A stretch of DNA of 45,009 bases from Bacteroidales bacterium. GTDB taxonomy: Bacteria > Bacteroidota > Bacteroidia > Bacteroidales > F082. Shown here piece by piece: positions 1 through 45,009 of the stretch. Where the stretch lies: positions 1-45,009 of the forward strand of contig WGDP01000027.1 of the NCBI GenBank assembly GCA_015493215.1. Direction: 5' to 3'. Positions within the stretch are counted from its first letter, which is position 1, and the number at the start of each line of letters is the position of its first letter. A program made the position numbers and the translations under genes. The notes under the pieces were generated by a model. The model did no database searches. It saw only the letters and a program-made list of their open reading frames with translations, and was not told where the DNA came from.

Positions 1-680
1 CCCGGATATAGGGTCAACCGCGATTGATTTAAAGTTGTTTCCAGGTGGCTGTGTTCGTATCCAACCGCTCCAATTAACTGTAGCTGATGGTTAAAAACAT
101 AATATCCGGCATCAACGCTTGTATAAATGGTTCCTTTTTTGGTGCTTGCCGGTTCCTTTAAAAAACGGTCGTATTCCAAATTGGCATCCACCGAAAAATT
201 TGCTCCCTTTTGGTAAGAAAATACACCGCCAACCCCTAACTGAGTAGTGTTGTCTTCGGTTTTTACACCCCTGTTGAAATTCCCTTCTCCCATGGGAATA
301 TTTATCCCTCCCATAAGTGCCAGTCCCACCTTTTTTTTCTGCATCAATACATATCTGGCGCCAAAAAAACCGGTTTTCATATCCAAAGGAATGGAAACTC
401 CTACTTCCAGCTTATCAAACAAGCCATAAGTAAACCGCATCCCTACTCCGGAATATCTGTTTATACTGTCGGGACTAAGAAAACTATTTTGAAGTTCCTT
501 GTCGTTGTTCCAGTTATAACGACTTTGTCCGTAATAAAAAGCCGGTTCAAACTCAATATGGTGATGGTCAACAACATCAACACAATAAGAGCGTAACTTA
601 GAACCTGATATGCCTCCAATTTGTGCAAAAAGCTGAATGGATAAAAGAGTTAGTAAGGAGAGAAACAAGGACTTTTTCAT
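1..680 (-). CDS. Outer-membrane beta-barrel-like protein (3' end cut by window edge)
   Basis: An open frame begins at the ATG at 680 and runs off the left edge, giving 226 residues. It opens with a clear signal peptide (MKKSLFLSLLTLLSIQLFAQ). The rest alternates short amphipathic strands with glycine- and aromatic-rich turns, for example YSGVGMRFTYGLFDKLEVGV and VGLALMGGINIPMGEG, as in transporter or MetA-like outer-membrane barrels of Bacteroidota. The C-terminus is missing, so family assignment is tentative and no substrate can be inferred. A TACTTTTG box lies about 50 bases upstream, so the gene may be transcribed separately from the TPR gene ahead of it on the same strand. Confidence 0.75.
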   Translation of the reverse strand, partial: MKKSLFLSLLTLLSIQLFAQIGGISGSKLRSYCVDVVDHHHIEFEPAFYYGQSRYNWNNDKELQNSFLSPDSINRYSGVGMRFTYGLFDKLEVGVSIPLDMKTGFFGARYVLMQKKKVGLALMGGINIPMGEGNFNRGVKTEDNTTQLGVGGVFSYQKGANFSVDANLEYDRFLKEPASTKKGTIYTSVDAGYYVFNHQLQLIGAVGYEHSHLETTLNQSRLTLYP

Positions 681-731
681 TTGTAAAATTTTTCTGCAAA
701 TGAAACCAATCTCTCAAAATAAATGAATCAC

Positions 732-739
732 CAAAAGTA
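732..739 (-). promoter_or_regulatory. Candidate -7 promoter box (TACTTTTG) for the barrel gene
   Basis: On the minus strand this reads TACTTTTG, matching the Bacteroidetes TAnnTTTG box, in the 74-base gap between the TPR gene and the barrel gene. No well-spaced -33 TTG is visible, so support is moderate. Confidence 0.4.
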
Positions 740-754
740 GGTATTTTAAAAAAA

Positions 755-1492
755 TTATTTTTTTGTGCAATATGCATCAAAAGCTTTTTGCCCGTCAGCC
801 GAACCCATGGAAGCAGCCTTTTTCCAGTCTTTACAGGCCTTATCGGTATTTTTGGAATAAAAGTAGGCAAGCCCCCGGTTAACATAAACTTTTTCAGTTT
901 CAAATCCTAAGTTAATGGCTTTTGTAAGGTCGTCAGCTGCTTTGTCATATTGTTTGTTCATACCAACAATTGTCCCGCGATTGTAATAGGCCATTCCGTA
1001 ATGCGGTGCAACTTTAAGCGCTTTATTATAGTACTCCAACGCTTTGGGGAAATTATTCTGATTAAAATAAATGATGCCTATTGAAACCAATGATGCCGAA
1101 TCATTTGGATCATATTTTACAGCATCCATATAGTACGATTTAGCCAGATTATTGTCGCCCTGCATTTGATATATCTTGCCAAGATTATAATACACTTTTG
1201 CGTTGGCCGGATAAACCGATGCCGATTCGCGAAAAGAGGCAATGGCTTTTTCGTAGCTTTTATTGTTGTAGTGTTTAACGCCTTCTTTAAAAAGGTTGTA
1301 TGCTCGTTTTTTATTGTTGGCTGCTAAAACCTCTTCCTTACTGTGTTCGCTGGTTTTTTTTATCGACAGGGGTTTTGCTTTAGGATTCGACTTTGCGGGT
1401 TCACGACCCTGTCCGGGAGGGGGCAACTTTACTTGTGCCATGGCAGTCCACGAAAACATTACAATTACTGCTAAAAACAATATCTTTTTCAT
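755..1492 (-). CDS. Exported tetratricopeptide repeat protein
   Basis: This 245-residue protein has a signal peptide (residues 1-19, ending SWTAMA before Q20). A proline- and lysine-rich linker follows to about residue 60. About five TPR units then fill residues 62-235; their marker residues include YNLGKIYQMQGDNNLAKSYY, AYYNRGTIVGMNKQYDKAA and VYVNRGLAYFYSKNTDKA. TPR arrays form helical scaffolds for protein-protein contacts, so a periplasmic adaptor or assembly role is likely, but no partner is evident. The last repeat has the cysteines of Sel1/TPR-like ends (DKACKDW, DAYC). No enzyme motif is present. A TAACTTTG box lies about 35 bases upstream of the ATG. Confidence 0.88.
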   Translation of the reverse strand: MKKILFLAVIVMFSWTAMAQVKLPPPGQGREPAKSNPKAKPLSIKKTSEHSKEEVLAANNKKRAYNLFKEGVKHYNNKSYEKAIASFRESASVYPANAKVYYNLGKIYQMQGDNNLAKSYYMDAVKYDPNDSASLVSIGIIYFNQNNFPKALEYYNKALKVAPHYGMAYYNRGTIVGMNKQYDKAADDLTKAINLGFETEKVYVNRGLAYFYSKNTDKACKDWKKAASMGSADGQKAFDAYCTKK

Positions 1493-1525
1493 TTGTCAAT
1501 AAATTTCTGAGAAGAATTTTCGGCA

Positions 1526-1533
1526 CAAAGTTA
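1526..1533 (-). promoter_or_regulatory. Candidate -7 promoter box (TAACTTTG) for the TPR gene
   Basis: On the minus strand this reads TAACTTTG, an exact TAnnTTTG match. It would place transcription start roughly 25-30 bases before the ATG at 1492. A TTTG lies upstream but only about 14 bases away, shorter than the usual spacing. Confidence 0.45.
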
Positions 1534-1660
1534 GAATAAGATTAGAACAAATGTTGTTGCCCGGAAACTTTATAGGGTAAAAATAGTGTTAATATTTCTT
1601 ATTTCAAAATAAGTAATTCCGGTTAAATGCTTATTTATACAAGATTTAAGCACTAAAAGC

Positions 1661-1691
1661 TTGTTTTACAGTTGTTAAATAGTTACATTTG
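1661..1691 (+). promoter_or_regulatory. Candidate Bacteroidetes promoter (TTG / TACATTTG)
   Basis: TTG at 1661-1663 and TACATTTG at 1684-1691 are separated by 20 bases, which fits the Bacteroidetes -33/-7 arrangement. It implies a leader of about 75 bases before the ATG at 1773 and argues against the upstream TTG (1689) as start codon, because that codon overlaps the -7 box. Confidence 0.55.
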
Positions 1692-1772
1692 CCTGTTTGT
1701 AGTGGTACTGAATTAGTGTTTAGTTTTTGGTTGTTAAAAACAGGTTTATATTATATTAAATATCAAACGGTT

Positions 1773-3284
1773 ATGGTAAAACGGTTCTCTTTAAAAACAT
1801 TGTTGGCAGTATTGTTTTTTGCATTAATGGTTTATGGTCAGAATACAATTGGTAGCAATAATAATACCAATTTCCGGCTTCAAAATAATGTAAACGGAAA
1901 CTATATGCAATATTACCATAACTTCATGCAGACGCTGAATCCGGTAAATTATTGCAAAAACAATAAAACAAATCGTGAAGACGGGTTAATATTTGTAATT
2001 GATACGGCCACTGTTTATTCAGTTTCCTCTTCTCCCAAAAAGTATACTTATACTTACTCAAATCAGGGATACCGGTTAACCACTCTTACTCAGGTTGAAC
2101 AAAACGGCAATTGGGAAAATTCAACCCTTCAGGAGTGTACTTATGATGAAGCCGGAAACAAACTCACCTCAATGTGGAGTTTTTGGGATAATAACAGTTG
2201 GGTTCCTTCAAGCAGAACCACCAATTCCTATTCGCCTGAAAACAACCTTTTAAGTTCGTTATCCGAAATCTGGGAAGATGATGTTTGGAAATATAACGAG
2301 ATGGATACTTACATGTATAATACCGGCGGCAAGGTTGTATCGCATATTATTCAGGTGTGGTCGGATGGCGACTGGGCTAACTTAAACAAAGAAATATACA
2401 CTTACGATGCATCCAACAACCTTATTACAGCTTTGGGAGAAGTCTGGTTGGCCGGAGCATGGCGCGAAGACCAACAATATGTACACACTTACGATGCCAA
2501 TAATAATATGATTACGGTAACGTATGACGAAATGCAAAGCGGAGTCTGGGTACATATCTCCAAAGATACCAACACCTACAATGAAGCCAATAAAAAAACA
2601 AATGATTTAAGTAAAGTGTGGAATGATTCGGTTTGGGTTAACAACACCAATTATTCCTATACTTACAACGACCTTGATTATCTTGAAGAAAGTACGGGTG
2701 AGGAGTGGCAAAACAATAACTGGGTTAATTTTGAAAAACATACATACAGCTATGGCGATTATGGCGGTATAGAAACCGAATTATCCTTTTTATGGGACAA
2801 TGATAATTGGGTTAACAATTATATGAAGCAGTACGTTTATGATGATAATGGCAATGCATTATCAGGAAATTATTACTACTGGGATGGGAGCGGTTGGACA
2901 CAAAATCAGGAAGCGCCACTGGAAATGTTTTATAGTTATGCCGGAAAAACAGAAGTTTACCTCGGCTATTTGTGTGATGCCGCCTACTCGTCGATGATAG
3001 TTGGTGTTGATGAAAACAACACAAACGCTTATGATGTGGTTTGCTATCCAAACCCTTTTAATACGGTTGCCAATGTTAAGTTTAATCTAAAGGAATACTC
3101 ATTGGTAAAGGCCACACTTTACGACATTAACGGCAAAGAAATTAAAAGTTTTGGCAATGATTATTTAAATGCGGGAACGCATAATATTTCGGTTTCTTCA
3201 GCCGGATTAAAAAACGGGGTCTATTTTTTGAAACTTGATTTGAATAATTACGTAAAAACCTTGAAGTTATCAATTGTAAAATAG
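1773..3284 (+). CDS. T9SS type A cargo with ten ~30-residue Tyr/Trp repeats
   Basis: The protein has 503 residues from the ATG at 1773. The open frame extends further upstream, but the signal peptide (KRFSLKTLLAVLFFALMVYG) begins only after this ATG. From about residue 90 to 390 there are about ten degenerate repeats of 29-30 residues following the scheme x-Y-D-x-x-x-N-(8)-W-x-x-x-x-W-(7)-Y, for example TYDASNNLITALGEVW. This resembles YD/RHS-like beta-strand repeats of secreted Bacteroidota proteins. The final ~85 residues are a type A T9SS sorting domain (CYPNPF, LYDINGKEI, NGVYFLKL). It is therefore probably exported and attached to or released from the surface; its ligand is unknown. The next gene starts 30 bases after its stop with no terminator between, so they may be co-transcribed. 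Confidence 0.85.
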   Translation: MVKRFSLKTLLAVLFFALMVYGQNTIGSNNNTNFRLQNNVNGNYMQYYHNFMQTLNPVNYCKNNKTNREDGLIFVIDTATVYSVSSSPKKYTYTYSNQGYRLTTLTQVEQNGNWENSTLQECTYDEAGNKLTSMWSFWDNNSWVPSSRTTNSYSPENNLLSSLSEIWEDDVWKYNEMDTYMYNTGGKVVSHIIQVWSDGDWANLNKEIYTYDASNNLITALGEVWLAGAWREDQQYVHTYDANNNMITVTYDEMQSGVWVHISKDTNTYNEANKKTNDLSKVWNDSVWVNNTNYSYTYNDLDYLEESTGEEWQNNNWVNFEKHTYSYGDYGGIETELSFLWDNDNWVNNYMKQYVYDDNGNALSGNYYYWDGSGWTQNQEAPLEMFYSYAGKTEVYLGYLCDAAYSSMIVGVDENNTNAYDVVCYPNPFNTVANVKFNLKEYSLVKATLYDINGKEIKSFGNDYLNAGTHNISVSSAGLKNGVYFLKLDLNNYVKTLKLSIVK

Positions 3285-3314
3285 TAAAATAAATATTTAT
3301 AAACATTCTCGATC

Positions 3315-5669
3315 ATGAAAGCAAAATTTTATTCACTTGGATTAGCCTTGGTTGTTTTTCTCTTTGCAGGATTACAGCTTTCGGCTCAAACACCCACCAT
3401 CACACTCCTTCAACCCACTGACCCGGGTATTGAATGGACAGCAGGTGGTACATACGTCATTTCATGGGTTGATAATTTCCCTCACGGAGTAGATATTTTA
3501 TTAACAGACGATAATGGTACCACTTTCGACACCATTGAAAAAAATGTTCTGGGTTCCGTTTATTACTGGAACACTACCGGTTATGCTTTGGGTACCCATT
3601 ACAAAATTAAAGTAGAAAGTACGTTGGCAAACAGCTATTCCGATATGAGCGGGCATACATTTAAACTGGTTGACCAAACCAACGGATACATCACTATGGA
3701 GCAACCCACCGGAGGCGAAACATGGTCGGAAAGCCAACAGTATTTAATTTCGTGGAACGATAACCTTACCGCTCCTGTTATGGTTGAGTTGTTAAAAAAC
3801 AATGCTCCCATTGATACGCTGGCTGCCTCCACAACAGGAAGCACTATCTATTGGACTATTCCAACAGGGTTGGCTGCATCCGGTTATATTTATAAAATCA
3901 GGGTTTCTTCAACAGTTTCAGGGGCAACCACCACACCTGCTGTAAGCAGTGGCTTTAAAATTATTGCTTCTTCAGCTACTTATGTCGAGGTTTATCAACC
4001 TAATGGAGGCGAAAGCTGGGCCAGAGGTTCTGTTCATGTTGTTTCATGGAACGATGATTTAACCGAGCCTGTCAATATTGAACTTTGGAAAGGCGGTACA
4101 AAATACACCGATCTTGCCACCAACGTTACCGGAACAACTTATTATTGGACAATTAGCGACACAACCGATGCTGCCACCAACTATCGGATATTTGTTCGCA
4201 GTACGTTAGACCCCACTCATGTGTATGACCGTAGCAACGGCTATTTTAAAATTACCGCTTCAACAGGAACTTACGTTGAAGTTTATCAACCCAATGGCGG
4301 TGAGCGTTGGGCCAGAGGAACCACACACAAAATTTCTTGGAACGATGATGTTTTTGAACCTGTATATATTCAATTATATAACTCATCAACGCATACCTAC
4401 ACAACATTAGACACCAATGTTATGGGAACCACCTGGGACTGGAATATAGACAATACAATCTCCACTACAGGTTATTATTATATTTATGTACGCAGTACAT
4501 TAGACCCCACACATGTTTACGACAGAAGCAACGGTCATTTCAGAATTACCGCTTCTACCGGAACCTATGTTGAAGTTTATCAACCCAATGGCGGTGAAAG
4601 CTGGGCAAGAGGTACAGCCCACCTTATTTCGTGGAATGATGATATTTTTGAGCCGGTGTATATTCAGTTATACAATGCATCAACGCATACCTACACAACC
4701 TTGGATACCAATGTGGTTGGAACTACCTGGGTATGGAACATTGACAATTCATTGGCCACAGGAAGCTATAGAATTTATGTTAAAAGCACATTAGACCCAA
4801 CCCATGTTTATGATTATGGTGGCACTTTCCACATTACCGCTTCCACCGGAACCTACGTTGAGGTATATCAACCCAATGGCGGTGAAAGCTGGGCAAGAGG
4901 CACCTCTCATCTTATTTCCTGGAATTGCGACTTTCCGGAAGGCGTAAACATTATTTTAAAACAGGGTTCTACCATAGTGGATACCATAGGACTGGATCTT
5001 CCAAAATCAACAATAGTTTGGGATATTCCCTCAACAGAACCCACAGCATCCAATTACAAAATTGAAATTTATAGTACATTAGACAGCTTACACTTGCACG
5101 ATTATAGTGATGGAAACTTTAGTATTACCGCATCAACCGGTACTTTTGTTGAAGTATTGGAACCCAACGGAGGTGAAGTTTGGGCTGCCGGTACAAGCTA
5201 TTGGATTTCGTGGAACGACGACTTTACAGAGGGCGTTAATATTGAATTATGGAAAAATGGTGTTTACGATTCCAATATCGCAACCGATGTTTTAGGTTCA
5301 GCTTATTCATGGGCTATCCCTGTTACCCAGGATCCGAATACTCATTATAAAGTTGAAGTTTACAGCACTTTAGATAGCCTTAACTTACATGACTTTAGTG
5401 ATGGCTATTTTGAGATTGTTCCGCAAACTATGATGTCGGTTTATCCCAATCCTGCTGATAACCATGTAACCATAAATATGGAAAACATGCGTAACAACAG
5501 CAGTTATACCCTTCAATTGTTTGACAGGTTTAATAAGCCGGTTATCGAGTTGCAAACCAATTCGAAAACAACCACCTTGTCAACAACAGGTTTATCCGAT
5601 GGAATTTACTTTGTAGTAGCAACCTCAGATAAAAACAGGGTTACAAAAAAAGTGATTATACAACATTAA
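3315..5669 (+). CDS. T9SS type A cargo with seven ~95-residue KNH-like repeats (paralog 1)
   Basis: This 784-residue secreted protein has a signal peptide (about residues 1-24, ending GLQLSAQ). Seven tandem domains of about 95 residues follow, from residue 28 to about 700. Each opens with a motif like VEVYQPNGGESWARGT, continues with ISWNDD and a V-I-L/Y-L strand, and closes with RSTLDPTHVYDRS and ITAS. The pattern matches the Ser-Thr-rich GPI-anchored/KNH-type beta-sandwich family (PF10342-like). The last ~80 residues form a type A sorting domain (YPNPADN near residue 710, ending DGIYFVVATSDKNRVTKKV). No catalytic motif is visible, so an adhesive or structural surface role is most likely. 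Repeats 3-6 are very similar to each other at the DNA level. The next gene but for a 286-base gap is a full-length paralog. Confidence 0.88.
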   Translation: MKAKFYSLGLALVVFLFAGLQLSAQTPTITLLQPTDPGIEWTAGGTYVISWVDNFPHGVDILLTDDNGTTFDTIEKNVLGSVYYWNTTGYALGTHYKIKVESTLANSYSDMSGHTFKLVDQTNGYITMEQPTGGETWSESQQYLISWNDNLTAPVMVELLKNNAPIDTLAASTTGSTIYWTIPTGLAASGYIYKIRVSSTVSGATTTPAVSSGFKIIASSATYVEVYQPNGGESWARGSVHVVSWNDDLTEPVNIELWKGGTKYTDLATNVTGTTYYWTISDTTDAATNYRIFVRSTLDPTHVYDRSNGYFKITASTGTYVEVYQPNGGERWARGTTHKISWNDDVFEPVYIQLYNSSTHTYTTLDTNVMGTTWDWNIDNTISTTGYYYIYVRSTLDPTHVYDRSNGHFRITASTGTYVEVYQPNGGESWARGTAHLISWNDDIFEPVYIQLYNASTHTYTTLDTNVVGTTWVWNIDNSLATGSYRIYVKSTLDPTHVYDYGGTFHITASTGTYVEVYQPNGGESWARGTSHLISWNCDFPEGVNIILKQGSTIVDTIGLDLPKSTIVWDIPSTEPTASNYKIEIYSTLDSLHLHDYSDGNFSITASTGTFVEVLEPNGGEVWAAGTSYWISWNDDFTEGVNIELWKNGVYDSNIATDVLGSAYSWAIPVTQDPNTHYKVEVYSTLDSLNLHDFSDGYFEIVPQTMMSVYPNPADNHVTINMENMRNNSSYTLQLFDRFNKPVIELQTNSKTTTLSTTGLSDGIYFVVATSDKNRVTKKVIIQH

Positions 5670-5711
5670 TTAAATGATGTAGAAAGCGTATAGTTCTTTT
5701 TATATACAAGG

Positions 5712-5811
5712 GAAACCGATTATAAACATCAAAAGCAGTACTTGCTAATTTTAACAATAAATCGGCAATATCTGTAAAAACGTGATTACCAATATGTTTA
5801 TAATCGGTTTC
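5712..5811. repeat. 18-bp perfect inverted repeat enclosing a 64-base spacer
   Basis: GAAACCGATTATAAACAT at 5712-5729 reappears as its exact reverse complement at 5794-5811. The 64-base AT-rich spacer makes a 100-base unit in the 286-base gap between two paralogous genes. There is no T-run and the loop is long for a terminator. A MITE-like remnant, a recombination footprint or a long-range regulatory stem are possible. Confidence 0.7.
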
Positions 5812-5955
5812 TGTATTGTAAAATTTGTGTCAAAATCAGAAACAAAACAGGCGTTATAACCAATTATTGTTATTTAGAATACTGTTTCATAACATTTTAA
5901 ATAATCTGGTATAATGTTTGAAAAAATATAATAGTATAACCTAAATTTTACGGTC

Positions 5956-8304
5956 ATGAAAAAAATATTTTACTCCCTCGGTTTAAGCTTTGTGGCTTTG
6001 TTTCTGTTTTCGAACATGGAGCTAAAAGCGCAAACGCCTTCCATCACGCTTCTTCAACCAACCGATCCCGGCATTGAGTGGACAGTTGGTGGTACGTATG
6101 TTATATCATGGGTTGACAATTTTACTTCCGGAGTTGATGTTCTGGTAAGCAGTAATGGCGGATCAACCTATTCGCTCATTGCATCAGATGTTCCCGGATC
6201 AACCTATTACTGGAACACAACCGGCTATCCCATTGGCCATCGTTACAAAATTAAAGTCAGAAGTCATTTGGCTCACAACTATTATTCAAGAAGTGCCCAT
6301 CGATTTAAATTGGTAGATCAGGCAGGAGGTTTTATAACCCTTGAACAACCCACAGGAAACGAAACCTGGGCTGAAGGAAGCACCTATCTTATTTCGTGGA
6401 ACGATAACCTGACAGCTCCCGTAACTGTTGAGTTGTTAAAAAATAATTCACCCTATTTAGTTATTTCCGCTTCTACAAAGGGAAGTACTTTGAGTTGGAC
6501 TGTGCCTACGGGATTGGCAAACAATTCTAAAATTTATAAAATCAGGGTTTCTTCAACGGTTCCCAATGCAACAACATCTCCCGCCACCAGCGGGCGGTTT
6601 AAAATTTCAGCTTCTGCCGGTACTTTTGTTGAGGTGTATCAACCCAATGGAGGTGAGAGATGGGCCAGAGGTACAACACATTTAATTTCGTGGAACGATG
6701 ATATTCCGGAGCCGGTTAATATTGAGCTATACAAAGGCAGTTCAAAGGTTGGCGATATTGCCACCAATGTTGTTGGCTCCACCTATTCGTGGACCATTGA
6801 TCCGACACAAACAGTGGCCAACAATTACAGAGTTTATGTTCGTAGTACCTTAGACCCAACCCATCTTTACGATAGAACCAACGGACATTTTAGAATCACT
6901 GCTTCCGGGGGAACCTTTGTTGAAGTTTATCAACCCAACGGTGGTGAAAACTGGGCCAGAGGAACTACGCACCTTATTTCGTGGAATGATGACCTTACCG
7001 AACCTGTTAACATTGAGTTGTATAAAGGAAATACAAAAGTTGCCGATCTTGCCACTAATGTTGTGGGATCAACTTACTGGTGGACCATTGACCCGACGAT
7101 AACCACCGCAAACAATTACAAAATTTATGTTCGTAGCACGCTTGACCCGACTCATCTGTATGACAGGAGTAATTCCAGATTTCACATCACTGCTTCTGCA
7201 GGAAGTTTTGTTGAAGTAATTCAGCCCAATGGCGGCGAAAGTTGGGCAAGGGGAACTACGCACCTTATTTCGTGGAATGACGACTTGTCGGAGCCTGTTG
7301 ACATTGAACTCTATCAGGGCAACACCAAAGTTAGCGACATTGCTACCAACGTTACAGGCTCAACCTATTCGTGGACAATCAGTCCCACCCAAACAATTGC
7401 CAATAACTATAGAATTTATGTGCGAAGCACTTTAGACCCAACCCATCTGTACGACAAAAGCGATACAAAATTTCATATTACAGCTTCAAGTGGCACCTAT
7501 GTTGTAGTTTATCAACCCAACGGAGGTGAAAACTGGGCCAGAGGCACTTCGCACCTGATATCGTGGAATGATGACTTTCAGGAAACCGTTAATATTGAGT
7601 TATGGAAAGGTGGTTCGTTTAATGCTACCATAGCTTCAAATATTACGGGATCAACATACTCGTGGGATATCCCGACTGCAACCACACCGGGTTCCAACTA
7701 TAAAGTTAAAATTTACAGTACCGTTGACGGAGCATTAAAAGACTTTAGTGATGCTAATTTTACCATAGCAGCATCTGCCGGTACATACGTAACCATCAAT
7801 CAGCCCAACGGAGGAGAGGTGTGGACAGCAGGTAACGACTATTGGATTACCTGGGAAGACGATTTACCGGAAGCCGTTAACATTGAATTGTGGAAAGGTG
7901 GTAGTTTTAACTCAACCATTGCTTCAAATGTTACGGGGTCAACTTATGTGTGGACTATTCCTGCCACTCAAACGTTAGGAACCAATTACAAAGTTAAAAT
8001 TTACAGCACTTTGGATAACACCATTAAAGATTTTAGCGATGCTAACTTTGAAATCGCAGGGCCAATGATGCTATCGGCATATCCCAATCCGGCAAACGAT
8101 GAAACAACCATTAGCATGAAAAATATGCCGGGCAACAACTATACAGTGCAGCTGTTCAACAGATTTAATGTTAAAATTGGTGAGTACCACAGCACATCAT
8201 CAACCGTTAATATTTCAACCGAAAATCTTGCTGACGGTATTTACTTTGTTGTGGTTACCTCCGACAAAACAAGTGCCACCTCTAAAATTATTGTACAGCA
8301 TTAA
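5956..8304 (+). CDS. T9SS type A cargo with seven ~95-residue KNH-like repeats (paralog 2)
   Basis: This 782-residue protein is the tandem duplicate of the gene at 3315. It has the same architecture: a signal peptide ending NMELKAQ, seven KNH-type repeats of about 95 residues, and a type A sorting domain (YPNPANDETTISMKN, ending DGIYFVVVTSDKTSATSKI). The first repeats of both proteins are almost the same (ITLLQPTDPGIEWT-GGTYVISWVDNF), and repeat order is preserved. This points to whole-gene duplication rather than independent assembly. Its central repeats use SWARGTTHLISWNDDL and IATNVVGSTY with little divergence. No catalytic residues are apparent. It is followed by a strong hairpin terminator at 8327, so it is probably the last gene of its transcript. 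Confidence 0.88.
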   Translation: MKKIFYSLGLSFVALFLFSNMELKAQTPSITLLQPTDPGIEWTVGGTYVISWVDNFTSGVDVLVSSNGGSTYSLIASDVPGSTYYWNTTGYPIGHRYKIKVRSHLAHNYYSRSAHRFKLVDQAGGFITLEQPTGNETWAEGSTYLISWNDNLTAPVTVELLKNNSPYLVISASTKGSTLSWTVPTGLANNSKIYKIRVSSTVPNATTSPATSGRFKISASAGTFVEVYQPNGGERWARGTTHLISWNDDIPEPVNIELYKGSSKVGDIATNVVGSTYSWTIDPTQTVANNYRVYVRSTLDPTHLYDRTNGHFRITASGGTFVEVYQPNGGENWARGTTHLISWNDDLTEPVNIELYKGNTKVADLATNVVGSTYWWTIDPTITTANNYKIYVRSTLDPTHLYDRSNSRFHITASAGSFVEVIQPNGGESWARGTTHLISWNDDLSEPVDIELYQGNTKVSDIATNVTGSTYSWTISPTQTIANNYRIYVRSTLDPTHLYDKSDTKFHITASSGTYVVVYQPNGGENWARGTSHLISWNDDFQETVNIELWKGGSFNATIASNITGSTYSWDIPTATTPGSNYKVKIYSTVDGALKDFSDANFTIAASAGTYVTINQPNGGEVWTAGNDYWITWEDDLPEAVNIELWKGGSFNSTIASNVTGSTYVWTIPATQTLGTNYKVKIYSTLDNTIKDFSDANFEIAGPMMLSAYPNPANDETTISMKNMPGNNYTVQLFNRFNVKIGEYHSTSSTVNISTENLADGIYFVVVTSDKTSATSKIIVQH

Positions 8305-8326
8305 TTGTCTTAAATAATTAAGCATT

Positions 8327-8358
8327 AAAGGCGAGGAGCAATGCTCTTCGCCTTTTTT
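8327..8358 (+). terminator. Rho-independent-type terminator
   Basis: AAAGGCGAGGAGCA (8327-8340) pairs with TGCTCTTCGCCTTT (8342-8355) with a single G-U pair, and is followed by a six-T run. It lies 22 bases after the stop of the second KNH-repeat gene and separates it from the rhomboid gene. Confidence 0.85.
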
Positions 8359-8388
8359 GTTATTTTTACCGGAGTATTATATTTTTAA

Positions 8389-9882
8389 ATGGACAGAAAA
8401 GAACAATTACGATTTTGCAGCAGATGCAAACATCAGGCTTTTGATAAAAAACGTGGAATAATCTGTAGCTTAACCGGAGAACACGCTGACTTTGAAGAAA
8501 TATGCCCATCCTTTTCGGGTAATGTTGAAGAGGTTGAAGCGGAAAAAGCAAACGAAATAAAACAACACGAAAAAAACGAAGATTTAATTGAGTCAGGCCG
8601 CCATTTTAAAATATCAGAACTTCTTATTCCCGGAAAAACATACTTCTTTACCCCTCTTTTACTTTATGCAAATATTATAATATTTGTTGCCATGGTTGCT
8701 TCTGGAGCCAACCTGTTTTCGCCTTCAATACATGATTTAATAAAGTGGGGTGGCGAATATAAACTACTGACGATAAACGGACAATACTGGCGATTGGTTA
8801 CGGCTCTTTTTGTTCATGGTGGTATTATTCATCTGTTTGCCAATATGTACGCGTTTTTAATTATCGCTATTTTGCTTGAGCCGCTTATAGGAAAATTTCG
8901 TTTTGGCTTGGCCTATTTATTTTCAGGCATTGCAGGCAATATTACAAGTATTTGGTTGAACGTTGCTGTCATTGGTGTTGGCGCATCGGGAGCAATATTG
9001 GGGTTGTATGGCATTTATATATCGCTTGTTACAACCAGTACGGTAAGTAAAAAAACACGATTAATTATTCTACCCAGCATGTTGGTATATACCTTATACA
9101 TGATTGCTTCAGGATTGATGAATGCTAAAGTTGATAATACAGCTCACTTCAGCGGTTTTATTACGGGAATTATTTTTGGCTACGCGTTTTATTCAGGAAT
9201 TGTTTCGCCGGAAGAAAAATCGAAAAACCGAATTCATGTTTTAATAGCCATAACTGCAGTAATACTTTTTGGATACATCGTTTTTAATTCAAACAGCCCC
9301 AATGTCAGATATCAAAAACTTCTTTTCTCCTTTTACAAGAATAATGAAAAAGGGACAGAAGCCTATAATTTTAATGAAACCGACCCCGATGAAGTGATTT
9401 TACACAAACTGAAAACCGGAGAAAAATATTGGCGCAATTGCATCAATACAACATTTCAAATAGAAATGATTAATGGATTACCCGGTGAGTTAAAAAATAC
9501 AATCAGTGAACTTAGAGCTTACTCCAACAACCAACAAATAATATGTGGGAATATGGAACGAAAAATAAAAACCCACTCAAACAGGTACGATACCGATATA
9601 GTAGTTTACAGTAATAAAGTTGATGAATATTTGAAATCAGGCTTTATAAAAATCTTTAATACTAAAAAGTTTTATAGTCCGAAGCAGGCGTTTTTGAAGC
9701 TTCTGTCGATTCAGAATAATATTTTAGTGGTAGTAGATGATACACCCCTTCCCGGCAGGCATCTTAACGACCTTGATCCGGGCAGTATTGATTCAATTCT
9801 TTTTTTAAGCTGCGATGCAGCAGAAAAATTATATGGCCCGATGGCGAGCTGGGGTGCTTATGTGGTAAAAACATCAAAATAA
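8389..9882 (+). CDS. Rhomboid-family intramembrane serine protease with Cys4 N-terminus and TonB-plug-like C-terminus
   Basis: This 497-residue protein has three parts. Residues 8-41 hold four cysteines (C10, C13, C26, C39) in FCSRC, IICSLTG and EICPSF, a likely small metal-binding knuckle facing the cytoplasm. Residues ~85-275 are a rhomboid core with HGGIIHLFANM (H143, H148, N152), the catalytic serine in GASGAILGLYG (S200) and its histidine in TAHFSGF (H253). A further hydrophobic segment lies at about 281-299. The last ~58 residues (440-497) match the end of SusC-type plug domains: ILVVVDDTPLPG, then SIDSILFLSCDAAEKLYG and GAYVVKTSK. Rhomboids cleave transmembrane segments; the plug-like tail has no barrel attached and would lie in the periplasm. 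The substrate is unknown. A terminator precedes the gene, so it appears to be a single transcription unit. Confidence 0.9.
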   Translation: MDRKEQLRFCSRCKHQAFDKKRGIICSLTGEHADFEEICPSFSGNVEEVEAEKANEIKQHEKNEDLIESGRHFKISELLIPGKTYFFTPLLLYANIIIFVAMVASGANLFSPSIHDLIKWGGEYKLLTINGQYWRLVTALFVHGGIIHLFANMYAFLIIAILLEPLIGKFRFGLAYLFSGIAGNITSIWLNVAVIGVGASGAILGLYGIYISLVTTSTVSKKTRLIILPSMLVYTLYMIASGLMNAKVDNTAHFSGFITGIIFGYAFYSGIVSPEEKSKNRIHVLIAITAVILFGYIVFNSNSPNVRYQKLLFSFYKNNEKGTEAYNFNETDPDEVILHKLKTGEKYWRNCINTTFQIEMINGLPGELKNTISELRAYSNNQQIICGNMERKIKTHSNRYDTDIVVYSNKVDEYLKSGFIKIFNTKKFYSPKQAFLKLLSIQNNILVVVDDTPLPGRHLNDLDPGSIDSILFLSCDAAEKLYGPMASWGAYVVKTSK

Positions 9883-9920
9883 AACAGTCTTAACAAAAAG
9901 GTATAAAATATTAGCTTCTG

Positions 9921-9949
9921 TTTGTGAAATGATTTTATCTTTACTTTTG
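9921..9949 (+). promoter_or_regulatory. Candidate promoter (TTTG / TACTTTTG) for the three-gene SprF unit
   Basis: TTTG at 9921-9924 and TACTTTTG at 9942-9949 are 17 bases apart, just below usual Bacteroidetes spacing. The box lies 34 bases before the ATG at 9984 and would drive the three overlapping or abutting genes to 17456. Confidence 0.5.
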
Positions 9950-9983
9950 CAATAATATTATTTTTTATACCGTACATTTTAAA

Positions 9984-12788
9984 ATGCATTGTCAGATAAA
10001 AGGTTTAAAATTTCTTTTGTTTATTCTAATTTTTGGAATGGGGTTCAAAAGCTATGCACAGCAGGAACCCCTTGAAAACATTAAAATTACGATTGCTTTT
10101 GACAATGATCCTTCCGCCTCGGTGCAGGTAATAAAAACACCCCTTAGGTACAATAAAGACTTTGGCGTTATCCTGCAAATGGACAATGCCAACATCGACG
10201 TTTTTTCAAAAGTGTATGACTATTTTAGAGGTTTTAGCGGGTATCCCGGCCTGTTTTTTACCACGGGCGTTATTAACAACCCTGTTTTTTTTAAGATGGG
10301 AACCAATATTTACTCCTTTAATCAGCAGGGAATTGATGTGCATGATACCGACCCTGATATTTTAACCTGGTCGAACATACAAACATTGTGGGCTGCTTTT
10401 TTTGATGTGGCCAATCAGGGGATGACCTCCCCTCCTTCCTCCGACGATTATTATGAAGTAAACCGAAACATTAGCTATTCGACCTATCGCTTTAACGAAT
10501 CCTTTAGTCAGCCGAAGTATCACCCTGACGTTTATGTTGTTCCCAACAACACTCAAAGTCAGATTAATGTGGCCAAAGCAGCCGGAAATCTTGCCATATA
10601 CTCCGAAAGTGCAGCAGCGATTCCCAACCCTTTTAATGTGTCAAACTTTTCTTCATTTTACAATTTCGAATTAAAACGAACCCACATAACCTCTAACCTG
10701 TTTAACGACATAAGCCAACTGGCTGCTCAAAGTCAAAATGGCGACCATTTAATTGGCAGTTATTACTGTGGCGGTTTTGATAAAACCGGCGAAATTTCAT
10801 TTTCTGATTTTCAAGGCCAAATGAATCAGGTTGCCAGCACCTACGGACGGGATGGACTGGATAACATTTGGGTGGCATCGGCCAAGGAAGTTTTTGAATA
10901 CCTTAATCTGAAACAAAAGATTAATGTTATTCAAACTGTTAACAACAATAAACTTGAAATTACCTTTTCGGCCGATAACCTGCCCATGGATTACCGTTAT
11001 TATGCGCTTACCCTTGTTGTAACCAGCAACGAGCACATTACAGGTGTAAATATTACCGGTGCCAGTCAAACCAATTACAAATACAACAGCGATTCGGCGC
11101 TTATCAACTTACAATGGGACGGAGGAAACCCGCCAACACCTTACCAATTGTTTAACAATGCGTATGCACAAGCGCAACAAAACCCCGATTCGGCGCACTG
11201 TTTAATAATGTACGACTATTTACGTATGATTTCCAATCCCGACAGTGTTGCAAAATATCAGGATATGCTGTGTGGAATATGTACTTCGGTTGACTTCGAC
11301 TTTTGTAAATATGAGTTTACCATTCCCGACGACACCATTTGTACGGGAGATACTGTAACATTAACGGCACCCGACGATATGCAGTCGTATCTTTGGTCGA
11401 ATGATTCGGTAACACAAAGCATTACGGTTTCGCCGGAAACCACCACCGATTATTGGGTAGAAGTGGTTACGCAAGATGGAAAAACGGCAAGAGATACAGC
11501 AACAATAACGGTATATAACACGCCTGTTATTGCTGCTTCGCAAAATGATACTATCGCCATTTTAGCAGGCTCAACCGATACCCTTTGGGTGAGTGTAAAC
11601 GATGATGTTAGCTATCTTTGGAGCAACGGAGGCACCGATTCGGCAACCATCGTACCGGCACCGAATGAGGGATTTGACAATTATTGGGTGGATATAACAA
11701 AAGACTATACCGTACATCAATGTACCCTTCGGAAAAATTTTGTAACGCAGGTATCGTACGAAAGCATTGTTGATTTTACCTGGGATAGCGTATGTTTTGG
11801 CGATACCGCAACACTGATTGCCAGCATTCAAACCAACGATTCGGTAGTGGCCGTTAAATGGGACTTAAACGAAGATGGCGAATTTGAAGATGCTTCTGGA
11901 GATACGGTAAAATATGTTTTTGAAACTCCCGGCAACATTTTGGTGGGGTTGAGGGTGATTTATTTCTCAGGAAAAATGGATGTGGCCTACAATTCGGTTC
12001 CGGTGGCTGATAATCCCGTGGCCGACTTTAGTTTTAACAACACTTGTTTGGGAACAACCACGCTGTTTCACGATTCAAGTACAGTAACTGTTGGTGAGAT
12101 TGTACAATGGGACTGGGATTTTGGCGATGGTGCAACGGGCAATTATTTTGAGTCGTCTCATTATTATCAGGAAGTTGGGAGTTATAATGTACAATTATTG
12201 GTAACCAGCAGCTTCGGATGTAAAGATTCAACAATCAAAACAGTTGTAATTACCCAACCCGATGAGCTACAGTTAAAATCGGATGATGGTACGGTAATTA
12301 GCTATAACGACACTGTTTATTTTACACAGGACAACCCTGTTGTAATGATTGTCCAAAATTTTGGAATTTACGACTCGGTGGTGTGGAATGGCAACCATAA
12401 GGGTATCAGTTATGAAATCTCGCAAGAAGGAGCCTACTCGGTAATTGGATACAAAGGGGGTTGTACCACTACAAAAACCTTTTTTGCATTGGAAAAAAAT
12501 GGCCCCGGCCCGGGACCCGGCCCCGCAACTTCAAAAGTAATGAACCTTTTTACGCCCAACAGCGATGGCTTTAACGATGTATGGACAGTAAATACTACTG
12601 ATATTGTATTCCCCATAAAAGTTACCGTTTACAACCGTTTTGGCAATGCCGTGTATTCTTCTGACAATTACCAAAACGACTGGGACGGCTATTATAAAGG
12701 AAACCCGTTGCCGCAGGCAACCTATTATTTTGTAATTGAAGATGCCAACGGAAACATTTTTCGAGGGCCTGTAACAATAGTTCGATAA
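9984..12788 (+). CDS. T9SS type B cargo: degenerate polysaccharide-deacetylase-like domain, Ig/PKD modules, CHU_C-type sorting domain
   Basis: This 934-residue protein has a signal peptide ending GFKSYAQ. Residues ~30-390 align by eye with the N-terminal region of the protein at 13803 (KTPLRYNKDF against KTPLKYNKAF; DILTWSNIQTLW against DYLTWPQLTELW). That region has a NodB-like layout. Here the metal-site positions have changed: the DD pair reads D67-N68 and the NHG motif reads NQG (Q145), so deacetylase activity is unlikely. Ig-like modules follow, then a PKD domain (VQWDWDFGDGATG). A linker of four Gly-Pro pairs (residues 840-847) leads into a type B sorting domain (FTPNSDGFNDVW, YNRFGNAVY). 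Type B cargos usually need a PorP/SprF partner, and one is encoded one base downstream. It is probably a large surface or filament protein. Confidence 0.85.
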   Translation: MHCQIKGLKFLLFILIFGMGFKSYAQQEPLENIKITIAFDNDPSASVQVIKTPLRYNKDFGVILQMDNANIDVFSKVYDYFRGFSGYPGLFFTTGVINNPVFFKMGTNIYSFNQQGIDVHDTDPDILTWSNIQTLWAAFFDVANQGMTSPPSSDDYYEVNRNISYSTYRFNESFSQPKYHPDVYVVPNNTQSQINVAKAAGNLAIYSESAAAIPNPFNVSNFSSFYNFELKRTHITSNLFNDISQLAAQSQNGDHLIGSYYCGGFDKTGEISFSDFQGQMNQVASTYGRDGLDNIWVASAKEVFEYLNLKQKINVIQTVNNNKLEITFSADNLPMDYRYYALTLVVTSNEHITGVNITGASQTNYKYNSDSALINLQWDGGNPPTPYQLFNNAYAQAQQNPDSAHCLIMYDYLRMISNPDSVAKYQDMLCGICTSVDFDFCKYEFTIPDDTICTGDTVTLTAPDDMQSYLWSNDSVTQSITVSPETTTDYWVEVVTQDGKTARDTATITVYNTPVIAASQNDTIAILAGSTDTLWVSVNDDVSYLWSNGGTDSATIVPAPNEGFDNYWVDITKDYTVHQCTLRKNFVTQVSYESIVDFTWDSVCFGDTATLIASIQTNDSVVAVKWDLNEDGEFEDASGDTVKYVFETPGNILVGLRVIYFSGKMDVAYNSVPVADNPVADFSFNNTCLGTTTLFHDSSTVTVGEIVQWDWDFGDGATGNYFESSHYYQEVGSYNVQLLVTSSFGCKDSTIKTVVITQPDELQLKSDDGTVISYNDTVYFTQDNPVVMIVQNFGIYDSVVWNGNHKGISYEISQEGAYSVIGYKGGCTTTKTFFALEKNGPGPGPGPATSKVMNLFTPNSDGFNDVWTVNTTDIVFPIKVTVYNRFGNAVYSSDNYQNDWDGYYKGNPLPQATYYFVIEDANGNIFRGPVTIVR

Positions 12789-12789
12789 C

Positions 12790-13806
12790 ATGAAAAGCAT
12801 TCGAATACATATCATATTATTGCTGCTGCTGTTGAGTGTTACAGGGTTTTCACAACAGTTTCCGTTAACCACACAATATCTGTTTAACCCATATGCACTT
12901 ACCCCTGCCATGGCAGGAGTTACAGGCTATTCGGAAGTTTTTTTAAACTACCGTTCCGATTGGACCGGCATTGACGGCCATCCGCAAACCGCACGATTTA
13001 ATGCTTCCGGAAACATTTACAAACATAAAATGTGGCTGGGAGGAGAAATGTATCTCGATAATACCGATATCTTATCGAGGTTTAAAGCCAGTCTTAGCTA
13101 CACTTATAAACTTAAGGTTCAAAACGACCAGTTTATCCATTTTGCCGTTTGGGGAAGCTTTTATCAAAATGTTATTAACTACACCAATGCCATTGGCGTT
13201 GACCCCAACGACCCCCTGTTTAAAGATATAACCAGTTTGGTGGCATCAAAGTTTAATGCCGGTTTCGGGTTAAATTATAGCTGGAGAAAAATGAATGTCG
13301 GGTTTTCAATTCCAACGCTGTTTGCTTCGCGACAGGAAGTAATAGACGGCCAGGGGGTTAATTTTAATATGCGACAAGAGTTTCTTTTCCACCTGTCCAA
13401 TATTTTTACCCTAAATAAAAATTGGGATATGCAAACCTATGGGGTGTTTAGGAAAACCACAACCGAGCCTTTGAATTACGAGCTTTCGGTTATGTTTATT
13501 TTCGTTCAGCGTTTTTGGACAGGTATTTTATACCGTAAGGGTGGTGCTGTAGGTGTAAACATAGGGGGAAATCTGGTACGCGGCCTGGCGTTTAACTACT
13601 CTTACGAAGTACCCATAGGCGGTATCAACGCCCATTCGGGTGGCTCTCATGAGTTTACCCTTGGCTGGCGTTTCGGTGCAAAAAACAATAAGTTCTTCGA
13701 AAACAACAAAACCTATTTTAGTAAAGAAAGAAAAGTTCGCAAAACAAATACAAATAACAATTATCCGCCCATTTATGATTTTCAATACCGAAAGAATAAA
13801 CGATGA
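12790..13806 (+). CDS. PorP/SprF family type IX secretion system membrane protein
   Basis: This 338-residue protein has a signal peptide (about residues 1-21, ending SVTGFSQ) followed by the typical PorP/SprF opening QYLFNPYALTPAMAGVTGY and LNYRSDWTGIDGHPQT. Later barrel-type strands include FAVWGSFYQ, FNAGFGLNYSW, RFWTGILYRKGGAVGV and the terminal HEFTLGWRFG. Family members are outer-membrane proteins tied to T9SS; SprF is needed for surface delivery of SprB, a type B cargo. The gene begins one base after the stop of the type B cargo, and its own stop overlaps the next ATG (ATGA, 13803-13806). Translational coupling and a dedicated cargo partner are therefore likely. Length is close to the family norm. 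Confidence 0.95.
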   Translation: MKSIRIHIILLLLLLSVTGFSQQFPLTTQYLFNPYALTPAMAGVTGYSEVFLNYRSDWTGIDGHPQTARFNASGNIYKHKMWLGGEMYLDNTDILSRFKASLSYTYKLKVQNDQFIHFAVWGSFYQNVINYTNAIGVDPNDPLFKDITSLVASKFNAGFGLNYSWRKMNVGFSIPTLFASRQEVIDGQGVNFNMRQEFLFHLSNIFTLNKNWDMQTYGVFRKTTTEPLNYELSVMFIFVQRFWTGILYRKGGAVGVNIGGNLVRGLAFNYSYEVPIGGINAHSGGSHEFTLGWRFGAKNNKFFENNKTYFSKERKVRKTNTNNNYPPIYDFQYRKNKR

Positions 13807-16800
13807 AATTATTCCGGTTATATCGATTGGTGTTAGCTGGCTTTCTGGTATTTGCAGCCATTAACACCTCACTTGCGCAGGCGCCACAACCCGTTCAGGT
13901 CGATTCGGTGGTTATTTTATTTAATCAACATCCCGACACATTAAGCGTTACTAAAACACCATTAAAATACAACAAGGCTTTTGCCATGAGCTTTCAGGAG
14001 GATGACTCGCATGTTGATATTTACAACACGGCTTATCCGCTGTTTGAAGGAAACGGTTCTACGGGCGGACTTTATTATACCGATGGCTGCGGAAACTCCA
14101 AAACCTTTAAAATGTCGTCGGCTATTTATATTTTTAATGGTTATCATGTTGACTTATTGGCACCCGGGCCTTACCATGTGCCCGATTATTTAACCTGGCC
14201 ACAGCTAACCGAACTGTGGGAACATGGCTGGGGAGTGGAGAATCATGGCATTTCAGACCCTGTAACCGGCCATGCCAATTACGACATTCAACGTACCCAG
14301 AGTTATGCAAAACGAAAAGTAAGCGATTCGCTTTATATTAAAACTTTTGTGCAACCCAATCAGGGTGATGCCTATTTCGTACCGTGTCAAAACAACCATT
14401 ATAATGGTTTTATCAGCCATGGAATACAGGATGGTTTAAATGCCGATGAACACGGAATAGATGTAAACGACACTACTATCGACTGGTTGCAAATGCCTAA
14501 AATAAACAGGATTTTTGACGGGAACGGATATAAAAACAAAGCCGATGAGTTGTATGGTTACAGTCAGCAGGGATCAAACAGATGGGTTCCGTGGGGCTGG
14601 CATACCACTTTAACAGCAGCTTTTTCTTCCGAGCTTACTCAAATATATTACACCTATGGCGAGTTGGGGATGGACAACATTTTAATTGCTCCCGATGATG
14701 AAATTCTGGATTATCTTGCTGTTAAACAAGTGGTAACGGTGAATAAAACGTTAACAAGCAATAGGCTTACATTAACTTTTTCAGGCGATGTTCCATCCGA
14801 CCGAAGATTTTACGCCTTAACCCTTAAGGTTTTTTCCGATGCCCAAATAAACGCCATTGATGTTTATGGAACCAACGATTATTCCTACTCAGGCCTGTAT
14901 CAGGATTCGGCGTTAATTAATCTTGCGTGGGACGGACGGTACTATTACCCCATGGAGTATCTTGCCGACTCGTTTACAACCGTTGCAAGCCAGTCTGCCA
15001 GCCAGTATGATGCCATGGTGGCCATGGATTATGTTATTTTGATGGACTGCGGACAACAAAAAGACAGCCTTCGCGATGTGTTGTGCGGCTTAAATCAACA
15101 GGGATGGAACCCCGGATATGATGCGGGATTTTGTGATGTTATGTCAGTTGATATAGGAAACGATACCACAGTTTTGGCCGACAGCTGTGTTCAGTTTTCG
15201 GGGCCGGATGGCGATTACACCTACTTATGGAGCACCGGCGACACCACAAAAAACATTGAAGTTTGCTCCGAAACGGACACCACGGTTTGGCTTACTATCT
15301 TTAATAACCTGAATTTTTGTGCCACTGACAGCGCTACGGTTTTTATACACACCTACTCTTTTTCGCTTGGTCCTGACACAACAATTTGTCAGGGCGAATG
15401 CGTATCGCTTGCGGGGCCTGATAGTATGTTGTCTTACCGGTGGTTTGTTGCCGACACGGTTTTCGACACATCACAAGTTATCACTGTTTGCCCTGTTGAC
15501 ACCACCGAATATGTTTTAGAGGTTACCGACCTGATGGGGTATATAACTTCAGATACAATTGTTGTGAATGTTTTACCAATTCCCGAGTGGAGCCTTGCCC
15601 CCGATACCGTTATTAATCTTGGTGAGTGCGACTCTGTTTTCGGGCCTGACGGGTTTACCGGATATCATTGGTACACGGCTGACACGCTGTACGATACCCT
15701 TAAAAACATACAGGTTTGCCCTGTCGATACAACTGCATATGCATTGGTTACAACAACCGCTCTGGGGTGCCAATCTTCCGATACCATTGTTTACAATGTA
15801 ATTACATTGAACTTTTCGTTGGGTTCCGACACAGCTGTTTGCTTAAACAATTCCATAACACTTACAGGCCCCGATTCAATGGAAATTTACCGGTGGTACG
15901 AATCGGATACATCCAATCTGATTGATACGGTTCAAAGTATTACCGTTTCCCCGATTGATACAACCATGTATATTTTATATGTGGCTGACAGCCTCGGTGC
16001 TTACAATTCGGATAGTATTGTGGTAAATGTTTTGCCCCTGCCCGATGCTTCCATAACCTTTAGCAACTCGGCTTGCGACGGCAATGTTGCCCGTATCGTG
16101 GTTACCCCGTCAGCCGGTTTCGACAGCTATATCTGGCATTACAACAATCAGGTTGACACCTCCTCTTTTGGTGTGTTGGCATTTATTCCCAATCAATCGC
16201 AAAACGTTGTTGTTGAAGTGGTTGATAGTAGTAATTGTGTAACGCAGGATCAAACTTTTGTTGAGGTGTGGCCTAATCCCCTGCTCACACCTCCTAACGA
16301 CACCGCTGCCTGCACAGGCGACAGTGTTACATTTATTGCAGGCGGAAATGGGGATATTTGGTGGGAAGACCTTTTGGGAAATCAAATTTCCGATACCAAC
16401 TATATCACAACCAAAACAATAGCCGACACCGTTTTTATTGTTAAAGACACTTCTGCTTACGGATGTTTAAGCACCGATTCGGTAACTTTAACCATGTTGC
16501 CGCTTCCTGAAGTGGTGCTGCATCATCCCGATAGCGCCGTTTGTGCCTATACCACCCTGACCCTTACAGGAAGCGGTGCCGATAGTTATGTTTGGTTTTT
16601 TAACAACAGCCAAAAAACGGGTGATACCATTTTGTTTTATACTATTGATACCACCGGTTTTCTGTTGCAGGGAACCTCTTCAGAGGGATGTGTTAATTTC
16701 GATTCGGCCACAGTTAATGTCAAAGCTGCTCCGGACGTTTCTGCCTGGGGATTGCTGCCTGCATATTGCCAGAATGATGCTCCCGATTCGTTGTTTGGTA

Positions 16801-17456
16801 TTCCCGAAGGAGGTGTTTTTTCGGGAAGTGGAATGGTGGGAACAATTTTTACGCCTTCCATTGCAGGAACAGGAGAACAACAGGTGATTTATGCTTTTAC
16901 AAACACCGAAACCTGTACCGGATACGATACTTTAACAACATTTATTTACAGTGGGGGAAGCAGCATCGATTTGGGCGATCCCGACACCTTATCTCCCGGC
17001 GACACCATCAAACTTGATGCAGGCGAAGGGTTCGACCGCTATTTATGGAACACGGGCGACACAACACAGGTGCTTACCGTACCCTATAACCCGCATTTTG
17101 CCGGAACCCGCCGCTACTCGGTAGTGGGAATCACCAATCAGTGTACATCAACCGGAAGTGTTTACATTACTTTTGTTGACCCTTCGGGAATTTCGGAACA
17201 TGAACAATCAGGAGTAACCGTTTATCCCAATCCGTTTTTTGATGAGTTTAACCTTTCATTTCGCAAGCCACAAAACAACGTTAAGATTTGGCTGTTCGAC
17301 ATTTACGGAAAGGTAGTTTATTCCGAAACCATTGCTTTTTTACCTGAAAGCAGTAAAAAAACCATCCATTTAAATAAGTTACCGTACGGCGTATATTTTG
17401 TTAAGTGGCAATCGGGCAGCCAAACGGGAATATCAAAAATTGTAAAGAAGAAATAA
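13803..17456 (+). CDS. T9SS type A cargo: polysaccharide-deacetylase-like domain plus about eight Ig-like repeats
   Basis: This 1217-residue protein has a signal peptide ending NTSLAQ. Its N-terminal region (residues ~35-400) has a NodB-like layout: AFAMSFQEDDSHVD supplies an Asp pair (D67, D68), and LTWPQLTELWEHGWGVENHGISDP supplies H148, with D152 where a second His is usual. A metal-dependent carbohydrate deacetylase is plausible but unproven. From about residue 440 to 1110 there are about eight Ig-like modules of ~75 residues, several sharing GPDS/GPDG, a Y-x-W core, PVDTT-Y and SDTIVVNVL. A type A sorting domain ends the protein (VYPNPFFDEF near 1141, LPYGVYFVKW). The ATG overlaps the PorP/SprF stop by four bases. 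It is the paralog of the cargo at 9984, which carries the other sorting-domain type. Confidence 0.85.
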   Translation: MKLFRLYRLVLAGFLVFAAINTSLAQAPQPVQVDSVVILFNQHPDTLSVTKTPLKYNKAFAMSFQEDDSHVDIYNTAYPLFEGNGSTGGLYYTDGCGNSKTFKMSSAIYIFNGYHVDLLAPGPYHVPDYLTWPQLTELWEHGWGVENHGISDPVTGHANYDIQRTQSYAKRKVSDSLYIKTFVQPNQGDAYFVPCQNNHYNGFISHGIQDGLNADEHGIDVNDTTIDWLQMPKINRIFDGNGYKNKADELYGYSQQGSNRWVPWGWHTTLTAAFSSELTQIYYTYGELGMDNILIAPDDEILDYLAVKQVVTVNKTLTSNRLTLTFSGDVPSDRRFYALTLKVFSDAQINAIDVYGTNDYSYSGLYQDSALINLAWDGRYYYPMEYLADSFTTVASQSASQYDAMVAMDYVILMDCGQQKDSLRDVLCGLNQQGWNPGYDAGFCDVMSVDIGNDTTVLADSCVQFSGPDGDYTYLWSTGDTTKNIEVCSETDTTVWLTIFNNLNFCATDSATVFIHTYSFSLGPDTTICQGECVSLAGPDSMLSYRWFVADTVFDTSQVITVCPVDTTEYVLEVTDLMGYITSDTIVVNVLPIPEWSLAPDTVINLGECDSVFGPDGFTGYHWYTADTLYDTLKNIQVCPVDTTAYALVTTTALGCQSSDTIVYNVITLNFSLGSDTAVCLNNSITLTGPDSMEIYRWYESDTSNLIDTVQSITVSPIDTTMYILYVADSLGAYNSDSIVVNVLPLPDASITFSNSACDGNVARIVVTPSAGFDSYIWHYNNQVDTSSFGVLAFIPNQSQNVVVEVVDSSNCVTQDQTFVEVWPNPLLTPPNDTAACTGDSVTFIAGGNGDIWWEDLLGNQISDTNYITTKTIADTVFIVKDTSAYGCLSTDSVTLTMLPLPEVVLHHPDSAVCAYTTLTLTGSGADSYVWFFNNSQKTGDTILFYTIDTTGFLLQGTSSEGCVNFDSATVNVKAAPDVSAWGLLPAYCQNDAPDSLFGIPEGGVFSGSGMVGTIFTPSIAGTGEQQVIYAFTNTETCTGYDTLTTFIYSGGSSIDLGDPDTLSPGDTIKLDAGEGFDRYLWNTGDTTQVLTVPYNPHFAGTRRYSVVGITNQCTSTGSVYITFVDPSGISEHEQSGVTVYPNPFFDEFNLSFRKPQNNVKIWLFDIYGKVVYSETIAFLPESSKKTIHLNKLPYGVYFVKWQSGSQTGISKIVKKK

Positions 17457-17481
17457 TTCAGGCTTACCCTTTGATTTTTAT

Positions 17482-17489
17482 TACTTTTG
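17482..17489 (+). promoter_or_regulatory. Candidate -7 promoter box (TACTTTTG) before the kinase-asnS pair
   Basis: TACTTTTG lies 43 bases upstream of the kinase ATG at 17533 and 25 bases after the stop of the preceding cargo. No clear -33 element is visible. It would serve both the kinase and asnS. Confidence 0.45.
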
Positions 17490-17532
17490 CCAAAATTTTT
17501 TTAGACTGCACTCAATAATAAATTACAGAAGC

Positions 17533-18498
17533 ATGAAAAAAGTATTAGGCATAGGAAATGCATTGGTAGATGCATTAAATAAACTTGAAAACGATGATTT
17601 GTTAAACGAATTGGGGTTGCCCAAAGGCAGTATGCAATTGGTTGATGCCCAAACTTCGAAAGCCATACAGGAAAAAAGCAAGAACCTTGAAAAAGAGATG
17701 GCCTCGGGCGGCTCGGCTGCAAACACCATTCACGGATTGGCAAATTTGGGCGTTGAAACAGCCTTTATCGGAACTGTGGGCAAAGATGAGATTGGCAATT
17801 TTTTTATCGAAGATTTGAAAAAAAGCGGTATTAAACCGTTGTTAAATCTTTCCGAAACCCCTTCGGGTTTGGCAAACGCCATGATTTCACCCGATGGAGA
17901 ACGCACATTTGGTACTTACCTCGGTGCCGCCATCGAACTTTCGGCATCCGATTTAAAACCGGAGCAGTTTAAAGATTACGATATTCTTCATGTTGAAGGT
18001 TATCTTGTTCAAAACCACGATTTACTTGAAGGAATCTTAAAAACCGCCAAAGAGCAGGGAATGGAAATATCACTTGATTTGGCCAGTTACAATGTGGTTG
18101 AAGACAATCTGGATTTTCTTACAAAAATGGTTAATCAGTATGTTGATATCGTTTTTGCCAACGAAGAAGAGGCAAAAGCTTTTACCGGACAAGAACCTGA
18201 CGATGCACTGAACACGCTGGCTGAAGCAACAAAAATAGCCATCGTAAAAGTGGGCAGTAAAGGATCAATGATAAAAGAAAATAACAAGATAGCCAACGTG
18301 GGTGTTGAAAAAACCAAGGTGGTTGATACTACCGGCGCAGGTGATTTGTATGCAGCAGGTTTTTTATACGGATATGTAAACAATCTCCCTCACGAAAAAT
18401 CGGGGCAAATTGGTGCGCTGCTTGCTTCTAAAGTTATTGCCGATTACGGCGCCAAAATCGGTGAAACCGACTGGAAAGAGATTAAAAACAGAATTTAA
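17533..18498 (+). CDS. PfkB-family carbohydrate kinase (adenosine kinase-like)
   Basis: This is a 321-residue cytoplasmic protein of the ribokinase/PfkB fold. It carries the N-terminal signature around GGSAANTIHGLANLG and GTVGKDEIG, and the C-terminal signature DTTGAGD (residues 265-271), with D271 the catalytic base and GAG the anion hole. The ADP/ATP-side segment NEEEAKAFTG is typical. Bacteroidota proteins of this layout are usually annotated as adenosine kinase or sugar kinase. Sequence alone does not settle nucleoside versus sugar, so the substrate is left open. It ends 12 bases before the asnS GTG, which suggests co-transcription. Length matches the family. Confidence 0.9.
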   Translation: MKKVLGIGNALVDALNKLENDDLLNELGLPKGSMQLVDAQTSKAIQEKSKNLEKEMASGGSAANTIHGLANLGVETAFIGTVGKDEIGNFFIEDLKKSGIKPLLNLSETPSGLANAMISPDGERTFGTYLGAAIELSASDLKPEQFKDYDILHVEGYLVQNHDLLEGILKTAKEQGMEISLDLASYNVVEDNLDFLTKMVNQYVDIVFANEEEAKAFTGQEPDDALNTLAEATKIAIVKVGSKGSMIKENNKIANVGVEKTKVVDTTGAGDLYAAGFLYGYVNNLPHEKSGQIGALLASKVIADYGAKIGETDWKEIKNRI

Positions 18499-18510
18499 AA
18501 TTGTTGTGTT

Positions 18511-19950
18511 GTGAAAAGAACAGAAATTAAAGCGGTTCTTCAACAAGGTGATGTTGGAGCAAAAGTAAAAGTCATGGGCTGGGTGCGTACAAAGCGCATC
18601 GGTAAAAATGTTGCTTTTATTGCATTGAACGATGGTTCTACCATTAAAAATGTTCAGGTTGTGGTTGATACTACCGGCGATTTTGTAAAACTGCTCGAAA
18701 ACGTTTACACTGGGGCTGCCCTTTCGGTGGAAGGAAACCTGGTTGAATCGCTCGGTAGCGGACAAAAAGTTGAAATACACGCCGAAAAAATTGATTTGTT
18801 GGGCAAAGCCGATCCCAATGAATATCCGCTGCAACCCAAAAAACATTCGTTGGAGTTTTTACGCGAAAAAGCACATTTACGTTTTCGTACCAACACCTTC
18901 AGCGCCATCGCCCGCATCAGACATGCCATGATTTTTGCCGTTCATAAGTTTTTTAACGACAAGGGCTTTTATAATATTCACACACCTATTATTACAGGTT
19001 CCGATGCCGAAGGTGCCGGGGAAATGTTTCAGGTTACCACCCTCGATTTAAGCAATCCGCCAAAGGATGATGAAGGGAACCTTAATTTTAAAGAAGACTT
19101 CTTTGGAAAAGCCTCTAACCTTACGGTTTCCGGACAACTTGAAGCTGAGCTGGCTGCGTTGGCACTTGGTAAAGTTTATACTTTCGGGCCTACATTCCGT
19201 GCCGAAAACTCAAACACCACCCGCCATCTTGCAGAGTTTTGGATGATTGAACCTGAAATGGCTTTCAACGACATAAATGATGACATGGATTTAGCCGAGG
19301 AGATGTTAAAGTATGTCATCAGATACGCTTTGGACAACTGCATGGACGACCTGGAGTTTCTTAGCAAACGACAGCAGGATGAAGAAAAAAACAAAAAAGC
19401 CGACGAACGCTCCATGGAGTTGATTGAAAAGCTGAATTTTGTTTTGGAAAACCCGTTTGCCAGAATCACCTACACCGAGGCTATTCAGATTTTGCGTAAT
19501 TCAAAACCCAACAAAAAGAAAAGATTTCAGTTTGTTATAGAGGGCTGGGGTGCCGATTTACAATCGGAACACGAACGCTATCTCGTGGAAAAACATTTTA
19601 AAACTCCCGTTATACTTACTGACTATCCCAAAGACATTAAAGCCTTTTATATGAAACAAAACGATGATGGCAAAACCGTTAGAGCCATGGATGTTTTGTT
19701 CCCCCAAATAGGCGAAATAATTGGAGGTTCGCAGCGCGAAGAGGATTACGACAAACTGTACAACAGAATGAAAGAAATGCATATTCCCGAAGAGTCGATG
19801 TGGTGGTATCTGGAAACCCGAAAATTCGGGTCGGTGCCACATGCTGGATTTGGGCTTGGCTTTGAGCGCCTTATTTTGTTTTTAACCGGGATGGGTAACA
19901 TCAGAGATGTGATTCCATTTCCGCGTACACCTCAAAACCTCGAATTTTAA
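18511..19950 (+). CDS. asnS: Asparagine--tRNA ligase
   Basis: This 479-residue class II aminoacyl-tRNA synthetase charges tRNA-Asn with asparagine. The start is GTG at 18511; no in-frame ATG lies near the N-terminus, and the OB-fold ([27 protein letters not shown]) begins right after it. Catalytic motifs are intact: motif 2 [21 protein letters not shown] (from residue 229) and motif 3 GFGLGFERL (from 446). The lysine-rich insert around [16 protein letters not shown] is a common insertion in this branch. Length is slightly above the ~466 residues of the E. coli enzyme. The C-terminus [11 protein letters not shown] is characteristic of AsnRS rather than AspRS. A terminator follows directly. Confidence 0.97.
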
Positions 19951-19956
19951 CAATAT

Positions 19957-19990
19957 AAAAGCTCACGTAATTTTATGGTGAGCTTTTTTT
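19957..19990 (+). terminator. Rho-independent terminator after asnS
   Basis: AAAAGCTCAC (19957-19966) pairs with GTGAGCTTTT (19978-19987) across an 11-base loop and runs into a T-tract to 19990. It lies immediately after the asnS stop. Confidence 0.85.
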
Positions 19991-20004
19991 AAACCCTTTT
20001 TTTG

Positions 20005-21000
20005 ATGAACAATTTTTCAATACAAATGGCACCTTTTCAGGGAATCACGAATCGCGTGTTCCGAAAAGTTTATACACGTCATTTTACAGGTATTGATAAG
20101 CTGTTCACCCCCTTTTTTACAGGCATCCAAAAGCAGAAATTAAGTTTACAGGAAACCAAAGAGCTGGGCAACACTCACGAAAACAACATTCCCGTTATAC
20201 CTCAAATACTCAGCAAAGATGCCGCTGAAATAGAACGCTTTGCCATCCTTTGTCATCAACTCGGTTTTACCGAAATAAACTGGAATCTCGGCTGTCCGTA
20301 TCCACGCGTTGCCAACAAAGGACGAGGTTCGGGTATGCTTTTGTATCCTGATAAAGTGGATAAGATTCTTTGTGAGGTGATGGATAAAATTCCTGTAAAA
20401 CTATCTGTAAAACTTAGGTTGGGATATCTAAATGAAACAGAAATTTTTAAATTGTTGCCTGTATTTAACCGCTATCCCATACAAGAGCTTACCGTTCATG
20501 CCCGCATAGGAAAACAGCTGTATAAAGGCAGTGTAAACCGTACTGTTTTTGAGGAAGTTATAAAACAATCTGACATTCCCGTTGGATATAATGGTGATAT
20601 CTTTACTAAAGATGATTCTGTGGAACTTTTGCAACAATTTCCCAACCTTAAGTTTGTAATGCTTGGCAGAGGATTGTTGGTTGATCCGTTTTTACCTGCT
20701 TATATTAAAGGATATAACACCCCTGAACTTTCGCAACAAAAACCTGCCATACGTAAGTTTGTTGACGATTTGTATTATCACCGGCGAAAACAACACCACG
20801 ACGGCCTGCAAACGCTGGGAAACATGAAAGAGTACTGGTGGTATCTGGCCTACTCCTTTAGCAAACCACACAAGGTGTTTGGAAGGATAAAAAAAGTAAA
20901 ATCGTTTAACGATTACGAAGATGCCGTAAATGCTGTTTTTAACGATTTTGAGTGGCTTGGCCAGCAAGCCAATCTGTTTAGAAAAGAAAAAAACAGATAA
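20005..21000 (+). CDS. tRNA-dihydrouridine synthase (DusB-like)
   Basis: This 331-residue flavoenzyme reduces specific uridines in tRNA to dihydrouridine, using FMN and NADPH. A TIM-barrel start (MAPFQGITNRVFR) is followed by the family signature NWNLGCPYPRVANKGRGSGML, whose C97 is the catalytic acid. Other hallmarks are KLRLGY, the TVHARIGKQLYKG segment (tRNA/FMN contact) and MLGRGLLVDPFL. The open frame could start three bases earlier at a TTG, but ATG at 20005 is the sensible start. There is no room for a promoter between the asnS terminator and this start, so expression may come from read-through or from within the terminator region. Which of the Dus subfamilies (A, B, C) cannot be told here. 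Confidence 0.92.
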   Translation: MNNFSIQMAPFQGITNRVFRKVYTRHFTGIDKLFTPFFTGIQKQKLSLQETKELGNTHENNIPVIPQILSKDAAEIERFAILCHQLGFTEINWNLGCPYPRVANKGRGSGMLLYPDKVDKILCEVMDKIPVKLSVKLRLGYLNETEIFKLLPVFNRYPIQELTVHARIGKQLYKGSVNRTVFEEVIKQSDIPVGYNGDIFTKDDSVELLQQFPNLKFVMLGRGLLVDPFLPAYIKGYNTPELSQQKPAIRKFVDDLYYHRRKQHHDGLQTLGNMKEYWWYLAYSFSKPHKVFGRIKKVKSFNDYEDAVNAVFNDFEWLGQQANLFRKEKNR

Positions 21001-21014
21001 TCAGCGGTTTTTCT

Positions 21015-21022
21015 TATTTTTG
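21015..21022 (+). promoter_or_regulatory. Candidate -7 promoter box (TATTTTTG) for the START-domain gene
   Basis: TATTTTTG lies 16 bases before the ATG at 21039, in the 38-base gap after the dihydrouridine synthase. It would give a very short leader of about ten bases. Confidence 0.5.
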
Positions 21023-21038
21023 CGTTCAACAATAAAGT

Positions 21039-21671
21039 ATGAGGGCATCTTTTTTATTTCTTTTTATTTTTTCTTCCCTGTCGCTGTTTTCGCAGATTGA
21101 TAATGATGATGGCTGGAAACTGGTAAAGCAGCAAAAGGGTATTAATGTTTACGTGAAACCGATTCCGCAAACTCCCGTTAATGCTATAAAAGCCACTAAA
21201 ATTGTTAACTGCTCCCTCGCTTCAGCTGTTGCTTTATTGTTGGATGTTGATTGCCATACCGAATGGATGTATCAGTGTAAAAAAGCCAAAGTGGTAAAAA
21301 AGGTCAACGATTCAACCTGGTACTATTATGCTCAATCGGATACTCCCTGGCCTGTTTTAGACAGAGATTATGTGTCGAAAATTGAATTAAAACGAAATAG
21401 TAAAAATAGCGTTAGCATTGTTGGCCACGGCATTCCCGATTATTTACCCGAAGTAAAAGATGTGGTTCGGCTGCCATATTCTTTTTCCGAGTGGCGGTTT
21501 ACTTCGCTGGAACCCAACAAAATATATGCTGAGCTGTTTCTGTCAGTTGATGTGGGCGGATCAGTACCTCCGTGGTTATTAAATTTATTTGCCACGCGGG
21601 GGCCTTATCAAACCATGCTTAACTTTTCAATTCGGGTGCATGATAAAAAATATAAAAATGCTGCTTTCTAG
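21039..21671 (+). CDS. Exported START-domain lipid-binding-like protein
   Basis: This 210-residue protein has a signal peptide (residues 1-19, FSSLSLFSQ). The remainder reads as one START domain: DGWKLVKQQKGINVYVKP, then a central DVDCHTEWMYQCKKAKVV, the helix-loop segment SDTPWPVLDRDYV and the C-terminal helix PPWLLNLFATRGPYQTMLNF. START domains bind lipids or hydrophobic ligands in a deep cavity. Exported versions occur in several Gram-negative groups and may carry lipid across the periplasm, but the ligand is unknown here. It has its own TAnnTTTG box. Its stop codon sits inside the left arm of a 15-bp inverted repeat, which may terminate its message. Confidence 0.88.
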   Translation: MRASFLFLFIFSSLSLFSQIDNDDGWKLVKQQKGINVYVKPIPQTPVNAIKATKIVNCSLASAVALLLDVDCHTEWMYQCKKAKVVKKVNDSTWYYYAQSDTPWPVLDRDYVSKIELKRNSKNSVSIVGHGIPDYLPEVKDVVRLPYSFSEWRFTSLEPNKIYAELFLSVDVGGSVPPWLLNLFATRGPYQTMLNFSIRVHDKKYKNAAF

Positions 21672-21717
21672 TTTTGGAAAAGTTTCTAAATCTTCGCTGA
21701 CTAACTTTTCCAAAACT
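21670..21717 (+). terminator. 15-bp perfect stem-loop overlapping the START gene stop
   Basis: AGTTTTGGAAAAGTT (21670-21684) and AACTTTTCCAAAACT (21703-21717) are exact reverse complements with an 18-base loop. The left arm begins at the second base of the TAG stop. No T-run follows, so it may be an mRNA 3'-end stabiliser or a weak terminator rather than a classical one. Confidence 0.5.
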
Positions 21718-21794
21718 CTTAAAGAAAGTAGCTTGTTTACCGACCGCTTTCGCCTGTTTACCGATATTTTATTTATTTTCGTTACCAACCGGCT

Positions 21795-21802
21795 TATTTT
21801 TG
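21795..21802 (+). promoter_or_regulatory. Candidate -7 promoter box (TATTTTTG) for the LiaF-like/LytS/LytTR operon
   Basis: TATTTTTG lies 27 bases before the ATG at 21829, in a 157-base gap. It would drive the three genes to 24377, which are separated by 3 and 2 bases. Confidence 0.45.
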
Positions 21803-21828
21803 TCGGTGATTAATAAAACTATCTTGTT

Positions 21829-22560
21829 ATGAATCAAAAACCAAATGATAGCCGCCTGATTATAGGACTCATACTTATTGCACTGGGGGCGATACTGATG
21901 TTTAACACCATGGGGCTGGTTGACTGGCCCGTCAGTACTTATATATTTTCATGGAAAACCCTGCTTATATTAATAGGTGTCGTACTAATTAATAACAAAC
22001 AGCGAAAAGTTGCCGGAACCATATTAATAGTGCTTGGGGTAACTTTTTGGATTCCCTCAATTTTCGATGTTAATGTGCGTTTTCACCAGGTATTTTGGCC
22101 TCTGATTTTAATCGGGGTTGGCGTACTGGTCATATCCCGCAGGGGAAATGTTCCCGGCAAAAATAATTTTGATAAAGAAAAATGGAAGCGCCATTTTGGA
22201 GGATCAACGACCTATCAGGATGACTTTATAAACGATGTTTCCATTTTTGGCGGCGGCCATAAAAAAGTAGATTCAAAAAACTTTAAAGGAGGAAACCTTA
22301 CCTCGGTTTTTGGTGGCTCCGAAATAAATATGGTGAGTGCTGAAATGGATGCAGATGGTTGTGTTATTGACGTGTTTACACTGTTTGGAGGCACCACCCT
22401 GATTGTACCCAATACCTGGAAAATTCAAATCGATGCCGTTTCAATACTAGGTGGGTTTAACGACAAGCGAAGAGTGGCTGCTTCGGAATTGGATAAGTCG
22501 AAAACACTGATAATTAAAGGGGTAGTTATGCTGGGAGGTATCGAAATTAAAAGCTATTAA
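21829..22560 (+). CDS. LiaF-like membrane protein (DUF5668-type N-terminus, LiaF C-terminal solenoid)
   Basis: This 243-residue protein starts with four closely spaced hydrophobic segments (residues ~10-105: LIIGLILIALGAILMF, LLILIGVVLI, TILIVLGVTFWIP, FWPLILIGVGVLVI). A cytoplasmic beta-solenoid follows with recurring FGG motifs (SIFGGGHKKV, SVFGGSEINM, TLFGGTTLIV, SILGGFND, VMLGGIEI). This is the layout of LiaF and cell-wall-active-antibiotic response proteins. In Firmicutes LiaF inhibits a two-component system responding to envelope stress. Here the next two genes encode a LytS-type kinase and a LytTR regulator, so a comparable modulatory role is a reasonable inference. The stop is three bases before the kinase GTG. 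Confidence 0.85.
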   Translation: MNQKPNDSRLIIGLILIALGAILMFNTMGLVDWPVSTYIFSWKTLLILIGVVLINNKQRKVAGTILIVLGVTFWIPSIFDVNVRFHQVFWPLILIGVGVLVISRRGNVPGKNNFDKEKWKRHFGGSTTYQDDFINDVSIFGGGHKKVDSKNFKGGNLTSVFGGSEINMVSAEMDADGCVIDVFTLFGGTTLIVPNTWKIQIDAVSILGGFNDKRRVAASELDKSKTLIIKGVVMLGGIEIKSY

Positions 22561-22563
22561 ACC

Positions 22564-23622
22564 GTGGACACACCTGTTTTATCTAAAAAATACTACCTGA
22601 CAAGCTATTTTGTAATATGGCTGGCTATTATTGTCATCCATGCTGCCTTACTATTTTTTCTGTACGATATATCGCTAACCGAAAGTATAACCGACAGTAT
22701 AGTGTTTAACCTCTTTTTTGCCATTGCAGGTTATACGCTTTGGTTTGTTATTAAGTATAATCTTAAAGACAAACCAACGGGCATCGACCTGTTTTTTCAA
22801 CACCTGATGGTGGCTGCTGTCATCATAACAATATGGTATCTCGTTTCTTATTACACCTTGTCAGGATTTTTCCATGGCGATGCCGATTATCTGCTTTTCT
22901 TAAAAGAATCGACACCATGGCGAATTATTACAGGGCTGTTTTATTACATAGTTTATGTGTTGATTTATTATCTGATTTTGTATTATGAGGATTTGCAACA
23001 AAAGTTGAAGCGTGAAGGCGAGCTTAAAACCCTTGTAAAAGAGGCTGAGCTGGATGCGTTAAAATCGCAGATAAATCCACATTTTTTATTTAACAGTCTT
23101 AATTCGGTTAGCTCACTTACCCTCTCCAAGCCCGATAAAGCACAGGAGATGGTGATAAAATTATCTGACTTTTTACGATATTCGTTAAGCTCCGACAGAA
23201 AATCAACCACCACGCTAAAAAAGGAGTTTGAAAATATTAAACGATATCTCGACATTGAAAAGGTGCGATTTGGAGAACGGTTAAACTTTGCGCCGAATAT
23301 TCCAGATGAATGCCTTAGTGCCGAAGTCCCCGGCCTGATTTTGCAACCACTTATGGAAAATGCCATAAAGCACGGGGTTTATAACAGTACCGAGGAAGTT
23401 AAAATTGTGCTTTCATGCGAAAAAAACGAAGACTTTATTACCATCACCATTAGCAATAAGTACGACCCCTCGGCCATTCGGAAAAAAGGAGAAGGAATAG
23501 GCCTTAAAAACATTAAAACCAGATTGTTGATAATATACCATCGTAACGATTTGCTTCAAACCGGCTCGGATGGAAAAACATTTGTTGCCAAACTTAAAAT
23601 ACCTTTAGTAAAACCTGAATAG
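22564..23622 (+). CDS. LytS-type sensor histidine kinase
   Basis: This 352-residue membrane kinase starts at GTG (22564), three bases after the upstream stop; no in-frame ATG occurs before the membrane region. About four hydrophobic segments occupy residues 13-140 with no large extracytoplasmic domain. A short coiled coil (about 141-165) leads to a His_kinase domain (PF06580-like): the phosphoacceptor is H173 in SQINPHFLFNSLNS, the N-box is LQPLMENAIKHGV, and the glycine box is GEGIGLKNIKTRL. Such kinases lack a classical HisKA domain and pair with LytTR regulators. The partner regulator starts two bases downstream. The lack of a sensor domain fits a kinase controlled by a membrane partner, here possibly the LiaF-like protein. 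Confidence 0.93.
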   Translation: MDTPVLSKKYYLTSYFVIWLAIIVIHAALLFFLYDISLTESITDSIVFNLFFAIAGYTLWFVIKYNLKDKPTGIDLFFQHLMVAAVIITIWYLVSYYTLSGFFHGDADYLLFLKESTPWRIITGLFYYIVYVLIYYLILYYEDLQQKLKREGELKTLVKEAELDALKSQINPHFLFNSLNSVSSLTLSKPDKAQEMVIKLSDFLRYSLSSDRKSTTTLKKEFENIKRYLDIEKVRFGERLNFAPNIPDECLSAEVPGLILQPLMENAIKHGVYNSTEEVKIVLSCEKNEDFITITISNKYDPSAIRKKGEGIGLKNIKTRLLIIYHRNDLLQTGSDGKTFVAKLKIPLVKPE

Positions 23623-23624
23623 CC

Positions 23625-24377
23625 ATGAAAAAAATAAAAGTTGTAATTATTGAAGACGAAGCTCCTGCACGGGATTTGCTTAGAGCCTATCTTAGCAATG
23701 AAACAGATATCGAGATTGCAGAGGAGTGTGAAAATGGTTTTGACGGAATTAAAGCCATTTCAAAGCACAAACCCGATTTGATTTTTCTCGATGTGCAAAT
23801 GCCTAAACTTACCGGCTTCGAAATGCTGGAACTGCTTGACAATTATCCTCAAATTATTTTCACCACCGCTTACGACCAGTATGCCATTAAGGCATTTGAG
23901 TTGAACGCCACCGACTATTTGATGAAACCTTTTTCTAAAGAGCGGTTCTTAAAGGCATTATCCAAAGCAAAAAGTCAAATTCAGGAAAAAAAACCCGAAG
24001 GCGAAAACGTTAAACAACTGGTGTCCAAATTAAAGGAACAGAGCGAAACCATTGACAGGATTTTTGTAAAAACCGGAAGCCGGATTGATGTTATACCCGT
24101 TGACGAAATCATCAGAATAGATGCTCAGGATGATTACGCCGAAATTGTTACAAAAAACAAATCGTATCTGAAAAAGGAAACCATGAACTTTTTAGAGAAA
24201 AATTTACCAAAATCTAACTTTATCAGGGTTCACCGTTCATCCATTATCAACAGCGATTATATGGATAAAATTGAAAAATACGGTAAGGAGAGCTATTTGG
24301 TTGTACTAAAAGATGGTAGCAGAGTAAATGTAAGTAAATCAAGAATTAAAGAATTAAAAACTACACTGGGTATTTAA
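23625..24377 (+). CDS. LytTR-family response regulator
   Basis: This 250-residue regulator has a receiver domain (residues 1-120) with the acidic pair E10/D11, phosphoacceptor D56 in FLDVQMP, T80/T81 and K101 in MKPFS. After a linker (about 120-145) comes a LytTR DNA-binding domain with IFVKTGSRIDVIPVDEIIRIDAQDDYAEI, then FIRVHRSSIIN and SRINVSK-like strands. LytTR proteins bind direct repeats upstream of target genes, often envelope or secretion genes; targets are not visible here. It is the last gene of its operon and converges on the Omp28-like gene across 99 bases. Confidence 0.95.
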   Translation: MKKIKVVIIEDEAPARDLLRAYLSNETDIEIAEECENGFDGIKAISKHKPDLIFLDVQMPKLTGFEMLELLDNYPQIIFTTAYDQYAIKAFELNATDYLMKPFSKERFLKALSKAKSQIQEKKPEGENVKQLVSKLKEQSETIDRIFVKTGSRIDVIPVDEIIRIDAQDDYAEIVTKNKSYLKKETMNFLEKNLPKSNFIRVHRSSIINSDYMDKIEKYGKESYLVVLKDGSRVNVSKSRIKELKTTLGI

Positions 24378-24476
24378 ACTCCGGTATGGTTGTTGGCAGA
24401 GAATATGATGTGTGTTCTCAGCACCTTGAAAAGCAAATCACCATTTTGATGAGCAACAAAACTAAAAAGTAACGCA

Positions 24477-25313
24477 CTAATTCACATCCTTTTCCACAAC
24501 CTGTATTACTGATTTGGTATCGTTATCATAAACATATGCCACCACGTGACTGTTGTCGGGGTCGCCGGCGAGGGTGTATTGATACGACTTGGTATATTGT
24601 TTTCCAACTTCCACGGCATCGCCAAAAATATTTTCACCCCAGGTGCCGTTTACCGCTCCGCGAAACATATGCATAAACACATAATCGTTAATAATGGGGG
24701 TATCGCCAACTTCGGGATTTTCATTTTTTTGAGCCGAAACAATGCTGTCTTCGGTAATGCCCACAAACAGGCTGTAAGTACTTGACATACTTTTTAAAAA
24801 CTCTGTGGTAACATCAATGGAAACCATGCCACTTGAAAAGGAGGTTGACAGCGTTATTTTGGCTTCTGCCTCTTTTTGCATTTCGTCGGCTACTTTTACG
24901 CCCCATTTATCCTTTACAACAATGTAATCGCCGGGCGAGTTGGGAATGCGGTCGATTAACCCGCTGGGATAATTTTGCAAACCAAACCAGTTATTCCATT
25001 CGTTGCCTGCCGGTGTGCGATAGTCATTATCAAAGGCGCTGCCCGGATGGGGGTCGGCAAAATAGCCGGCATGAACCGCCATTACAACAAGCCTTTCACC
25101 ATACAAATGCTTCAGGTTGTGCGCAATAACCGCTGCTATGGGACAGTTAACACAGGTGTGTCCGGTAAAATCTTCCAACAGCACATTTTTTACAACCCCG
25201 GTAGTGTCGTTGCCGCCACCATTGTTTTCTTTAAAAGGAGGCGAAACCTTTTCGCAGGCACTAAAAACTACAATAAGTGCTATAACAAACGATATTATTT
25301 TAAATGTTTTCAT
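24477..25313 (-). CDS. Omp28-like lipoprotein with CxxC thiol motif
   Basis: The protein has 278 residues from the ATG at 25313. The open frame continues upstream to 25403, but that part overlaps the end of the previous gene and lies ahead of the signal peptide, so the shorter start is preferred. The lipobox is VVFSAC with C20 as lipidated cysteine. After a Gly/Asn/Asp-rich linker comes VLLEDFTGHTCVNCPIAA, a thioredoxin-like opening with C54 and C57. This matches Omp28-related outer-membrane proteins of Bacteroidota. A thiol-handling or metal-binding role at the envelope is inferred. It is the last gene of a minus-strand unit led by tlpA and the DUF6029-like gene, 17 bases downstream of the latter. 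Confidence 0.85.
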   Translation of the reverse strand: MKTFKIISFVIALIVVFSACEKVSPPFKENNGGGNDTTGVVKNVLLEDFTGHTCVNCPIAAVIAHNLKHLYGERLVVMAVHAGYFADPHPGSAFDNDYRTPAGNEWNNWFGLQNYPSGLIDRIPNSPGDYIVVKDKWGVKVADEMQKEAEAKITLSTSFSSGMVSIDVTTEFLKSMSSTYSLFVGITEDSIVSAQKNENPEVGDTPIINDYVFMHMFRGAVNGTWGENIFGDAVEVGKQYTKSYQYTLAGDPDNSHVVAYVYDNDTKSVIQVVEKDVN

Positions 25314-25330
25314 AATGACTGTTTCTTCTG

Positions 25331-27004
25331 TTAAAAGCTGCTGGAAATGGTTAAATAAAATCCGCTTGAAGCCGGCACCTGGCGACACACACCGCCTACA
25401 CAAACCACCCCTTCACGCTGCCGTCCGTAAGTAAGGGCAAACCGGATGGTTTTAACCGAATAGCCGCCCGCAACGGTATAATAATGAAGCTGGTCATCGG
25501 TAACCGGATTGCCATAATTCCACTGGTCGGATGCGGTTATAAACCAATGGGGTGAGATGGTATATTCAACCAAAGCGGCCAGCCAGTTTCTTTTATCCTG
25601 TTTGGTAAACAGCGCCTGGGCTTCCCAACGAAGCGACTTCCGCGAAGTAAACTTATAGGTCATATCTAAAATGGCAATGTTATCGTGTATTACCGGGTCG
25701 CCGGCATGACCCTGTATGGAAGCAATATCGAACACCTGGTTTAAATATTCGGCAGTAGCATGAAATTTTCGCGAGAATTTTTTGTGAAGATGAATCTCAA
25801 TATCACGCATAAAAATATGGTCGCTAAACTGAAAAAACTTTGAAGTATATCCCAATGTTCCGGGAACATTGATAGCGGAAGTATCTCCTGCCGGCGTGCG
25901 GACAATATCATTAATTTGTGAAAAGTTTACTGATATATCCATACCGTATTTACCTCCCAATTTACTTTTTTTAGGAATTTTATAATTAACCTGCAACTGA
26001 AATCCCAGCTCGCCGTTAGGTTGTGTTGCATAAGGATACATAGAAGCAAGCATGTAGGTATGTGCCTCGGTAATGGGGGGCAGAAAACTAATATCCAACG
26101 CGTTGGCTGTTTCCGCCCTGTCCGATTTGTAGGAGAAATTGTCAATACGTTTAAACACGGCCAAAATACCCAGTCCGCGGGTGGAATAGGAAGCATTGAA
26201 AATAAACGCATCTCCCGGTTTGTAAATGTAATGGTTAATGGCCGACGGGTCGTTTATTTTATGAGCATACTCCGAACTGAAGTTGAATTTGCCAATGCCA
26301 ATATTAAATCGTGCTGCACCGGTTCCCACATCGCGCGGAAGCTTATAAATAGGGTCGTTATCAACCTGGTATTTGCTAACAAAGCTACCGCCAATGGTGA
26401 TTCTTAATTTAGAATCGGCCATGGATTTTACCAAATCGTTAAAGCAAAGTTCGGCATCCATTCCTTTAACAATACCACGGCTGTTTTTGGTGTATTTATT
26501 CCAGAAAAAGCGCTGGGTTCCATAAACGCCCTTTAAAATAATTCCCTTTACCGGTTGATAAGTAACACGTGCCCCGTTTAAGGAGTTATCGTAACCCAAA
26601 GTCCACTCCTGATAGGTACGCAACACAAGTCCGTTTCCAAATTGTTCGTAAAAATTACCAATGGTAAAGCTAAACTTTTTAGTGCTGTACGAAGCCCACA
26701 TATAAGGGATACCGCTTCCTTCAAGCCTGTTGTCGAAGCCGGCAATGGGGGGCAGGTATGCTTCGTAACGAACCCCGGCTGAAAAGTTTCCCAGCGTATA
26801 AATAACCTCGGCAAAACCGTTGAAAGCAAAATTACGCCCTGCAATCAGCGAGTCGGTAATGCCCATTGGAATATCAGGATGATAATACATGCCATCGGCT
26901 TCAAAGCTGCCGTGCACTTCCGATTTTTTTAATAAATCGCTAACCTGTGCCTGCAACAGCGTAGCAGAAAAAAGTATCAGGAATAGAGACAGAATTTTTT
27001 TCAT
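25331..27004 (-). CDS. DUF6029-like outer-membrane barrel protein
   Basis: This 557-residue protein has a signal peptide (residues 1-19, SATLLQAQ). Nearly the whole remainder consists of alternating beta-strands ending on aromatics, such as FSAGVRYEAYLPP, FSFTIGNFYEQFGNGLVLR, FNIGIGKFNFSSEYAHK and the C-terminal GFYLTISSSF. A terminal aromatic is typical of an outer-membrane barrel. The sequence looks like the DUF6029 family of Bacteroidota. The family name is my recollection; the barrel reading comes from the sequence. Function is unknown. It sits between a periplasmic TlpA-type thioredoxin and an Omp28-like lipoprotein, 18 and 17 bases from them, so all three probably form one operon. Confidence 0.8.
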   Translation of the reverse strand: MKKILSLFLILFSATLLQAQVSDLLKKSEVHGSFEADGMYYHPDIPMGITDSLIAGRNFAFNGFAEVIYTLGNFSAGVRYEAYLPPIAGFDNRLEGSGIPYMWASYSTKKFSFTIGNFYEQFGNGLVLRTYQEWTLGYDNSLNGARVTYQPVKGIILKGVYGTQRFFWNKYTKNSRGIVKGMDAELCFNDLVKSMADSKLRITIGGSFVSKYQVDNDPIYKLPRDVGTGAARFNIGIGKFNFSSEYAHKINDPSAINHYIYKPGDAFIFNASYSTRGLGILAVFKRIDNFSYKSDRAETANALDISFLPPITEAHTYMLASMYPYATQPNGELGFQLQVNYKIPKKSKLGGKYGMDISVNFSQINDIVRTPAGDTSAINVPGTLGYTSKFFQFSDHIFMRDIEIHLHKKFSRKFHATAEYLNQVFDIASIQGHAGDPVIHDNIAILDMTYKFTSRKSLRWEAQALFTKQDKRNWLAALVEYTISPHWFITASDQWNYGNPVTDDQLHYYTVAGGYSVKTIRFALTYGRQREGVVCVGGVCRQVPASSGFYLTISSSF

Positions 27005-27022
27005 ACCGGAGTAATGTTACTG

Positions 27023-27544
27023 TTAATGTTTGGAAATATCTTCGCCCTTGGCCACCTTTTTTACAATTTCAAACAACTCATCTTCAAGCCCTTCGTAATA
27101 GGAAGTGTGTTGATAAACAATTTTACCGGAGCCATCGAGTAAAAAAGTGTGAGGAACCATGTTTACACTCATAGCGCGTTTAAACTCCTGATTGGGGTCG
27201 AGCAACACATCAAACTCCCAGTCTTTTCCCATTACAAAAGGTTTTACCTTAGCGGTGGAGCGGGCATCGTCAATGGAAACGGCAATAATTTTTACACCTG
27301 TTTCATCCTGCCAGTCTTCGTAAACTTCGTTATAAGCATCCAACTCCTTTTTACAGGGCTTGCACCATAGCGCCCAAAAGGCAATTATAATTGGTTTTCC
27401 ATCATTGGAAATTTCGGAGGTGTTAAAGGTTTTTCCATCCAGTGTTTTTACATTAACCGAAGGCAGCTTATTGCTGCTCTCTGATTGTGCCATGGCTCCC
27501 AGCCCCAGCAAAACAATAAATATCAGAATTAAAAATTTTTTCAT
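27023..27544 (-). CDS. TlpA-family periplasmic thiol-disulfide oxidoreductase
   Basis: This 173-residue protein has a signal peptide (residues 1-19, LLGLGAMAQ) and a thioredoxin fold with the active site FWALWCKPCKKELD (C61, C64). The usual cis-proline position is visible in MVPHTFLLDGSGKIV. The insertion KVKPFVMGKDWEFDVLLDPN matches TlpA/ResA proteins. These keep periplasmic cysteines reduced, for example for cytochrome c maturation or specific partners. No cytochrome genes are near. Downstream and likely co-transcribed are a barrel protein and a CxxC lipoprotein (Omp28-like), so a dedicated redox partner in that pair is a natural hypothesis. The substrate is not proven. Confidence 0.93.
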   Translation of the reverse strand: MKKFLILIFIVLLGLGAMAQSESSNKLPSVNVKTLDGKTFNTSEISNDGKPIIIAFWALWCKPCKKELDAYNEVYEDWQDETGVKIIAVSIDDARSTAKVKPFVMGKDWEFDVLLDPNQEFKRAMSVNMVPHTFLLDGSGKIVYQHTSYYEGLEDELFEIVKKVAKGEDISKH

Positions 27545-27662
27545 AAATAATTTTTTTTGATAAAGGTATTTAACATTAAAACCTTTTGTTTTTTAATATG
27601 CCTCCTTTGACAACGGCCTAATCGGTAAAGTTGCACTTGCAAAAAAACCGGACGGAGTAAAG

Positions 27663-28643
27663 TTAAGGAATATAAACTTCCAACAGTTTGGCCGAACCTG
27701 CCGGGGTTAACTCCAACGTATCCAACGCGTTGGGAATAACAACCGTTTCGCCTTTTTTTATACTTATTTCACCGGCATCCCATTTTATAACCGCTTCACC
27801 CTCCAACGCGATGTAAACTACAAACGAATCCAGCTCTTCGTAATCTTTTTTAATGGGTTTATCCAACGCAAGTAAGCCGGTAACAAAATAGGGGCTTTTA
27901 ACCACCGGTACTGTTTTGTTAACTTCGGGCTTGTAGTCGGTGCGATATTTTTTATGAAATTCAAAGTCGATGGCATCCAAAGCCTCTTTGGTATGGATTT
28001 CACGGCTTAGGCCGGCGGCATCAATTCTGTCCCAGTCGTAAATACGATAGGTGGTGTCAGAAGTTTGCTGAATTTCAGCCAGTAGTATTCCGGGACCCAA
28101 AGCATGTACCCTGCCGGCAGGAATATAAAACACATCTCCCTTTTTAACAGGCTCAAAATTTAATATCTCTTTAAGAGTTTTGTTTTCCAGATGTTCAAGA
28201 TATTTTTCTTTGGTCATTTTTTGGTTAAAGCCTGCAATAAGTTGCGCTTCGTCATCCGCTTCGAGGATATACCACATCTCGGTTTTGCCCCGGCCGATTT
28301 TTCGTTTGGCAGCCAATTCGTCATCGGGATGAACCTGAATGGAAAGCCAGTCGTTGGCATCAATAAATTTTATGAGCAGCGGAAATTCGATGCCGTACTC
28401 GTCGTAAACTTTATCTCCAACCAAATCGCCCATGTAAACTTCCACCAACTCATTAAGTTCGTTTCCTGCCAAAAATCCGTTGGAAACCAAAGTGGGGTTT
28501 CCCTCCACCCCCGACACCATCCATGCCTCGCCACAATTGGGCAAGTCGCCATAATCAATACCAAGCGAAGTTTTAATTTTTTGTCCACCCCATATTTTAT
28601 CTTTAAACACAGGGGTAAATTTTAATGGATACAACTTATTCAT
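27663..28643 (-). CDS. manA: Mannose-6-phosphate isomerase, class I
   Basis: This 326-residue cytoplasmic zinc enzyme interconverts fructose-6-phosphate and mannose-6-phosphate and supplies mannose for glycans. It opens with PVFKDKIWGGQKI and GEAWMVSG. Metal ligands are visible as Q103 and H105 in SIQVHPDD, E122 in GKTEMWYI and H180 in YIPAGRVHALGPG. The C-terminal cupin half is complete (SIKKGETVVIPN). It is shorter than the E. coli ManA (391) and matches the short class I type of Bacteroidota and Firmicutes. It lies alone between intergenic regions. A TATCTTTA near-match to the -7 box lies about 18-25 bases upstream. Confidence 0.95.
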   Translation of the reverse strand: MNKLYPLKFTPVFKDKIWGGQKIKTSLGIDYGDLPNCGEAWMVSGVEGNPTLVSNGFLAGNELNELVEVYMGDLVGDKVYDEYGIEFPLLIKFIDANDWLSIQVHPDDELAAKRKIGRGKTEMWYILEADDEAQLIAGFNQKMTKEKYLEHLENKTLKEILNFEPVKKGDVFYIPAGRVHALGPGILLAEIQQTSDTTYRIYDWDRIDAAGLSREIHTKEALDAIDFEFHKKYRTDYKPEVNKTVPVVKSPYFVTGLLALDKPIKKDYEELDSFVVYIALEGEAVIKWDAGEISIKKGETVVIPNALDTLELTPAGSAKLLEVYIP

Positions 28644-28679
28644 GTGCTAAAAATTTTTTGTAAAGATAAAATATTTAAG

Positions 28680-28694
28680 AACCCTGAATGGGTT
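28680..28694. repeat. Small hairpin, copy 1 (AACCC-TGAAT-GGGTT)
   Basis: A perfect 5-bp stem with a 5-base TGAAT loop, followed by CAATAAGTT. It lies 36 bases upstream of the manA start on the minus strand. It is the counterpart of the hairpin at 29077. Confidence 0.6.
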
Positions 28695-28816
28695 CAATAA
28701 GTTACAATAATCATTTCTCTTCAAATTAAATTTCGTTTTCTTTTAATAAACCTGTTTAAGGTTAACCTAATGATAATCAGTGTAAAATATTGTAATTCAA
28801 AAAATTAATTCCATAT

Positions 28817-28846
28817 TCCCCTCCTTGGAGGGGCGTAGGGGTGGGT
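28817..28846. repeat. REP-like palindromic element
   Basis: CCCCTCC (28818-28824) pairs with GGAGGGG (28827-28833), followed by CGTAGGGGTGGGT. This G/C-rich motif stands out in AT-rich surroundings and resembles interspersed intergenic palindromes of Bacteroidota genomes; that resemblance is from memory, not a search. Confidence 0.55.
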
Positions 28847-29076
28847 CTATTAAGAAAGGTATTCGCTTTTTTGATTTACAATATTTTATCCTTAGTGCAA
28901 ATTAAAGACTTTAAACAAGTTCAATAAGTTGATACATTAATCTTTAAAGCTTATTGTTTTATGATGCTCTTTTGGTTTTTAACCTATTCAATAATTGGTT
29001 TTTCCCGGTTTTATGTGGTTAAAACTATCTGATAACCATCGGTGAAACCGGTGGTTAAAATGATACGATATCAAAG

Positions 29077-29091
29077 AATCCTGAAGGGATT
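29077..29091. repeat. Small hairpin, copy 2 (AATCC-TGAAG-GGATT)
   Basis: A perfect 5-bp stem with a TGAAG loop, followed by CAATAATTT. Relative to copy 1 at 28680, the third stem pair is T-A instead of C-G, so both sides of the stem changed together. Confidence 0.6.
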
Positions 29092-29151
29092 CAATAATTT
29101 AAACATATCAGTTTCTGAATTAATATGGTATCTTGCCTCCTTAAAAAAGTG

Positions 29152-29159
29152 TATTTTTG
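29152..29159 (+). promoter_or_regulatory. Candidate -7 promoter box (TATTTTTG), seven bases before an ATG
   Basis: TATTTTTG ends at 29159 and the ATG of the steroid-reductase-like gene is at 29166, about where transcription would begin. A TTG lies at 29133-29135, 16 bases upstream of the box. The arrangement suggests a leaderless message and rules out the TTG at 29157 as start. Confidence 0.5.
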
Positions 29160-29165
29160 ATTTCT

Positions 29166-29927
29166 ATGACGGAAACAACTTATTACACCCTTTTGTATGT
29201 TTGGATGGCATTGGCATTGATTGTTTTCCCCATTATGCTTAAAGTAACCGTTCCTTATGGCCGGCACACTTCCACATCGTGGGGACCTACCCTGCGAAAC
29301 AAGTGGGGATGGTTTATTATGGAACTTCCGGTGCTGTTAATTTTTTCATGGTTCTTTTTTACCGGCTCTGCCGAAAAAACGTGGCCTGTTTATATTTTTT
29401 ATGGACTTTTTATGTTGCATTACATTAACAGGGTTTTTGTTTTCCCCTTCCGGTTGAAAGAAAATGGCAAACGAATGCCCTGGCTTATTGTTATTTTAGC
29501 ACTGTTTTTTAATGTTGCCAACGGTTTTTTTAACGGATATTGGTTTGGGACGCTTTCGGAAGGCAGATACCCCATCTCTTGGTTTGAAAGCCCCTTTTTT
29601 ATAGTTGGCATTGTGCTGTTTTTTAGCGGAATGTATATTAACTTAAAGTCCGACAACCGATTACTGGCATTGCGTAGAGGGGGTAAAAAAGGGTATTTTA
29701 TTCCTAAGGGATTTCTTTTTAAATATGTATCCTCGCCAAACCTTCTGGGCGAAATTATTGAATGGACGGGCTGGGCAATAATGAGCTGGTCGCTGCCCTC
29801 GTTTTCGTTTGCTTTATGGACGGCAGCCAACCTTATTCCACGCGCAATAGACCACCATAAGTGGTATCATAAAAAATTCAGCCACTACCCGAAAGAACGA
29901 AAAGCATTATTCCCGTACATTTTATAG
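29166..29927 (+). CDS. 3-oxo-5-alpha-steroid 4-dehydrogenase-family membrane protein
   Basis: This 253-residue protein has about six hydrophobic segments. The C-terminal third carries the steroid 5-alpha-reductase/ICMT-type signature: PKGFLFKYVSSPNLLGEIIEWTGWA, then PRAIDHHKWYHKKF and the terminal YPKERKALFPYIL. Family enzymes use NADPH to reduce an enone double bond in steroids or related lipids. Bacterial members occur widely in Bacteroidota, and their true substrate is often unknown. The start is the ATG at 29166; the open frame's earlier TTG overlaps the -7 box. No neighbour indicates a sterol pathway. No clear terminator follows. Confidence 0.88.
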   Translation: MTETTYYTLLYVWMALALIVFPIMLKVTVPYGRHTSTSWGPTLRNKWGWFIMELPVLLIFSWFFFTGSAEKTWPVYIFYGLFMLHYINRVFVFPFRLKENGKRMPWLIVILALFFNVANGFFNGYWFGTLSEGRYPISWFESPFFIVGIVLFFSGMYINLKSDNRLLALRRGGKKGYFIPKGFLFKYVSSPNLLGEIIEWTGWAIMSWSLPSFSFALWTAANLIPRAIDHHKWYHKKFSHYPKERKALFPYIL

Positions 29928-30067
29928 AGGCTATTTAATGGAGGGTTATTATAAAAAGGCCGGAATTTTTACCAACATTAGATATCCGGTTAATCAGGCA
30001 AAAAATGCTTTCAAAATATTATAAACAGTCTTTAACAATAACAAATACCCTTTGTACTTTTTTGTGC

Positions 30068-30075
30068 TACTTTTG
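30068..30075 (+). promoter_or_regulatory. Candidate -7 promoter box (TACTTTTG) upstream of mrdA-rodA
   Basis: TACTTTTG lies 132 bases before the PBP2 ATG. It would give a leader of roughly 125 bases, long for this window, containing a possible 17-codon frame at 30136-30189. A TTTG lies upstream at 30051 but only 13 bases away. The rest of the 277-base gap (29931-30207) holds no other clear feature. Confidence 0.45.
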
Positions 30076-30135
30076 TATGCTGATAATTCCAAATTGATTT
30101 TATGAGTGGTTTCTTTATGGTTATTTAAAATAATC

Positions 30136-30189
30136 ATGATGGCATTTAAAAAGATTGATAAAAAGGCGGAATTGTTGTTTCTTAAATAA
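30136..30189 (+). CDS. Possible 17-residue upstream open reading frame in the mrdA leader
   Basis: A short frame, MMAFKKIDKKAELLFLK, starts with two ATGs and stops 18 bases before the PBP2 start. It lies inside the predicted leader of mrdA. Size alone cannot distinguish it from chance; it is listed because it could affect PBP2 translation. Confidence 0.2.
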   Translation: MMAFKKIDKKAELLFLK

Positions 30190-30207
30190 AGGTTTGCAGG
30201 TCAGGAT

Positions 30208-32031
30208 ATGTACAAAAAGGATTATAGTTCACGGAAATATGTAATCATTTTCATTTTTTCAATGATACTGATACTGTTTATTGTAAAACTATATTACCTG
30301 CAGGTTGTTGAAAATAAATACAGTACCTCGGCAAAGAATCTTGTAATCCGTACTGTTACCGAGTACCCCATGCGTGGGCTTATTTACGACAGAAACGGCA
30401 AGCTGATTGTTTACAACGATGCTGTTTACGATTTGATGGTCATTCCGCGTCAGATAAAAAATCTTGACACCAATGAATTTTGTACCCTGTTAAACATTGA
30501 CACGGTATATTTTAAAAAGCGGTTAAAAAAAGCCATTCATTACTCACGATATAAACCATCGGTATTTATCAAGCAGCTTTCGAAGGACGAATACGCCAAA
30601 ATAGAAGACAAGATGTACAAATTTAAAGGGTTTTTTGTACAGCGGCGTGCCCTTCGAAAATATACCACACCCATTGCGGGACACCTTTTGGGTAGTGTGG
30701 GAGAAGTAAATCAACGCGACTTAAAACGCGACAGCTATTATCGTTCGGGCGATTACATCGGGAAGTCGGGTATAGAGCGCTTTTACGAAAAACTACTACG
30801 CGGAACCAAAGGAACCACCATGATTCAGGTTGATGTACACAACCGTAACAAAGGAAGCTATCAAAACGGCAAGTACGATACGTTGGCGGTATCGGGTAAG
30901 AACCTAACCCTTAGCATTGATGCAGACCTCCAGGCATACGGCGAAAGGCTCATGCAAAACAAGGTGGGCAGCATTGTTGTTATCGAACCCAAGTCGGGTG
31001 ATATTTTAGCCATGGTGAGCAGCCCCGGATTTGACCTTAACTTACTAATAGGCAGGTCGCGGTCGAAAAACTACACCCGGTTACGCAACGACTCGTTAAA
31101 ACCGTTGATGAACCGTGCTGTAATGGGTGCCTATCCGCCAGGGTCAACCTTTAAAATGATTAATGCCCTTGTGGCTCTGCAAGAGCACGCCATCACCCCC
31201 AACACCAAATTTACCTGTCAGGGTCCCGAGTCGCGGCCCATCAAATGTACCCATCATCATAAAACACCATTGGCCCTTAACGAAGCCATCAAACAATCGT
31301 GTAACCCGTACTTTTGGAATACCTTTAAAAGCCTGCTGAATAAACCGTCGCTGGGAGGAACTCACAATGCCTACGAAAAATGGTATAACGATGTAAGGAG
31401 CTTTGGTTTCGGACAAAAATTCAATACCGATATTCCGTTTGAGCTAAAAGGCAATATTCCTTCGAGAGCATACTTTGACAAAGTGTATCGCGGCAGCTGG
31501 AATGCCTTAACAGTCAGGTCGCTGGCCATCGGACAAGGGGAAATTCTGGTTACCCCCATCCAACTGGCTAACCTTGTGGCTATTATTGCCAACAAAGGGT
31601 ATTACTACCCCCCGCACTTTTTAAAACAGGCCGATGGAGAGGACAGCATTGTGGCTAAATTTAAAACTAAAGTTACCACGGTTGTAAAACCTCAATATTT
31701 TGATGTGGTACAACACGCCATGCGCGATGTTTTTGCCATGGAGCACGGAACGGCACACTATTATGAGGTTGACAGCCTTCAGCAATGCGGCAAGACGGGA
31801 ACAGTGCAAAACCCACACGGCGAAGACCACTCGTTGTTTATTGCTTTTGCCCCTTACAAAGACCCAAAAATAGCCGTTTCGGTGGTGGTTGAAAACGGTG
31901 GATATGGCTCCAAATGGGCAGCTCCCATTGCCAGCCTGCTTATGGAAAAATATTTAACAGGAAAAATAAAGCGAAAAAGGCTTGAAAAAAGAATTCTTAA
32001 CGGCGACTTAATTCATCATAAAAAGAAGTGA
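30208..32031 (+). CDS. mrdA: Penicillin-binding protein 2 (elongation transpeptidase)
   Basis: This 607-residue class B penicillin-binding protein cross-links peptidoglycan during cell elongation, working with the glycosyltransferase RodA. One N-terminal membrane anchor (residues ~12-31) is followed by the dimerisation domain (TVTEYPMRGLIYDRNGKLI) and the transpeptidase domain. Active-site motifs are intact: S313-x-x-K316 in YPPGSTFKM, S364-C-N366 in KQSCNPYFW, and K529-T-G in QCGKTGTVQNP. Length is close to E. coli PBP2 (633). The stop overlaps the rodA start by three bases, so the two are translationally coupled. No mreBCD genes are visible upstream, where a non-coding region separates it from the steroid-reductase-like gene. 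Confidence 0.96.
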   Translation: MYKKDYSSRKYVIIFIFSMILILFIVKLYYLQVVENKYSTSAKNLVIRTVTEYPMRGLIYDRNGKLIVYNDAVYDLMVIPRQIKNLDTNEFCTLLNIDTVYFKKRLKKAIHYSRYKPSVFIKQLSKDEYAKIEDKMYKFKGFFVQRRALRKYTTPIAGHLLGSVGEVNQRDLKRDSYYRSGDYIGKSGIERFYEKLLRGTKGTTMIQVDVHNRNKGSYQNGKYDTLAVSGKNLTLSIDADLQAYGERLMQNKVGSIVVIEPKSGDILAMVSSPGFDLNLLIGRSRSKNYTRLRNDSLKPLMNRAVMGAYPPGSTFKMINALVALQEHAITPNTKFTCQGPESRPIKCTHHHKTPLALNEAIKQSCNPYFWNTFKSLLNKPSLGGTHNAYEKWYNDVRSFGFGQKFNTDIPFELKGNIPSRAYFDKVYRGSWNALTVRSLAIGQGEILVTPIQLANLVAIIANKGYYYPPHFLKQADGEDSIVAKFKTKVTTVVKPQYFDVVQHAMRDVFAMEHGTAHYYEVDSLQQCGKTGTVQNPHGEDHSLFIAFAPYKDPKIAVSVVVENGGYGSKWAAPIASLLMEKYLTGKIKRKRLEKRILNGDLIHHKKK

Positions 32032-33287
32032 CAAAAAGAGGAAATATAATTGCCAATACCGATTGGATAACCGTAGGTTTGTATTTACTGCTTGTAATTG
32101 GCGGATGGTTTACCATTTATTCGGCATCGTTCGACAATCCTTCGGTTTCTATGTTCGATCTGTCGGAACGGTTTGGAAAACAAGCTTTGTGGATTGCACT
32201 GGCTTTATTGCTGGCTTTTGTTATTATGATTATCGATGCCAAGTTTTTTTCGGCCTTTGCCTGGTGGATTTATTTTTTCATAGTCTTTGTTTTGATTGGC
32301 GTGTTGTTGTTTGGTAAAACGGTGGCAGGCTCAAAATCGTGGTTTCAAATAGGGAGCTTTGCCATTCAGCCTGCCGAATTTGCCAAGTTTGCCACGGCGC
32401 TGGCACTGGCCAAATATTTGGGTAAACTGAACGTTAACATGGGACTGCTAAAAACCAAGCTGGTGGCAATTACCATCATTATGTTTCCATCGTTACTTAT
32501 TTTGCTTCAAAACGATACCGGTTCGGCACTGGTCTATTTCTCGTTTATTTTAGTGCTTTATCGCGAAGGGTTTTCAGGAATTTTTATTGTGTTGGGGCTG
32601 GTGGTAGCCGCCCTGTTTATTCTTACCTTGTTGATAGGAAAACTCTATTTAATTTCGGGGTTGGCCTTGTTGGCTTTGTTAGTTATATGGGTATCAAAAA
32701 AAGCGCGAAAAAGTTATAAAACCATCATTTTGTTGTTTGCACTGTCGTCGATGTTTGTTTTCTCAGTTCATTTTGCCTTTGAAGAAGTTTTACAACCCCA
32801 TCAACGCAACCGTATTAAAATCCTGCTTGGCATGATGCACGACCCGCGAGGAGTGGGATACAACGTTAATCAATCGAAAATAGCCATTGGTTCGGGCGGC
32901 TTAACCGGAAAGGGATTTAAACAGGGGATGTTAACAAGGTATCATTTTGTGCCTGAGCAAAGTACCGATTTTATTTTTTGTACAGTGGGTGAGGAACGCG
33001 GATTTATCGGGAGTTCCCTCCTTTTATTAACCTTTTTGGCACTGTTAATAAGGCTGGTCTTTTTGGCGGAACGACAGCGGTCGGCATTTAGTCGTATTTA
33101 TGGTTATGGCGTAGCGTCGGTGCTGTTTTTCCATATTGCGGTTAACGTGGGGATGACCATAGGCCTGATGCCTGTGGTGGGTATTCCTTTGCCGTTTTTC
33201 AGCTATGGCGGCTCATCGCTGTGGGCCTTTACCATTTTGCTGTTTATTTTTATTAAACAGGATGCCAACCGGCTGAATGTGTTGTAA
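32028..33287 (+). CDS. rodA: Rod-shape-determining glycosyltransferase RodA (SEDS family)
   Basis: This 419-residue polytopic membrane protein of the SEDS family polymerises glycan strands from lipid II with PBP2. Hydrophobic segments span most of the protein. Family hallmarks include GSKSWFQIGSFAIQPAEFAKF, LLQNDTGSALVYFSF, NQSKIAIGSGGLTGKGF, HFVPEQSTDFIFCTVGEERGF and the C-terminal GIPLPFFSYGGSS. The start is GTG at 32028, overlapping the mrdA stop (GTGA); the first residues (TKRGNIIANTDWI) lead directly into the first membrane segment. Its stop is one base away from the stop of the convergent ketoacyl synthase gene. Confidence 0.96.
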   Translation: MTKRGNIIANTDWITVGLYLLLVIGGWFTIYSASFDNPSVSMFDLSERFGKQALWIALALLLAFVIMIIDAKFFSAFAWWIYFFIVFVLIGVLLFGKTVAGSKSWFQIGSFAIQPAEFAKFATALALAKYLGKLNVNMGLLKTKLVAITIIMFPSLLILLQNDTGSALVYFSFILVLYREGFSGIFIVLGLVVAALFILTLLIGKLYLISGLALLALLVIWVSKKARKSYKTIILLFALSSMFVFSVHFAFEEVLQPHQRNRIKILLGMMHDPRGVGYNVNQSKIAIGSGGLTGKGFKQGMLTRYHFVPEQSTDFIFCTVGEERGFIGSSLLLLTFLALLIRLVFLAERQRSAFSRIYGYGVASVLFFHIAVNVGMTIGLMPVVGIPLPFFSYGGSSLWAFTILLFIFIKQDANRLNVL

Positions 33288-33288
33288 T

Positions 33289-34293
33289 TTAAACCGTTAT
33301 AATACTTCCTCCCCACGAAAGGCCCACACCAAAACCGGCTACCATAACGGTATCACCTTTTTTAATTACCCCTTTGTCCATGGCTTTTTTTATGGATATG
33401 GGAATGGATGATGAAACGGTATTTCCAACCTCATTTAGTTCGATAATTATTTTTTCTGCCGGAAGTTTTAACTTTTTGCCAAGCGTTTCCAAAACAATGC
33501 GGTTGGCCTGATGGAAAACAAAGTAATCAATCTCGTCAGGTGTTTTTCCGGCCTCATTTAACAACTGCTCAAACAGTGCAGGTGCTTTTTCAAGGGTAAA
33601 ATTAAAAACCGTGCCGCCGTTCATATACAGTTTTGCATGATTTTTTATGTTACCGAAAGCATCGGTATAATCCGGTTCGGATGATTCGGGTAAGGGGAAC
33701 CGCTCTCTTCCATGGCGGACAATAATCTGGTCGTATTGACTGCCGTCGGTACCAAAAATAAACTGTCCGATATTGTTTTCGGCACTTTTTTCCAACAGGG
33801 TTGCCGAAGCGCCATCGCCAAAAAGTGCTAACGTGTTGGGATCTTTAGGATGAATTATTCGGTGGGTGGTTTCGCCGGTGAGCAACAGCACCTGCTGAGC
33901 ATTTCCGGCTTTTATCAACGAATCGGCAAGGCTCAGGCCATAGAGGTATCCCGTGCATCCCTGGTTAAAATCGAAGGCGCCGCAATGTTGCGAAAGCCCA
34001 AGCCTGTTTTGAATAATACAGGCCGATGCCGGCGTAATGTAATCGCCTCCGGAAGTACAAAAAATAATAAAATCGATGAGCGATTTGTCAATGTTGTTTT
34101 CCAAAAAAAGCTTCTCCGCTGCCTTTACTGCAAGGTCGGATGAGGTTTCGTCAGAAGCTGCCACATGGCGTTCTTCCACTCCGGTAAGGCGGGTTAATTC
34201 CTTAATTTTAAGTGTGGGAAACCGCTGTGCCAAATCGTTGTTGGTGATGCATCCTTGCGGAACATGCCATGCTATGTGTTTAATCAGGGTCAA
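33289..34293 (-). CDS. 3-oxoacyl-ACP synthase III family protein (FabH-like)
   Basis: The protein has 334 residues if started at TTG 34293, giving TLIKHIAWHVPQGCITNNDLA, the usual KAS III N-terminus. The frame is open further upstream to 34485, but that part overlaps the preceding gene and has no family resemblance, and no ATG lies near the expected start. The catalytic triad is C113 (DFNQGCTGY), H261 (FHQAN) and N291 (EVGNTVSSS), with the closing GFGVGLSWGGS. KAS III enzymes condense an acyl-CoA with malonyl-ACP to start chains. The substrate and any specialised pathway are unknown. It overlaps the 3' end of the upstream TMTC-like gene by 14 bases, so translational coupling is likely. Confidence 0.9.
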   Translation of the reverse strand: MTLIKHIAWHVPQGCITNNDLAQRFPTLKIKELTRLTGVEERHVAASDETSSDLAVKAAEKLFLENNIDKSLIDFIIFCTSGGDYITPASACIIQNRLGLSQHCGAFDFNQGCTGYLYGLSLADSLIKAGNAQQVLLLTGETTHRIIHPKDPNTLALFGDGASATLLEKSAENNIGQFIFGTDGSQYDQIIVRHGRERFPLPESSEPDYTDAFGNIKNHAKLYMNGGTVFNFTLEKAPALFEQLLNEAGKTPDEIDYFVFHQANRIVLETLGKKLKLPAEKIIIELNEVGNTVSSSIPISIKKAMDKGVIKKGDTVMVAGFGVGLSWGGSIITV

Positions 34294-36424
34294 CTTTGCT
34301 GTATTTATTAGGGTTATAGGTTTTTTTTGCCTCAATGGCCTTTTGCTTATAAAATTCGGCTTTTTGCTTGTCGCCCTTTGAGTTGTAGTAATTATAAAGA
34401 AAGATGCCAACTTCGGGACGGGTTCCCAGGGCGATGGCTTTGTTGTAGTATTTGATGGCAGTAACCGTATCGCCAAACATAACATAATAATTGCCCATAT
34501 TTATGTATGGAACATCGGCTTCGGGTTCCATTTTCATAATAATTTTATTTTCTTCCAGCGCCTTTTGAAAAGCCCCTTCCCTAAAATAAATATTGGCCAG
34601 TTTCGACCTGCTGATGATAAAAGTACTGTCGATGGCAATGGCTTTTTTATAATACCTTTCTGCCGAGTCATATATTTCCTGAAGCTCGTAGGCGTTGGCT
34701 ATGTCGTAATAAATCAGCCCGCTAGTGTGCTCCGGTTTATATTTTAAAGCCTGATTAAAATAGTAGTGTGCCTTTTTAAAGTAATCAAGCATTTCGTCTT
34801 TGCTTTTACGGGCTTTTTCTTTTTCACCTCTCTTACTGTATGCCATGTAACGGATGCGTGCCTGGTTGCCATGAATTTTTGAATAGATGGAACCCAAATT
34901 CAGCCATGCCGAATAAAAGGTTGAATCGAGTTCCAAAGCTTTGTTGTAACGTTTTTCGGCTGCCGCAATATTGCGTTTAATAAAGTGATAGGGGTTAACA
35001 GGTTTTGCCAACTCATGATTTACTTTTTTTATAATCTCGGCAGCCCACAAATCGTTGGCCTTTACCGAGTTTTCCAAAAAAGGCATATCCGAATTAAACA
35101 ACAGGTATTGCGACCGCCACTGAAAATTACGAATATGTACCCAGTAACCCATGGGTAGTAAATAAAGCAACGAAAGCGCCAATCCAACGACTACGGGCTT
35201 AACGGGAACCGATTGTTGTTTAAAAACCGAATGTTTGGGAATTTCGATAAACAGCCATACAACAAACCATGCAAAAGCCAGCGAAGTATAAAAGGTAAAC
35301 CTGTCGCCAACAATACCCGGAACCGGCATCACTATGTTGGCATACATGGAAATTTCAACAAGAAAAAAGAGAATTATAAATGAAATAATTTTTTTCTGTT
35401 TAAAATTTCGAACGGCAACAACAAAAATACCCACGTAAAACAAAAACGAAAGCCAAACCAACGGGTTGCCCCAATTGGTTACCGGAATCATGTTAAAACC
35501 ATAGTAATACCTTAACGGGTAAGGAACCACGAGCAGCTTAAGATAGAAACCGAGAATATAAAATGAGGTGGCCAGTTTATTAAAAAAGTTGTTTTCGTAA
35601 AACAGCGGGTTTTCAATGTAGCGGAAGTTTCGCTCAAAGTTAAACAGCACTACCGGTGCTAAAAATATGGCAAAGCCCAACAACGCTGTTACACCTGTAA
35701 AATAGAGCAGTTTCTTTGTACGGATTTCGGTAAAAAAGTACAAGACCAACGGAAAAACAGCAAGATGCACAATGGCAGTTTCTTTTGAAAGAAGAGCCAA
35801 TATGTAACTTACAATACCCCAATAAACAAACTTGTTTTTGTTGGTATCAACCCACCTGATAAAGAGCCACATGGCTTCAAAGGAAAAAACAAATTCCAAC
35901 AGAATATCACGGTTCTTCAAGCTTGCCACCACCTCGGTATGGGTAGGATGGATTAGGTAAAGCAGGGTAATAAAAAAGGCTATCCAGGGTGAATATCCCT
36001 GCAACAACCGCCGGAGAACCCTAAACAGAATTAACAGACCAACGATGTAAAGCAACAGATTAACAAAGTGGCTTACCGCCGGATTCCAAACATACTTTCT
36101 GGTAAACTGATATTCCAAAGCGTAAGTAACCCTGACAAGAGGCCGGTAACCGTAAGCATTGCCCGACTCGTGGGCATAAAAAGTGGTAAAAATTTCGGGG
36201 ATGGCTGCAATACCTTTTGAGGTTTGGAGGTTGTTTACGTTAATGTATTTATCGTCAAGCGAAAAGCCGTTAAACACCACATTGCCGTAAAAAATAACCG
36301 TAACAATTACAATCAGCCATTTTAACAATGTCGGGTTTCCCTGTTCAATCATACTTTTCAGGCCTGTTCTTTCCCAAAAAGACAATTTCTTTTGTTTCTT
36401 TTTTCCTTTTCCTTTTTTACTCAT
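34280..36424 (-). CDS. TMTC-like GT-C membrane protein with C-terminal TPR array
   Basis: This 714-residue protein has a lysine-rich N-terminus (KKGKGKKKQKK). About ten membrane segments follow (residues ~35-430), then a TPR region of about five units (about 490-705). A short loop after the first segment carries the Asp pair D57-D58 in GFSLDDKYINVNN, followed by GYRPLVRVTYALEY and HPTHTEVVASLKNRDILLE. These are features of the GT-C fold shared with O-mannosyltransferases and TMTC proteins. Such enzymes move a sugar from a lipid-phosphate donor to proteins or glycans in the periplasm. The acceptor is unknown, and T9SS cargos or lipoproteins are possible targets by inference only. The gene is four bases downstream of the hydrolase stop and overlaps the ketoacyl synthase start. 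Confidence 0.82.
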   Translation of the reverse strand: MSKKGKGKKKQKKLSFWERTGLKSMIEQGNPTLLKWLIVIVTVIFYGNVVFNGFSLDDKYINVNNLQTSKGIAAIPEIFTTFYAHESGNAYGYRPLVRVTYALEYQFTRKYVWNPAVSHFVNLLLYIVGLLILFRVLRRLLQGYSPWIAFFITLLYLIHPTHTEVVASLKNRDILLEFVFSFEAMWLFIRWVDTNKNKFVYWGIVSYILALLSKETAIVHLAVFPLVLYFFTEIRTKKLLYFTGVTALLGFAIFLAPVVLFNFERNFRYIENPLFYENNFFNKLATSFYILGFYLKLLVVPYPLRYYYGFNMIPVTNWGNPLVWLSFLFYVGIFVVAVRNFKQKKIISFIILFFLVEISMYANIVMPVPGIVGDRFTFYTSLAFAWFVVWLFIEIPKHSVFKQQSVPVKPVVVGLALSLLYLLPMGYWVHIRNFQWRSQYLLFNSDMPFLENSVKANDLWAAEIIKKVNHELAKPVNPYHFIKRNIAAAEKRYNKALELDSTFYSAWLNLGSIYSKIHGNQARIRYMAYSKRGEKEKARKSKDEMLDYFKKAHYYFNQALKYKPEHTSGLIYYDIANAYELQEIYDSAERYYKKAIAIDSTFIISRSKLANIYFREGAFQKALEENKIIMKMEPEADVPYINMGNYYVMFGDTVTAIKYYNKAIALGTRPEVGIFLYNYYNSKGDKQKAEFYKQKAIEAKKTYNPNKYSKVDPD

Positions 36425-36427
36425 GTT

Positions 36428-37222
36428 TTAAAACCATTTTATTCCAAAATGAGCCAGTGTGCGCAGTGTTTGCCTGCGTGCTTCGATAAAACCCATATGG
36501 CCGACATTGTCAAGAATTAAAGCTTCAGAGTGTTTTGGCAGTGTAGTTTGCGGTAAAATTTTTTCGATGGATATGCGCGAATCCTGCTTGCCCACAATAA
36601 ATAAAACAGGAATTTCAAGTTGTGTTAAAAGTTCCCTGTAATCCTCGCGGTCGCGCATACCCGCCAAAGCTGCTGTAACACCCAGAGCGGAAGTTTTAAG
36701 AGAAATTGTTTTCAACTCGTTAATTTTATCGGCATACTTGTCGATGTTACTTTCGGCAAACAACAGTGGAATAAATCCTGCAATAAAATCTTGGTGATTT
36801 TTTTTAACTATTTCGATGGTTCGATTACGATTGATTTTACCCTGTTGGTCATCGGCACCGGCATGCGAATGGAAAAGTACCAGCCCTTTAAGCATATCGC
36901 CATATTTTTTTGCAAAAGCAAGGGCAACATAACCCCCCATCGAGTGCCCCGTAACAAGGCAATGCGTAACCTTTTCGTGCTGCAAAACGGCTGCCACCGT
37001 ATCGGCCATAAGTTCCATGCTGTGGTTTTCCGAAAAAACATCTGTTTTTCCAAACCCCGGCAGGTCGATGGTAATTACTTTGTTTGTTTTTGAAAGGGCA
37101 TTGGCAAAATCGTCCCAAATGGATATACTCTCAAGAAAACCATGCAACAATACCAGTGTGGGGCCGCTGCCTGAAATGCTGTAATTTACAGTGTGTTTAT
37201 TAAATATAAGCTGTTTTTCCAT
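36428..37222 (-). CDS. Alpha/beta-fold hydrolase
   Basis: The protein has 264 residues from the ATG at 37222. A GTG at 37240 is in frame but lies within the TACCTTTG promoter box, so it is rejected as start. The fold is complete: oxyanion segment LVLLHGFLES, nucleophile S94 in TGHSMGGYVAL, acid D214 in VGKQDSRI and base H242 in DNVGHMGF. There is no signal peptide, so it is cytoplasmic. Esterase, C-C hydrolase or other activities are all possible for this family, and none is favoured here. The TMTC-like gene starts four bases after it, so these and the ketoacyl synthase may share a transcript. Confidence 0.9.
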   Translation of the reverse strand: MEKQLIFNKHTVNYSISGSGPTLVLLHGFLESISIWDDFANALSKTNKVITIDLPGFGKTDVFSENHSMELMADTVAAVLQHEKVTHCLVTGHSMGGYVALAFAKKYGDMLKGLVLFHSHAGADDQQGKINRNRTIEIVKKNHQDFIAGFIPLLFAESNIDKYADKINELKTISLKTSALGVTAALAGMRDREDYRELLTQLEIPVLFIVGKQDSRISIEKILPQTTLPKHSEALILDNVGHMGFIEARRQTLRTLAHFGIKWF

Positions 37223-37239
37223 GTTGAAAAATTTGCCCA

Positions 37240-37247
37240 CAAAGGTA
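37240..37247 (-). promoter_or_regulatory. -7 promoter box (TACCTTTG) that decides the hydrolase start
   Basis: On the minus strand this reads TACCTTTG, an exact TAnnTTTG match ending 17 bases before the ATG at 37222. The competing GTG begins at the last G of this box, so it could not be within the message. Confidence 0.55.
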
Positions 37248-37291
37248 GTAAACTATTTTTGACGGCGGGTTTTAAACAATCAACACAAATT

Positions 37292-37972
37292 CTATCTGTT
37301 ACGCTCAATTACTTTCAGCGCCTCGCGTTTGCTAAGCGGGGGCAGCGGAGTGGAATTAACAAAACCGGCTACCCATTGAGGGTTGGTTTTGCTATATTGA
37401 CGCAATATCCAGCCAATGGCTTTGTTTATAAAAAATTCCGCAGAGCCATTTAACCGATTGATTACATAAACCAAAAATTCGGTATCCAAACGGGTTTTAT
37501 AATTAAGCTGAAACAATAAAGACGAGCGTTGTAACCAAATGTTGCCCGAGTTGAGCCACTCATCAACTACCGTGTTTCGTTTTTCAGGAAAAAGAGTAAA
37601 AAATTTGCCTGCTAAATGCGGTGCAATAAAGTCAACGGTATCCCACCATGATTTATGGGTTATCATCCACTCAAACAATAAGATGTCTTCTTTGCAATAG
37701 CTTTTGGCGTACTTTTCGGCCAACATCATGGCAAAGTACTGAAATTCGCGTTGCGGCTTTTCCCACAACAGTTTAACTGTTTGAGCCAATTTGGCTTTGG
37801 CAGGCCTGTTTTCTTGTCTTAAAAAGGGTTTTTGAATTTCTCTTCGTACAGGCGATGTAAGCCCAAAAAACTCAAACTGATTGCGCATGTATGCCTTTTG
37901 ATGTACCGCATTTTCGGCATCGGCCTGTTTGGTATATTCCGATTCCAGTTTATCAATAAAGCCTGTCATCAT
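37292..37972 (-). CDS. AlkD-like DNA alkylation repair protein
   Basis: This 226-residue, all-helical HEAT-like protein is of the DNA alkylation repair family (PF08713-like). Conserved family segments are FGLTSPVRREIQKPFL, the SWWDTVDFIA motif, WLQRSSLLFQLNYK and FFINKAIGWILRQYSKTNP. AlkD glycosylases remove bulky or cationic alkylpurines from DNA without base flipping; the Trp and Asp residues in SWWDTVD are the usual signature. Many Bacteroidota members have not been tested for activity. It starts six bases after the stop of the aminopeptidase P gene, so it is probably co-transcribed with it. Confidence 0.92.
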   Translation of the reverse strand: MMTGFIDKLESEYTKQADAENAVHQKAYMRNQFEFFGLTSPVRREIQKPFLRQENRPAKAKLAQTVKLLWEKPQREFQYFAMMLAEKYAKSYCKEDILLFEWMITHKSWWDTVDFIAPHLAGKFFTLFPEKRNTVVDEWLNSGNIWLQRSSLLFQLNYKTRLDTEFLVYVINRLNGSAEFFINKAIGWILRQYSKTNPQWVAGFVNSTPLPPLSKREALKVIERNR

Positions 37973-37978
37973 ACAACC

Positions 37979-39370
37979 TTATCCTTCCGCCATAACAGCT
38001 TCAATTTCGGCAATGGTTTTAGGGATGGGTTTTCCCAGTACGCGGTGGCCATCTTCGGTTACCAAAACATCGTCTTCGATGCGAATACCGCCGAAATCTT
38101 TGTAAGTTTCCAGTACATCGTAATTAACAAAATCGGTAAACTTGCCTTCGTTACGAAACTGGTCGATTAAATCGGGAATAAAATAGATGCCGGGTTCTAC
38201 GGTCAAAACAAATCCGGGTTTCAGCTTTTTGCCAAGACGCAGGTAAGCGGTTCCAAAGGTGGTGGCACGCTTGGTTTCATCATCGTAACCCACATAATCT
38301 TCGCCAAGGCCTTCCATATCGTGAACATCCATACCCATCATGTGTCCCAGCCCGTGAGGCATAAACAGGGTGTGTGCTTCGGCTTTAAGGGCAGCATCAG
38401 TATCTCCTTTCATAATGCCTGCCTTTTTTAATCCATCAATAATAACCCTTGCTGCCAAAAAGTGAACATCACGATATTTTATGCCTGGTTTGATGGCATC
38501 GATGGCAGCCATATTGGCATCCAGCACAATTTGATATATTGTTGCCTGCCGTTCATTAAATTTACCTCCCACCGGCACTGTTCTTGTTATGTCGCTGGCA
38601 TAACATTCCGATGTTTCGCAACCGGCATCGGTAACCATCATTCTGCCCAATTCAAGTGTGTTGCCGTGATAATGATTGTGCAAGGTTTGTCCGTCCTGAC
38701 TTAAAATAATGGGAAACGAAACAGGGCCTGCCAACGCCAGAGCAATGCCTTCGATGGCACCCGCAATTTCCTGCTCAACAGTTCCGGGCATGGCCATCTT
38801 CATGGAAGTGGTGTGCATATCGTAAGCAACGTCAACGGCTTTTTCAATTTCGGCAATTTCTTCTTCGCTTTTTATTTCCTTGAGTTTTACAACCCCTTTG
38901 ATAAGCTCTTCCGAAGCCGCTCCTTTAACATCGGCATTGGCAATACCAAGTAATCGCGACAGCTCAATAACCGTTTCGCCGCGGTAAGGAGGCAAAAAAT
39001 GTACTTTCCGGTTGTCTTTTAAAACTTCCGAAATAAAGTTTGTCAAGTCGTTGTATGAAGCAACATTATCAATGCCGGCTTTGGAGGCCAAATCTTTTAC
39101 TTTGGGTTGAACGCCCATCCAGATAATGTCGTCCAAATCGAAATCGTTGCCAAACAGGTAATCTTTGTTGTTGTCAAAATCAATTACTCCGGCAAACCCC
39201 TGGTTTTGCAATCCGAAAAAATAGAGAAAATGACTGTCCTGACGAAAATGATATTGATTGGCAGGATAGTTAAAAGCGGCATCAACATTGCCTAAAAACA
39301 GCGCAACCCCCGATTTAACTTCCTGTTTTAACTTGTTACGACGGTTTATATAAACATCTTTATTAAACAT
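37979..39370 (-). CDS. pepP: Xaa-Pro aminopeptidase (M24B family)
   Basis: This 463-residue cytoplasmic metallopeptidase removes the N-terminal residue from peptides with proline in second position. The N-terminal domain (about residues 1-165) includes NQYHFRQDSHFLYFFGL. The creatinase-fold catalytic domain carries the five metal ligands: D248 and D260 (VTDAGCETSECYASD), H343 (PHGLGHMMGMDVHD), E392 (TVEPGIY) and E432 (IRIEDDVLVTEDG). Length is near that of E. coli PepP (441). The AlkD-like gene follows directly. A TACTTTTA near-match to the -7 box lies about 35-40 bases upstream of the ATG. Confidence 0.95.
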   Translation of the reverse strand: MFNKDVYINRRNKLKQEVKSGVALFLGNVDAAFNYPANQYHFRQDSHFLYFFGLQNQGFAGVIDFDNNKDYLFGNDFDLDDIIWMGVQPKVKDLASKAGIDNVASYNDLTNFISEVLKDNRKVHFLPPYRGETVIELSRLLGIANADVKGAASEELIKGVVKLKEIKSEEEIAEIEKAVDVAYDMHTTSMKMAMPGTVEQEIAGAIEGIALALAGPVSFPIILSQDGQTLHNHYHGNTLELGRMMVTDAGCETSECYASDITRTVPVGGKFNERQATIYQIVLDANMAAIDAIKPGIKYRDVHFLAARVIIDGLKKAGIMKGDTDAALKAEAHTLFMPHGLGHMMGMDVHDMEGLGEDYVGYDDETKRATTFGTAYLRLGKKLKPGFVLTVEPGIYFIPDLIDQFRNEGKFTDFVNYDVLETYKDFGGIRIEDDVLVTEDGHRVLGKPIPKTIAEIEAVMAEG

Positions 39371-39569
39371 AGTAGTATGGTTTTAAATTTAAAAAATGGA
39401 AGGTAAAAGTAGCTTATTTTTAGTTTGTGTTATGGTTTTTAAAAATATTTATGATTTACTCTCATTGTTTATCACACAACAAGAAAACTTTTTCAAAAGC
39501 AACGGTTTTTACCTTTTCTTTGTCAAAAGAGCTAATACCTAAAACATATGTATCATTAAAAATCAATTT

Positions 39570-42500
39570 ATGAAAAATTTTAAACTATTACTTTTTGCTA
39601 CAGTTTTAATTGCTTTTGCATTTTCAGTAAATTATGCTGTTAGCGGAGGTAAATTAACCGAACGCCAGAAAAGAGCAAAAATCAACCGTAAAATTGACAA
39701 CATCAATTACTGGGTACAATTGGCCGAAAAGGGTTACGTTCCTTTTAACTCATACAACAGGGCTGCTCCTGCAACATTTACGGGAAGCAAAATAAAAGCT
39801 TTCAGTGTTATTACCGAAGATTCGCCCGACGTACCCGTTACCAATATTAATTCAACGCAAAGTGAAAACTCTATTTTTGTGGACCCCAACAACGAAAATA
39901 CTGTTTTAAATTCCAACAACTCAACACCCAATCCGGCAACCGGTGTTTATGGTGCCAACGACTTGTTTACATTCGACGGTGGCGAATCGTGGGACGGTGA
40001 AGTGGAGGGAGCCGGCGAAGGAAATTCAGGTGACCCCACAACTGCCATTGGCCGAAACGGCAGATGGTTTGTAAACTATATTGACGGAGGAAGCAACTAT
40101 GGCGGAATGGGAATTTCCTATTCGGATGATCAGGGCACTACCTGGACAACAGTTAACATCGCTCCCAACCCGGGTGATTTGGCCGACAAAAACCATATGT
40201 GGATTGATAACAGCCCCTCCAGCCCGTACGAAGGAAATATTTATGTTGCATGGACCGATTTTGGTGGTTCAAATAACTATCATGTTGTTATTTCTTCCTC
40301 ATCTGACAACGGCGAAACATGGACTCCGAAAAAAGAAATAAGTAGTGGTGCCAGCAGCGCTTTTAGTCATGGTGTAAACTTAACCACCGGACCCAACGGC
40401 GAAGTCTATGCAATTTGGGCTATATATGACGGATCGGGACTTACCGAAAACTCCATCGGAATTGCTAAATCGCTTGATGGTGGTCAAACATGGAGTGCTT
40501 GGAAAGCCATCGACAATATTTATGGTATCCGCGATTATGGTACTTCAAAAAATATGCGTGTTAACTCATTTCCTGTTATCGATTGCGATATAAGCGATGG
40601 TGATAATAGCGGCAACTTATATATTACCTGGGCAAACAGAGGAGTACCCGGCGTAAATTCCGGAAGCGATATTGATGTTTATGTTATAGCGTCAAGCGAT
40701 CAGGGTGCCACATGGGATACCCCCGTCAAGGTTAATCAGGATGATGCCGGAATGGGCAAACAACACTATTCGCCATGGATTGCCTGCGATCCTTCCAATG
40801 GAATTGTAAGCGTTATTTTTTATGATGACAGAAACGTAAACAGCAACCAGGCGGAAGTGTATTGTGCCAACTCCTACGATGGAGGCCAGACATGGGAAGA
40901 TTTTAAAGTGAGCGATGTATCGTTTACCCCATCACCTATTCCGGGGCTTGCAAGCTCATATTTTGGCGATTATATTGGCATTACGGCCAACAACGGAATT
41001 GTTTACCCTGCCTGGACCGACAACCGTACCGGTACAGCCATGACGTACGTTTCACCTTACGAAACCAATACCCTTAGCAAGCCTTATAATTTAACAGCAG
41101 CTGTTACGTTTGAAACAGGTGCCTGTAATTTGTTGTGGCAATACGATACTGCCGCCGATTTTCAGTACTTTAACATCTATCGCGATGGAAATCTTTTGGG
41201 TACAACCACCGACACAACCTATACTGATATGTTGCCCGAATACAACTATTATCAGTACAAAATCACCGCTTATTACGGAGCTGATTTGGGAGAGTCGAGT
41301 GCTGTTAAAGTTAATACCCAATGGGGTGATGCACACCTTGCTGTTTCAACCGATTCTGTTTATCAAAAAATTCTTATGGACTCCACTGCCACTCAATCAC
41401 TTTGGGTGCATAATAACGGCCAGCTACCGTTAAATGTAAACATTCATCCTGTTTATACTCAGGAAGCCAATGTTGGAGACTATTGTGAAGCTTCGGGTGG
41501 TGGCGATGAGTACATCAGCCGGGTAAGATTGGGCGATTACATTAATGAATCGGGAGAAGACGGTTATGCCGATTACACCGATTTAGATTGGAAAATGTCG
41601 CTTAACGATGCTTTACAACTTTATGTAACTAATGGAAACGGTTATAGCGACGACCAGTGTGCCGTTTGGGTTGACTGGGATGGAAACGGCGTGTTTGATG
41701 ACGAGCCTGTTACCATGTACAATACACCCGGAACAGGCCCGTACATGGCAGTAATTACGCCGCCGGCCAATGCAAAAGTAGGTAACATCAGGATGCGAAT
41801 CCGAATCAATTACACCGGTACCATGGATCCTTGCGGAACAACGCAATACGGCGAAGTGGAAGATTATTCAATTAACATTGCCTGGTTAGATAACAATCCG
41901 AAAATTGATACCATTGCCCCCGGCGATTCAACTTTGGTTAACCTCAGTTTTATGGCTGTTGGAACCACACCCGGAAGTTACTATGCCAATTTAAATCTTG
42001 CATCAAACGATCCTGATTTTGCCGAAAAAGACATTCCCGTAACCATGGATGTGTATCAGTTTTATGCTGATATAAATGCTTCTGCCAGCGGCATTTGCCC
42101 CGGAACTACCGACTCGGTAAACCTGATGGTTGAACCCGTGGGAACCTTTACAAATTTAACCTACCAGTGGTCTGCTTCAAACGGTACCATGGAGGATGTG
42201 TCATCATCGGTTATGGTACTGCCCGAAACAACCACATGGTATTTTGTAACCACCAACGATGAAACAGGTGCAACCTATACCGATTCCGTTTTAATTGAAG
42301 TTTATAATGCTCCTGATGTTAACCTTGGTGCCGACAGTACCCTGTGTTGGTCAGGTGGCGAACAGCTTGTACTTGATGCAGGTAATGCCGGATCAACCTA
42401 TTTATGGTCAACAGGCGAAACATCGCAGACCATTACACTACAGGAAGCTGCCGGTTCGGGAACCCAAACCTATTGGGCGGAAGTTACCAGCGAGCAAGGT

Positions 42501-43052
42501 TGTGTTAGTACCGATACCATTGAAATTAATTTTGCTTTACAGCCAGCTGTAAGCCTTGGAAACGACACCTCGGTTTGTGCTCAGGACGGTTCAGGTATTC
42601 TTTTGGATGCCGGCAACCCCGGAGCTTCTTATAGCTGGTCAACCGGTGATGCTACACAAACTTTGTTGGTTGACACCCTTAGTGTTGGTTATGGAACCCA
42701 CGATATTTCGGTTGAAGTTGTAACCAACGATGGTTGTGTTGCTTCCGATGAAGTATCGGTTGAGCTTAAAAACTGTACCGGTATTGATACACAGAATGAC
42801 ATCTCCAAAGTATCGGTTTATCCTAATCCGGGTTCGGGCAGGTTTAACATTGACATAAATGCACCCTCGATTCAAAAAGTTGATATTCTGGTATTAGACA
42901 ATCAGGGAAAAATTGTTTACCAAAAAACAAACATCTCATTTGAAGGACAAAAAGTTATTACTTTAGATCTTTCATCCAATGCTTCCGGTATTTATCAACT
43001 GTTAATAAAAGGGAAATCGGGATTAATTAATAAAAAGTTGATAATCCGATAA
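39570..43052 (+). CDS. T9SS type A cargo with Asp-box propeller, Fn3, nested GEVED and Ig-like domains
   Basis: This 1160-residue secreted protein has a signal peptide (about residues 1-25). A beta-propeller region (about 90-500) shows five Asp-box motifs of the S-x-D-x-G-x-T-W type: SDDQGTTW, SSDNGETW, SLDGGQTW, SSDQGATW and SYDGGQTW. This is as in sialidase-like or BNR proteins, but I do not see a full sialidase active site. An Fn3-like domain follows (KPYNLTAAVTFETG). An ASH-like domain is next, interrupted by a GEVED domain (GEVEDY, residues 761-766). Two Ig-like modules follow (CWSGGEQLVLDAG, CAQDGSGILLDAG), and a type A sorting domain ends the protein (VYPNPGSGRF). It probably binds or processes extracellular glycans, which is inference. 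A strong terminator follows. Confidence 0.87.
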   Translation: MKNFKLLLFATVLIAFAFSVNYAVSGGKLTERQKRAKINRKIDNINYWVQLAEKGYVPFNSYNRAAPATFTGSKIKAFSVITEDSPDVPVTNINSTQSENSIFVDPNNENTVLNSNNSTPNPATGVYGANDLFTFDGGESWDGEVEGAGEGNSGDPTTAIGRNGRWFVNYIDGGSNYGGMGISYSDDQGTTWTTVNIAPNPGDLADKNHMWIDNSPSSPYEGNIYVAWTDFGGSNNYHVVISSSSDNGETWTPKKEISSGASSAFSHGVNLTTGPNGEVYAIWAIYDGSGLTENSIGIAKSLDGGQTWSAWKAIDNIYGIRDYGTSKNMRVNSFPVIDCDISDGDNSGNLYITWANRGVPGVNSGSDIDVYVIASSDQGATWDTPVKVNQDDAGMGKQHYSPWIACDPSNGIVSVIFYDDRNVNSNQAEVYCANSYDGGQTWEDFKVSDVSFTPSPIPGLASSYFGDYIGITANNGIVYPAWTDNRTGTAMTYVSPYETNTLSKPYNLTAAVTFETGACNLLWQYDTAADFQYFNIYRDGNLLGTTTDTTYTDMLPEYNYYQYKITAYYGADLGESSAVKVNTQWGDAHLAVSTDSVYQKILMDSTATQSLWVHNNGQLPLNVNIHPVYTQEANVGDYCEASGGGDEYISRVRLGDYINESGEDGYADYTDLDWKMSLNDALQLYVTNGNGYSDDQCAVWVDWDGNGVFDDEPVTMYNTPGTGPYMAVITPPANAKVGNIRMRIRINYTGTMDPCGTTQYGEVEDYSINIAWLDNNPKIDTIAPGDSTLVNLSFMAVGTTPGSYYANLNLASNDPDFAEKDIPVTMDVYQFYADINASASGICPGTTDSVNLMVEPVGTFTNLTYQWSASNGTMEDVSSSVMVLPETTTWYFVTTNDETGATYTDSVLIEVYNAPDVNLGADSTLCWSGGEQLVLDAGNAGSTYLWSTGETSQTITLQEAAGSGTQTYWAEVTSEQGCVSTDTIEINFALQPAVSLGNDTSVCAQDGSGILLDAGNPGASYSWSTGDATQTLLVDTLSVGYGTHDISVEVVTNDGCVASDEVSVELKNCTGIDTQNDISKVSVYPNPGSGRFNIDINAPSIQKVDILVLDNQGKIVYQKTNISFEGQKVITLDLSSNASGIYQLLIKGKSGLINKKLIIR

Positions 43053-43074
43053 TTTAGAAAAATTCCTTATAGTA

Positions 43075-43113
43075 AACCCCGGAAAGTTGCAACGCAACCT
43101 TTCGGGGTTTTTT
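43075..43113 (+). terminator. Rho-independent terminator after the Asp-box cargo gene
   Basis: AACCCCGGAAAGTTGC (43075-43090) pairs with GCAACCTTTCGGGGTT across AAC, with one bulged G on each side, and is followed by a T-run to 43113. It lies 22 bases after the stop. Confidence 0.88.
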
Positions 43114-43170
43114 GGTTGTCAGTAACAACCGAAATCGAATGTTTGTATTTTAAAGTATATATACAAAAAG

Positions 43171-43200
43171 TTGAATTATTATAACATTTAATTAATTTTG
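43171..43200 (+). promoter_or_regulatory. Bacteroidetes promoter (TTG / TAATTTTG)
   Basis: TTG at 43171-43173 and TAATTTTG at 43193-43200 are 19 bases apart, the expected spacing. This is the best promoter match in the window. It gives a leader of about 20 bases before the ATG at 43227, right after the preceding terminator. Confidence 0.65.
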
Positions 43201-43226
43201 AACCAAATATTTAAAATCCCACGTCT

Positions 43227-44738
43227 ATGAAAAAATTAATCTTTACTTTTTTTGCAACCTTTTTGTTTGTTGCAATGTATGGCCAGCAGATTCCGCGAGA
43301 AAATGTTTTGGTAGAAATTGGTACCGGTACCGGTTGCCCCTATTGTCCGGGAGCAGCTATGGGTCTTGATGATTTATATGCCAATGGTGATCCGGTGGCA
43401 GGTATTGAATATCACTCCTACAACAGCAGTGACCCTTTCAACACACCTGAAGCCGCTCAACGCACCTCCTATTACGGTATTACCGGTTATCCCACTGCTA
43501 AATTTGACGGCTCCTATGGTACTGTTGAAGGGGGTAGCAACAGTTCAAGCATGTACGGTTCTTACCTTCCAAAAGTCAACGCCCGTATGGCAATTCCAAC
43601 TTCGTTTGGCATTGATATTGCCGGAAGTTCCGTGGGTGATTTATGGACCATCACCATTACCGTTACACAACACGAAACATACAGTGGAGGCCCGTTAAAA
43701 GTAAGGTTTGCACTTTGCGAATCTGATATTCCTTATGTATGGCAGGGTCAAAACACCATCGACCACACCGAAAGAACCATGGGCGCCGGTGGCTCCAACG
43801 GAATGGATATTGATTTTTCAAACGGTTCGGTACAACAGGTTACCACAACTTTTAACTTTAACAGTTCATGGGTACAGGATAATTGCGAAGCCATTGCATG
43901 GATTCAGGATGATGGTAATAAAGAAGTACTCCACAGCATTGGTAAAATGATGAATGATTTAGGCCCGTCAGTTCCCTCGTTTATGGCTGACTTTACTGCC
44001 GACGACACCACCCTTTGTGGCATGGGAAGCGTTCATTTTACCAACACAAGCTATGGCGACCCCATTTCGTTCCATTGGATTTTTGAAGGGGGATATCCAG
44101 ATCAGTCATGGGACGAAAATCCGGTAATCTTTTATCAAAATACAGGTACCTTTGATGTTACACTTATTATTTCGGATGGTACTCAGGTTGACACAACCAT
44201 TAAAACCGATTATATCAGCGAAACCGATCCGCCTACAGTAACTTTCTCGGCAGTTCCAACACTTTGTAATCAGGGTGACGATCCTTACGAGCTAACACAA
44301 GGAAAACCCGATGGAGGATTTTATACCGGTGACTATGTTTCGGATAGCATATACTTCCATCCAACACAATCCGGCGTTGGTAATTTCCCCGTAACTTACA
44401 CTTATATCGATGAATACGGCTGCTCAGGCGATGCCGACCAAACCATTACGGTTGATAACTGCGTTGGGGTTTCCGAAAACAGCGAAACAGTAGCCATCGA
44501 AGTCTTTCCAAATCCTAATAACGGACAGTTTAAAATTAACCTGAGTGCAGTTGATTTTAACGATGCCACCATTACGGTAATGAATGCCCTGGGTCAAAAT
44601 GTTTACGAAGAAAACAATGTTAACATTGCCGGCTCTTATTCAACCAATGTTGATTTAAGCAACAATCCGAAAGGAGTTTATTTTGTGGTTGTTTCGGGCA
44701 ACAACAAAGTATTTACCCAAAAGGTTATCCGCCAATAG
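43227..44738 (+). CDS. T9SS type A cargo with Omp28/thioredoxin-like domain (CPYC) and PKD domain
   Basis: This 503-residue protein has a signal peptide (residues 1-20, VAMYGQ). The next ~230 residues form an Omp28-like domain with thioredoxin-like opening NVLVEIGTGTGCPYCPGAAMG; C37 and C40 form CPYC, the motif also seen in glutaredoxins. A cis-Pro-like GYPTAKFDG follows. A PKD-type domain (about 250-335: VHFTNTSYGDPISFHWIFEGG, GTFDVTLIISDG) and a short Ig-like segment precede the type A sorting domain (FPNPNNGQFKINL, NPKGVYFVVVSG). A T9SS-exported thiol or metal-binding protein is likely. It is related in its N-terminal domain to the lipoprotein at 24477, but reaches the surface by a different route. 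It has its own promoter and terminator. Confidence 0.87.
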   Translation: MKKLIFTFFATFLFVAMYGQQIPRENVLVEIGTGTGCPYCPGAAMGLDDLYANGDPVAGIEYHSYNSSDPFNTPEAAQRTSYYGITGYPTAKFDGSYGTVEGGSNSSSMYGSYLPKVNARMAIPTSFGIDIAGSSVGDLWTITITVTQHETYSGGPLKVRFALCESDIPYVWQGQNTIDHTERTMGAGGSNGMDIDFSNGSVQQVTTTFNFNSSWVQDNCEAIAWIQDDGNKEVLHSIGKMMNDLGPSVPSFMADFTADDTTLCGMGSVHFTNTSYGDPISFHWIFEGGYPDQSWDENPVIFYQNTGTFDVTLIISDGTQVDTTIKTDYISETDPPTVTFSAVPTLCNQGDDPYELTQGKPDGGFYTGDYVSDSIYFHPTQSGVGNFPVTYTYIDEYGCSGDADQTITVDNCVGVSENSETVAIEVFPNPNNGQFKINLSAVDFNDATITVMNALGQNVYEENNVNIAGSYSTNVDLSNNPKGVYFVVVSGNNKVFTQKVIRQ

Positions 44739-44794
44739 TATTAATTGTTTATTTTTAAACCAAAGAAGGTATTAAAAGTCCTTTTGGTTACATA

Positions 44795-44835
44795 AAAAAT
44801 CCGGCGGGGAGGCAATGCCTCCCCGCCGGATTTTT
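44795..44835. terminator. Perfect 19-bp hairpin, bidirectional terminator
   Basis: The 19 bases 44795-44813 (A-run, then TCCGGCGGGGAGGC) pair exactly with 44817-44835 across a 3-base AAT loop, ending in a T-run. The A-run on one side and T-run on the other let it act on both strands, as expected between convergent genes. Confidence 0.88.
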
Positions 44836-44918
44836 AGGATAAAGCTACTTGTTTTTTTAATGTATCCCCACTACCAACCCCGTCTTTTTTGAGATAGCAA
44901 TACGCTCTATGTTTGCGC

Positions 44919-45009
44919 TCAAAAATCAACAAGATGTTTACAATATCCTCCAGCAACAGGTTTCACCTCTATGTTCATCCCACTGATATGCGAAAAAGTT
45001 TTGACGGGC
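44919..45009 (-). CDS. Possible 3' end of a convergent gene (window edge)
   Basis: The minus strand has an open frame entering from the right edge and ending at TGA (44919-44921). Its 29 visible codons end in NIEVKPVAGGYCKHLVDF. I recognise no family. Support is limited to openness and the bidirectional-looking terminator downstream, so it may be non-coding. The region 44836-44918 holds nothing I can identify. Confidence 0.25.
   Translation of the reverse strand, partial: PVKTFSHISGMNIEVKPVAGGYCKHLVDF

Follow-up and report, generated by a model that had tools for sequence, protein, structure and literature searches.

The closest described system is BoPDA (BACOVA_03992 of Bacteroides ovatus; PDB 4dwe, 9d44, 9d4i, 9d5t and 9d60; family PF15421/IPR032762), in which a CE4 barrel sits within a beta-sandwich and is followed by a C-terminal helical bundle. 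According to PMC11713874, BoPDA binds metal (Co2+) through the dyad His213-Asp102, no deacetylase activity was detected on chitin, xylan or pNPA, and in 2024 the fold was reported as exclusive to Bacteroides. A His-Asp dyad is also known from the acetylxylan esterase CtAxeA (2c71), which is reported in the same paper to lack a motif-2 metal His while being active on acetylxylan. CE4 folds without a working site have been described as well, e.g., BA3943 (7bkf) and BA0150 (4m1b), both pseudoenzymes, as well as EcCDA (2vyo), which is probably inactive; this status is taken from the PDB title for 7bkf and from PMC10967932 for the other two.

For T9SS cargos with type B tails, the abstracts of two reports state that PorP was bound to PG1035 and SprF to SprB (PMC9143113), and that secretion of two type B substrates depends on their cognate PorP/SprF proteins (PMC12618676). 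Among the papers listed by literature searches on CE4/NodB deacetylases and pseudoenzymes with T9SS, PorP or SprF, which covered few subscription journals, no title or abstract opening concerns such a pair.

Two predicted T9SS cargos with a BoPDA-like domain

The window, i.e., the whole 45,009-nucleotide stretch of Bacteroidales DNA that was analysed, encodes on its forward strand protein A (934 aa; 9984..12788) and protein B (1217 aa; 13803..17456), with a PorP/SprF-family gene between them (12790..13806; PF11751, E 6.5e-50; TIGR03519, E 4.9e-56). Protein A has a signal-like N-terminus (judged by eye), a degenerate BoPDA-like domain, PKD modules (best stretch 12012..12242; PF18911, E 1.3e-17) and a C-terminal T9SS type B sorting domain (12534..12785; CHU_C, E 3.4e-20; TIGR04131, E 1.2e-20). 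Protein B has an intact BoPDA-like domain, Ig-like repeats and a T9SS type A sorting domain (17220..17453; PF18962, E 3.8e-13; TIGR04183, E 1.6e-10). A single base separates the stop of A from the PorP/SprF gene, the stop of which overlaps the start of B in the sequence ATGA, and the three genes are probably transcribed as one operon. Both the tail of A (TIGR04131) and the PorP/SprF protein (TIGR03519) exceed their NCBIfam cut-offs, and SprA is encoded in the same genome (2639 bits). The combination by which a T9SS type B cargo is recognized, a type B sorting domain with an adjoining PorP/SprF gene, is thus present in A, as in the SprB-SprF and PG1035-PorP systems; in contrast to A, the abstracts of the two reports (PMC9143113, PMC12618676) make no mention of a CE4-like domain in SprB or PG1035.

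The initial annotation, made from the sequence alone, gave the same two open reading frames and regarded their N-terminal ~360 residues as paralogous and NodB-like in layout, and both views hold. The homology extends over the N-terminal ~400 residues at 29-33% identity (BLASTP 191 bits, E 1e-53), and the A domain searched against the whole genome matched only itself and B at E ≤ 0.001, with B at 3.5e-43. AF2 models of the A domain (residues 29-432; 10068..11279; mean pLDDT 95.1, pTM 0.93) and the B domain (residues 30-432; 13890..15098; mean pLDDT 95.5, pTM 0.94) both predict the distorted (beta/alpha) barrel of the CE4 type. In the model of B, strands 6-11 and 18-22 precede the barrel, which is followed by strands 283-347 and helices 355-399, and the order in A is identical, i.e., both models have the BoPDA-family layout of a CE4 barrel in a beta-sandwich followed by a helical bundle. 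BoPDA (4dwe) was the best match of both models by Foldseek (E 6.7e-23 for B, 1.3e-22 for A) and in the VIA comparison (Z 29.7, rmsd 2.9 over 333 for B; Z 28.7, rmsd 2.6 over 328 for A), where the next entries reached Z 17.2 for B and 16.5 for A. Among the best 50 structural matches, further CE4 deacetylases follow down to Z 11-12, beside GH57 and virus-turret barrels. CtAxeA matches the model of B at Z 13.6 (rmsd 2.6 over 165, 13% identity); unlike A and B, it has a short CE4 domain (208 aa), and PMC11713874 tells of no barrel-in-sandwich insertion in it. The pseudoenzymes 7bkf and 4m1b and the probably inactive 2vyo are among the structural matches of A, but they align over 169-183 residues at 7-9% identity and belong to a separate CE4 branch.

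The CE4 relation was brought out by profiles and structure models rather than by single-sequence scans. Pfam scans of full-length A and B returned no deacetylase family, and NCBIfam identified the T9SS tails, plus a single weak match in B that lies far under its cut-off (E 0.028). By phmmer, the lone PDB match of B was an adenosine deaminase (E 1.6). A profile built from 22 B domains found BoPDA 4dwe as its sole PDB match at E ≤ 10 (E 3.2e-13, over positions 23-410 of the profile), with the motif-1 DD, the His and the motif-5 His lined up. The initial annotation had proposed a search against polysaccharide deacetylase families, and the outcome is divided: at E ≤ 10, 32/42 family members match PF15421 (Polysacc_deac_3; best 1.1e-14), but its gathering score of 28.5 bits was reached by neither A (18.0 bits) nor B (no match). 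Among six relatives tested, the cut-off was exceeded by one B protein (L047, 54.2) and one A protein (L042, 41.5). PF15421 was found at E ≤ 0.001 in four of 296 genomes sampled from the phylum, the source genome included, and in none of them above the cut-off. The PF15421 model is therefore a poor probe for the BoPDA-like branch of A and B. With the family profile A2, matches were obtained in 52/173 genomes from the source organism's family and in 17/198 sampled from its order, some of the order-level matches being weak and partial.

Kept and lost active-site residues

By alignment, B has the motif-1 pair D67-D68 (14001..14006) by which CE4 enzymes are recognized, the motif-2 metal His H148 (14244..14246), R236 near motif 4 (14508..14510; kept in 61/61 intact domains) and the motif-5 His H267 (14601..14603). 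Several of these features are shared with BoPDA, i.e., motif 1 (QDD in BoPDA, QEDD in B), a single motif-2 metal His, PN in motif 3, the motif-5 His and, matched by eye, the Arg near motif 4. In A, motif 1 reads D67-N68 (10182..10187), so that the metal Asp is lost, Q145 (10416..10418) replaces the metal His, and G263 (10770..10772) is aligned with H267 of B in place of the catalytic His; R232 near motif 4 (10677..10679) occupies a position retained by 93% of the 30 degenerate A domains. Unlike BoPDA, A therefore lacks both metal and acid residues. The initial annotation had named the same motif-1 and motif-2 residues and called the metal site of A ruined, which the alignment bears out, but it missed the loss of the motif-5 His.

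The canonical H-H-D triad, with two motif-2 metal His, is absent from both proteins. In B, H148 is followed four residues later by D152 (14256..14258), where canonical CE4 enzymes have the second metal His, and A has Q145; in terms of the His-Asp metal dyad, B has both residues and A neither, as read from the sequences. The suggestion that this Asp might make B atypical is right as to the residue but not as to its consequence. Across the 61 intact domains, A and B taken together, this column holds S (28), D (16), G (12), N (3), T (1) or A (1), and the canonical second His occurs in six of nine distant relatives (L056, L119, L120, L121, L164 and L165). Since the position varies in the BoPDA-like branch and BoPDA itself binds metal via a His-Asp dyad, Asp152 is, judged by sequence comparison, no defect of B.

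Alignment of related pairs, which had also been proposed, showed all four residues (the two motif-1 Asp, the motif-2 His and the motif-5 His) kept in 49/55 domains of the B slot; in the A slot, they are kept in 12/42. From 205 domain instances, 121 remained once identical or contained sequences had been removed, of which 118 entered the tree (a truncated L057 copy and two pieces of the broken L117 B gene were excluded), with near-identical rows still present (e.g., L053, L054, L083 and L109). The two trees, built by a 'quick' method, leave forks open and include some long branches; the support of the outgroup fork is 99 in the first and 68 in the second. If regain is barred, the losses in relatives amount to 11 separate events on the tree, and the A-slot site seems to have been lost several times independently. 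In the first set, 12/35 A, 40/45 B and 15/15 other domains were intact (Fisher p 4e-7, which ignores the kinship of the rows), and we set this result aside because the rows are related. An independent-pairs test on the first tree yielded three pairs only, a number that cannot show greater degeneration in the A slot than in the B slot.

The initial annotation had further suggested that a pseudoenzyme is paired with a possible enzyme. At this locus, A is degenerate, B is intact and the genes are tightly packed, but such pairing is no rule: among 36 loci with both domains, a degenerate A stands beside an intact B in 22, both are intact in 11, both are degenerate in 3, and an intact A with a degenerate B was found in none. 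A degenerate A beside an intact B is thus a common arrangement. A degenerate partner is not required, since in 11 loci the A-slot protein shows no such domain (L061, L072, L079, L083, L084, L095, L098, L106, L107, L109 and L113; some near-identical). Two B proteins (L106 and L107) each contain two domains in tandem, one intact and one degenerate, and in L122, B is without the domain and A is degenerate.

The pattern of loss was followed in 55 columns conserved at ≥ 90% in the 61 intact domains, 51 of which lie outside the four catalytic columns. These 51 columns are retained on average in 87% of the 30 degenerate A domains, versus 77% for the first motif-1 Asp, 37% for the metal Asp, 0% for the motif-2 His and 17% for the motif-5 His. 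Some drop in the catalytic columns is built in, as a domain counts as 'degenerate' once any of the four residues departs from the intact state, but loss of the motif-2 His in 30/30 is not forced by this definition. In two A-slot clades, this His alone is missing and the other three residues are kept, and departures at a single residue are seen in several A copies (DDRH, DDSH and DDLH) and in the B copy L048 (DDHL). On this sequence evidence, the residue loss in A domains is not even wear. The A domain shows dN/dS of 0.076 at dS 0.14 and, in a second comparison, 0.025 at a saturated dS of 1.84 (for comparison, PorP 0.027 and 0.056, kinase 0.049), and three same-genus A genes hold no stop codons. 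With its predicted fold kept, its catalytic residues lost and its sequence under purifying selection, A would qualify as a CE4 pseudoenzyme.

Proposed roles of A and B

We propose, with a probability of roughly 60%, that A is a pseudoenzyme anchored by PorP and its neighbour B a CE4 enzyme of the dyad type, probably in one operon, and that the polymer modified by B is most likely also bound by A. This proposal draws on the homology, the predicted fold, the lost and kept residues, the purifying selection, the tails, the gene order and the repeated loss in relatives. Both proteins would be T9SS cargos with a BoPDA-type CE4 domain threaded into a carbohydrate-binding-type beta-sandwich. B would act as a metal deacetylase in which D68 and H148 hold the metal, D67 serves as the base and H267 as the acid, and its type A tail may lead to display on the surface or to release. 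We infer this activity rather than assert it because BoPDA itself showed no activity on the three substrates named above (PMC11713874). A, with its fold and most other conserved residues kept and its metal site gone, may be retained at the outer membrane by way of its type B tail and the adjoining PorP/SprF partner, and would bind the same glycan.

That neither domain is catalytic, with both serving as surface glycan binders via the CE4 groove and the residues of B being kept as the metal helps binding, is unlikely in our judgment. BoPDA is reported to bind metal but showed no activity (PMC11713874), the domain lies in a CBM-type sandwich and six of the 55 B-slot copies are degenerate, all of which would suit two binders; however, the four residues preserved in most B-slot and a minority of A-slot domains include the general-acid His, which is not a metal ligand. 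We regard it as quite improbable that A is still an enzyme acting through other residues or without metal, e.g., in a different carbohydrate-active reaction in the same barrel. The replacements are conserved within one clade (NNNE in 6/6 rows), and the first motif-1 Asp is retained in 77% of degenerate A domains, which would suit a pocket that has taken on a new role. However, the motif-2 His is lost throughout these domains and the motif-5 His in 83% of them, and the former is replaced variously across clades (Q, K, R, N, S or L), unlike what one new chemistry would leave. It is very improbable that A represents a copy decaying towards loss: the 11 loci whose A-slot protein is without the domain point that way, but the low dN/dS values and the uninterrupted same-genus genes argue against it.

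Beyond the pseudoenzyme-enzyme pair proposed for A and B, an intact and a dead CE4 domain side by side could form a recurrent two-site surface device in Bacteroidales. In such a device, the live site would edit an acetylated polymer gripped by the dead one, which would be either retained by PorP/SprF or fused behind the live domain, and the pair would have arisen several times by inactivation of one copy; we offer this wider picture tentatively and consider it somewhat doubtful.

According to PMC11713874, BoPDA is a single 499-residue protein encoded in a capsule locus, with one copy per genome and no T9SS tail in the architecture described, in contrast to A and B. With A and B, the BoPDA (PF15421) fold extends to T9SS surface cargo in Bacteroidales other than Bacteroides, and the canonical triad, the dyad and the dead site all occur within one family. 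The A slot provides a natural graded series of inactivation for testing what the domain does without catalysis, and the tandem proteins offer a simple construct for the same question.

Gene order and fold of the paired domains

Three tightly packed genes begin at position 9984 and encode A (9984–12788, plus strand; 934 aa), a PorP/SprF protein whose start lies 1 base past the A stop, and B (13803–17456, plus strand; 1217 aa), whose start overlaps the PorP/SprF stop. The C-terminal tails of A and B are of T9SS type B and type A, respectively (Pfam and NCBIfam scans), and the T9SS translocon gene sprA is present in the draft genome (3.9 Mb in 355 contigs, the window being one 45-kb contig). Named close relatives of this genome are MAGs of Bacteroidales or Bacteroidetes. 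B is followed by a sugar/nucleoside-kinase-like protein, under every NCBIfam cut-off, and then by AsnS. Immediately upstream of A, 8389–9882 encodes a protein that combines a Rhomboid domain with an N-terminus rich in cysteine and a long C-terminal region, and two adjacent T9SS type A cargos (3315–5669 and 5956–8304) carry six Kre9/KNH-type Ig-like stretches apiece.

The N-terminal domains of A and B are 29–33% identical, confirming the paralogy proposed in the initial annotation, and they are the only copies of the domain in this genome (whole-genome search, E ≤ 0.001). A Pfam scan of full-length A and B gave no deacetylase family. The single PDB match at E ≤ 10 to a profile of 22 B domains is BoPDA from Bacteroides ovatus (PDB 4dwe; E 3.2e-13), with the Asp-Asp pair, the His and the motif-5 His all lining up. 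At E ≤ 10, PF15421, the family to which BoPDA belongs, hits 32 of the 42 members of the A and B set, with a best E of 1.1e-14; of the two window domains, A reaches 18.0 bits, short of the cut-off of 28.5, and B gives no match to the family. AlphaFold2 models built on a 95-row alignment have a mean pLDDT of 95.5 (B) and 95.1 (A), and 4dwe is the top solved structure for both by Foldseek and VIA-align alike (by VIA-align, B superposes on it across 333 residues with Z 29.7 and rmsd 2.9, and A across 328 residues with Z 28.7 and rmsd 2.6). The VIA-align runner-up is the Haloferax tailed virus 1 turret protein (PDB 8qpg chain TA; Z 17.2 for B, 16.5 for A), and among the best 50 matches listed, CE4-type proteins are the majority, the remainder being mainly GH57 enzymes. 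The top match and this majority lead us to assign the modelled fold of A and B to NodB/CE4 in its BoPDA form, i.e., a barrel inserted in a beta-sandwich, then helices.

The putative metal site of B and its degenerate counterpart in A

The initial annotation described a ruined metal site in A (D67-N68, Q145) beside a retained one in B (D67-D68, H148), and all of these residues are correct. A also lacks the motif-5 His, with G263 aligned to H267 of B. We consider A a well-supported pseudoenzyme next to a likely enzyme, B; their fold is known, but its setting is new.

B resembles BoPDA in possessing the equivalent residue set (D67, D68, H148, H267), and R236, matched by eye, is probably the counterpart of BoPDA Arg297. 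PMC11713874 describes BoPDA as lacking the second motif-2 His, holding Co2+ through a His213–Asp102 dyad, retaining the motif-5 His337 and showing no detected activity on chitin, xylan or pNPA. D152 of B, at the canonical CE4 second-His position, had been flagged as possibly atypical, but it is no defect, as BoPDA lacks this His too and the position varies: among the 61 A and B domains that are intact, it holds Ser in 28, Asp in 16, Gly in 12, Asn in 3, and Thr and Ala in 1 each. The second His is present in 6 of 9 distant relatives (NHSYSH and the like), which, at the sequence level, indicates that both triad and dyad forms exist within the family.

In the intact domains, 55 columns are conserved at ≥ 90%, 51 of them outside the four catalytic positions (motif-1 Asp-Asp, motif-2 His, motif-5 His), and the 30 degenerate A domains, in which any of the four differs, retain these 51 at a mean of 87%. 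The Arg near motif 4 is kept in 93%, and W100, R132, S135 and G117 (domain numbering) in 100%. The Asn preceding the motif-2 His is retained in 40% and the motif-3 Asn in 13%; their loss along with the catalytic site suggests that both serve the active site. Window A still has both. A is not a decaying gene; among same-genus genomes, dN/dS of the A domain is 0.076 at dS 0.14 and 0.025 at saturated dS, that of the B domain is 0.037 and 0.033 (a third comparison, saturated, gives no value), and those of PorP and the kinase are 0.027 and 0.056, and 0.049, respectively.

Loss of the site across relatives

Among 118 distinct domain copies (A slot, before the PorP/SprF gene, 42; B slot, after it, 55; elsewhere 21), all four residues are retained in 12/42, 49/55 and 20/21, respectively, the lone degenerate copy elsewhere being A-type and at a contig end. 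Two-domain loci (n = 36) comprise 22 with degenerate A and intact B, 11 with both intact, 3 with both degenerate and none with intact A and degenerate B. The tree requires at least 6 changes in A-slot rows and at least 4 in B-slot rows (at least 10 in total); with regain barred, there are 11 separate losses, of which 7 fall in A-type proteins (the contig-end copy belonging to one of these groups) and the other 4 in B proteins. The site is also lost in B-lineage domains sitting in A slots (L038, L039, L104). An independent-pairs test on the first tree was not significant with 3 pairs; that the A slot is truly biased toward degeneration is therefore likely but not proven.

The intact/degenerate pair also arises in cis, since in L106 and L107 the B protein (2249 and 1624 aa, respectively) contains two domain copies, the first intact (DDHH at the four positions) and the second degenerate (DAFQ and ENQS, respectively), and the pre-PorP protein of these loci, with a type B tail, has no match to the domain. 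A counter-case is L102, whose single visible B domain, on an incomplete contig, is degenerate.

Several loci depart from the common layout. In three clades (L066, L069, L070, L071, L076, L087 and L104), the A-slot domain clusters with the B lineage, as though a B copy had taken its place. In L097 (B at 4198) and L114 (B at 7755), the B site is lost as well (Asn replaces the metal Asp, and Gln each His) and A reads NNNE, leaving no intact copy in the locus. The B gene of L117 is broken into two overlapping frames (4131–5318 and 5273–8296) beside a degenerate A, and in L122, which shares its contig with L055, the N-domain is missing from B, a degenerate A (DNND) being the sole copy found in the genome. 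In L091, L092, L094 and L115, B is followed by a second protein that has a type B tail but no CE4-like domain, and by a second PorP.

Proposed roles and spread

Most likely, B would edit acetyl groups on an extracellular or surface polymer, and A, held by PorP/SprF, would bind that polymer.

Within the family-level group to which the window belongs, 52 of 173 genomes carry the domain, spanning 12 of 16 genera, and 17 of 198 genomes of an order-level sample match, some weakly. A contig scan of the best 80 of 93 relatives yielded 66 loci, the majority of which bear the title Bacteroidales, Bacteroidetes or Bacteroidota; L087 is titled Chlorobiota and L123 Candidatus Paceibacterota (possibly a binning error), and L064 and L118 are unassigned. 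BoPDA is described as unique to Bacteroides and its family as mainly from Bacteroides (PMC11713874); the A/B branch provides BoPDA with wider kin than is described there.
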